DNA from: a virus | Direction: 5' to 3' (one strand) | IMG/VR virus record: IMGVR_UViG_3300025122_000049 | Span: 1 to 39,875 of that record | DNA length: 39,875 nucleotides | Shown here: in pieces, positions 1-39,875 of the stretch | Numbering within the stretch: the stretch's first letter is position 1 | How the letters are laid out: every line of letters begins with the position of its first letter | The notes under the pieces: generated by a model | What the model was told of the DNA's origin: nothing | What the model saw: only the letters and a program-made list of their open reading frames with translations | The model's database searches: none | Position numbers and translations under genes: made by a program

Positions 1-252
1 GACCACAAATACAAAGCCTTAGAACATAAAGAACGAAAATTTTTAATCCAAAAACTAGCTATGTCCATAGACAAGGCAATTGCTGGAGTATTGGAAAAGT
101 TCACTCCTACACCTCTTGGACAACTTCAAGAAGAAGCGCCACCGGGAATGGAAGACAAAGTAAAGGCGTTGAAGAAAAAACTCTGCGACGGAAAAGATGA
201 TTGCCCCCAAGCATTTAAAATAGCATGGGCGGAATATAACGAAAAGAAGTGA
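1..252 (+). CDS. Small hypothetical protein, 5' end outside window
   Basis: The reading frame is open from the first base of the window, so this is probably the C-terminal part of a longer gene. An internal ATG at 61 would give 63 aa, but no Shine-Dalgarno sequence precedes it, and the 20 codons before it read naturally as a lysine-rich helix. The C-terminal part carries a short motif with two cysteines (CDGKDDCPQAF) followed by AWAEYNEKK. I do not recognise the family. The stop overlaps the GTG start of the next gene (GTGA), which suggests translational coupling. No function is proposed. Confidence 0.6.
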   Translation, partial: DHKYKALEHKERKFLIQKLAMSIDKAIAGVLEKFTPTPLGQLQEEAPPGMEDKVKALKKKLCDGKDDCPQAFKIAWAEYNEKK

Positions 253-635
253 TTGTACTAAAAAAAATCTGGGCATTTCTCAAAACTCATTGGTATATCC
301 CAGTGATTATTGTTATTGCAATTATTTTTAGAAGCAAAAATGCCAGCTTATTAAAGATTGTTGATGCTCAAAAAAAATCCTATGACAAACAAAAAGCTGC
401 AATTGAAAACGCAGAAAAAGAAAAACAAGAAGCAAGAGTTCGTATTGAAGAAGAATATGAAAAAGCAACTCAAAAAGTTGAACTGGAGTATGCTAAAATG
501 AATAAAGAGATTAGCAACCGACAAAAAGATATTATCAAAAAAACTGTTAAAAAATTTCATTCTGAGCCTGATGCTTTAGCCAAAGAGCTTTCAAAAAAAT
601 TTGGAATTCGATATGTCCCTAATAAAAACAATTAG
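249..635 (+). CDS. Single-pass membrane protein with coiled coil (i-spanin-like architecture)
   Basis: 128 aa with a GTG start that overlaps the previous stop. Residues about 10-27 form one hydrophobic segment (HWYIPVIIVIAIIF). The rest is a long charged helix (about residues 35-105) rich in Glu, Lys and Gln with heptad character, so the expected topology is N-in with a periplasmic coiled coil. This is the architecture of an inner-membrane spanin (Rz-like), and the next gene, also envelope-directed, starts inside this one. No endolysin or holin is visible in the window to confirm a lysis cassette. Other single-pass phage proteins look similar, so the function is an inference from architecture only. 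Confidence 0.55.
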   Translation: MIVLKKIWAFLKTHWYIPVIIVIAIIFRSKNASLLKIVDAQKKSYDKQKAAIENAEKEKQEARVRIEEEYEKATQKVELEYAKMNKEISNRQKDIIKKTVKKFHSEPDALAKELSKKFGIRYVPNKNN

Positions 636-1068
636 CTTAATCACATTTCTCAATATTTTTATTTGTTCTGCATCCTTCGCGCAAACAACTACGAGTACAG
701 CGGGTAAATTCACAATCTTAAATAAAGGATCCGTCGCGCCATTCGAAGGAACACTTTTTGACCCAGTTGCTACTGCTAAAATATTGGCTGAAAAAGAAAT
801 GCAACGACAACGCTGTGATGCTAAATCAAAATATGAAAAAGATTTACTCAATGCCACTTGCAAAAGAGAAATAGATTTATTAAATTCGGCACTCGAAATC
901 GAGAAAAGAAAAAACAATTTAATTGTAAGCGCCCAGCAAGAAGAAATAGAAACTCTTAGAAAATTAGCCAAGGGCTCAGATAATACTTTATGGACAGTGA
1001 TTGGATTTGTAGCTGGTGCAACGACTTCAATTGTTATATTCTTTGCGGCAGTAGAGATAGCCAAGTGA
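613..1068 (+). CDS. Exported protein with signal peptide, coiled coil and C-terminal membrane segment
   Basis: I chose the ATG at 613 (151 aa) over a TTG at 601, because it puts a clean signal peptide at the N-terminus: Lys5, a hydrophobic core at residues 7-17, and a signal peptidase I-like site after ASFA at residue 23. Cys18 is not preceded by a good lipobox. The mature part has a KGSVAPFEGTLFDP stretch and then a coiled coil (about residues 60-120). It ends with a hydrophobic segment (TVIGFVAGATTSIVIFFAAV). Signal at the N-terminus and TM at the C-terminus is the layout of unimolecular spanins such as T1 gp11, except that the lipobox is poor. The gene overlaps its upstream neighbour by 23 nt and the next gene by GTGA. 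Confidence 0.6.
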   Translation: MSLIKTISLITFLNIFICSASFAQTTTSTAGKFTILNKGSVAPFEGTLFDPVATAKILAEKEMQRQRCDAKSKYEKDLLNATCKREIDLLNSALEIEKRKNNLIVSAQQEEIETLRKLAKGSDNTLWTVIGFVAGATTSIVIFFAAVEIAK

Positions 1069-1433
1069 AAGATCCTGATCATCTCATTAAAGTCGAGAAA
1101 GCTATTCAAGAAAAATATGGTGATGAAACAATCCAGAATCCCAAAGTAACTTGGAACCAAGAAAAAGAAAAGAAATATCTTGAGCAAATAAAAAAGATAT
1201 ACAGAAATACCAAACCCAAAGAGAAGATTGAAGTGGATGGCGTTTTTGTGCCTAAGAAACTATTTACAAAAGAATCAAAGCGCACTTGTCCTGTTTGTAA
1301 AATTTATTCTTTTGAAATGAAAGATGATTTATACATGGCAAAGTTTAAGTGTTGCTTCGTGTGTTATGTTCAATACGTTGAGGGAAGAGAAAAGAAATGG
1401 CTAAATCAGTTAAACTCACCAGAGAAGAATTAG
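1065..1433 (+). CDS. Small zinc-ribbon-like protein
   Basis: 122 aa from a GTG at 1065 that overlaps the previous stop (GTGA). An in-frame ATG at 990 exists, but it lies deep inside the preceding gene and gives an unlikely N-terminus. The N-terminal two thirds is charged and helical. The C-terminal part has RTCPVC at about residues 81-86 and, about 20 residues on, KCCFVC followed by YVEGREKKW. Two CxxC pairs of this spacing suggest one structural zinc site. No catalytic motif is visible, and the function is unknown. The last 37 nt overlap the start of the next gene. Confidence 0.6.
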   Translation: MKDPDHLIKVEKAIQEKYGDETIQNPKVTWNQEKEKKYLEQIKKIYRNTKPKEKIEVDGVFVPKKLFTKESKRTCPVCKIYSFEMKDDLYMAKFKCCFVCYVQYVEGREKKWLNQLNSPEKN

Positions 1434-1957
1434 AAAAAATTATCACTGAAGAATTAGGTAATATCGATGAGGGACTCCTTTCGCGTATGATGGCTAAAAT
1501 GAGTGCCACAGGTTCAGGTGCAAAAGCTAGTGTTGGAAACATCGCGAAAAAAGTTTTGAATGTTGGGCTTCGTGCTTTTGATGCGCCCGAATTAAAGATG
1601 CTTGACCCCAAAGCTGTAAAACAAATGACAGTTTTGGCAAAGCGTATGACTTCTGCTGGTGAGCAGGTATCCAAAGTGTATAAAGATATTCAAAGGGATT
1701 TTGAGAAACTTTCGAAAGGAGTACAGCCGGAAGTTTTTAAAGCAGCCTCGGAAATTATTAAGCCAGCATTAGATCAAGCAAAAGAAGCGAGCGCGACCAT
1801 GATGGGTGTTGGTGCAACATTTAAAAAAGCTATTCCTACTCATTCGGCTAAGGGTGGTCAAGAAGCTCCCCAAGGGGCTGGTGCTCCGGCAATGGCAGAA
1901 TCTAAAGAACGTCGAAAAAGCGTTAAAATAAAAATCTTAAAGGAAAATAAAAAATAA
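1397..1957 (+). CDS. Hypothetical protein with capsid-targeting-like N-terminus
   Basis: 186 aa. The start at 1397 is preceded by a purine-rich GGAAGAG. Residues 6-20 (KLTREELEKIITEEL) form an amphipathic helix of the same type found at both ends of the protein at 8424-9383 and, less strictly, at 9383-9784. It contains an I-x-E site of the kind cut by T4 gp21 prohead protease. The middle is an Ala/Lys-rich helical region, and the C-terminus is strongly basic (KERRKSVKIKILKENKK). An internal head protein or scaffold-associated protein is a reasonable guess, but no family is recognised. The stop and the next start share one base (TAATG). Confidence 0.6.
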   Translation: MAKSVKLTREELEKIITEELGNIDEGLLSRMMAKMSATGSGAKASVGNIAKKVLNVGLRAFDAPELKMLDPKAVKQMTVLAKRMTSAGEQVSKVYKDIQRDFEKLSKGVQPEVFKAASEIIKPALDQAKEASATMMGVGATFKKAIPTHSAKGGQEAPQGAGAPAMAESKERRKSVKIKILKENKK

Positions 1958-2523
1958 TGGCAACCGTATTAGAAATTATTCAAGGAATTCAGCAAGCCGC
2001 TTCAAATGCTTACGATGGAGCTTTAGACGAAAAGGGTGAACCGCTCGCGGTTGGTCTTATGCGAGAAGAAGGTCATCCAATTTTAGATAAGCGCGTGATG
2101 GATGGATTCAATGTTTGCTTTAAGGGCAACCAGCTTAAACTAAAGTATCAAGGCGAAATAACTTTGAAAGAATTTCACAAGGGAGACTTTGAAGGCGACA
2201 TCGTTTCTCGCCTTGGAGACATCGCATCTTTCCTAAAAAAAGAATATAAAAAGATTACAGGTAGCGGCTTGACTTTAACTAAAGTAAAGGATAGTGAGCC
2301 GCAAATTTTAGTTCAATCCGTTAGCAAGATTCGTTCATGGGTTCAAGCGCAGCAAGATTATGTTATCGGAGGCATCCCCGAAGAACCAGAAATGGGAACA
2401 ACCGTTGAAGAACGTTTAGATGATTCAATCAAAAAATGGCTTGGAATGGGCAAAGATAAATTTCCCAAGACTAAGAATCCAGAAAATGTAAAAGGGAAAC
2501 GGGATCTTGAACCCAGAGACTAA
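1957..2523 (+). CDS. Hypothetical protein upstream of terminase
   Basis: 188 aa, no signal peptide or membrane segment. The N-terminus (MATVLEIIQGIQQAASNAYDG) is helical. A mixed alpha/beta middle region of about 110 residues follows, and the C-terminal tail is charged and probably disordered (from about residue 165). Its position directly before the terminase large subunit, where many phages carry a small terminase, makes a packaging role conceivable. I see no helix-turn-helix DNA-binding signature, and the fold is not recognised. It lies in a tight operon with the gene before it. Confidence 0.55.
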   Translation: MATVLEIIQGIQQAASNAYDGALDEKGEPLAVGLMREEGHPILDKRVMDGFNVCFKGNQLKLKYQGEITLKEFHKGDFEGDIVSRLGDIASFLKKEYKKITGSGLTLTKVKDSEPQILVQSVSKIRSWVQAQQDYVIGGIPEEPEMGTTVEERLDDSIKKWLGMGKDKFPKTKNPENVKGKRDLEPRD

Positions 2524-2532
2524 TTACAATGT

Positions 2533-4122
2533 ATGTCTCAATACCTTTCCAAAAAAGAACTTGTTAAAGAAATCGTCAAGTGCGGCAAAGACCCAGTTTA
2601 TTTTATAGACAATTATTGTAAGATTGCCCACCCTACTCGTGGACAGATTCCGTTTAAGACTTGGGATTTTCAACAAGACCTTCTACAAAAATTTAATGAT
2701 TATCGAAATAATATCATTTTGAAATCTCGGCAAATGGGAATTTCAACAATTACCGCTGCGTATGTTTCGTGGATGTTGTTATTTCATCGTGATAAAAATA
2801 TTCTTGTAATAGCAACTAAATTTAGTACAGCGTCAAATCTTGTTAAAAAAGTTAAAGCAATGATAAAGTTGTTGCCCCCTTGGTTTGACCAAATCGCCAC
2901 CATAGCAATTGATAATAGATCGTCTTTCGTTTTGAATAATGGTTCTGAAATAAAAGCATCCTCCACATCAGCAGACGCCGGTCGTTCCGAAGCATTGTCA
3001 TTATTGGTTATTGATGAAGCTGCGCATATCGAAGGCTTTGGCGAATTGTGGGCAGCACTACAACCTACGATGGCGGCGGGTGGTAGGTGTATTGCCCTGT
3101 CCTCTCCAAATGGTGTGGGTAACTGGTTTCATAAAACTTATATGGCATCTAAAACTGGTGAAAATGATTTTTACCCAACCATTCTCCATTGGACCCTTCA
3201 CCCGGAGAGAGATCAAGATTGGTTTGAAGAAACAACTCGAAACCTTTCAAGAAGAAAAGTGGCTCAAGAGTATGAATGTAATTTCAATGCTTCCGGCGAA
3301 ACAGTAATTCACCCAGACGATTTAAACAAAATGGCCGCTAGGTGTTGCGAGCCAAAACATCAAACGGGTTTTGATAGAAACTTTTGGATTTGGGAGGAAT
3401 ATAAACCAGAAAACAAATATTTATTAGTTGGTGATGTTTCTCGGGGAGATGGAAAAGATTATTCAGTTTTCCACATTTTTAATACAAACACCATGGTACA
3501 AGTTGCGGAATACCGAGGCAAACCTACAACTGATTTATTTTCAAAAATCTTATTCGATGCGGGAAAAGAATACGGAGAAGCAATGCTTGTTGTTGAAAAT
3601 AATAACATTGGCTTTTCAGTTTTGGAAAAACTCATTGATGCTGGTTATCCAAATTTATATTATTCCACTAAAGGAACTCACGAGTATCTTGAACAATATG
3701 AAGCCGAAAATGTTTCAAACTCTGTCCCAGGTTTTACAACCTCACAAAAGACGCGACCACTCATTGTAGCCAAATTAGAAGAGTTCGTTCGTAACGAACT
3801 AATTACTATAAACTCGGCAAGAACTTATCAAGAGCTTAAAACGTTTGTTTGGAAAAATGGTAGACCAGAAGCGCAACGAAGTTATAATGATGATTTGGTT
3901 ATGTCGTTAGCCATTACGTGCTGGGTTAGAGATACGGTTCTTCAAGAGAACACAAAAGACTTACATTCCCGCCGAACATTTTTAAATTCAATGGTGATTT
4001 CACATACAAAATTTAATACAACAATTCCTGGTATGACGGGCTACAAAAAAGGTGAAAGTTTTGATAGAATAAACGAAGCAAAACAAATGTATTCCGATTT
4101 TGGATGGATACTAAAAGGATAA
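2533..4122 (+). CDS. terL: Terminase large subunit (T4 gp17-like)
   Basis: 529 aa. This is the ATPase-nuclease of the DNA packaging motor, which docks on the portal and translocates and cuts concatemeric DNA. The N-terminal ATPase domain has a Walker A-like KSRQMGIST at residues 64-72, the variant P-loop typical of gp17-type terminases. Walker B follows as LLVIDEAAH with D161 and E162, and a coupling-like SSPNG lies at 190-194. The C-terminal RNase H-fold nuclease domain shows acidic residues at D301 (VGDVSRGDGKDYS), E355 (LVVENNN) and D453/D454 (YNDDLVMS). The length fits the family. The portal gene follows 3 nt downstream, the usual packaging neighbour. No small subunit is identified. Confidence 0.95.
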   Translation: MSQYLSKKELVKEIVKCGKDPVYFIDNYCKIAHPTRGQIPFKTWDFQQDLLQKFNDYRNNIILKSRQMGISTITAAYVSWMLLFHRDKNILVIATKFSTASNLVKKVKAMIKLLPPWFDQIATIAIDNRSSFVLNNGSEIKASSTSADAGRSEALSLLVIDEAAHIEGFGELWAALQPTMAAGGRCIALSSPNGVGNWFHKTYMASKTGENDFYPTILHWTLHPERDQDWFEETTRNLSRRKVAQEYECNFNASGETVIHPDDLNKMAARCCEPKHQTGFDRNFWIWEEYKPENKYLLVGDVSRGDGKDYSVFHIFNTNTMVQVAEYRGKPTTDLFSKILFDAGKEYGEAMLVVENNNIGFSVLEKLIDAGYPNLYYSTKGTHEYLEQYEAENVSNSVPGFTTSQKTRPLIVAKLEEFVRNELITINSARTYQELKTFVWKNGRPEAQRSYNDDLVMSLAITCWVRDTVLQENTKDLHSRRTFLNSMVISHTKFNTTIPGMTGYKKGESFDRINEAKQMYSDFGWILKG

Positions 4123-4125
4123 AAA

Positions 4126-6057
4126 ATGGCAGAACAAGGACGCAACCCAAAAAATCATCAGAACCCACTCTTTAGAGCTTTAACAAGATTATTATCGGGA
4201 CCAATCGTTGACCGAAGAAAACAAAGCCCTCGACAACTAAAAAGGTGGCAGCTTAATAAATATAAATACACCTCTCCGGGTGGGTTGAGTTTTAAAAAAG
4301 AAACTTATAGCCCATTTGAAAATTTAAGAGCTGCGGCTTATCAAAACATAAACCGTAGCGAAAGATATATGGACTTCGACCAAATGGAGTACATGCCTGA
4401 AATTGCTTCAGCACTTGATATTTATGCCGATGAGATGACAGTTTCATCTCCCTTGCAAAAACTTTTACAGATTAATTGCCCTAATGAAGAAATTAAAGAA
4501 GTGTTGCACACTTTATTTTACAATGTTTTAAACATTGAATTTAATATTTTTGGTTGGTGTCGGTCGATGTGTAAATATGGAGATTTTTTTCTTTATTTAG
4601 ACCTTGATGAAGACACTGGTATCAAAAGTGTTATTGGATTACCATCTGCTGAGATTGAAAGACTGGAGGGCGAAGATCCAAGAAATGCAAATTATGTCCA
4701 ATTCCAATGGAACAGTGGTGGCCTGACTTTTGAAAACTGGCAAATTGCTCACTTTCGAATACTTGGAAATGATAAATATACTCCTTACGGTTCTTCGGTA
4801 CTGGAAGCTTCAAGGCGTATTTGGAGACAGCTTACTTTGCTAGAGGATGCAATGATGGCTTATCGAGTAGTGCGCTCGCCCGAACGTCGTGTTTTTTACA
4901 TTGATGTTGGCGGAATACCTGAAAAAGAAATTGAACAACATATGCAAAGAATTGTAACGCAGATGAAACGAAATCAAGTTATCGACTCTGCAACTGGACG
5001 AGTTGACTTACGCTACAATGCAATGAGCATTGACGAAGATTATTTTATTCCTGTGCGTGGTGGTTCTTCTAATACCAGGGTTGAATCTTTACCGGGTGGC
5101 ACTTATACTGGTGATGTTGATGATGTGAAGTATCTTCGTGATAAGTTATTCTCTGCATTGAAAGTTCCTCCATCTTATCTCACCCAAGCCGAAGAAGGTG
5201 GTGAGGAAAAAACAACACTAGCGCAAAAGGATGTTCGCTTTGCTCGGACAATTCAGAGATTACAACGGAGTGTAACATCAGAATTAGAAAAGCTAGCTGT
5301 TATTCATTTATACACTATTGGCTATACGGGAAAGGATTTATTATCTTTTAAGCTTCACCTCAATAGCCCATCAAAAATTGCAGAACTTCAAGAACTCGAA
5401 CATTGGCGAACAAAGTTTGAAATTGCAGGCGGCGCAACTGAGGGATACTTCAGCAAGAGATGGGTTGCAAAAAATCTTCTTAATCTTTCTGATGAAGAAA
5501 TTATACGCAACCAACGTGAAATGTTTTATGATAAAAAGTTTGAAGCTGCACTTGAGGCGTCGGCGGAAGAAGATGCGGCTGCTGAAGGAGGCGAAGAAGG
5601 TGGTGGCGAAATGGATATGGGCGGCGACGAAGGTGGCGACGAAATGGATATGGGCGGCGAAGAAGAAGGTGGTGGCGAAGAAGAAACACTATTGGCTGAA
5701 CCCGGTAAACGAAACGACATGAAATGGCGGACGCAAAATCCGCAACCGCACCGCACCCCTGGTTCAAAGGGGAAGGCATATATTCCAGAAAAACATGACG
5801 ACCGAAAAACTTCAGGTCCAAGAATAAAAAATATGATGGGTAAAGTTAATATGGAAAAAGCCAGCAACACCAAAAGAAATGTTTTTCCTGGTATGGAAGG
5901 GTTCGATCGAATTTGGAAAGGAATAAATGAAGACCAAGAGACTAATTATAAATTGGAGGCTCAAGAAGAATTAAAGATATTGGAAAACAATATTGAAATT
6001 AAAAAAATTATTGAAAACTTAGACAAGCGGGAAAACAAAAATAATGGCAAAGTTTAA
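4126..6057 (+). CDS. 20: Portal protein (T4 gp20-like)
   Basis: 643 aa. It forms the dodecameric vertex through which DNA enters and leaves and on which the prohead assembles. Recognition rests on the typical gp20 progression: a basic N-terminus, the stretch MEYMPEIASALDIYADEMT near residue 90, the FRILGNDKYTPYGSSVLE region, and KVPPSYLTQ followed by LAQKDVRFARTIQRLQ. The position after the terminase agrees. The C-terminal part (from about residue 480) is unusual: a low-complexity acidic Gly/Glu/Asp tract with two copies of EMDMGG whose DNA is repeated at a 33-bp period (5608 and 5641). A basic, probably disordered tail follows. The last 14 nt overlap the next gene. Confidence 0.93.
   Translation: MAEQGRNPKNHQNPLFRALTRLLSGPIVDRRKQSPRQLKRWQLNKYKYTSPGGLSFKKETYSPFENLRAAAYQNINRSERYMDFDQMEYMPEIASALDIYADEMTVSSPLQKLLQINCPNEEIKEVLHTLFYNVLNIEFNIFGWCRSMCKYGDFFLYLDLDEDTGIKSVIGLPSAEIERLEGEDPRNANYVQFQWNSGGLTFENWQIAHFRILGNDKYTPYGSSVLEASRRIWRQLTLLEDAMMAYRVVRSPERRVFYIDVGGIPEKEIEQHMQRIVTQMKRNQVIDSATGRVDLRYNAMSIDEDYFIPVRGGSSNTRVESLPGGTYTGDVDDVKYLRDKLFSALKVPPSYLTQAEEGGEEKTTLAQKDVRFARTIQRLQRSVTSELEKLAVIHLYTIGYTGKDLLSFKLHLNSPSKIAELQELEHWRTKFEIAGGATEGYFSKRWVAKNLLNLSDEEIIRNQREMFYDKKFEAALEASAEEDAAAEGGEEGGGEMDMGGDEGGDEMDMGGEEEGGGEEETLLAEPGKRNDMKWRTQNPQPHRTPGSKGKAYIPEKHDDRKTSGPRIKNMMGKVNMEKASNTKRNVFPGMEGFDRIWKGINEDQETNYKLEAQEELKILENNIEIKKIIENLDKRENKNNGKV
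5590..5695 (+). repeat. Acidic glycine-rich short tandem repeat in portal gene
   Basis: The portal C-terminal region encodes Gly, Glu, Asp and Met almost exclusively. A 20-nt string beginning GAAATGGATATGGGCG is identical at 5608 and 5641, giving a 33-bp (11-codon) period. GGCGAAGAAGG-type units flank it. Such tracts can expand or contract by slippage. Confidence 0.75.
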
Positions 6058-6883
6058 ACATAACAAAAAACGAAATACAGCTTTTCTGTATGAAACCCTG
6101 GTTTTGGAATTAACAAAGGCACTCTTGAGGGGTGATGAAGATTCGAAAAAGGAAATAACTATTCTAATCAAGGAATCTTTTAAATATGGAACATTATTGC
6201 ATAAGGAGTTAAAACTTTATCACTCCATTACGAAAACCAAAAATGTTACTTCGTTAACCGCTGAAAAAATATTAGCAGAAGTAAAACGTGCTAGGAGTGC
6301 AATTGATAAGAAAAGTCTTTTATCCGAACAGAATAAGTTGGGCAGAAAAATTAAAAAGATTTTACCTGCTGAAACTATGACCAATTTCGTACCAAGCTAT
6401 AAAACTCTGGCTACAATTTATCAAGTCTTTAATGCAGAGGTTCCTATTAGCACAAGAGTCCTTTTGGAAAATGAAATTGTAGGTGTAATGGCAGCAACTC
6501 AAAAAGAAAAAAACAAACAAAAAATGGTTCCGATTGACAATTTAGTTTACAATACGTTTGCTAAAAAATTTAATCAAGAATATTCAGATGAACTTTTGAA
6601 AGAGCAAAAGGAATTACTCGCGAAATTTGTTAGTTCTTTTTCTGATAACGGACTCCAATTAAAAACATATCTTAATGAAGAAGTTGCAAGACTTAAAGGT
6701 GAATTGAAAAAATCGTTATTGATTAAGGAATTTGTTTCTGATAAAAGTATGGCGACAAAAGCCAAGGATGTCTTATCCATCCTTGATTCATATAAAACAA
6801 AACCTCCAGGCAAAGAGATGGTGCAACAAGTAATCAAAATACAAAGTTTAGTAAGCGAGATTAAAATAGATGCCGCCCATTAA
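6044..6883 (+). CDS. Conserved hypothetical protein next to portal
   Basis: 279 aa, overlapping the portal stop by 14 nt. The N-terminus is strongly basic (MAKFKHNKKRNTAFLYE), and the remainder is predicted mostly helical with many Lys, Leu and Glu residues. There is no signal peptide, membrane segment or cysteine cluster. The gene sits between portal and prohead protease genes, where T4 has the small core genes 67 and 68, but it is longer and does not resemble them. A virion or assembly role is inferred from position only. Confidence 0.6.
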   Translation: MAKFKHNKKRNTAFLYETLVLELTKALLRGDEDSKKEITILIKESFKYGTLLHKELKLYHSITKTKNVTSLTAEKILAEVKRARSAIDKKSLLSEQNKLGRKIKKILPAETMTNFVPSYKTLATIYQVFNAEVPISTRVLLENEIVGVMAATQKEKNKQKMVPIDNLVYNTFAKKFNQEYSDELLKEQKELLAKFVSSFSDNGLQLKTYLNEEVARLKGELKKSLLIKEFVSDKSMATKAKDVLSILDSYKTKPPGKEMVQQVIKIQSLVSEIKIDAAH

Positions 6884-7436
6884 AATAAATGTAACTCCTG
6901 ATGCCAAGAGTGCAAAAGAATTAGCAGAAATAGAGGAACCACAAGATCCTCAAATTTCTTTAATTGCCCGAAAAACTCTTGATGGGCAAATTATGATTAT
7001 GGACCATCGTGATATTGATATTATTATTGATACGGGAAACAAAAAGATTATAACATTTCCAAAAGATGAAATGTCAGATGAAGTTTATCAAACTCAAGAT
7101 AAATATTTTCATCATCTCGCAAATGAAGGTGTTATTGATAGAAGTTCAGTTCATAGTGGAAATATTTTTGCAAGCATCCAGGCGAAATATCCTGAAGCTC
7201 TAGACGAGGGGGTGAGTGCTGCCCAAATAATTTTATTATCAACCTACAAGTTTATTGAAGAAGAAAGGCCACGCTTCGAACTAGAAGAATGGTATGAAAA
7301 CGAGTTGGAAGATTGGTATGCACATCCTACCGATGAAGATTCTACTGAATTAGGTGAAGTTCCTGAAGAACCCGAAAAGGGTTCTTTGGCTCCTTATGGT
7401 GTCCGACGATATTTGGGCACCGGTCCTTACGAATGA
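6870..7436 (+). CDS. Conserved hypothetical protein in head gene cluster
   Basis: 188 aa, overlapping the preceding gene by 14 nt. It contains a beta-rich stretch at about residues 30-65 (ISLIARKTLDGQIMIMDHRD then IDIIIDTGNKKIITFPKD). The C-terminal third is very acidic with aromatic residues (ELEEWYENELEDWYAHPTDE) and ends in a Gly/Tyr-rich tail. No transmembrane segment or catalytic motif is visible, and the family is not recognised. It ends in an ATGA overlap with the small membrane protein, so the three genes after the portal look translationally coupled. Confidence 0.6.
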   Translation: MPPIKINVTPDAKSAKELAEIEEPQDPQISLIARKTLDGQIMIMDHRDIDIIIDTGNKKIITFPKDEMSDEVYQTQDKYFHHLANEGVIDRSSVHSGNIFASIQAKYPEALDEGVSAAQIILLSTYKFIEEERPRFELEEWYENELEDWYAHPTDEDSTELGEVPEEPEKGSLAPYGVRRYLGTGPYE

Positions 7437-7726
7437 ATCTTTTATATTTTGTTTTATGTTCATATGGTCTTACACAAATTTTAGTTTGTGCGAAAATTTT
7501 TGAAAAGATAAGACCCTCCCATCACTTTTTTCATTGCTCAATGTGTGTAGGGTTTCATGTCGGCTGGTTTTTGTGGGCAATAAACAGATATACAGAACTA
7601 TTTACATTTGATTATTCTATAGCTACTGCATTTGTATTAGCTTGTATTAGTTCTGGGACATCATATGTGTTAAATATGATTTTTGGAGATGAGGGAATAA
7701 ACTTTAAGATTTGGGGTGATGACTAA
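7433..7726 (+). CDS. Small integral membrane protein with CxxC motif
   Basis: 97 aa, starting in an ATGA overlap. It has about three hydrophobic segments (residues 1-20, about 38-52 and about 60-80). Between the first and second is the pattern FFHCSMCVGFHVGWFLW. A CxxC followed by a GFxxG helix is seen in several small phage membrane proteins whose function is unknown. The gene lies among head genes, immediately before the structured gap that precedes the protease gene. It could sit in the host inner membrane, but no holin-like dual-start or other lysis signature is evident. Confidence 0.6.
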   Translation: MNLLYFVLCSYGLTQILVCAKIFEKIRPSHHFFHCSMCVGFHVGWFLWAINRYTELFTFDYSIATAFVLACISSGTSYVLNMIFGDEGINFKIWGDD

Positions 7727-7806
7727 TGTTGAAACGGTATAAGTTACAACCAGTTCGACGATGTAAATCGGGTTGCGAACTCGTGCGGGTTGCGCCCGCA
7801 TTTTGA
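7726..7806 (+). CDS. Possible 26-aa basic peptide
   Basis: An ATG overlaps the preceding stop (TAATG) and opens 26 codons rich in Arg, Lys and Val with two cysteines (MLKRYKLQPVRRCKSGCELV...). The overlap geometry is the same as at several real gene junctions here. Against it, the frame runs straight through two strong hairpins and there is no similarity I recognise. It may simply be the start of an untranslated structured leader. Confidence 0.25.
   Translation: MLKRYKLQPVRRCKSGCELVRVAPAF
7752..7806 (+). promoter_or_regulatory. Two consecutive RNA hairpins upstream of protease gene
   Basis: Hairpin 1 has outer stem AGTTCG (7752-7757) with CGAACT (7776-7781) and inner stem CGAT (7759-7762) with ATCG (7767-7770) around a GTAA tetraloop. 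Hairpin 2 has TGCGGG (7784-7789) with CCCGCA (7795-7800) and a five-base loop, followed by TTTT. The 9-mer CGGGTTGCG occurs twice (7769 and 7786), so alternative pairings are possible. Hairpin 2 could be a weak intrinsic terminator or an RNA-processing site that sets protease expression apart from the upstream genes. Confidence 0.6.
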
Positions 7807-7819
7807 TTGGGAGAGTATA

Positions 7820-8422
7820 ATGAGCAATAAATATCTTTTACGGGAATACTATGAATTATGTGCTGGTGGTATCTGCCATGATTTATTGACTGAAGAAGAA
7901 AAAATTCAGGTTAAGAATGGTGCGGTTTATTTATCCGGTGTAATGCAAAGAGTGGATGAACAAAATGGCAATGGTCGTGTTTATCCCAAAAATGTATTAA
8001 TGCGTGAAGTTAAAAATTACATGAAGGTTGTGAAAGAAAACCGTGCCTGTGGTGAGCTAGACCATCCAGAAGATTCAGTAGTTAATCTTAAAAATGCCTC
8101 TCACATGGTTAAAGATTTGTGGTGGGAAGGAAATGATCTTTTAGGGAAAGTTCGAGTTCTTTCCACTCCGTCTGGTAAAATCCTAGAGTCACTTATTAAT
8201 GATGGAGTCAGACTTGGGATTTCTTCGCGAGCACTTGGCTCAGTTCACGAACAAGCAGGCAAAACAATTGTGGAAGATGATTTGCAACTCATTTGTTTTG
8301 ATATTGTTTCAGAGCCTTCAACGCAAGGTGCGTTTATGCAACTTAGTGAATCAAAAATTAAACAACCATATTCAAAAGCAGATAGGCTAAACAGATTGCT
8401 TAACGATATTGTAGGAGAATAA
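7820..8422 (+). CDS. 21: Prohead core protease (T4 gp21-like)
   Basis: 200 aa from the ATG at 7820, which has GGGAG about 7 nt upstream. An in-frame TTG at 7790 lies inside the upstream hairpin and is less likely. This serine protease is assembled in the prohead and trims scaffold, capsid and internal proteins during maturation. The family pattern is visible: GELDHPE with H82, GISSRALG with S135/S136 as nucleophile candidates, and DIVSEPS with D161. It is followed after one base by the ParB/Srx-like gene, and scaffold and capsid genes lie downstream, as in T4-type head clusters. Confidence 0.9.
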   Translation: MSNKYLLREYYELCAGGICHDLLTEEEKIQVKNGAVYLSGVMQRVDEQNGNGRVYPKNVLMREVKNYMKVVKENRACGELDHPEDSVVNLKNASHMVKDLWWEGNDLLGKVRVLSTPSGKILESLINDGVRLGISSRALGSVHEQAGKTIVEDDLQLICFDIVSEPSTQGAFMQLSESKIKQPYSKADRLNRLLNDIVGE

Positions 8423-8423
8423 A

Positions 8424-9383
8424 ATGAAAATTTATAAAAGCCAACTTAAACAAATGATTGAAGAAGAAACTGCGCACATTATGGGAGAAGAAGCAAACCC
8501 AGGTCAATTCGAGCCCGAACGATTTCCAATGAAATTATCTGATGTAGATCCTGATGCGGCTAAAATTGCCGTAACCCATGGTCATTCAAAGTATGATAAA
8601 GACCCTGCCGATGATGAAATTAGTGTTAATAAAGCATTTGAAGCCCCCGTTAGCGATTTAAAACCATCGCAGTCGAGCATGAACATTGGTAAAGCTTTGG
8701 GTATGGCTCTTGCGATGATTATGGGGAAAGAAGGCGGAGGAATGCCCATCGGTGGAAATTTAGGTGCTTTTATTAGTCAAGATAATTTTATTATGGATGG
8801 TCATCATAGGTGGATTGCAACTGCGATGGTTGACCCCACACAGCCAATCGGTGGGATGCAAGTCGGCTTTCCTGGTAAACAGTTGATTGGAATTCTTAAT
8901 GCTATGACTGCGGGGCAGTTTGGTGTTCTAAAGGGAAAGAAAGGTTCTGGTGGGTTCGATCAATTTGAAGAAGGGCCAATTAAAAAACAACTTTTGGATT
9001 TTGTAAAAGCTGGAACTCCTGGTGAATTTGGCAAAGGTCCAGACTGGGTTGCCAATGCCATTGAAAAGTTTGCTGGGGAATCCGTTGAGGGTGGTGGAGT
9101 TGATGCAGCGGTTGAAAAATTCCTCTCTAATCTTGAATCAGTCAAACCCCTGGCTGCTAACATTCTTCCTGATGCCCCTGATCGTTTAGATATGCCCGTG
9201 ATTGAACCTGAGAATGCAGACGCCGCAATTAACGCTCTTGAAAAAGGTCATGTGGATGTGAACCCGCCATACTTTACGGGCGAAGAAGAAGTGGCGGCTG
9301 AGTCTAAAAATCTCATGTCAATTTCAAAAAATCGACTTAAAGAAATTATTCAAGAAGAATTGGCAAATAGAAAAAGAAAATAA
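8424..9383 (+). CDS. ParB/sulfiredoxin-fold-like protein with capsid-targeting-like termini
   Basis: 319 aa. The central part has the pattern EAPVSDLKPSQ at about residues 73-83 and, after a Gly-rich stretch, DNFIMDGHHRWIA at about residues 120-132. Together they resemble the N-terminal ParB/Srx nucleotide-binding fold (GERR, GCHR or DGHHR motif). The N-terminus (KSQLKQMIEEE) and the C-terminus (SISKNRLKEIIQEELANR) carry two copies of the same amphipathic motif, each with an I-x-E site that a gp21-type protease could cut. The gene lies directly after that protease. I infer a protein carried into the prohead. Whether it binds or hydrolyses nucleotides is unknown. It ends in a TAATG overlap with the next gene. 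Confidence 0.7.
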   Translation: MKIYKSQLKQMIEEETAHIMGEEANPGQFEPERFPMKLSDVDPDAAKIAVTHGHSKYDKDPADDEISVNKAFEAPVSDLKPSQSSMNIGKALGMALAMIMGKEGGGMPIGGNLGAFISQDNFIMDGHHRWIATAMVDPTQPIGGMQVGFPGKQLIGILNAMTAGQFGVLKGKKGSGGFDQFEEGPIKKQLLDFVKAGTPGEFGKGPDWVANAIEKFAGESVEGGGVDAAVEKFLSNLESVKPLAANILPDAPDRLDMPVIEPENADAAINALEKGHVDVNPPYFTGEEEVAAESKNLMSISKNRLKEIIQEELANRKRK

Positions 9384-9784
9384 TGAAAAAAGATGAACTT
9401 AAAAAAGTCTTGAAACCTTTAATAAAAGAATGTATCAAGGAAGTTATTTTTGAAGAAGGAGTTTTGTCGAGCCTTATTACTGAGGTGGCGCAAGGTTTAA
9501 ACAATTCCAATATTCAGACTCCGATTCGAGCTTCAACCCAGCAGCCTAAACTTGCTCCCCAAGAAAATGTTTTGGAAGCCAGGAAACAACTGAATGAGGT
9601 CAAACAAAAATTACAACAATCCGCAGGTTTGCAAGGGATTTTTGAGGGCACCCAACCTCTGAGATCTTCTAAGGGCGGTCAAGGTTCTAAGTATGGAGCG
9701 TTGCGAGATAAAGACCCTGGCGATGCCGGGGTGAATATTGAGGGATTGGTTAAAATGACGGGAGGCTGGTCGCACTTAAAATAA
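9383..9784 (+). CDS. Small prohead-associated protein (unknown)
   Basis: 133 aa, starting in a TAATG overlap. The N-terminus is a basic/acidic amphipathic helix (MKKDELKKVLKPLIKECIKE) followed by VIFEEGVLSSLITEVAQGL. The stretch again contains I-x-E and L-x-x-L spacing like the proposed capsid-targeting motif of its neighbours. A Gln-rich coiled segment follows (residues about 60-85). The Gly/Ser-rich C-terminus ends GGWSHLK. Its position between protease and scaffold genes suggests a prohead core or internal protein, comparable in place to T4 gp67/gp68. No sequence similarity to those is claimed. Confidence 0.6.
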   Translation: MKKDELKKVLKPLIKECIKEVIFEEGVLSSLITEVAQGLNNSNIQTPIRASTQQPKLAPQENVLEARKQLNEVKQKLQQSAGLQGIFEGTQPLRSSKGGQGSKYGALRDKDPGDAGVNIEGLVKMTGGWSHLK

Positions 9785-9785
9785 A

Positions 9786-9992
9786 ATGAAAACCAGAATT
9801 AGAAAACACGAATCGTCAGAAAACTTAATTAAAAGGTTTTGCCGTAAAGTAAAAAAATCAAAAATTATCGAGGAATATATTGAAAATCAGTATTACAAAA
9901 AGCCTTCCGAAATACGACGCGAAAAATATTTTAGAAGGTTAGCTTTGTTTGAAAAATTAAAGCACAAAGAAAAACAGAAAAGAGATGATTGA
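9786..9992 (+). CDS. rpsU: Phage-encoded ribosomal protein bS21 homologue
   Basis: 68 aa, very basic. It aligns by eye with bacterial bS21 across most of its length. The segment LIKRFCRKVKKSKIIEE corresponds to the ALRRFKRxxEKxGVLxE region, and YYKKPSEIRR corresponds to the FYEKPTTERKR signature. The usual length of about 70 aa also fits. bS21 sits on the 30S platform near the mRNA exit and anti-Shine-Dalgarno region. Viral bS21 copies are known from aquatic phage genomes and are thought to enter host ribosomes and favour phage translation. Here the gene is embedded between head genes, 2 nt after the preceding stop, so it is probably expressed late. Confidence 0.85.
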   Translation: MKTRIRKHESSENLIKRFCRKVKKSKIIEEYIENQYYKKPSEIRREKYFRRLALFEKLKHKEKQKRDD

Positions 9993-9994
9993 AA

Positions 9995-10002
9995 ACTAAT
10001 TA
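9995..10002 (+). promoter_or_regulatory. ACTAATTA element (candidate late promoter)
   Basis: This octamer sits in a 30-bp gap, 28 nt upstream of the ATG of the possible decoration gene. It is the same variant as at 20485 and differs by one base from the ACTATTTA element at four other operon starts. Confidence 0.4.
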
Positions 10003-10022
10003 TGAAAAGAGGATTATAGATT

Positions 10023-10424
10023 ATGCCAAATTATTATAGAAGTGGACTTGGAGCAGTTGGCTCTTATCAAGTTTCTGGAGTTCCGTGGATAACTGGAAGT
10101 GATGCAGGTCTTGCTAGTGGAGCTGAAGACAAAATTAGTTTCCCTACTGTTACCAAAGCCGTAACAGTTATTAATACATCCGCCAACGATATTCATGTTC
10201 ATTTTAATTCTAAAACAGGAACTCACGTAAGTGGCGGACTTCATTACGTTGCTCTAAATTCAGCGAATGATACCTTCACATTCGCTATTAAATGTAAAGA
10301 AATTTATATTTCATCACCCTCTTGGGGCGGTGGGGCTGCTTCTTATACAGTCATGGCAGAACTAACCGGTATTAGTGTTAATGAAATGTTTGCTCTAACA
10401 GGTTCAGGATTAACAGATCCATAG
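10023..10424 (+). CDS. Small virion protein, possible capsid decoration or fibre-base protein
   Basis: 133 aa, preceded by AGAGGA. The composition is typical of a beta-sandwich structural protein: low charge, many Ser, Thr, Gly, Ala and Val residues, alternating hydrophobic strands (SFPTVTKAVTVINTS, DIHVHFNSKTG, DTFTFAIKCKEIYISS) and no signal peptide. A function is not identified by motif. Its position between the protease/prohead genes and the scaffold/capsid operon, and next to a lectin-like gene, fits a surface decoration protein. An ACTAATTA element 28 nt upstream suggests it starts a transcription unit. Confidence 0.55.
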   Translation: MPNYYRSGLGAVGSYQVSGVPWITGSDAGLASGAEDKISFPTVTKAVTVINTSANDIHVHFNSKTGTHVSGGLHYVALNSANDTFTFAIKCKEIYISSPSWGGGAASYTVMAELTGISVNEMFALTGSGLTDP

Positions 10425-10436
10425 GAAGTAATATAA

Positions 10437-11277
10437 ATGCCACGCAGATATTTTCCTAGTATCGGCGGGAAGCTAAGTGTGCTCCCGAATACACAGTCTT
10501 ACAAAATCGACACTGCTGCTGGGGGGTGGCGGTGGTGGCCTTGCTAATACATATTGCGCGGATTTCGGTGGCGGGTATCTTGAAGCCGCTACCTCGGCAG
10601 ATCACTCGTATAACGGCAACACTGACCCTCCCAATCCGGGTGCCTCTATATCGTTCTCACTCTGGGTGTATCTCGGCACGACCGCAGATCAGACTTTAAT
10701 CTCAAAGTTCGGTGGCGTAGACGGCTATGTGCTGGCCATAGCCGGTGATGAGCTGAACTTCTCTATCTGGGACCAACCTGTCTCATCGGACGACGGTCTT
10801 TGGTATAAAACGAACAACACACCCCTCGTCACAGGAGCATGGCAGCACATTGTCGCAATCTTTGACAACCCAAGAGCTTCGCCAGTGGGCTTGGCGCGTA
10901 TCTACGTTGATGGCGTCGATACAAACGCCGTCGTTGACGCCACATACGACAGGTTCCTTGGTAATGCGTACACAGCAACAAAGTTTCGGCTCGGGTCACG
11001 CGGCGCGGGGACAGCAGGTATCGTGTATTCCGGCCTAATGGATGAAGTCTCGATCTGGTCAAAGGCTCTGACCGCAGGTGAAGTTGCGACGATTTTTGCC
11101 GCAGGCGATCCCTTCGCTGACGAACAAACCGCAGACCTGACCGGAGAGTCTGGACTTGAATCGTGGTATCGCTTTAAGGCTACCGACGACTTCACAGGCA
11201 CGGCAGGCGGCATTGAGGATGAGCTAGGCAATTCGGATTTGACAGCGGGTGGCACGGTAACGTCGGCGGCGGTGTAA
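10437..11277 (+). CDS. LamG/concanavalin A-like lectin domain protein, reading frame split at a G6 run
   Basis: Translation from the ATG at 10437 (AGGAAG upstream) gives a natural N-terminus (MPRRYFPSIGGKLSVLPN) but stops at 10547 after 36 codons. The main reading frame, one base on, continues from the run of six G at 10521-10526 as a Gly-rich linker (GGGGGGLANTY). A LamG-type domain of about 220 residues follows: ISFSLWVYL, ISKFGG, WQHIVAIF, ARIYVDGV, and the characteristic DEVSIWSKALTAGEV. A shift of +1 or -2 within the G run joins the two parts. An indel in the assembly or independent initiation at GTG 10477 are alternatives. The gene is distinctly GC-rich (34 of 60 bases in line 10621 versus 19 of 60 in line 10261), suggesting recent acquisition. 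Likely role: carbohydrate binding on the virion surface. Confidence 0.7.
10521..10526 (+). other. G6 run at reading-frame change (possible recoding site)
   Basis: Six consecutive G bases lie exactly where the reading frame changes from the N-terminal anchor to the LamG domain. A -2 slip as in the Mu tail chaperone gene, a +1 slip, or a one-base homopolymer error would each explain it. Confidence 0.45.
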
Positions 11278-11444
11278 CAGCAGCCTCCCCGCTTCAGCAT
11301 TGGTGGAAAATGAACTATTTATAGGAAGTTTAATTGTAAGAATTGTAGAATGGATAGCCAAAGCCCATCCATGTAAGAATTTATAGTATTTTACTAAAGT
11401 TACGGACTATTTATTTGAGAGAAATAATATCTTAGGAGATTTAA
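11278..11444 (+). promoter_or_regulatory. Leader region of scaffold-capsid operon with two ACTATTTA elements
   Basis: 167 bp without a gene. ACTATTTA occurs at 11314-11321 and 11406-11413; the second is 39 nt upstream of the scaffold ATG. Between them is an inverted repeat ATGGAT (11350-11355) with ATCCAT (11367-11372). A good Shine-Dalgarno (TAGGAG) precedes the ATG at 11445. The doubled element fits strong expression of scaffold and capsid. Confidence 0.5.
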
Positions 11445-12899
11445 ATGTCGTCATCTATGTTAGAACAAGCGGTAATTGATGCTCAAGCACTGAAAGAAGC
11501 TGCAATTAAGAACGCAGAGCAAGAAGTTCTTGGAAAATATGCAGGTGAAATTAAGGAAGCAGTAGATTCCCTTCTTGAACAAGAAGAAGATCCTTTTGCT
11601 GAAGAAGACCCTTTGTTGGGGGGTGAAGAAGGCGCGGAAGAACACGAGGATGTTGTTGACCAATTAACCGGTGCAGCAGTCGATGGCGAAAGACTTTGCC
11701 CGTGCCCCGAAACTGATGAACCAGTTGTTTTAGATCTTGACCAACTTGTGGCGGCGGCGGGAATAGCATCAGGAGAGGGCGAAGAAGAATTTGAAGAAGA
11801 GCCTGCGCCCGAGGAAGAAGAACTTTTTGAAGTTAATAAGGATAATCTCATGGTAGCAATTTCTGAAGTCTTAACCGAAAAAGAAGATAAAGAAGACGAC
11901 GACGAAAAACAAACGCCCGAAGAACGTGCGAAGGATATTAAAGGGGATGGTGAGTCAGTGAAATCTGAATTAGAAGATACACCCGAAGACGAAAAAGATG
12001 ATGTCCTCGCAGCATTACGAAAAATGGATGAAGGAACAAGATTAAAAATTATTGATAAAGTTTTTGAGGATAGTGGCGAGGAAGAAGAAAGACATTATAA
12101 ATCCAATCGCGAAGAAGACGAAAGACATCTTTCCGCTTTGAAAAAAGATATGGAATCTGATGACGATGCGCCCGGTGAAGATGCGAGCGAAGAAGAAAAA
12201 GAACATTACCGACGCAATCGCGAAGCCGACAAGAAGCACATCACGAACTTGGAAAAAGATAAGAGGTATGATGACGAGCACGAACCTCTTGAAGAAGCGA
12301 ACCTTACTGATGAACAACTAAACGATATTCTTGAAGCGTTAACAGTTGATATTGAAAACGTTCCTTCTGGAATGTTGTTCCATACTCACCCCACTAAGGG
12401 TGAAAGTGAATACGGTCTTAATGTTGCCATCGCCAAAGAACAAGATACTGTTTATGGCGAGGAACAGGAAGAATTGCGTCAAGCAATTAAAAAGCTACAA
12501 GAGCAAAGTAAATCTCAGAAGCTTCAATTGAATAAGCAGAAAAAAGATTATAACAATCTTATGAGTGTTACGCTTAAAGCTACAGAAAAGTTAGAAGAAG
12601 TCAATTTTTCTAACGCAAAACTAATCTACACGAATCGCATATTGAAAAGCGACTCCTTGAATGAGCGACAAAAAGACAAACTTGTCGAAGCTCTTTCTAA
12701 AGTTGGTTCAGTAGAAGAAGCAAAGATTGTTTTTGATACACTGAAAGAAAATCTAACGTCGAAGGGTAGCAATGCTCCGAAGACGTTAAATGAAGCAGTG
12801 AGCAAAAATAGTCAGCTTATTTTGAAATCAAACAAGGAAAAACAACCTGCTGGTCAAAATCAAATCGATAGATTGAAAAAATTAGCAGGAATAATTTAA
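11445..12899 (+). CDS. 22: Prohead core scaffolding protein (T4 gp22-like)
   Basis: 484 aa, extremely acidic and largely helical, directly upstream of the major capsid gene as in T4. It would form the internal core on which the capsid shell assembles and then be degraded by the gp21-type protease. Many L-x-E and I-x-E sites are present (for example SLLEQEEDP). The C-terminal quarter has the conserved scaffold segment NAKLIYTNRILKSDSLNERQ followed by KLVEALSKVGSVEEAKIVFD. The middle holds a 37-residue duplication: ERHYKSNREEDERH and EHYRRNREADKKH with their flanks (coding DNA near 12081 and 12189). CPCPETDEPV at about residue 85 is an oddity in such a protein. It is longer than T4 gp22 (269 aa) because of the acidic insertions. 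Confidence 0.85.
   Translation: MSSSMLEQAVIDAQALKEAAIKNAEQEVLGKYAGEIKEAVDSLLEQEEDPFAEEDPLLGGEEGAEEHEDVVDQLTGAAVDGERLCPCPETDEPVVLDLDQLVAAAGIASGEGEEEFEEEPAPEEEELFEVNKDNLMVAISEVLTEKEDKEDDDEKQTPEERAKDIKGDGESVKSELEDTPEDEKDDVLAALRKMDEGTRLKIIDKVFEDSGEEEERHYKSNREEDERHLSALKKDMESDDDAPGEDASEEEKEHYRRNREADKKHITNLEKDKRYDDEHEPLEEANLTDEQLNDILEALTVDIENVPSGMLFHTHPTKGESEYGLNVAIAKEQDTVYGEEQEELRQAIKKLQEQSKSQKLQLNKQKKDYNNLMSVTLKATEKLEEVNFSNAKLIYTNRILKSDSLNERQKDKLVEALSKVGSVEEAKIVFDTLKENLTSKGSNAPKTLNEAVSKNSQLILKSNKEKQPAGQNQIDRLKKLAGII
12081..12270 (+). repeat. Imperfect 111-bp duplication in scaffold gene
   Basis: Two copies of a unit encoding EExxHYxxNRExDxxH...LxKDxxxDD are offset by 111 bp (37 codons), judged from the HY codons at 12093 and 12204. 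Both units lie in the acidic coiled region. Confidence 0.65.
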
Positions 12900-12913
12900 G
12901 GAGAAAAAAAATT

Positions 12914-14749
12914 ATGAGTATTGTTGAAAAACTTACAGAGGGTGTCATTAATCGTGACCTCTCGCGAGAATCCAATGCCCTTCTCGATAAATGGGAAAGG
13001 ACTGGACTTCTTGAAGGACTTGAAAGTGACTATAGTCGTCAGGCTATGGCATCACTTTTAGAAAATCAAGCCAAAGAACTTCTTCGTGAAGCTTCTACAA
13101 TGGCACAAGGGGATGTTGAGGGCTTTGCGGCTGTCGCATTTCCAATCGTTCGTCGTGTATTCGGCGGACTGGTAGCAAATGAACTCGTTTCGGTACAGCC
13201 AATGAGCTTGCCAAGCGGTCTTATTTTCTTCCTAGACTTCACAACGGCGAATCTGAAATTAGGTTCAGAAAATTGCGAGTCAGTTTATGGTGGTGGAAAA
13301 GTTGGTTCACAAATTACTGGTGGTATTTCACTGACCGGTGATAGTGCGGAGGATAGTTTTTATAATTTGAATAACGGCTATGCTTCTCCAACGGCATCTT
13401 TTTGCCTCCCCGCTACGACGGCTGGCGAGGTTGATTCCGACATTGGTACAATTGTTGTTGCTTATGGAACCTATGGAGGTACGACACCGACTTTCGGTGG
13501 GGCTACGCCTGCGGTGAACGCTTTGGGTGGATTGTCAACTCAGGCGGATTTTGATAGGCTTTGTCGTTACGACCCTGATTTTACTTCAGGAACTACGAAC
13601 GTTTGTATTATGCGTATTACGGGAAGTGGACAATGGCCGGGACAATTCAATCGAGATGATTTGGTTGCGATTACGCCGCGCACTTCCGGTGGTGCGGTTT
13701 TGGGTGCCTCGTATGGTACACAAGCTCGACGGCTTACGACTTATTCTGGCAGTCTTAGCGGACTACATCAGCCAAGTGACGGACAAGGAACTGACATTCT
13801 CCTTTTCTTCCACTCTGACTCACTCACATTGTCCACTATGTCGGGAGCCATCGCCGGAAGCGGGATGTGTATCGATATGCCAATTTCAGATAATTTCAAT
13901 GCCGGTTCTTCAGTCGGTTCTGTAGTGGGTGCGCCTACTTGGGATCTTGAAGCTCTTGGTACGGATACATGTGGTACAACCAATTCTGCATCAGCAATTG
14001 CCGAAATTGATATTAAGGTGGATAGTGTTGCGATTACTGCGAATACGAAGAAACTTCGAGCGAAGTGGACTCCTGAATTGCAGCAAGACATTAATGCTTA
14101 TCATAATCTTGATGCTGAAGTTGAACTTACATCAATTTTATCCGAGACTATTGCTCTTGAAATTGACCAAGAAATTCTTGAAGATCTTATTGTTGGAGCC
14201 ACGGCAGGTACAATGTACTGGTCACGACTCCCCGGTAAATTCCTTAACAAGACTACTGGTTTAAGTATCAATCAAACACTCTTCCCAGATTTTACTGGGA
14301 CAGTTTCTGAATGGTATGAGACTTTGCTCGAAAGAGTCAACGACGTTTCTGCACAGATTCATCGTAAGACCCTTCGTGGTGGAGCTAATTTCTTGGTGAC
14401 GAGCCCTGAGATTGCTAATGTTCTTGAGTTTACAAGTGGTTTCCGCGCAAGCACTACCGCAGATGAAAACAAAGGAACGGCTGGTGCTGTCAATGTTGGA
14501 AGTATCAGTAAGAAGTGGGATGTTTATGTTGACCCGTATTTCCCACGGAACTTGATTCTTGTCGGTCGTAAGGGAAATAGTTTCCTTGAGAGTGGCTATG
14601 TATATGCACCTTATGTGCCTCTACAGACCACACCGACCATTTTTGACCCAGAGAACTTCACGCCTCGCAAGGGTGTGATGACTCGATACGGTAAGAAGAT
14701 GGTTCGACCCGATATGTACGGTCTAGTTATTGTTCAAGATTTAGTTTAG
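12914..14749 (+). CDS. 23: Major capsid protein (T4 gp23-like)
   Basis: 611 aa, preceded by a strong AAGGAG at 12898-12903. This HK97-fold shell protein follows the scaffold gene. The gp23 hallmark is visible after an N-terminal propeptide: FPIVRRVFGGLVANELVSVQ PMSLPSGLIFFLDF at about residues 76-108. Propeptide processing by the gp21-type protease is expected; LRE at residues 57-59 gives a candidate cut before A60, close to the T4 cut after residue 65. The C-terminal half has LETxx-type helical and beta regions, then PYVPLQTTPTIFDPENFTPR and GVMTRYGKKMVRPDMYG, typical of the family. The Gly/Thr-rich insert at about residues 130-300 is longer than expected for a minimal shell protein and may form a surface domain. 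A strong terminator follows. Confidence 0.93.
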   Translation: MSIVEKLTEGVINRDLSRESNALLDKWERTGLLEGLESDYSRQAMASLLENQAKELLREASTMAQGDVEGFAAVAFPIVRRVFGGLVANELVSVQPMSLPSGLIFFLDFTTANLKLGSENCESVYGGGKVGSQITGGISLTGDSAEDSFYNLNNGYASPTASFCLPATTAGEVDSDIGTIVVAYGTYGGTTPTFGGATPAVNALGGLSTQADFDRLCRYDPDFTSGTTNVCIMRITGSGQWPGQFNRDDLVAITPRTSGGAVLGASYGTQARRLTTYSGSLSGLHQPSDGQGTDILLFFHSDSLTLSTMSGAIAGSGMCIDMPISDNFNAGSSVGSVVGAPTWDLEALGTDTCGTTNSASAIAEIDIKVDSVAITANTKKLRAKWTPELQQDINAYHNLDAEVELTSILSETIALEIDQEILEDLIVGATAGTMYWSRLPGKFLNKTTGLSINQTLFPDFTGTVSEWYETLLERVNDVSAQIHRKTLRGGANFLVTSPEIANVLEFTSGFRASTTADENKGTAGAVNVGSISKKWDVYVDPYFPRNLILVGRKGNSFLESGYVYAPYVPLQTTPTIFDPENFTPRKGVMTRYGKKMVRPDMYGLVIVQDLV

Positions 14750-14786
14750 CTAATTTTTATTAGTTAGATAACTTCCGAACCCGGAG

Positions 14787-14828
14787 AACCCTTGGCTTTC
14801 TTTTTTGAGAGCCAGGGGTTTTCTTTTT
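14787..14828 (+). terminator. Strong intrinsic terminator after major capsid gene
   Basis: AACCCTTGGCTTTC (14787-14800) pairs over 14 positions, with two G-U pairs, with GAGAGCCAGGGGTT (14807-14820) around a T6 loop. TTTTCTTTTTG follows. A weaker AT-rich stem, TAGCTAAT with ATTAGTTA, lies at the capsid stop codon just before. Confidence 0.9.
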
Positions 14829-14846
14829 GTTTTCCTAAATGGGATT

Positions 14847-14854
14847 ACTATTTA
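14847..14854 (+). promoter_or_regulatory. ACTATTTA element upstream of neck operon
   Basis: This octamer is located between the capsid terminator and the neck gene, 29 nt before its ATG. A new transcription start is needed here after the terminator, which supports a promoter role. Confidence 0.5.
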
Positions 14855-14875
14855 CAATACGGAGAAATGTAATAA

Positions 14876-16144
14876 ATGGCAGTCCCTACTTTAACCCCGA
14901 AAAGTCAAACAAGTGCGATTGTTTTGCCAGCTACGGGAACACATTCGAATGTAACAAATTCAAATCTTCCTTATGGGATTTATTTGAATAATGCTGATTT
15001 TGTTTCTGGTGCAGTTGACCAAGTTTCTTTTACATATAAAATGCTTGGTGGCGATGTTTTAGACATTGAACTCACTGAAGCAAATGTTTATACTGCATAT
15101 GAACTTGGTGTGTTGGAATATTCTTATATCATTAACTCGCATCAAGCGGAAAATGTTTTATCGGATTTTTTGGGGGCAACCACCGGGACGTTTGACCAAG
15201 ATGGCGAATTGAAAGCTGGTCCTCTTTCGTCAAGTTTGTCGGGCACTCAAATTGCCTTGAAGTTCCCCGCATTTACTTTTGAGTATGCAAGAAGAATTGC
15301 AGTCGGTGTGGCACAAGAAGCGGGCATTGGTGACAATGTTACTATGTATTCGGCGTCAGTTGATCTCTCTCCTTGTATTCAGGATTATGATTTGCAAGCG
15401 GCTGTGTCTTCGTCAGCAGCAGGAAGCCCTTGGGCTAGCAAGATTCAAAATAAAAAAATTAGTATTAACAGAGTTTATTATCAATCTCCCGCAGCATTTT
15501 GGCGATTTTACGGATATTTCGGTGGATTGAATGTGTATGGAAATTTAAATACTTATGGAATGTATGCTGATGATTCCTCATTTGAGATGGTTCCTGTGTG
15601 GCAAAATAAATTGCAAGCGCAGGCGTATGAAACAGCTCTATACACTCGAACAAGTCATTATTCATATGAAATTAGAAATAATAATATAAGAATTTATCCG
15701 GCTCCAGTATCGGGAAGCCTCCCAGGGAAATTATGGTTCAATTTTACAATTCCTTATGATGCGTGGGAAGAAGACCCAACTGCCACTACCGGAGTAGATG
15801 GTATTAATAACATGAACTCTTTACCATTTTCTAATATTCGATATGAAAATATAAATAGCATGGGAAAACAATGGATAAGAAAATATTCGTTGGCAACTGC
15901 AAAAGAAATGCTAGGACAAATAAGGGGTAAGTTTGGAGGTATTCCAATACCAGGCAATGATATAACTCTGAATGCCGATGCTTTATTGTCCCAAGCAAAA
16001 GAAGAACAAACTGCGCTAAAAGAAGAACTCAAAGTACAACTTGAGAAGCTAACTTATGGAGCACTTGTTAAAGGTGATGCTGAAATGGCAGATGACGCAA
16101 ACAGAATTATGGACCATGTTCCAATGGGTGTTTACATAGGATAA
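14876..16144 (+). CDS. 13: Neck/head completion protein candidate (T4 gp13-like)
   Basis: 422 aa, first gene after the capsid terminator. The N-terminus resembles a beta-rich virion protein. The C-terminal part has the pattern QWIRKYSLATAKEMLGQIRG KFGGIPIPGNDITLN, then a helical segment rich in Glu and Lys (SQAKEEQTALKEELKVQLEK). I associate this with neck proteins of T4-type phages that close the head after packaging. The next two genes look like gp14 and gp15, giving the T4 order 13-14-15. The assignment depends on that order and on a pattern recalled from similar genomes, so it is moderate. Confidence 0.65.
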   Translation: MAVPTLTPKSQTSAIVLPATGTHSNVTNSNLPYGIYLNNADFVSGAVDQVSFTYKMLGGDVLDIELTEANVYTAYELGVLEYSYIINSHQAENVLSDFLGATTGTFDQDGELKAGPLSSSLSGTQIALKFPAFTFEYARRIAVGVAQEAGIGDNVTMYSASVDLSPCIQDYDLQAAVSSSAAGSPWASKIQNKKISINRVYYQSPAAFWRFYGYFGGLNVYGNLNTYGMYADDSSFEMVPVWQNKLQAQAYETALYTRTSHYSYEIRNNNIRIYPAPVSGSLPGKLWFNFTIPYDAWEEDPTATTGVDGINNMNSLPFSNIRYENINSMGKQWIRKYSLATAKEMLGQIRGKFGGIPIPGNDITLNADALLSQAKEEQTALKEELKVQLEKLTYGALVKGDAEMADDANRIMDHVPMGVYIG

Positions 16145-16148
16145 GAAA

Positions 16149-16643
16149 ATGGCAGACGAAAGCAATAAATGGGATAGACCAGATAATCCTCCTCCACCAC
16201 TTTTTTTTAATACAAAAGAAAGAAACCTTGTAAAACAAGTTAACGATGAGCTTATCGAGCGCGTTATAGGACAGACGGTTGTTTATTATCCTATCAGCAT
16301 GGAAGATACCAACTTCCATCCTTTGTACGAAGAAGCTATTGAAAAAACTTTTTTGCCTCCAATAAGAATTTATGCGTTGATTGAGTGGGGTGATACCACA
16401 AACACCGCTACTGGATATGGTTTGGACAAGACTTTTCAATTGACTTGTCATTTTCATAAACGACGACTAACAGAAGATCAAGACTTGAATGTTCAAGAGG
16501 GTGATTTTATTCTTTATGATGGAGTTTTTTATGAAATTGTTACAACTGTGCAACCTAGAAGATTGTTCGGACAAGATAGTCACCAAGTTGAAATATCTGC
16601 TTTGTGCATACAAGCCCGCGATGGAGTTTTTAATTCAAAATAA
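16149..16643 (+). CDS. 14: Neck/head completion protein candidate (T4 gp14-like)
   Basis: 164 aa, 4 nt after the previous gene. The N-terminus has FFNTKERNLVKQVNDELIER VIGQTVVYYPIS. The middle is mixed alpha/beta, and the end has QEGDFILYDGVFYEIVT and the motif RRLFGQDSHQ. Small proteins of this pattern occur with gp13- and gp15-like genes in T4-type myoviruses and are thought to form the head-tail connector ring. There are no membrane or catalytic features. The stop overlaps the next start (TAATG). Confidence 0.6.
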   Translation: MADESNKWDRPDNPPPPLFFNTKERNLVKQVNDELIERVIGQTVVYYPISMEDTNFHPLYEEAIEKTFLPPIRIYALIEWGDTTNTATGYGLDKTFQLTCHFHKRRLTEDQDLNVQEGDFILYDGVFYEIVTTVQPRRLFGQDSHQVEISALCIQARDGVFNSK

Positions 16644-17515
16644 TGTCTGACACAACAAATCATAAAATTAATCCTATTTTACCATTCAAACCTTCAACGC
16701 TTGAAACAATTGATTTTTCAATACATGAATGGTTGAATGACACTATGGACCTTCATTGTAGTACAAACGAAGGTTGGAAAAAACTACCTGTCGTTTGGGT
16801 TTCAGGTGAACGTTCTGGACAGCGAGCAAACCAGGTAAGAACTAGGGGCGGTCAATTAACGTTCCCTATCTTGACTTTGGAAAGATCGGCTGTCACGAAA
16901 GACCCAACTCGGAAGGGCTATTTTTATGGAAACATCCCAGCTATTTCTTATCCTAAAGGTGGCTCAATAACAATAGCAAGGAGAATTCAACAAAATAAAA
17001 CTGCTAATTTTTTGAATGCAGCTTCAGCTCATAAATATGGCGACCAAACTAATGCGCCAGTTGGGAGAGGTCAGCTTAATTTTCCAAGCAGAAAACCAAA
17101 CAGAAAAATTGTTTATGAAACGCTCACTGTTCCAATGCCAGTTTATTTAGATATTACATATACTCTTAATATTCAAACGGAATATCAACAACAAATGAAT
17201 GAACTTGTTCAACCCCTTGCAACTATAACTGGAGGAATTAATTCATTTTGGTCGAAGAAGGATGGTCACAAATATGAATGTTTTATGCAACCAGATTTTG
17301 CCTTTTCAAACAACGTTGCTGAGATGGGTCAAGATAGAAGAGTTTTTATCACTACCGTAACTATTAAAACTCTTGGATATGTTATTGGTGGGGATAAAAA
17401 CCAAGACACTCCCACCGTTGCCATACGTGAAAATGCGGTTGACGTAAAAATACCCAGGGAACGGGTTATTTTTGGTGATGCTACTCCGTGGAAGAACGGC
17501 AAATACCGTGAATAG
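16643..17515 (+). CDS. 15: Tail terminator/sheath stabiliser (T4 gp15-like)
   Basis: 290 aa. The T4 gp15 pattern can be followed by eye: VYETLTVPMPVYLDITYTLN IQTEYQQQMNELVQPLAT corresponds to the MIYELSIFTRYEDDMFQIVE region, and DRRVFITTVTIKTLGYVI to the final strand region of gp15. The protein would cap the tail tube and sheath and join the tail to the neck. The N-terminal part includes VVWVSGERSGQ and LTFPILTLERSAV. The following gap has a candidate promoter for the sheath gene. Confidence 0.75.
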   Translation: MSDTTNHKINPILPFKPSTLETIDFSIHEWLNDTMDLHCSTNEGWKKLPVVWVSGERSGQRANQVRTRGGQLTFPILTLERSAVTKDPTRKGYFYGNIPAISYPKGGSITIARRIQQNKTANFLNAASAHKYGDQTNAPVGRGQLNFPSRKPNRKIVYETLTVPMPVYLDITYTLNIQTEYQQQMNELVQPLATITGGINSFWSKKDGHKYECFMQPDFAFSNNVAEMGQDRRVFITTVTIKTLGYVIGGDKNQDTPTVAIRENAVDVKIPRERVIFGDATPWKNGKYRE

Positions 17516-17546
17516 TAAATCAATGGTCCGTTTTGAGTTTTAAGAT

Positions 17547-17554
17547 ACTATTTA
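17547..17554 (+). promoter_or_regulatory. ACTATTTA element upstream of tail sheath gene
   Basis: It lies in the 88-bp gap before the sheath gene, 57 nt from the ATG, within AAGATACTATTTATTATAG. The context AGATACTA is shared with the element at 20485. A strong AAGGAG lies before the ATG at 17604. Confidence 0.5.
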
Positions 17555-17603
17555 TTATAGACTTTGTAACAAACCGTTAGTGTCAGGTAAGGAGAGATTA
17601 TAA

Positions 17604-20471
17604 ATGCCAGTTGATAAATTTAAATTTGTATCGCCAGGAGTTCAAGTAGCTGAAATTGACAATTCGCAACGTCCAGCAGAACCAACTCCCATGGGACCAG
17701 TTATTGTTGGTCGCGCACAGCGCGGTCCATCGTTGCGTCCAGTTCAAGTAAATTCTTTTTCAGATTTTGTTGAAGTTTTTGGAATGCCTTGGGCAAAAGG
17801 CTCGGGGAATGATGTTTGGCGGAATGGAAATTATCTTGCTCCTTCGTATGGTGCGTATGCCGCACAAGCTTATCTTAAAAATCATAGCCCAGTAACGTAT
17901 GTTCGACTTCTTGGCAGGAAACATAGTGATGCGGCGGCTGATACAGTAGGCACCTCGGCGGGCTGGAAAGTTGGCGCTTCTCCGACCAATTATACGGACG
18001 GTGGTACTTTTGGTCTTTTTATCATTGATTCAGGCACGACCAACGTGACCAATGGAACTTTAGCTGCAACTTTCTATGTTAAAGAAGGCGCGATTGAATT
18101 ATCGGGAAATATGGGCGACACCGGTAATGCATTCCAAAAATCGGGAACTGTCGGTTTGTTTGCGACCGTGGGTTCATCTTATGAATTTAAAGCTCTGATT
18201 AAGAGCGGCGGCGGAAGCTTGCAGGACACCATCAACTTTAACTTCAATAGAAATTCTAAAAAATATATTAGAAATGTGTTCAACACAAACCCAACCCTAT
18301 TGAACTCGTCTGTTTCAACAACTACAGGAACCTATTTCCTTGGCGAATCTTATGAACGCACTGTAAACGATATGGGTGGTGCAGGCACGGCGAATACAGC
18401 CTACGCAATTATGCTTGCGCTTTCGGATGGGACCAATTCCATGAATGACCGACTAAGAAATGCGACTGGTGCTGAAACTGGTTGGTTCTTCGGTCAAGAT
18501 TTGGGACAATGGGAAAACTTTAACATCACAAACCAGCAAAAATTATTCAAACTTAAATCAATCAATGCTGGTGCTTGGGAATGCCAAAATCTAAAAGTTT
18601 CAATTGCTAATGTTCGTGGACCGACTAATGAATTCGAATCATATGGTTCTTTTACAATTGAGATCAGAAAAGCAGAGGATAGCGATGTGGCACCTCAGAT
18701 TGTTGAAAGATTTTCTGATTGCAATCTTAATCCAAATTCTGTAAATTATGTTGCTCGAAAAGTTGGTGACAAATATGTCACATGGGATGATGACGAGCGG
18801 AGATATAGAGAATATGGGACGTACAATAATCAGTCTAAATTCTTTTATATTTCAATGAATACTGAGGTTGATAATGGTTCAACAAATGAAGCCCTTGTTC
18901 CTTTCGGATTTATCGGACCTGGAATTTTCAAGAATTTCCAAGTCAAAGCGGTAGGACGGCAAGGGGCTGTTGGCGATGCTGCGGCTCCTACACTCGACAC
19001 CACCGCGCATGGCGGTGGCTCTTTCACAACGACTGACATCGTAGCTCCAGCCGTTGGACAATGGGTCGGAACGGTTGGTGGTATCACGGGAACATTTAAT
19101 TTCCCAGAAGTTCGAAACAGAACAAACACGCGAGGTGAAGAATTATCAAGCCCGCAAGATGCGTACTTTGGTTTGGATACAACTCGTACTGGCGGAAGCT
19201 CCGCATTTGACGAAGAATATCTTGACTTGGTAAGAGCATTTCCTAGGGGATTTAGCGCAGCACCGGGTTCCGGCTCTGAAACAACATCCTCATTCTACTT
19301 CTCACTGGATGACGTTCGGTGGTATTCCGGTTCGTCTGGTTATACAACGAATCGCGATGCAACTTGGTCGAAAGGCGCAAGAATGCTCGGACTTTCTGTT
19401 TCGGCTACAGGTACAAACACTTGGCAAAGCACTCTTGATGCTGGGTTCGATAGCTTCACAGCACCGCTAGTTGGCGGCTTTGATGGTATTGATATTAGAG
19501 AGATGGACCCATTTAGAAATAGTGGAATGTCTGGAAAGACGCCTCTTACAAGCTATGCTTACAATTCTATCAAAATGGGAATTGATACTTGTGCAGACCC
19601 AGAAGTGGTCGAGTGCGACGTAATGGCAGTACCGGGTATCACTAATACTGGCTTAACACAACACCTAATCAATGTTTGTGAAAATAGAGCTGATGCTCTC
19701 GCAGTTATTGATTTAGAGGGCGGATATGTTCCGGTATCTGAAAATACTAGCGGAGATGCTTCGACGGCAAACCGTGGTAATGTAGACACAACGATTTCAA
19801 ACTTGAAACAACGTGCTATCAACTCAAGTTATGGGTGTACATATTATCCGTGGGTACAGATGAGAGATCCAGAATCAGGAATTATGTTTTTTGCGCCTCC
19901 TTCAATTGCAGCCCTTGGAACTTTTGCTAGTTCTCAAAACAAATCTGAAGTTTGGTTTGCTCCGGCTGGATTCAATCGTGGCGGCTTAACTGAAGGGTCT
20001 GCTGGAATTCCGGTAGTTGGTGTGAAAGAAAAACTAACTTCTAAACAACGCGATAAACTTTACGAAGCAAACATTAATCCAATTGCTACATTCCCGGCTG
20101 AAGGGATTGTAATTTTCGGACAGAAGACGCTTCAAGTCACTCCATCTGCATTGGATAGAGTAAACGTTCGTCGATTATTGCTCACTATCAAAAAGCGAGT
20201 TTCGAACATTGCGGCAAGACTTTTGTTCGACCAAAATGTTCAAGTTACATGGGATAGGTTTACAGGTCAAGTTGTACCATATCTTGAGAGTGTAAAAGCT
20301 CGTTTAGGCTTGATGGATTATCGGGTTATTCTTGATGAAACCACAACGACACCTGACCTTGTTGATAGGAATATTATGTATGCAAAGATTTTCTTGAAGC
20401 CTGCTCGGGCGATTGAATTCATCGCAATTGATTTCGTAATCACGAACGCAGGGGCATCATTTGAGGACTAA
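17604..20471 (+). CDS. 18: Tail sheath protein (T4 gp18-like), enlarged
   Basis: 955 aa. This is the contractile sheath subunit. The N-terminus KFVSPGVQVAEIDNS and GPVIVGRAQRGPSLRPVQV is diagnostic. The conserved C-terminal domain shows RVNVRRLLLTIKKRVSN, FDQNVQVTW and YRVILDETTTTPDLVDRN, ending in VITNAGASFED. The protein is about 300 residues longer than T4 gp18 (659 aa). The extra length lies in the Gly/Thr/Ser-rich central portion (about residues 110-640), most likely surface domains on the sheath. It is followed by the tube gene, as in T4. Confidence 0.92.
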   Translation: MPVDKFKFVSPGVQVAEIDNSQRPAEPTPMGPVIVGRAQRGPSLRPVQVNSFSDFVEVFGMPWAKGSGNDVWRNGNYLAPSYGAYAAQAYLKNHSPVTYVRLLGRKHSDAAADTVGTSAGWKVGASPTNYTDGGTFGLFIIDSGTTNVTNGTLAATFYVKEGAIELSGNMGDTGNAFQKSGTVGLFATVGSSYEFKALIKSGGGSLQDTINFNFNRNSKKYIRNVFNTNPTLLNSSVSTTTGTYFLGESYERTVNDMGGAGTANTAYAIMLALSDGTNSMNDRLRNATGAETGWFFGQDLGQWENFNITNQQKLFKLKSINAGAWECQNLKVSIANVRGPTNEFESYGSFTIEIRKAEDSDVAPQIVERFSDCNLNPNSVNYVARKVGDKYVTWDDDERRYREYGTYNNQSKFFYISMNTEVDNGSTNEALVPFGFIGPGIFKNFQVKAVGRQGAVGDAAAPTLDTTAHGGGSFTTTDIVAPAVGQWVGTVGGITGTFNFPEVRNRTNTRGEELSSPQDAYFGLDTTRTGGSSAFDEEYLDLVRAFPRGFSAAPGSGSETTSSFYFSLDDVRWYSGSSGYTTNRDATWSKGARMLGLSVSATGTNTWQSTLDAGFDSFTAPLVGGFDGIDIREMDPFRNSGMSGKTPLTSYAYNSIKMGIDTCADPEVVECDVMAVPGITNTGLTQHLINVCENRADALAVIDLEGGYVPVSENTSGDASTANRGNVDTTISNLKQRAINSSYGCTYYPWVQMRDPESGIMFFAPPSIAALGTFASSQNKSEVWFAPAGFNRGGLTEGSAGIPVVGVKEKLTSKQRDKLYEANINPIATFPAEGIVIFGQKTLQVTPSALDRVNVRRLLLTIKKRVSNIAARLLFDQNVQVTWDRFTGQVVPYLESVKARLGLMDYRVILDETTTTPDLVDRNIMYAKIFLKPARAIEFIAIDFVITNAGASFED

Positions 20472-20484
20472 AACTAAATAAGAT

Positions 20485-20492
20485 ACTAATTA
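20485..20492 (+). promoter_or_regulatory. ACTAATTA element upstream of tail tube gene
   Basis: It is in the 45-bp gap between sheath and tube genes, 32 nt before the ATG at 20517, and shares the AGATACTA context with 17547. It could allow extra tube transcription. Confidence 0.45.
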
Positions 20493-20516
20493 TCAAGTAG
20501 CAGGAGATATATTACA

Positions 20517-21092
20517 ATGGCAGAAACTTTTTGGACAGACGTAGAACTTGAGCCTAAACGAGCTTATAAGTTTACACTTACGGTGGCAGGCGGAGAAATT
20601 GCGCTTCCACAATTTTTAATAAAAAAAGTTAGTAAACCGAGCTTTACAATTTCGGAAAGTGAACATAAATACCTTAATCATTCATTTTGGTATCCTGGTA
20701 AGGTTACATGGAATACCGTCGCATTTACAATTGCAGACGTGATTGGTGAATCTGATGGGACTATGGCACTTATGAAAATGTTTCAAGCTGCGGGCTATCA
20801 ATATCCCACAAACCCGGCTGAAGGAAAGAAAGCCCTTGAAACGATTTCTAAAAAGAAAGCGAAAGAGGCTTTGGGAACTGTTACAATTCGACAAATTGAT
20901 TCTGAAGGGAATCCGGTTGAAACCTGGCGACTTAATAATGCTTGGTTCCAAGACGTAAAATTTGGAGACTTGGATTATGATGGAGAAGACTTGTTGAATG
21001 TTGAAGTAACACTTCGCTATGACTCGGCTTATATTGAAACACTAAAATCTGGTGGACCAATTCCTGAAAATGCACCTAAAGCGGGTAGCTAA
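20517..21092 (+). CDS. 19: Tail tube protein (T4 gp19-like)
   Basis: 191 aa. It forms the inner tube through which DNA passes. The N-terminal pattern (FWTDVELEPKRAYKFTLTV), LPQFLIKKVSKPSFTISESE HKYLNHSFWYPGKVTWNTV and the late NNAWFQDVKFGDLDYDGEDL plus VEVTLRYDSA are typical of gp19-like tube proteins. The length is close to the T4 protein (163 aa). The position directly after the sheath is standard. Confidence 0.92.
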   Translation: MAETFWTDVELEPKRAYKFTLTVAGGEIALPQFLIKKVSKPSFTISESEHKYLNHSFWYPGKVTWNTVAFTIADVIGESDGTMALMKMFQAAGYQYPTNPAEGKKALETISKKKAKEALGTVTIRQIDSEGNPVETWRLNNAWFQDVKFGDLDYDGEDLLNVEVTLRYDSAYIETLKSGGPIPENAPKAGS

Positions 21093-21123
21093 AAATTATA
21101 CAAAAAAATAAAGAGAGGTATTT

Positions 21124-21966
21124 ATGCCAAGAAACGAGGAACGACTCGGCATTAAAGACGAGGGAACAAATCCCCCAATTCAAGTAGACGGAACCAATTC
21201 ATCACCATTATCATTTGTAACTCCAACGGAGTTTGTTGACTTACCAACAAAAGGTAAGTTTTATCCAGAAGATCACCCTTTACACAATCAAGAAACGATA
21301 GAAATTCGTTTTATGACTGCAAAAGATGAAGATATTTTAACTTCAAAAACCCTTTTGAAAAAAGGTGTTGCAGTTGATAGGATGTTGACAAATATTATTA
21401 TTGATAAAAGAATCAAAGTAGAAGACTTATTTATCGGTGATAAGAATGCGCTTATTATTGCTTCGAGAATTAGCGGGTATGGAGCTGAGTACAAAACCAG
21501 TGTGACATGCCTGTCTTGCGGATCTTCTTCCGAACATGTTTTCGATTTATCTGAGGTGGAGGTTAAAGAATTCACCGAAGGCGAAATCGAAATCTCAGAT
21601 GCCGGGACTTTCACGGTTGAGTTGCCTAAAACTAAAGTAGTGGCTGAGTGTCGTTTAGTCACCGGCAAAGAAGAAAAGATTCTAGCAACTCGTCTTGAAA
21701 AAAGAAAAAAACATAAGCTGCCCGAAGCGGCTTTAACAGGACAACTTAAAATGTTTTTGGTTTCCCTTAATGGAGAAACCGACAAGGGGGTGATCGATAG
21801 ATTCGTTGATTCAATGCCCGCATTAGATTCTAAGTATTTACGTGCAATGTATGAGGCTCATGCACCAAACGTAGATATGAAGCACCTTTATGAGTGTGAT
21901 AAATGCAGCGCAGAAACGACTATCGATATGCCCTTTTCAGTCAACTTTTTTTGGCCTAACGGATAA
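21124..21966 (+). CDS. 26: Baseplate/tail assembly chaperone (T4 gp26-like)
   Basis: 280 aa, preceded by AGAGAGG. The body matches the T4 baseplate protein family that includes gp26: FVDLPTKGKFYPEDHPLHN, EIRFMTAKDEDILTSKTL, and IIDKRIKVEDLFIGDKNALI. Two CxxC pairs (CLSCGSSSEH near residue 136 and CDKCSAETTI near 260) suggest a zinc site. In this genome position, between tube and tape measure, phages encode tail assembly chaperones that coat the tape measure. The 3' end reads through a T7 run (21946-21952) and overlaps a second frame encoding a gp51-like segment, which could be joined to it by recoding. Confidence 0.75.
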   Translation: MPRNEERLGIKDEGTNPPIQVDGTNSSPLSFVTPTEFVDLPTKGKFYPEDHPLHNQETIEIRFMTAKDEDILTSKTLLKKGVAVDRMLTNIIIDKRIKVEDLFIGDKNALIIASRISGYGAEYKTSVTCLSCGSSSEHVFDLSEVEVKEFTEGEIEISDAGTFTVELPKTKVVAECRLVTGKEEKILATRLEKRKKHKLPEAALTGQLKMFLVSLNGETDKGVIDRFVDSMPALDSKYLRAMYEAHAPNVDMKHLYECDKCSAETTIDMPFSVNFFWPNG

Positions 21967-22150
21967 GTATATCGAAAATGTGTACGAACAGTTTTTCATG
22001 CTTAAATATCATGGCGGCTGGTCCTTTATCGAGGCTTATAATTTACCAATAAAATTACGACATTGGTTTATGAAACGTCTTGTTAAACAGTTTGAACAAG
22101 AAAAGAAACAAATGGACGACGCGAAGCGTAAATCCAAAATGAGAAAATAA
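21890..22150 (+). CDS. 51: gp51-like small tail chaperone, possibly expressed by frameshift
   Basis: The conserved part begins only about 21953 (GLTDKYIENVYEQFFMLKYH, then GGWSFIEAYNLPIKLRHWFM KRLVKQFEQ). The ATG at 21890 lies inside the gp26-like gene and reads an unlikely N-terminus. Other starts are GTG 21980 and ATG 21998, neither with a good ribosome site. The frame is +1 relative to gp26, and both frames share the T7 run. A +1 or -2 slip there would fuse this segment to the gp26-like protein, as in lambda G/GT and Mu chaperones. T4 has separate genes 26 and 51. The downstream cistron itself looks real. Confidence 0.65.
   Translation: MSVINAAQKRLSICPFQSTFFGLTDKYIENVYEQFFMLKYHGGWSFIEAYNLPIKLRHWFMKRLVKQFEQEKKQMDDAKRKSKMRK
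21946..21952 (+). other. T7 run at gp26/gp51 overlap (possible recoding site)
   Basis: Seven T bases read as TTT TTT TGG in the gp26 frame, five codons before its stop. The downstream frame needs a +1 or -2 shift; a -1 shift would meet a stop almost at once (TTG GCC TAA). Confidence 0.4.
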
Positions 22151-22161
22151 CTTATTTCACC

Positions 22162-22191
22162 GGCACACCTCCGTTGTGCCAGCTCTTTTAT
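22162..22191 (+). terminator. Probable intrinsic terminator after chaperone genes
   Basis: GGCACA (22162-22167) pairs with TGTGCC (22175-22180) around a seven-base loop, followed by AGCTCTTTTATTT. The stem is short but GC-rich, and it lies just after a gene stop and before a candidate promoter element. Confidence 0.65.
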
Positions 22192-22202
22192 TTATTCTCC
22201 AC

Positions 22203-22210
22203 ACTATTTA
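22203..22210 (+). promoter_or_regulatory. ACTATTTA element upstream of tape measure operon
   Basis: It sits between the terminator and the GTG start at 22239 (36 nt). It is the same octamer as at 11314, 11406, 14847 and 17547. Confidence 0.5.
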
Positions 22211-22238
22211 CACTTACAAAAAGGAGTGTAAATTTACC

Positions 22239-22568
22239 GTGGAAAATCAAAATTCAGAATTAACACCAATCATTATTGATCTATCATCTTCAGATAGGTT
22301 GGACGAAAGTTTTCTCCGAACAATGGGGTTTGGAATCAAAGCAATTTTAGGACGCATGTTTGGCGGAAGTGCCATGCCTGTAACCGTTAAAGGAAATAGT
22401 AGCGATGTTCGCTCGTTTTCCCAAGCCGTAGGACGAGAAAAAAGATACATGGATTCATACAAAAGATATGGTCTTGATAATCCTAAAACCTATAAAAGCA
22501 AATACAAACTTGATAAATCAATTAAAGATTTCACCAGAAAAACAGGTATCAAATGGCCCTTTAAGTAA
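22239..22568 (+). CDS. Conserved small protein preceding tape measure
   Basis: 109 aa from GTG 22239, with AAGGAG at 22221-22226, 12 nt away. The longer frame from 22176 would begin inside the terminator and is unlikely. Features are DESFLRTMGFGIKAILGRMF GG, a beta stretch PVTVKGNSSDVRSFSQAVG, and a C-terminal EKRYMDSYKRYGLDNPKTYK, ending TGIKWPFK. I have seen this pattern next to tape measure genes of aquatic myoviruses but know no function. A tail assembly factor or a small baseplate component is plausible from position. Confidence 0.7.
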   Translation: MENQNSELTPIIIDLSSSDRLDESFLRTMGFGIKAILGRMFGGSAMPVTVKGNSSDVRSFSQAVGREKRYMDSYKRYGLDNPKTYKSKYKLDKSIKDFTRKTGIKWPFK

Positions 22569-22599
22569 ACCTACATTCTGTTTTAGAGAATAACAAATT

Positions 22600-25500
22600 A
22601 TGGCACTCACACCAGAACAACAAGCCGAGAAACTTCGACTCGAAGGCGAAATTACTCGCGCAATGGAAGAGCGCCTTCCCGTTACCCAACAACTCATTGA
22701 CGCACAAGCTCGACTCAACGAACTGAGAGAAACGGGCAAGGTAAGTGCTGAAGAAGACCTTGCAACCCTAAAAGAAGACCTCAAGATTTGGGAGAATATT
22801 GCCCGACTTACCGGAGAAGCCCATGATGCTACTGATCAAAGAGTTAAAATCATGGAAAAAGAATTAACTATTGAGACTGACAAACTCAAGGCGGCGGCTG
22901 CGCAGGTGGAGTTTCTTGAGAGTCAAGTAGATGCCAATGGCGATCTACTTGAGGGAGTTGGAGCCCAAATCGCGGCACAGAAGGTTCTCCTCGGAAATGC
23001 CCAAGGCGCAATAAAAGCGCTTGAAAAACAAAAGGATATTCTGACCGAAGCTGTTGCAGCGTCGGATTCACTTGCAGACTCTACCAAAAGTATAGCTCAA
23101 GGTCTTTTGGGTTCCGTTGATGCTTCTCAAACTTTAACCGGAAAACTTCTAGCAGCGGCAAAAGGGCCTGAAGGAATCATGGGGGCTATTGATGGAATGG
23201 CTGACGGCTTGGTTGAAGCTCTTAATCCAATTTCTATAATGCACTCTTTGTTTGACAAAGTTTTAGAAGCGACCATCGCGATGGTTGTAAGTGTTGATGC
23301 ACTGACAGTTTCAATGAATACGGCTACCGGCACGGCAGGCAAATACACAGCAGCATTAGATGGTGCTATTGAATCTGGTCACGCATTAGGTTTAAGTTCG
23401 GCTGCAACGGGCGAAGCAACAATAGTCATGGCTAAGGAGATGACTAATTTTTCAAACATGAGCGCCGAAGCTCAAAGTAATGTTGCAGTTTTTGGTGCGC
23501 AAATGGAAAAATTTGGTGTCTCATCGTCAGTTACAGCCGCAAATCTTGAATTTGCTACAAAAGCATTACGAATGACAACCGAAGAAGCGATGGACAGCCA
23601 AAAGGAAATCGCAGCCACGGCACAAGCATTAGGAGTGCCGGTGGAGCAAATGGCAGCAGATTTTCAAGCAGCTCAACCAATGCTTGCGAACTATGGCAAA
23701 GAAGGTATGAAAGTCTTTAAGGGACTTGCCGCACAAGCAAAAGCAACCGGCGTTGCTATGGATAAGTTATTAGGTATTACTGGGCAATTTGATACATTTG
23801 AGGGTGCAGCGGAAGCAGCCGGAAAACTGAACGCAGTTTTAGGAACTCAACTTAACAGTGTTGATTTGTTAATGGCAAGCGATGAAGAAAGAATTGCTAT
23901 GCTACAAGAAAGTGTGGCGTCTACTGGGAAGGCATGGGAAGAACTTGATAAATACGAAAAAATAACAATCGCCGGGGCAGCGGGTATTACTGACATGACT
24001 GAAGCTGCAAAACTTTTTGGAACAACTCAGGGTGAAATGGAAGCAGCGGCTGGTTCTATTGAGGGGATTGGAGCCGAACATGCAAACTTGGCTGAACAAA
24101 CAGCAGCCGCAACTACATTCGGAGAAAAATTTGCCCTCCTTCTGGAGAAAATGGCTATTCTTGTACGTCCTCTAATAAAAGCTATGCATTGGTTGGCAGA
24201 CGTAGCTTTCGAAGTTTTCGATGTCCTTGGGCCATTACGTTATGTTATAGTCGCAATTGTTGGCGCAATCATATTAGCAGTTGGCGCAATTGTAACTTTC
24301 CTCACTGTGATGAAAATGTTTAAAGCTATGCAAGAAGGAATAGCAATGGTTCAAGGAGTCTTGAATACTATTAAAAGTGGTGGCACCATCATTCAAGCAC
24401 TTCAGACACAAGGCACCGTGGCTGATAGTGTCGCATCCAAAATTAATAACGAAGTAAAAGAAGAACTTGTTGAGACTGAAAAAGATTTAGCAGATGCACA
24501 AAGCAAAGCCTCAAACACTGGCGGTGGATTTCTGAAGTTTCTTAAAAAACTTAGCAAAATAATGAACAAACAACTTATTTTAGGAATGTTAGCTTTTGGT
24601 GCGGCTGTCCTTATGATTGGTGCCGGTGTTGGATTGGCGGCTTATGGTGTAGCTCAACTTGTAGGTGCATTTGCTGGGTTGAATCCAGCGCAAATTCTTG
24701 GAGCTGTAGCAGCAATTATGATCTTCGGAATTACAATGGTTGCCCTTGTAGGAATATTAGCACTCCTTGTAATGTCTGGGGCTTTGCCTGCTGCGGTTGG
24801 TGGAATGTTAGCTTTTGGGGCGGCGGCTCTTATGATTGGTGCCGGTGTTGCATTAGTCGCATTCGGCATATCAATGATTATTGATTCTTTCGCAAATTTG
24901 TTTTCAATTTTAATTGAAGGTGCATCAATGATGCCCCAACTTGCCCTTGGTCTTATAATGGTGGGATTTGCTTTGTTTGCTATTATTCCTGGTATTTTAG
25001 CGTTAGCTGCGATAACTCCATTTATGTTTATTGCAGCATTTGGAATTGCAATGCTTACTCTAGCTTTGGCTCCATTTGCAATTGCAGCTTTAATTGCGGG
25101 AATAGGGATGACATTGTTAGCAGATGGTATGGCTTTCTTTATGACTAATTTTTCCGCCTTTGGTGATGCAATTGGTGAAGTCTTGCCACAGATGGTGGCA
25201 TTATCATTTGTTATTGTGGCGTTATCAGCTTCTATGTTTCTGTTAGCGGTGACGACTCCATTTATGTTTATTGCAGCGATTGGCTTAATGGCATTATCAG
25301 TTGCACTGTTACCGTTTTCGCTCGTAGCCAATGTAGCTGGCGAGTCAATAATGATGCTAGCCCAAGGTATGCAGCTTTTGACTTCTGCTCTGATACCATT
25401 TTCTACTGCTCTATTCCTGGCTATCCCTGGTATGATGCTTTTTTCCATCGGTCTAATTGGATTAGTTATGACGATGGTGGCGTTGTTGCCCTTTATGTTT

Positions 25501-26880
25501 TTCGCGGCGATTGGTATTGGACTTCTTGGTGCAGCGATGATGCCATTCGCAGTTGCATCCTTAATGGCTGGAGTTGGATTAAGCTTATTGGCTGAAGGAA
25601 TGGCATTCTTTATTGAGAATTTTCTTATTTTCCGTGATGCATTGAAAGAGCTACTACCTGTAATGGAACAATTGGCTCCAGTAATTTTTATGGTTGCAAT
25701 GTCTTTTGCAATATTGGCAGACGCAACTCCAATGATGTTCTTTGCTGCTATGGGAATGAATTTCCTGACTGCCGCGATGGAGCCTTTATCGGTGGTTGCA
25801 GCTATTGCGGCTGAAAGCCTGCAATCTTTAGTAGTTGAAATCACGGCTTTTGTTTCTCAGGTTGAAAAGTTTGGTATTGTGGTAGCAAAATTAGCCAGCG
25901 ATATGTTTATTCTAAGTGCTTCTCTTTTCACGTTGGCAGGCGCAATAACGACTCTAGGCGTGATGTCACCATTTATGATGATGATTTCAATAGGACTTGG
26001 ATTTTTAGCAGCAGGTTTAGCACCGTTAGTTCCAATTGTTGCAATACTTGCTCCGGCGATGGAATCGTTATCACACTCTTTGATAACAACAAACGTAGCT
26101 CTTAGTGCATTAACAGTTATAGTGTTACAACTCGCTCCAGCTTTAATACTTTTGGCAACGGGAATTTATTTTGTGTCTTCAGCGGTTATGGATTTAGCAA
26201 TGATGACACCATTTATTATTTTGGTAGGCTTGGGTCTGATGTTTTTGTCTGCTGTTATGGCACCATTTTCCATTGTTGCATTAACGGCTGGAATAGGGAT
26301 GGCGCAATTGGCATTTGGAATGAAATTTATGATTGAGAAGATTGAACCATTTGCTAAAACAATTGAACGCTTGACCGAGATATTACCAATGTTTGTACAT
26401 ACAATGTTTCAACTTGGTGCTTTAGCTTTTATAATATATCCCATTGTTGCAGTATTTGGTGCCTTAGCATTTTCGATTATGTTGTTATCATTTGCTTTGT
26501 CGCGTATAAAAACTGAAGATTTGCGGGCAATTGCTGATTTAGGGGCAGGCCTTGGTAACATGTCCATTGAAGGCGCGGTGGCAGTTGAAACTGCTATGGA
26601 AGCAACTTCTGATGCCGTAAGAGCCATAGCAAATGAACCAGAAGGAGCCGACACATTAACAAAAGTTATTGAGCTTCTTACTGTCCCAACCCCGGCTGGA
26701 GGTGGAGCAACTAAGGAAACCACTCGCACCGGTCCTGCTGGTGCTCCTGGTGCTCCTGGTATTGGAGGTAGACCAGATGCGGGCGAACGAACAATTATCC
26801 TTAAATTGAATGATAGGGAATTCGGTAGAGCTGTAGTTAATATATTCGAGAAGTCGCAAAACTTAAATGTGGTATCATAA
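22600..26880 (+). CDS. 29: Tail tape measure protein (T4 gp29-like position)
   Basis: 1426 aa, the longest gene. It sets tail length and may form part of the DNA ejection channel. The N-terminal 170 residues are coiled coil (AEKLRLEGEITRAMEERLP). An Ala-rich helical region follows to about residue 520, with internal phage-tape patterns such as LGVPVEQMAADFQ. The hydrophobic half, about residues 535-1290, holds eight related segments. Six have PFMF-type starts at codons near 25021, 25261, 25492, 25732, 25972 and 26212, an 80-residue spacing (once 77). The C-terminus has a GAPGAPGIGG collagen-like bit and ends in ERTIILKLNDREFGRAVVN, a common tape-measure tail. At the usual 1.5-1.7 angstrom per residue the tail would be roughly 210-240 nm. 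Confidence 0.88.
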   Translation: MALTPEQQAEKLRLEGEITRAMEERLPVTQQLIDAQARLNELRETGKVSAEEDLATLKEDLKIWENIARLTGEAHDATDQRVKIMEKELTIETDKLKAAAAQVEFLESQVDANGDLLEGVGAQIAAQKVLLGNAQGAIKALEKQKDILTEAVAASDSLADSTKSIAQGLLGSVDASQTLTGKLLAAAKGPEGIMGAIDGMADGLVEALNPISIMHSLFDKVLEATIAMVVSVDALTVSMNTATGTAGKYTAALDGAIESGHALGLSSAATGEATIVMAKEMTNFSNMSAEAQSNVAVFGAQMEKFGVSSSVTAANLEFATKALRMTTEEAMDSQKEIAATAQALGVPVEQMAADFQAAQPMLANYGKEGMKVFKGLAAQAKATGVAMDKLLGITGQFDTFEGAAEAAGKLNAVLGTQLNSVDLLMASDEERIAMLQESVASTGKAWEELDKYEKITIAGAAGITDMTEAAKLFGTTQGEMEAAAGSIEGIGAEHANLAEQTAAATTFGEKFALLLEKMAILVRPLIKAMHWLADVAFEVFDVLGPLRYVIVAIVGAIILAVGAIVTFLTVMKMFKAMQEGIAMVQGVLNTIKSGGTIIQALQTQGTVADSVASKINNEVKEELVETEKDLADAQSKASNTGGGFLKFLKKLSKIMNKQLILGMLAFGAAVLMIGAGVGLAAYGVAQLVGAFAGLNPAQILGAVAAIMIFGITMVALVGILALLVMSGALPAAVGGMLAFGAAALMIGAGVALVAFGISMIIDSFANLFSILIEGASMMPQLALGLIMVGFALFAIIPGILALAAITPFMFIAAFGIAMLTLALAPFAIAALIAGIGMTLLADGMAFFMTNFSAFGDAIGEVLPQMVALSFVIVALSASMFLLAVTTPFMFIAAIGLMALSVALLPFSLVANVAGESIMMLAQGMQLLTSALIPFSTALFLAIPGMMLFSIGLIGLVMTMVALLPFMFFAAIGIGLLGAAMMPFAVASLMAGVGLSLLAEGMAFFIENFLIFRDALKELLPVMEQLAPVIFMVAMSFAILADATPMMFFAAMGMNFLTAAMEPLSVVAAIAAESLQSLVVEITAFVSQVEKFGIVVAKLASDMFILSASLFTLAGAITTLGVMSPFMMMISIGLGFLAAGLAPLVPIVAILAPAMESLSHSLITTNVALSALTVIVLQLAPALILLATGIYFVSSAVMDLAMMTPFIILVGLGLMFLSAVMAPFSIVALTAGIGMAQLAFGMKFMIEKIEPFAKTIERLTEILPMFVHTMFQLGALAFIIYPIVAVFGALAFSIMLLSFALSRIKTEDLRAIADLGAGLGNMSIEGAVAVETAMEATSDAVRAIANEPEGADTLTKVIELLTVPTPAGGGATKETTRTGPAGAPGAPGIGGRPDAGERTIILKLNDREFGRAVVNIFEKSQNLNVVS
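24586..26450 (+). repeat. Eight hydrophobic repeats in tape measure, mostly 240-bp period
   Basis: GGAATGTTAGCTTTTGG recurs at 24583 and 24802 (219 bp apart). Then the codon string for PF(M/I)(M/F/I) recurs at 25021, 25261, 25492, 25732, 25972 and 26212, giving spacings of 240, 231, 240, 240 and 240 bp. Each unit reads PFMFIAAxG...LxxALxPF...AxxAGxxMxxLAxGM...LPxM. Confidence 0.85.
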
Positions 26881-26893
26881 GGGAAAATAAAAC

Positions 26894-27841
26894 ATGGCAG
26901 GAAGTTTATTAAAATTTAATTCTGGAATGGGTGGTGATGGGTCGGACTCTCTTGCTAACCAGTTAGGTCAGGTTATTGAGTTTTATCATATTCCTACCGG
27001 ACAGACATTAAGGTTCAAAGCTTTTTTGACGACCTTCACTGACCAATATTCATCGGAGTGGGAAGAAAGTGCTGTCTTTGGACGAATGGATGCGATTCAA
27101 ACTTTCAAGGGAACCACACGTTCAATTTCTCTTGGGTGGGACGTACCAGCAGCTTCGTTTGAAGAAGCCAAAACAAACCTTGAAAAATCTTCGCTACTTG
27201 TTTCGATGCTATATCCGACATATCAAGCTGGTGGTGGTGGTGCGACAACGATAGCAGCTTCGCCTCTTTTTAAATTAAAGTTTATGAACCTAATATCAGA
27301 TTCAACTAAGTTTGCTGGCTCGTCTGGGAATGCAAAAGATTCGGGTCTATTAGGAACGATTGCCGGGTTTACTTATGAGCCAGATATTGAGAATGGTTTT
27401 TTTCAACCAACAACTTCTGGTGCTCCTGCCGTTGTAGATCAAAAGGCGGCTAAAGAAGGAACAGGTGATGGCACTTTAAAGCTGGGAGGTGGCAAGAAGG
27501 GGAATAAACTTCCGCCAGGTCAATCGGCTGACGACAGTTATAAACTTTTTCCGCAAACAATTAAATTTCAATGTGAGTTCAAAGTTCTTCATCAACATGC
27601 GTTAGGCTGGGAAGCCGGAACCAGCAAGCCACGGTCAGGTTTTAATAAATTTCCTTATACAAAAAAACAAAGTGAAGTAGATTCTGACAAGGGAAAGTCA
27701 AAACCATCTGAAGGTAAAAAGCCGGAATCCACAAATCAGAAACCAAGCGGATTACAAGAGGATAAACTAATGGCAGCAAACCAAAGGACACGCGAAGCCA
27801 AAGCAGCAAAAATAGCTAGTGCGGTTAAGGGGGCATTATGA
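26894..27841 (+). CDS. Baseplate tube initiator/tail tube cap candidate
   Basis: 315 aa, 13 nt after the tape measure. The first 120 residues read FYHIPTGQTLRFKAFLTTFT DQYSSEWEESAVFGRMDAIQ and then GTTRSISLGWDVPAASFEEA, followed by LEKSSLLVSMLYPTY. This pattern is like tube-related proteins that start tail tube growth on the hub (the T4 gp48/gp54 role). The C-terminal 90 residues are low-complexity Lys/Ser/Pro-rich and probably disordered. It overlaps the next gene by ATGA. T4 gp48 versus gp54 cannot be decided. Confidence 0.65.
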   Translation: MAGSLLKFNSGMGGDGSDSLANQLGQVIEFYHIPTGQTLRFKAFLTTFTDQYSSEWEESAVFGRMDAIQTFKGTTRSISLGWDVPAASFEEAKTNLEKSSLLVSMLYPTYQAGGGGATTIAASPLFKLKFMNLISDSTKFAGSSGNAKDSGLLGTIAGFTYEPDIENGFFQPTTSGAPAVVDQKAAKEGTGDGTLKLGGGKKGNKLPPGQSADDSYKLFPQTIKFQCEFKVLHQHALGWEAGTSKPRSGFNKFPYTKKQSEVDSDKGKSKPSEGKKPESTNQKPSGLQEDKLMAANQRTREAKAAKIASAVKGAL

Positions 27842-28176
27842 CTTCAAGATATGATTCACGGGAGATTGGTATCAACCAGACCAAACAATATAAAAGAATA
27901 TTAAAGAAAAGAAATGTAAAATTTATTCGACAATATTATACCCCAACACTTGCTAACCCTTCAATTGAGGATGTGATGAAAATGGATGAAGTTGGTCATG
28001 TGTGGTCTATTGGAGATAGGTTTTTTAAATTAGCCCATCAATATTATGGAGACTCGGAATTGTGGTGGGTGATTGCGTGGTACAATCAAACACCCACAGA
28101 ATCACATGTGGAAATTGGGAATGTTTTGCAAATTCCTTTACCCCTTGAAGAAGTTCTAAGGGCTTTGGGGGTTTAG
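27838..28176 (+). CDS. 53: Baseplate wedge protein with LysM-like domain (T4 gp53-like)
   Basis: 112 aa. The C-terminal half fits LysM-like gp53: HVWSIGDRFFKLAHQYYGDS ELWWVIAWYNQTPT, then EIGNVLQIPLPLEEVL. In T4, gp53 is a wedge component that locks wedges together around the hub. The N-terminal part (RYDSREIGINQTKQYKRI) is basic. It lies between the tube initiator and a large hub-like gene. Confidence 0.8.
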   Translation: MTSRYDSREIGINQTKQYKRILKKRNVKFIRQYYTPTLANPSIEDVMKMDEVGHVWSIGDRFFKLAHQYYGDSELWWVIAWYNQTPTESHVEIGNVLQIPLPLEEVLRALGV

Positions 28177-28178
28177 AA

Positions 28179-30749
28179 ATGGTTCAACCTGGAGGCTCCC
28201 CAACCATTGGAACTGGTGAAGAACCATCGGCACCGGGTACTAAAGTACCACCAAAAATAAAACAAAATCCTAGACGATTTTTACCTCAATGTTTTTTATT
28301 AGATTTTCTATCAGATTATGCTTCGACAAACGTACCCTTTCCATATGCGAATTTTACAAGAATGCTCGGTAATCCTAGTACCGGCATTAATAGGCTTTTG
28401 GGGAAGCCTTCGAACGCACCATTAAATAAATTAACACCAGCCCAGTTTTCGTCTTTGGTTCCTAAGTGTAGATTGTTCAAAGTTTATGCAGATGGTTCCG
28501 AAGAAGAATTTCGTTTCGACGACTATACGAGAGTAGAAGATATTACGGCAGCGAACCTTTGGCGAGGGGCGGCTGCTGGCTTACAAAGTTTTAGCTGGGA
28601 AGATTTAGGAACCAATCTAGCAAATACGGGTTTAACATTTAAAGCAGAAATGAAGATATTGTTTCAGAACTTAGAATCTATGTTTCGTTCTAATCGTGGA
28701 CCACCTTTTTCGACTTTATTACAGCCTCCGGGGGCAGGCAAGTCCCAAAAAGGCAAAGATGTTTATAGGATGGAGGAACATAGAGTCAAAGCGATTGTTG
28801 GATGGACTATTCCTGCTATTGTAAATAAGGCACAAATTTTTGGAGCAGCCGGAAAAGAAATTGAAGCGGCTTTGCGGGATTCATCAATCAGTTTATTCTT
28901 AAACTTAACTGGTCACGAGATCTCTATAAAAGAATCTGGCGGCATAGAGCTAACTGTAAACTATATTGCTTCTATTGACGCACAAATGCTGTCTGCCGAT
29001 TCCGATTTATTTTATTCCCAGTTTGACCAAAAGGATGCCGAGATGAAAGCTCTTTTGAAAAAGCAAAAAAAAGACCTCGCCGCCCTCAAAAAGACAGAGG
29101 AACAACTGGTAAATAACCAAGGCGGGAAAAGCTTTTTCAAGTCAGACTCCGACGCTCTGAATAAGATAGAGGACGTGGAGATGCCCGCACTACAAAAAAA
29201 AATCGAAGCTTCGGAAGAAGCGATTGCGGAAATGAGTAGCACTGATTTATCGGTGTCCTGGTCGCGTGTGATGAATGGTGTTCTAATGAATCGGCGCTTG
29301 TTTTATATTGAGTTGACGAGCGATGATATAAAATTAATAAGAAAGCTGAATGATGTTTATTCTAATGACACTCTATCACAAGCCGAAATGTTGCAAGAAC
29401 GCGCCCAAATTGTAGCCCAGTTTTCAAAAGAAGTAGGTGTTATGAAAGTAGGTTCACCTCCAACTACCGTGACAGACAGTGAAGTAGTTGTGGATATTGC
29501 AAAAGAAAAAGATAAAGATGATAGGAAAGAATTGATTGCGACTGCTGGAGAAAACGTCAAAGAATCCGCCGACAAAGCCAAGGCATTCAATGATAATAGA
29601 ATTAACTTTTTCTTTTTGGGCGATATTTTGCAAACAGCATTTAAAATTATTTATGACAAACCCGATACAGCAATAGACATGAGATTTATTGTGGGGAATA
29701 TTGATATGTGGGTTCCTGAGTTGGAAATGTTTGTCGGAGTAAACTTAGCTGACATACCAATTTGCTGGGAGCTTTGGGAAAGCTTTTTTATGAAAAAAGT
29801 AATAAGTAGACAGCGACCAAAATACAATCTCAAGGCATTTATAAACGATGTAATTAGTGAATTGGTTTTGGCTTCTCTTTCTCCAGCTTGTTTCGGAAAA
29901 CTTTTTAAACAGGTGAGAACGCGATTGAATATAACAAATTTTTCAACACCAGGCAAACCGATTGATAGGGGGCAAAAGACTTATCACGTTGAGAACCTTC
30001 CAAAAGTGGAATGGGGTGGTGCAAATTTTCGGGAGAGTAAAGATTGGTCACATTATCTTTATATTTATTCTTCAGGTTTGAGTTCGGCAACCTTAATGGG
30101 CGACCGGGAACAAGACGAAAAAAGAGGAATTTTTCATCTAACTATTGGTGCAGACCGAGGCTTGCTCAAAACTGTAGATTTCAAAAGACAAGACATCCCC
30201 GGACAACGCGAAACAAATATCTCCAAAGCAGCCAAAGCTGAAGAAGGTAATTTATTATTTAGCGATAGATATAATGCTGATTTAACATTATTTGGAAACA
30301 CTTTATTTAAGCCAGGAATGATGGCATATATTGACCCGAAGGCTTTGGGCGTAGGCAACCCATCTAATCCTAATTCGTTCGCTCGTCGCCTAGGAGTTGG
30401 AGGATATTATAGGGTTATAAAAGTTGATAACATAATTGAAGCTGGAAAGTTCGAAACAAACCTTCAAACCGCAATGGAAAGTTTGGGCAATACCAAACCC
30501 GAGAGAGGCGAGCGTGCTGGTGAAAGAATACAAACCGATGAAAAGGGGGCACCAGTTAGAAACAACAATCCGAATGACAAGCGCATTGATGATGTGCCCA
30601 AGCCGTTCGATAGTCGAACGGATGCTGAAATCGCTCGTGCTAAAAGAGCATCTGAACCTGTAGATCTTGGGGGAGCAGCACCACCACCAAAAGAAGAAAA
30701 GAAAGAGGAAGGACTGAGGGAAGCATTATTTAAAAATGCCCCAAAATAA
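28179..30749 (+). CDS. Large baseplate/hub structural protein candidate
   Basis: 856 aa, 2 nt after gp53. The N-terminal 300 residues are mixed and end in a beta segment (IELTVNYIASIDAQML). Two coiled-coil stretches follow (about 285-310 and 335-355). The C-terminal structured portion has RETNISKAAKAEEGNLLFSD RYNADLTLFGNTLFKPGMMAY and GGYYRVIKVDNII, a pattern of hub proteins related to the phage T4 gp27/gpD fold, where a small-molecule-like YIDP segment precedes the last strands. The tail is Pro/Lys-rich and disordered. Hub identity is an inference from C-terminal pattern and location; a generic virion protein is the alternative. Confidence 0.6.
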   Translation: MVQPGGSPTIGTGEEPSAPGTKVPPKIKQNPRRFLPQCFLLDFLSDYASTNVPFPYANFTRMLGNPSTGINRLLGKPSNAPLNKLTPAQFSSLVPKCRLFKVYADGSEEEFRFDDYTRVEDITAANLWRGAAAGLQSFSWEDLGTNLANTGLTFKAEMKILFQNLESMFRSNRGPPFSTLLQPPGAGKSQKGKDVYRMEEHRVKAIVGWTIPAIVNKAQIFGAAGKEIEAALRDSSISLFLNLTGHEISIKESGGIELTVNYIASIDAQMLSADSDLFYSQFDQKDAEMKALLKKQKKDLAALKKTEEQLVNNQGGKSFFKSDSDALNKIEDVEMPALQKKIEASEEAIAEMSSTDLSVSWSRVMNGVLMNRRLFYIELTSDDIKLIRKLNDVYSNDTLSQAEMLQERAQIVAQFSKEVGVMKVGSPPTTVTDSEVVVDIAKEKDKDDRKELIATAGENVKESADKAKAFNDNRINFFFLGDILQTAFKIIYDKPDTAIDMRFIVGNIDMWVPELEMFVGVNLADIPICWELWESFFMKKVISRQRPKYNLKAFINDVISELVLASLSPACFGKLFKQVRTRLNITNFSTPGKPIDRGQKTYHVENLPKVEWGGANFRESKDWSHYLYIYSSGLSSATLMGDREQDEKRGIFHLTIGADRGLLKTVDFKRQDIPGQRETNISKAAKAEEGNLLFSDRYNADLTLFGNTLFKPGMMAYIDPKALGVGNPSNPNSFARRLGVGGYYRVIKVDNIIEAGKFETNLQTAMESLGNTKPERGERAGERIQTDEKGAPVRNNNPNDKRIDDVPKPFDSRTDAEIARAKRASEPVDLGGAAPPPKEEKKEEGLREALFKNAPK

Positions 30750-30764
30750 TAAGGGGAATTTATT

Positions 30765-32195
30765 ATGGCTTTTGATCCAAAACAACCTTATGCAACCAAC
30801 AAATTCCATTCAAGGGGTTTATTTTATAATCGTAAAAAATATAAAGTGTTGTCTTACCCGCAACACCCGGCATTTCCAAAGCCAATCGATTTATGGTATA
30901 AAAAAGAATTTTATGGAAGAATGGATCCTTATCAAAATGCAATTCAAATCGACCCAAGTTCATTAGTTGAAATTGAATCTGAAAAAGCTGATGAGCCCGT
31001 CTTGGTTATGAACTTTGTCGCTGAAGCCTTTGACGATTTTCGTGAATACATGACGGCTGCAACTTTTCAAGGCAAGGTAAAGAATCCTAAAACAACTTAT
31101 TATGATTTGCAACCTATTTTTGGATGGAAGTCAATTGACATTGATTATAGTGAGTATATGAATAAAATATACGTGGCATTTGTGGAATCGTTTATGGGAG
31201 AAAGACGCAACGATGAAAAGCTGGTGTCGTTTGAATCTTTTCTTAGGCTTTTCCCACACTTTCTTAATAGAATTTGTCCAGCATTTGTTTTTACAAAATC
31301 AGCATTTATTTTATCAAAATATTGCTCTCCCATGAGTAGCGGGCTTATGATTGAACTAGCACATGAAAGGCACGATGACGACAAAATAAAATATGACGAG
31401 TTTATAAAAGATGAAAATTTTTATTTCTTTTTAAAATCTGCGCAAAGGTTTGGGTTTGTTGTTGATAAAAATGCTCCATGGCGAATTGTTGCTGATTTGG
31501 GTTCGCAAGCGATGCAGGGATACATGGAAAATTCAGGAACTAATTTGGAAACTGTTCTCCTTCAAACAGCCGTTTCAGCCTACAGTGCGGTTACGGTTCC
31601 CACTGTAAATAATTTATCGCAAAGTCCCGACGAGGACGAGGACTGGTCTGATGCTCCAGCACCGGAAGAAGACGAGAATGGAGTTCTTTGGGATGCTTCG
31701 TCGGGGATAAAACCCGAAAGCATCTATATGTACCCACCTTATAAAGAGGTTTACTTAGAAGACATTTCAGAAATGAAATGGCATCTAATGAAATTTTATA
31801 ATGATTTTGCAAAAGCCCGTCCACAAGCTCGCGTTTGGAAAGTGACACCTCGTTGTTCAAATAGCGGAGTTACAAATAATAATATCTTTAAAACTATTCA
31901 TAAAAGAATGTTAATAAGTGAAATAGATGAAAATAGACTTGACGAAATGTATTGGTTGAGGTATTATGCATGGACTCGCGTAAAAGAATTAGAAAGACCT
32001 TGGACCCAAATGACATTTGAGAGATTAATGAAAACAGCTCGCCAATTAAATAAATATCAAAACGCGGAGGCGGCGCTAAGTTTTTTGAACCGCCGCTTGC
32101 GCGGCCCTCACCCTAAAATTTTATCGTTGACAAAGACTGCAATAGGTGATAGAATCAATGAAGTGTTAACAACACAACCAATAATGTTATTTTAG
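30765..32195 (+). CDS. Virion structural protein of unknown role
   Basis: 476 aa, preceded by AAGGGGAATT. The protein is rich in aromatic residues and Tyr/Phe pairs (RGLFYNRKKYKVLSYPQH, DLWYKKEFYGRMDPYQNA). An acidic linker at about 285-310 (SPDEDEDWSDAPAPEEDE) separates two domains. There is no enzyme signature. It closes the tail/baseplate block before the replication genes, so a baseplate or virion role is likely. I recall similar proteins annotated only as structural in other aquatic phage genomes. Confidence 0.6.
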   Translation: MAFDPKQPYATNKFHSRGLFYNRKKYKVLSYPQHPAFPKPIDLWYKKEFYGRMDPYQNAIQIDPSSLVEIESEKADEPVLVMNFVAEAFDDFREYMTAATFQGKVKNPKTTYYDLQPIFGWKSIDIDYSEYMNKIYVAFVESFMGERRNDEKLVSFESFLRLFPHFLNRICPAFVFTKSAFILSKYCSPMSSGLMIELAHERHDDDKIKYDEFIKDENFYFFLKSAQRFGFVVDKNAPWRIVADLGSQAMQGYMENSGTNLETVLLQTAVSAYSAVTVPTVNNLSQSPDEDEDWSDAPAPEEDENGVLWDASSGIKPESIYMYPPYKEVYLEDISEMKWHLMKFYNDFAKARPQARVWKVTPRCSNSGVTNNNIFKTIHKRMLISEIDENRLDEMYWLRYYAWTRVKELERPWTQMTFERLMKTARQLNKYQNAEAALSFLNRRLRGPHPKILSLTKTAIGDRINEVLTTQPIMLF

Positions 32196-32203
32196 AGGGT
32201 GAA

Positions 32204-33406
32204 ATGTTATTTGAAATAATTGACCAAAAACAAAAATGCAAAAACATAGTTCTAAACAATAAGATTGTTTCTCAACCTGTTTATAAAGATTTATCTAAAA
32301 CATGGTCATATCATTCTTCTTTAAAAAATTATGATATTGAATATGCTTCTTTATATTCTCAAGGAAAAACCTTAGATGAATGTTGTCCAGAAAATTTAAA
32401 AGATAAGTGGAACACCATTAAGCAAAAACATTTAGCTTATATTAAATCATTTGAAACTGGGTTTTGTGAACTGTATGACCACTGTTTTTATGACTTGGTG
32501 CCTGAAAGTTTTGTGATTGAATATTTTAGTATAAAAAATAAAATAACAGAGCATGTATTAAAAACCTATGACAAACCAGAAAATTATGATTTCTTAGTAG
32601 AAGCTTCTGAGTTGATAAACGACATAAAGGAACGTCGTCTTGTAATAAACAGAGAAAAGCTTACAAATAGACTTCATCGAACTCAGGCACGGAGTTTTTA
32701 TACTAAAATATTTTCATGTAATTCATATATTGATTATAATTTATTCGGTACAACCACTGGTCGGCTAACCACAAAGAAAAATTCTTTTCCAATTCTTACA
32801 ATGAATAAAGAATATCGCGATGTGATTAGTCCTACTAATGACTGGTTTATTGAACTGGATTTTAACGCAGCAGAATTAAGATGTATGCTGGCACTCAATC
32901 AACAACCTCAACCAGTGAATGATATACATGACTGGCATGGTTCTATTTTTAATAAGCTGACAGACCATGAAATGAATAGGGAAGAAATCAAGCGCAAAAT
33001 ATTTGGGTGGTTATATGGACCACTAAACGTATCTCTTGGGATTCCCCAGGTTGAAAAACATTATAATAAAAGAAGCATCCTTCAAAGGTATTGGAACGGA
33101 CAAGAAATAATAAACCCATTCGGTCGCAAGATTAAAGCCGATGAGTTTCACGCCTTAAATGCATTGATTCAAAGCACAACTTCGGATACATTTTTGCGAA
33201 GAGCGATTGCTGTAAATAAGTTATTAGAGAAAACAAATTCGTTTACAATGGGTCTTATACATGATAGTATGATAATTGATTTTGATAAGAATGATAAAGG
33301 TCTTCTTGATGACTTAATCGAGGGATTTGGAAATACGGATTTAGGAAATTTCAAAGTGAATGTTAGTCTTGGGACAAACTTTGGAAACATGAAGAGGTTT
33401 AGATGA
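32204..33406 (+). CDS. Family A DNA polymerase, polymerase domain only
   Basis: 400 aa. Family A signatures are visible. GTTTGRLTT lies at residues 182-190. Motif A, DFNAAELR, spans 219-226 with catalytic Asp219. Motif B, REEIKRKIFGWLYGP, spans 259-273 with K265, Y271 and G272. Motif C, GLIHDSM, lies at 350-356 with H353 and D354. The first 170 residues show no ExoI/II/III residues of a 3'-5' exonuclease, so proofreading would need another protein. This contrasts with the T4-like surroundings, where a family B gp43 is expected. The protein is shorter than T7 polymerase (704 aa). It overlaps the next gene by ATGA. Confidence 0.88.
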   Translation: MLFEIIDQKQKCKNIVLNNKIVSQPVYKDLSKTWSYHSSLKNYDIEYASLYSQGKTLDECCPENLKDKWNTIKQKHLAYIKSFETGFCELYDHCFYDLVPESFVIEYFSIKNKITEHVLKTYDKPENYDFLVEASELINDIKERRLVINREKLTNRLHRTQARSFYTKIFSCNSYIDYNLFGTTTGRLTTKKNSFPILTMNKEYRDVISPTNDWFIELDFNAAELRCMLALNQQPQPVNDIHDWHGSIFNKLTDHEMNREEIKRKIFGWLYGPLNVSLGIPQVEKHYNKRSILQRYWNGQEIINPFGRKIKADEFHALNALIQSTTSDTFLRRAIAVNKLLEKTNSFTMGLIHDSMIIDFDKNDKGLLDDLIEGFGNTDLGNFKVNVSLGTNFGNMKRFR

Positions 33407-33711
33407 CAGTAAAAAAATATGATAAACTCGTAAGAGATAAGATTCCAGATATAATAGAATCTCAGGGAAAGAAATGTAAACTTTATGTTGCTACGGGATA
33501 TGATTATCACAACCGACTTAAAGACAAACTTCTTGAGGAAGCCAAAGAATTTTTTGAGAACCCTTGTGTTGAAGAACTTGCAGACGTGCAAGAAGTAATT
33601 GAGGCTTTGGCAGATATTCACAGGTGGGATGTTACTGGAGCACGTCTTAAAAAAACCGTGGAACGCGGAGGCTTTTGGCGTCGTTATGTTTTGCTAGAGG
33701 TTTCAGAATAG
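33403..33711 (+). CDS. MazG/PRA-PH-like nucleotide pyrophosphohydrolase
   Basis: 102 aa. The N-terminus YDKLVRDKIPDIIES and the motif LLEEAKEF (E45/E46, E49) plus EELADVQEVIEAL (E58, D61) match the ExxE...ExxD metal-binding pattern of all-alpha NTP pyrophosphatases related to COG4997 (phosphoribosyl-ATP pyrophosphohydrolase-like). The ending ERGGFWRRYVLLE agrees with that family's KRGGF-x-x-x-x-L. The role would be to hydrolyse non-canonical or excess nucleotides, next to a DNA polymerase. It overlaps the polymerase stop and the following start. Confidence 0.85.
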   Translation: MTVKKYDKLVRDKIPDIIESQGKKCKLYVATGYDYHNRLKDKLLEEAKEFFENPCVEELADVQEVIEALADIHRWDVTGARLKKTVERGGFWRRYVLLEVSE

Positions 33712-34541
33712 TGGATACTGTTATCGGACTTGGGAATGCTGGTTGTGCAATTGCTGATAAGTTTAGCAAATATTCTCAATATAAGACATATAAAATTGAC
33801 GTGGGTTTGAAACGAACTCCAAGTACCTATCCGATAAAAGAACATAAAAAAATTGAAGATTATGAAGAAAAATGCCCCGCATTTACCAAATTTTTCAAGG
33901 ATGTGAGTGGAGATATTCTGTTCGTTGTAGGCGGCGCGGGAAGAATTTCTAGTGCATCTCTTACAGTTCTGAAAAGACTCAAGCATTGTAACATAAACAT
34001 ACTTTATATCAAGCCAGATGAAACTTTTTTGGGAAAAGAGTCTCAAATTTTAAACAATATGGTTTTTGGCGTCTTTCAAGAATATGCGCGGTCTGGTATT
34101 TTTAAAAGATTGTACTTAGTGGATAATAATTTAATAGAAAATATGCTACCTGAAGTTTCAATTAAGAATTATTATGATAATCTTAATGAGGCGATTGTAT
34201 CAACCCTACATATGATAAATTTATTTAATCATACTAAATCAGTTACAGATACTTTTTCTGAACTTCCACCAGCAACCAGAATTTCAACTATTGGTATCGT
34301 AGACCCAGAAAATAACAAAGACCAAATGTTTTTTTCACTTGACAATGCGACAGATATAGTGTACTATTATGCATACAATAAAGAACGATTAGAAGAAGGT
34401 GGAAAATTGTTTTCGGAAATCAAAAATTCTATTAAGGAAAAATTTACAGATGATGTGAGAATTACTTATGGAATTTTCGAAACAAGTTATAAACAGGATT
34501 ACATTTATTGTATCAAACATACGTGTGTAATCCAACAATAA
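33711..34541 (+). CDS. Divergent FtsZ/tubulin-like protein
   Basis: 276 aa from GTG 33711, overlapping the previous stop (TAGTG). An alternative at 33675 lies inside the previous gene. The N-terminus DTVIGLGNAGCAIADKF matches the first glycine-rich loop of FtsZ (KVIGVGGAGGNAVNxM). Later GDILFVVGGAGRISSASLTV LKRL stands where FtsZ has the tubulin signature GGGTGTG, then INILYIKPDETFLGKESQIL NN aligns with the TVAVVTKPFxFEGKKR region, and LVDNNLIENML with IPNDKLL. The signature is degenerate, so GTPase activity is doubtful. The C-terminal domain is short. Possible roles: positioning replication or interfering with host division; neither is shown. Gene neighbours are DNA polymerase and SSB. Confidence 0.7.
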   Translation: MDTVIGLGNAGCAIADKFSKYSQYKTYKIDVGLKRTPSTYPIKEHKKIEDYEEKCPAFTKFFKDVSGDILFVVGGAGRISSASLTVLKRLKHCNINILYIKPDETFLGKESQILNNMVFGVFQEYARSGIFKRLYLVDNNLIENMLPEVSIKNYYDNLNEAIVSTLHMINLFNHTKSVTDTFSELPPATRISTIGIVDPENNKDQMFFSLDNATDIVYYYAYNKERLEEGGKLFSEIKNSIKEKFTDDVRITYGIFETSYKQDYIYCIKHTCVIQQ

Positions 34542-34548
34542 AATTGGG

Positions 34549-34570
34549 AGGTTGGGAGATTAGCCAACCT
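34549..34570 (+). promoter_or_regulatory. Hairpin in leader of SSB gene
   Basis: AGGTTGG (34549-34555) pairs perfectly with CCAACCT (34564-34570) around an eight-base loop. It is 6 nt upstream of the TAAGGAG ribosome site. CCTT (34568-34571) can alternatively pair with AAGG of the ribosome site. T4 gene 32 has an autoregulatory pseudoknot in the same place. An operator is inferred; there is no U-run, so a terminator is unlikely. Confidence 0.6.
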
Positions 34571-34589
34571 TACCTTAAGGAGAAATGAT

Positions 34590-35324
34590 ATGGCATTAGA
34601 TTTAACAAAAATGAAAGAGAAGCTTCAAGCCAGTGAAAATGGTGGCAGAGCAAAAAAGGACAATGCTTTTTGGAAACCCATTGAAGGCGACCAAGAGGTT
34701 CGAATTGTACCTACCGATGATGGTGATCCTTTTAAGGTTTATCATTTTCATTATAACTTGGGTGAAGCTGCCCGTGGAGGCGTGCTTTGTCCCAAGAGAC
34801 AGTTTGGGGAGGCTTGTCCTATTTGTGACTTCGCCTCAAAGTTGTGGCAAGAAGGAACTGACGAAAGCAAAAAGATGGCAAAGAATCTTTTCGTGCGACA
34901 AAGATTTTTCTCACCCGTGGTTATTCGCGGAGAAGAAGATGATGGCGTGCGTGTTTGGGGTTACGGTAAGACCGTTTATGAAGTATTGCTTGGTTTGGTT
35001 TTGAATCCTGATTATGGTGATATTACTGATGTGGATACGGGTGTTGATTTAGCAGTTTCGTACACACTTCCAAAAACAAAAGGGGCTTTTCCTCAAACTG
35101 GTTTGGTGCCTAAGCGCAAGTCTTCCACGCTTGCGAAAAAAGCCGTAGTAAAAGAGATTTTAGAATCAGTACCCGACATTGATTCTCTCTTTCTTCGGCG
35201 CAGTCCATCGGATGTTCAGGCTATCTTGGAATCATTCCTTGACCCGTCTGGTGGTCCAATGGAAACTGGTGGGGTTGATATTCCATCGGGTGTAGACGAG
35301 GCTATTAAAGAATTGTCTGCATAA
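34590..35324 (+). CDS. 32: Single-stranded DNA-binding protein (T4 gp32-like)
   Basis: 244 aa. A zinc-binding core is present: a histidine in VYHFHYN (H52 or H54), C67 in VLCPKRQ, and ACPIC with C76 and C79. This resembles T4 gp32 (H64, C77, C87, C90), except that the second knuckle is spaced by 8 residues. The N-terminal basic patch NAFWKPIEGDQEVRIVPT is conserved in this family. The C-terminus is acidic (ETGGVDIPSGVDEAIKELSA), as expected for the protein-interaction tail. It coats ssDNA and recruits UvsX and the helicase encoded just downstream. It is shorter than T4 gp32 (301 aa). Confidence 0.88.
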   Translation: MALDLTKMKEKLQASENGGRAKKDNAFWKPIEGDQEVRIVPTDDGDPFKVYHFHYNLGEAARGGVLCPKRQFGEACPICDFASKLWQEGTDESKKMAKNLFVRQRFFSPVVIRGEEDDGVRVWGYGKTVYEVLLGLVLNPDYGDITDVDTGVDLAVSYTLPKTKGAFPQTGLVPKRKSSTLAKKAVVKEILESVPDIDSLFLRRSPSDVQAILESFLDPSGGPMETGGVDIPSGVDEAIKELSA

Positions 35325-35354
35325 ATCAAAACTTTAAAGTAATTAAGTTTTGGG

Positions 35355-35388
35355 AGCCATCGTCAGTAAAATGTCGATGGCTTTTTTT
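35355..35388 (+). terminator. Intrinsic terminator after SSB gene
   Basis: AGCCATCG (35355-35362) pairs with CGATGGCT (35375-35382) around a 12-base loop, followed by seven T. This is a textbook Rho-independent terminator on the + strand. Confidence 0.92.
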
Positions 35389-35439
35389 ATATGAAATGAA
35401 TAAAATGAAACAAATTGACATAAGGGAGAAAATAAAAAT

Positions 35440-36564
35440 ATGGCAAACAACGGAAAGTTGTCGTCTGCTGATATAATCAAACTATTAAACAAAAAAGCAG
35501 GACGCAACATAGCATATTCACTTGCAAAGGATAATCCAACGGAAGTGAAGGAATGGATTTCAACTGGTTCAAGGTATCTTGATTCTATTATTTGTAGAGG
35601 TCAACTCGCAGGTATTCCAGTTGGAAAGATAACGGAAATCGCAGGACTTAGCTCAAGCGGCAAATCTTATATGGCAGCACAAATCGCTCGTAATGCCCAA
35701 CACATGGGTATTAAGGTGGTTTATTTTGACAGCGAGAACGCACAAGACCCAGCGTTTTTAGAAAATTCTGGGTGTGATATTACTTCAGAGAATGGAGTAA
35801 TTTACTTACAAGCACAATGGACCGAACAGGTTTTAGAAATGATTGAAACACTTTTGGCTACTGGCGAAAAGTATTTATTTATTTGGGATAGTCTTGCAAA
35901 CACGCCAGCAAAGGCTGATATAGAGGGTGACTTTAATCCTCAATCTTCAATGGCTGTGCGCCCGCGCATACTATCTAAAGGGTTAGCGAAGTTGGTTCAA
36001 CCGATTGGGGATTCTAAATCAACATTTCTTATTCTTAATCAACTAAAAACTAAAATTACTTCTAATGCATGGGAGGCTTTGGCTGACCCGTGGTTTACTC
36101 CAGGCGGAATGGCAGCAATTTATAATTATAGTTTAAGAATTTGGCTTACTGCTTCTAAATCTAAAAGAACTTTTATTGAAGATGATAAAGGTTATAGAAT
36201 TGGAACAGAGGTCAAATCTAAATTAAAGAAATCGCGCTTTGGGACTGAAGGACGCACCTGTAATTTTAAAATTATTTGGGGCGACCCAAAACAAATTGGT
36301 ATTCTTGATGAAGAAAGTTGGTTGGAAGCAATTAAGCCATCAAATCACTTGACAAGTGCAGGCGCATGGTATAAGCTAGACGGGTATGATAAAAAGTTTA
36401 CTGGTTCACAGTTTGCTAACTTGGTTAGAACTGACGCAAAGTTTAAGGATCTTGTTTTGAAAATTATGGATGATGAAGTAATTCGTAAGTTTGATGCTCG
36501 CGAAGGAAACGCTTCAAAATTTTATGACCATGAAGAAGAAGTTAAACAAATAAAGGAAAAATAA
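35440..36564 (+). CDS. uvsX: UvsX/RecA-like recombinase
   Basis: 374 aa, preceded by GGGAG. It promotes strand exchange and recombination-dependent replication. GKITEIAGLSSSGKS at residues 62-76 has Walker A GLSSSGKS (69-76). The Walker B Asp is D150 in YLFIWDSLAN, and the FDSENAQDP region (96-104) corresponds to the catalytic Glu strand. NQLKTKIT follows the core. The length is close to T4 UvsX (391 aa). It overlaps the next gene by one base (TAATG). Confidence 0.93.
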   Translation: MANNGKLSSADIIKLLNKKAGRNIAYSLAKDNPTEVKEWISTGSRYLDSIICRGQLAGIPVGKITEIAGLSSSGKSYMAAQIARNAQHMGIKVVYFDSENAQDPAFLENSGCDITSENGVIYLQAQWTEQVLEMIETLLATGEKYLFIWDSLANTPAKADIEGDFNPQSSMAVRPRILSKGLAKLVQPIGDSKSTFLILNQLKTKITSNAWEALADPWFTPGGMAAIYNYSLRIWLTASKSKRTFIEDDKGYRIGTEVKSKLKKSRFGTEGRTCNFKIIWGDPKQIGILDEESWLEAIKPSNHLTSAGAWYKLDGYDKKFTGSQFANLVRTDAKFKDLVLKIMDDEVIRKFDAREGNASKFYDHEEEVKQIKEK

Positions 36565-37547
36565 TGTCTGATAAAATCCTTATCATTGACGCGATGAATA
36601 CATTTATCCGCAACTATGTTGTGGACCCATCTATTGCTGCTAATGGTGAACCCATTGGCGGGTGTAAAGGTTTCTTAAAAACATTACAAAAGTTGGTTAG
36701 AGAAATTGCGCCAACTCAAGTGATGGTTATATGGGATGGTGGTGGTGGAAGCGCGAAGCGCAGACTCATTGCTAAAGAATATAAAGAAGGCCGCAAGCCT
36801 CTTAAACTTAATCGTGCATATGATGGAATGTCGGCTCTTGAGGAATCACAAAATCGTTATGACCAGATGGCAAAGACCATTGAATATCTTAATGAGATGC
36901 CAGTGATTCAATTGATGGTAGAGGATGTTGAAGCCGATGATGTTATTGGTTACATATGTCAAATGCCGTCGCTCAAGGAAGATATTAAAATCATTGTGTC
37001 GATGGATAAGGATTTTTATCAACTCTGTGATGATAAAACAATTGTTTACAGACCAATCCAGAATCAGTATTTGAATAAGAAAAGAATTGTGGAAGAATTT
37101 GGTATTCATCCAAATAACTTTGCGCTCGCAAGAGCTATGGATGGTGATAAGTCTGACAATCTAGAAGGGGTTAGGGGCATAGGGATGAAGACAATCGCCA
37201 AGCGATTATCTTTTATGGCAGAAGAAAAATTTTGTACTTTGGATGACTTGTTTAATCACTGTAAAGTATCTGATGACGGTTCAAAATTTTATCAAAGTAT
37301 TTTGAGCGAGAAAAAAAAGGTGGAACTAAATTATAAGTTAATGCAACTCTATGCTCCCATCTTTTCTTCACAAAGCGCCTCACTGGTTCGCGATACTGTT
37401 TCCAACTTTGAACCACAATTCAACAGAACTAAAATTTTAAAAATGATGTCTATAGACGGAATCGACCAATACAATTGGAATACACTTTTTCAGAAATTTA
37501 GATTGTTTGTTGACAACCGCAGAAACTATTTATTACATCCTAGTTAA
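36564..37547 (+). CDS. rnh: RNase H / 5'-3' exonuclease (T4 Rnh-like, FEN family)
   Basis: 327 aa. It removes RNA primers from Okazaki fragments. The FEN-family acidic residues are visible: D9 in LIIDAMNTF, D58 in VIWDGGGG, E123/D125/D126 in VEADDVIGY, D148/D150 in SMDKDFYQL, and D195/D198 in GDKSDNLEGV. The helix-hairpin-helix-like GVRGIGMKTIAK follows at 202-213. The length is close to T4 Rnh (305 aa). The gene follows UvsX directly and precedes a strong sigma70-type promoter. Confidence 0.93.
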   Translation: MSDKILIIDAMNTFIRNYVVDPSIAANGEPIGGCKGFLKTLQKLVREIAPTQVMVIWDGGGGSAKRRLIAKEYKEGRKPLKLNRAYDGMSALEESQNRYDQMAKTIEYLNEMPVIQLMVEDVEADDVIGYICQMPSLKEDIKIIVSMDKDFYQLCDDKTIVYRPIQNQYLNKKRIVEEFGIHPNNFALARAMDGDKSDNLEGVRGIGMKTIAKRLSFMAEEKFCTLDDLFNHCKVSDDGSKFYQSILSEKKKVELNYKLMQLYAPIFSSQSASLVRDTVSNFEPQFNRTKILKMMSIDGIDQYNWNTLFQKFRLFVDNRRNYLLHPS

Positions 37548-37550
37548 GTC

Positions 37551-37579
37551 TTGACAGCATGGGTAGTATTGTGTACAAT
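37551..37579 (+). promoter_or_regulatory. Near-consensus sigma70 promoter upstream of helicase
   Basis: TTGACA (37551-37556), a 17-nt spacer, then TACAAT (37574-37579). It falls in a 61-bp gap just before the helicase gene, so the leader would be about 20-25 nt. It is the best host-type promoter in the window and likely serves early transcription. Confidence 0.85.
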
Positions 37580-37608
37580 GTAGAACAACTTAAGGGTACG
37601 AGGTTAAA

Positions 37609-38985
37609 ATGTTATCAACAACCGAAAGCATTTCGTTTTCAAAATATGGCAAGACTTTTCAAGAAAAATTAGCGTTTCTTATCTTAGATGATAGAGTTTT
37701 TGCAGACCGAATGATGGAAGTTCTTAATGTAGAATTTCTTGAGTTCAAATTTCTCCAAGTTTTTGTAGAGAAGGTGTTTCATTATAAAGGAAAATATGGA
37801 ACTCAACCTTCACACGAAACGATGAAGACAATTGTAAAGTCTCAACTGGAAAAAGAGAACGAAGCACTTCAAAAACAAATTCGTTCCTACTTTGCAAGAG
37901 TTCTTTCGGATGTCGATGTTTTAGAATCGGCTGAGTTTATCAAAGAAACTGCCATCGAGTTTTGCCGTAAGCAGAAGCTACGCGAAGCTATGATAAAATC
38001 GTCTACACTACTTCAAAAATGCTCATTTGATGAGATTTCTGTATTAATAAATGACGCATTGAAGGCTGGTGCCGATTCAGATTTTGGTTACGATTATATG
38101 AAAGATTTTGAGCAAAGATTTGAAGTTAATGGTCGCGAAACAATCACAACTGGTTGGGAAAAAATTGACGAAATTACCGGGGGAGGCGGCGGACGTGCAG
38201 AATTGGGTGTTGTTATTGCTCCGACTGGCGTAGGCAAATCCATGGTACTTGTTCACTTAGGTGCAACCGCATTAAAAGCTGGGATGACAGTTGTTCATTA
38301 TACTCTTGAATTAAAGGATACCGTTATTGCTTCGCGTTATGATTCGTGTATTACGGGAATTCGTCTTAATGAATTACAAGACCGCAAAGATGAAATTAGA
38401 AAAGAATTGGAAGGCCTCGATGGAAAGCTAATTGTTAAGGAATATCCAACAAAAACGGCGACCACAAATACAATTCGCGCACACTTGGAAAAACTTAAAC
38501 AACAAGGCATCACTCCAGATTTTATTATTGTTGACTATGCAGATTTATTGCGCACGCTATCGGCGCGAAAAGAAAAGCGCGAAGAACTTGAATCAATTTA
38601 TGAAGAACTCCGAGCAATTATGCAAGAAAATAATTGCACAGGCTGGACTGCATCACAAACGAATCGAACTGGATTGAACCAAGAAATTATTACAATGCAA
38701 GCGATTTCGGAGGCGTTTAACAAATGCTTTATTGCAGATTTTATTTTCTCTGTTTCACGAACAGCAGAAGATAAACAAAAAAATGGCGGACGAATTTATG
38801 TTGCCAAGAATCGCAACGGACCTGATGGTCTAGTATATTCTATTTTTATGGACCCGGCAAACGTAGACATAAAAGTAATTGGAGCCTATGATGCAGAAGA
38901 AGCATCAACCCCTGCACTTTCAAAAGAAGAACAGGTTAAATTTATGTTAGACAAATATAAAAAATTAGTAAAGGGAGTAAACTAA
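37609..38985 (+). CDS. 41: Replicative DNA helicase, DnaB type (T4 gp41-like)
   Basis: 458 aa. The hexameric helicase unwinds at the fork. The N-terminal domain (about 1-160) is helical. The C-terminal RecA-fold core has GGGGGRAELGVVIAPTGVGK S with Walker A APTGVGKS (204-211). YTLELKDTVIASRYDS follows, then Walker B in DFIIVDYADLL with D309, and TGWTASQTNR, the H3-type segment. Length and pattern match DnaB/gp41 helicases (T4 gp41 475 aa). The start at 37609 has GAGG upstream. Confidence 0.92.
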   Translation: MLSTTESISFSKYGKTFQEKLAFLILDDRVFADRMMEVLNVEFLEFKFLQVFVEKVFHYKGKYGTQPSHETMKTIVKSQLEKENEALQKQIRSYFARVLSDVDVLESAEFIKETAIEFCRKQKLREAMIKSSTLLQKCSFDEISVLINDALKAGADSDFGYDYMKDFEQRFEVNGRETITTGWEKIDEITGGGGGRAELGVVIAPTGVGKSMVLVHLGATALKAGMTVVHYTLELKDTVIASRYDSCITGIRLNELQDRKDEIRKELEGLDGKLIVKEYPTKTATTNTIRAHLEKLKQQGITPDFIIVDYADLLRTLSARKEKREELESIYEELRAIMQENNCTGWTASQTNRTGLNQEIITMQAISEAFNKCFIADFIFSVSRTAEDKQKNGGRIYVAKNRNGPDGLVYSIFMDPANVDIKVIGAYDAEEASTPALSKEEQVKFMLDKYKKLVKGVN

Positions 38986-38990
38986 TCACT

Positions 38991-39875
38991 ATGGATATTT
39001 CAAACAAGATCCTTTCGGATATTACCGTTTTTATGAAGTATGCAAAGCATATCGAAAACAAAAAACGTAGAGAAACTTGGGAGGAACTTGTTAGAAGAAA
39101 TAAAAAGATGCATCATAAAAAATATACGATGTTAAATGGTGAAATAGACGAAGCTTATGAGTTGGTGGATGCCAAAAAAGTTTTACCGTCCATGAGGTCA
39201 ATGCAGTTCGCAGGAAAACCGATTGAGATTAGTCCGAATAGAGTTTATAACTGTGGTTATCTTCCTATTGATGATTGGCGAGCTTTTAGTGAAGTGCTTT
39301 TTCTCCTTCTAGGTGGAACTGGAGTTGGTTTTTCGGTACAATATCATCATGTTGAACAATTACCAGAAATTCGAAAACCTCGGTCAGACCGAACACGACG
39401 ATTTTTAATAGGTGATAGTATCGAAGGCTGGGCTGACTCTGTGAAGACCTTAATGCGTTCTTATTTTGAGGGAACGTCTACAATTAACTTTGATTTTTCT
39501 GACATTCGTCCGAAAGGAGCACAGCTTGTAACATCGGGCGGGAAGGCACCCGGACCCGAACCTTTAAAAATTTGTATTAGTCAAATAAGGTCAATTTTAA
39601 ATGAAAAGAAGGATGGTGATCAACTTGAACCGATTGAAGTACATGACATTATTTGCCACATTGCCGATGCAGTTTTGGCTGGTGGCATACGTCGCGCCGC
39701 TCTCATTAGTTTGTTTTCTGCTAATGATAAAGAAATGATTTCTTGTAAGGCTGGAAGGTGGTGGGAAAAAAATCCACATCGCGCTCGGGCGAATAATAGC
39801 GCAGTTATTGTTAGGCATCGTGTGAGAAAAAAGTTTTTTAAAGAATTGTGGGAAAGAATCAAGCTTTCAAAATCT
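38991..39875 (+). CDS. nrdJ: Adenosylcobalamin-dependent (class II) ribonucleotide reductase, 3' end outside window
   Basis: The frame starts at ATG 38991, 5 nt after the helicase stop, and is still open at the last base (295 codons visible). It would reduce ribonucleotides to deoxyribonucleotides for phage DNA. Family hallmarks are LPSMRSMQFAGKPIEISPNR VYNCGYLPID with the first redox cysteine at C88, then LLLGGTGVGFSVQ and HHVEQLPEIR, FLIGDSIEGWADSV and PKGAQLVTSGGKAPGPEPL, and a SxxR-type AGGIRRAALIS segment. This pattern fits the monomeric class II enzyme (RTPR type) rather than class I NrdA or class III NrdD. The C-terminal active-site cysteines lie beyond the window. Confidence 0.88.
   Translation, partial: MDISNKILSDITVFMKYAKHIENKKRRETWEELVRRNKKMHHKKYTMLNGEIDEAYELVDAKKVLPSMRSMQFAGKPIEISPNRVYNCGYLPIDDWRAFSEVLFLLLGGTGVGFSVQYHHVEQLPEIRKPRSDRTRRFLIGDSIEGWADSVKTLMRSYFEGTSTINFDFSDIRPKGAQLVTSGGKAPGPEPLKICISQIRSILNEKKDGDQLEPIEVHDIICHIADAVLAGGIRRAALISLFSANDKEMISCKAGRWWEKNPHRARANNSAVIVRHRVRKKFFKELWERIKLSKS

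What the first reader, a model, noticed from the sequence alone, without database searches (positions are those of the whole stretch)
8424..9383. ParB/sulfiredoxin-like protein that looks addressed to the prohead
The DGHHRWIA motif of the ParB/Srx fold is framed by two copies of a capsid-targeting-like helix, one at each end, and the gene follows the prohead protease. A protein that is packaged, trimmed and delivered with the DNA, and that may bind nucleotides or DNA, would be a new kind of ejected factor.
Basis: partly seen in the sequence, partly recalled or inferred. Interest (0 to 1): 0.75.

Follow-up and report, generated by a model that had tools for sequence, protein, structure and literature searches.

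The report
Prohead-addressed ParB-fold phage protein
This gene makes a nucleotide-binding-type (ParB/sulfiredoxin fold) protein carrying removable address tags that very probably send it inside the head of a T4-like phage, so it is a likely, still untested, cargo injected into the host; it is an unusual variant of a known strategy rather than a wholly new one.

Summary
ORF 8424-9383 (319 aa) follows the prohead protease, carries DGHHRW, and has near-copies of one helix at both ends. AlphaFold2 plus Foldseek place residues ~58-172 in the ParB/Srx superfamily; all credible PDB hits belong to it.

At least 175 viral contigs encode relatives. In 70 aligned relatives the N-terminal extension varies in length and type (some are near-copies of the T4 capsid-targeting sequence). 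It ends in [LIVM]-x-E in 67/70, with E invariant in 70/70. That is the T4 prohead-protease motif, also found at the capsid-protein site of the same phages. In about 27 relatives the protein ends in the same RWxxLAG[IL] peptide that ends the scaffold protein; elsewhere in five large contigs only HAD-like proteins carry it.

Best reading: a prohead-core-targeted, protease-trimmed internal head protein, probably ejected with the DNA. Targeting and N-terminal trimming are well supported by comparison. C-terminal trimming in this member is weak; ejection and biochemical activity are untested. SerK-type kinase chemistry is unlikely because its catalytic Glu aligns with an invariant Gln.

It is not a new kind: T4 internal proteins, Alt and P1 DdrB are precedents. 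The stand-alone family and scaffold-tail mimicry appear undescribed. A cultured relative (Microcystis phage Mel-JY01) makes it testable.

The parts
8424..9383 (+). ParB/Srx-fold protein, 319 aa, predicted internal head (cargo) protein
   Evidence: ORF; AF2 pLDDT 92.9, pTM 0.83; 175 viral relatives
8413..8418 (+). AGGAGA ribosome-binding site inside the 3' end of the protease gene (translational coupling)
   Evidence: sequence
8424..8489 (+). N-terminal leader MKIYKSQLKQMIEEETAHIMGE (residues 1-22), predicted core-docking propeptide; helix 5-20
   Evidence: variable leader in 70 relatives, interchangeable with T4-CTS-like leaders; helix in model
8481..8489 (+). predicted prohead protease site M20-G21-E22 | E23
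   Evidence: E 70/70, [LIVM] at P3 67/70; 45/45 and 42/45 among leaders under 50% alike
8595..8939 (+). ParB/Srx domain, residues 58-172
   Evidence: AF2 domain model pLDDT 89.8; the top 38 PDB Foldseek hits are ParB, Noc, Srx, SbnI, SerK, Atu1540, Pfu-392566
8658..8672 (+). LKPSQ (79-83), ParB box-I-like; Gln83 invariant, aligns with the SerK catalytic Glu30
8796..8813 (+). DGHHRW (125-130), GxxR P-motif (box II), invariant
   Evidence: 70/70 in A2
8940..9278 (+). helical region 173-285 ending in conserved DMPVI and G-x-VDVNPPY elements
9279..9380 (+). C-terminal tail 286-319: low-confidence linker with AAE293|S294, then helix KNRLKEIIQEELANRKRK, second copy of the leader helix
   Evidence: pLDDT 63 in linker; similarity to leader; tails across the family
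7820..8422 (+). prohead core protease (S77, gp21-like); ATG 7820 is a likelier start than TTG 7790
11445..12899 (+). gp22-like scaffold, C-terminus DRLKKLAGII (12867-12896): the motif that ends ParB-like proteins in other phages
   Evidence: position before gp23 and family-wide C-terminus
12914..14749 (+). major capsid protein gp23-like; conserved cleavage-like site LLRE59|AST (13079-13090)
   Evidence: Pfam Gp23 3.1e-72; [LI]-x-E in 24/24 relatives
1397..1957 (+). second window protein with a similar leader (KLTREELEKIITEELGNIDE) and an AESK element near its C-terminus

Best explanation
The gene encodes an internal head protein of a T4-like (gp23-type) myovirus. It is made late, translationally coupled to the prohead protease. 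The N-terminal helical leader (and in many relatives a scaffold-type C-terminal peptide; in this phage a second copy of the leader helix) docks it onto the scaffolding core inside the forming prohead. On maturation the prohead protease cuts after Glu22, possibly also in the tail near Glu293, freeing a compact ParB/Srx-fold protein that stays in the head with the DNA and probably enters the host at infection. There it most likely acts as an NTP-binding switch or NTPase through its LKPSQ and DGHHRW boxes, in host takeover or counter-defence. Shown here: fold, conservation, leader and site pattern, scaffold-tail sharing, gene context. Inferred: packaging, cleavage, ejection, nucleotide use.
For: (1) Leaders differ in length (5-192 aa, mostly 10-47) and type, yet E is invariant (70/70) with a hydrophobic P3 (67/70); in 45 dissimilar leaders 45/45 and 42/45. 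Other offsets give 0-6, except -8 (28), which is the earlier I/M-x-E of the 22-aa leader type. (2) The same phages' capsid proteins have [LI]-x-E at the equivalent of the T4 gp23 cut (24/24); the T4 gp21 motif is L/I-X-E and T4 propeptides of 10-19 aa target internal proteins (PMC9026906). (3) Some orthologues swap the leader for MKLIMESWKRFVNE-type sequences resembling T4 IPII/IPIII MKTYQEFIAE; 23/25 such leaders are followed by [LIVMF]-x-E. (4) RWxxLAG[IL] ends: among 1,397 head-region ORFs only scaffolds, ParB-like proteins and one other cargo-like protein have it; in five large contigs only scaffold, ParB-like and DUF2608 proteins. Cultured relatives' scaffolds end SRWQKLAGIIK and ERMKKLAGIVK. 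(5) The gene sits among head/tail genes in most loci but at different places. (6) Model: compact core above 90 pLDDT, with dips at residues 11-20 and in the 291-300 linker. (7) Precedents: T4 Alt cut at ITE-6 and LTE-619 (PMC5694885); P1 DdrB in the virion (PMC9024508).
Against: No virion proteomics exists for any member. P1' is usually D, E or K, whereas MCP sites and the T4 IPII/IPIII leaders have A or S. Part of the E22 conservation could come from the following EDADP segment, although paralogues that lost that segment keep L-x-E. The window's C-terminal site is AAE|S, not L/I-x-E, and many relatives have no C-terminal tag. Similar leaders occur on 5-12 scattered ORFs per large contig, which fits T4 (ip genes lie about 30-40 kb from gene 23) but also fits a more general tag. 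A compact, undegraded product and ejection are assumptions.
Confidence: 0.62

Rival explanations
1. It is a prohead core/assembly factor: the end helices bind scaffold, it helps build or size the head, and it is then degraded or left behind rather than ejected.
For: Gene next to protease and scaffold in many loci; scaffold-type C-terminus; T4 gp67/gp68 are core proteins destroyed by gp21 (PMC9958956).
Against: It has a well-folded, invariant nucleotide-pocket domain, not a simple coiled core protein. The gene leaves the head module in several phages and is duplicated in some, as accessory cargo would be.
Confidence: 0.2
2. It is a late cytoplasmic ParB-like nucleotide- or DNA-binding protein (for example in DNA packaging or segregation); the end helices are oligomerisation elements and E22 is structural, with no cleavage.
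For: ParB fold; E22 directly precedes a segment conserved in the main clade; AF2 gives the helices good confidence.
Against: No HTH or ParA partner seen; leaders of unrelated sequence but with the same L-x-E end do not look like a fixed oligomerisation element; the C-terminal peptide is shared specifically with the scaffold.
Confidence: 0.1
3. It is a delivered small-molecule or protein kinase of the SerK/SbnI type.
For: DGHHRW matches SerK; NCBIfam SerK model hits 12/70 members (best E 0.0026); SerK among the best PDB profile hits.
Against: SerK catalytic Glu30 aligns with an invariant Gln83; the best-matching SerK chain is the E30Q mutant. No SerK C-terminal domain was recognised. ParB-fold nucleotide use cannot be predicted from sequence (PMC12704722).
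Confidence: 0.07

Closest known systems
Phage T4 internal proteins IPI-III and Alt with capsid targeting sequence, cut by gp21
   Same: Short N-terminal leader ending L/I-x-E, S77 protease, gp22/gp23-type head; Alt is trimmed at both ends; cargo genes scattered
   Different: T4 cargo has no ParB/Srx fold; T4 gp22 lacks the LAG[IL] end; the QLKxxI helix leader is not the T4 sequence; packaging unproven here
P1 DdrB and DdrB-like ParB domains of polyvalent proteins
   Same: ParB/Srx-superfamily domain in a phage protein present in the head
   Different: DdrB is about 995 aa with a peptidase domain; no detectable similarity to this family by hhalign; no T4-type leader
Pseudomonas phage H66 gp60 (PLxRFG giant protein, noted as MS-verified virion part)
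   Same: Homologous ParB/Srx segment with LKPTQ...DGHHQW (hhalign 95%, pairwise E 1.9e-8)
   Different: One domain in a protein of several thousand aa; no leader or protease site of this kind; not T4-like
Microcystis phage Mel-JY01 WWT39393.1 (266 aa)
   Same: Full-length homologue (hhalign 99.5%, E 9.5e-23) in a cultured phage with the same head module and scaffold end
   Different: Belongs to the second paralogue group; short leader MGILKQLLKE; no C-terminal tag; gene outside the head module
SerK / SbnI / sulfiredoxin / ParB-CTPase fold
   Same: Fold, GxxR P-motif, DGHHRW as in SerK
   Different: Srx Cys absent (DGHHR, not GGCHR); SerK Glu30 is Gln; no ParB HTH or dimerisation domain recognised

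Membership tests
[quoted passage not shown]
   Topology and GHHR motif; the top 38 PDB Foldseek hits are all superfamily members, best E 0.0026, probability 1.00; no hit below 1e-3 and no Pfam hit, so divergent
Sulfiredoxin (enzyme) | catalytic Cys in the GGCHR motif | tested here: not met
   DGHHRW in 70/70
SerK/SbnI serine kinase | catalytic Glu30 (SerK numbering) | tested here: not met
   aligned residue is invariant Gln83; alignment short and weak (E 0.05)
Canonical ParB | HTH and C-terminal dimerisation domains, ParA partner | tested here: inconclusive
   no such Pfam hits in 70 members and none recognised in neighbours, but neighbours were annotated only partly
T4-type CTS internal head protein | N-terminal leader ending in L/I-x-E next to an S77 protease system | tested here: met
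   67/70 [LIVM]-x-E, E 70/70; PF03420 protease. The window's own site is M-G-E
T4-type CTS internal head protein | leader sequence like T4 MKTYQEFIAE | tested here: inconclusive
   met in orthologues such as L042, L055, L070; the window protein has the other (QLKQMI helix) leader type
T4-type CTS internal head protein | present in mature virion, processed, ejected | not testable with these tools
   needs virion proteomics
Scaffold-tail-tagged protein (RWxxLAG[IL] C-terminus) | C-terminal peptide shared with scaffold | tested here: not met
   met in about 27 relatives, but the window protein ends RLKEIIQEELANRKRK
Polyvalent protein | two or more disparate effector domains in one chain | tested here: not met
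   one enzyme-like domain plus a helical region; some relatives (L082, L087, L020, L022) are longer

The most novel reading that the evidence does not exclude
In these distant T4-like phages there is a two-ended prohead address code: an N-terminal leader cut at L/I-x-E, plus a C-terminal mimic of the scaffold's own tail. It loads a varied toolkit of enzymes (ParB-fold proteins, HAD/PNK-like phosphatases, a cytidylyltransferase-like enzyme) that are injected at infection, the ParB-fold protein being a widespread nucleotide-dependent first-minute effector.
Probability: 0.35. Interest if true: 0.75.

Novelty: new variant of a known kind. Interest (0 to 1): 0.55.

Why it matters
What T4-like phages outside the enterobacterial models inject with their DNA is almost unknown. 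If right, a simple sequence rule (leader ending L/I-x-E, scaffold-type tail) lets injected proteins be read from uncultivated phage genomes. It also points to one widespread candidate, a ParB-fold protein found in at least 175 viral contigs, testable in a cultured cyanobacterial phage, and adds possible new packaging tags for protein delivery.

Tried and rejected
Pfam and PHROG scans gave no function for the window protein (S_100 0.024 is noise; PHROG 2859 is of unknown function, matched by 69/70 members). Sulfiredoxin enzyme: rejected, no Cys. SerK kinase: not favoured, Glu to Gln. The PDB profile hit to SRP54 9pf4 was dismissed as chance (GTPase, no fold agreement). P1 DdrB homology: none by hhalign. 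A published description of the leader or tail peptides: no paper in the held library contains them. Bacterial genomes: one relative, on a 305-kb contig of a marine MAG, possibly viral. C-terminal cleavage: E|S recurs in tails but P3 is not consistently L/I, so it is left as weak. The window alone could not show targeting; only the family comparison does.

Full report
Observation. The two end helices are genuine near-copies: best of 42,778 14-mer pairs, 0/3,000 shuffles. The window is a 39.9-kb IMG/VR virus record with terminase, gp20-like portal, protease, scaffold, gp23-like capsid protein, tail tube, gp32-like, RecA-family and DnaB-family genes: a distant T4-like myovirus.

Fold. AlphaFold2 with 70 relatives gave pLDDT 92.9 and pTM 0.83. 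The whole model hits ParB-N, Noc, Atu1540, Srx and SerK in the PDB, all weakly (best E 0.048), and a full-length viral 'ParB/Sulfiredoxin' entry at 4.5e-9. The domain alone (residues 58-172; pLDDT 89.8) hits ParB, Noc, Srx, SbnI, SerK, Atu1540 or Pfu-392566 in its first 38 ranks, best E 0.0026 with probability 1.00. The superfamily assignment is firm although no single hit passes 1e-3. Invariant features are Gln83 in LKPSQ and DGHHRW. GHHR fits the GxxR P-motif (PMC12704722). The Srx cysteine is absent. SerK Glu30 aligns with Gln83, so SerK chemistry is unlikely. In Caulobacter ParB, Gln58 of P-motif 1 is needed for CTP hydrolysis (PMC8367383); equating it with Gln83 is my inference.

Address tags, N-terminus. 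Among 70 non-redundant relatives the leader varies from 5 to 192 residues, but the residue just before the conserved part is always Glu (70/70) with L, I, V or M three places back (67/70). Among 45 leaders less than 50% alike the counts are 45/45 and 42/45. This is the T4 gp21 rule L/I-X-E (PMC9026906), and the capsid proteins of the same loci have [LI]-x-E at the T4-equivalent site in 24/24. Two main leader types occur on orthologous proteins: a 22-residue helix type (this window) and a 14-residue MKLLMENWRSYLKE type resembling T4 IPII/IPIII MKTYQEFIAE. Orthologues swapping one leader for another while keeping the cut motif is what an interchangeable targeting propeptide predicts.

Address tags, C-terminus. 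In about 27 relatives the protein ends in ERWQ(K/R)LAG(I/L)IK. Among 1,397 ORFs around the gene this ending occurs only on ParB-like proteins, gp22-like scaffolds and one further cargo-like protein. In five large contigs (about 1,070 genes) only scaffold, ParB-like and DUF2608 proteins carry it. Scaffolds of cultured relatives end the same way; T4 gp22 does not. By my count, ParB-like proteins carry the tail in 8 of 9 phages whose scaffold ends RWxxLAG and in 0 of 16 whose scaffold ends R[LM]xxLAG. That is confounded by phylogeny and some loci are near-duplicates. The window belongs to the second group and has a second copy of the leader helix instead. Its tail joins through a low-confidence linker holding AAE293|S294. 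Cleavage there is possible, as T4 Alt is cut at both ends (PMC5694885), but is not well supported.

Control. Leaders of these types are not confined to the head module: 5-12 ORFs per large contig have them, including a CTP_transf_like enzyme. This resembles T4, whose ip genes lie about 30-40 kb from gene 23, but it means a leader alone is not proof of packaging.

Context and relatives. The gene sits mostly among head and tail genes but at shifting positions: after the protease, after the capsid gene, upstream of terL, or in tail regions. Five phage groups carry a second, diverged copy nearby. A full-length homologue exists in cultured Microcystis phage Mel-JY01, and the domain occurs in Pseudomonas phage H66 gp60, annotated as MS-verified in the virion.

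Mechanism and judgement. Most likely it is an internal head protein delivered to the host, with an NTP-dependent activity. Shown: fold, conservation, leader/site pattern, scaffold-tail sharing. Inferred: packaging, cleavage, ejection, biochemical role. Known counterparts are T4 internal proteins and Alt, P1 DdrB (in the virion, PMC9024508; ParB/Srx domain, PMC5512222) and polyvalent proteins. It is therefore a new variant of a known kind. The generalisable part is the two-ended address rule.

Noticed in passing
L049:6877-7938 (same as L148:4140-5201) and L157:5413-6324: DUF2608/PNK-like (HAD-type) proteins with a leader-like N-terminus and the scaffold-type C-terminus (ERWQRLAGLIKD / SRWNKLAGLK); one sits between two ParB-like genes. 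Likely co-packaged cargo.
   Followed up: partly
L134:10163-10756 (contig G007 190163-190756): Cytidylyltransferase-like enzyme starting MKLIMENWRSFLKE, i.e. carrying the T4-CTS-like leader.
   Followed up: partly
L060:9739-10860: 373-aa ORF beside two ParB-like genes, with leader MRLIMENWRKFLKE followed by VYHYTS; by eye reminiscent of ADP-ribosyltransferase starts, but no Pfam or PHROG hit.
   Followed up: partly
L049, L059, L060, L070, L085 (two DGHHRW genes each): A second, diverged ParB-like paralogue lies next to or near the first; it keeps DGHHRW and the leader L-x-E end but loses the ADP segment.
   Followed up: partly
window 9786-9992: Ribosomal protein S21 homologue (Pfam 3.5e-8) inside the head module, two genes after the ParB-like gene and conserved there in many relatives (25 S21 hits among the loci).
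   Followed up: no
window 1397-1957: 186-aa protein upstream of terL with the same helix-type leader (KLTREELEKIITEELGNIDE) and an AESK element near its C-terminus; probable further cargo.
   Followed up: partly
window 33675-34541: ORF with a GLGNAGCAIADKF glycine-rich motif, by eye tubulin/FtsZ- or Rossmann-like, no Pfam hit; relatives in several loci.
   Followed up: no
L082:3782-5143, L087:7719-9278, L020:7437-8888, L022:7971-9455: Longer family members with extra N- or C-terminal regions, possibly extra domains.
   Followed up: no
L095 (LR756501.1 284415-284738): A homologue with the LKPSQ...DGHHRW pattern in a 735-kb uncultured phage genome.
   Followed up: partly
L169:5734-6912 (Mel-JY01 WWT39392.1): Gene just behind the cultured ParB-like homologue; its N-terminus MKNNKHYIIQSLLEG...ITEN also has L-x-E and I-x-E sites; possible second cargo to look for in the same proteomics experiment.
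   Followed up: no
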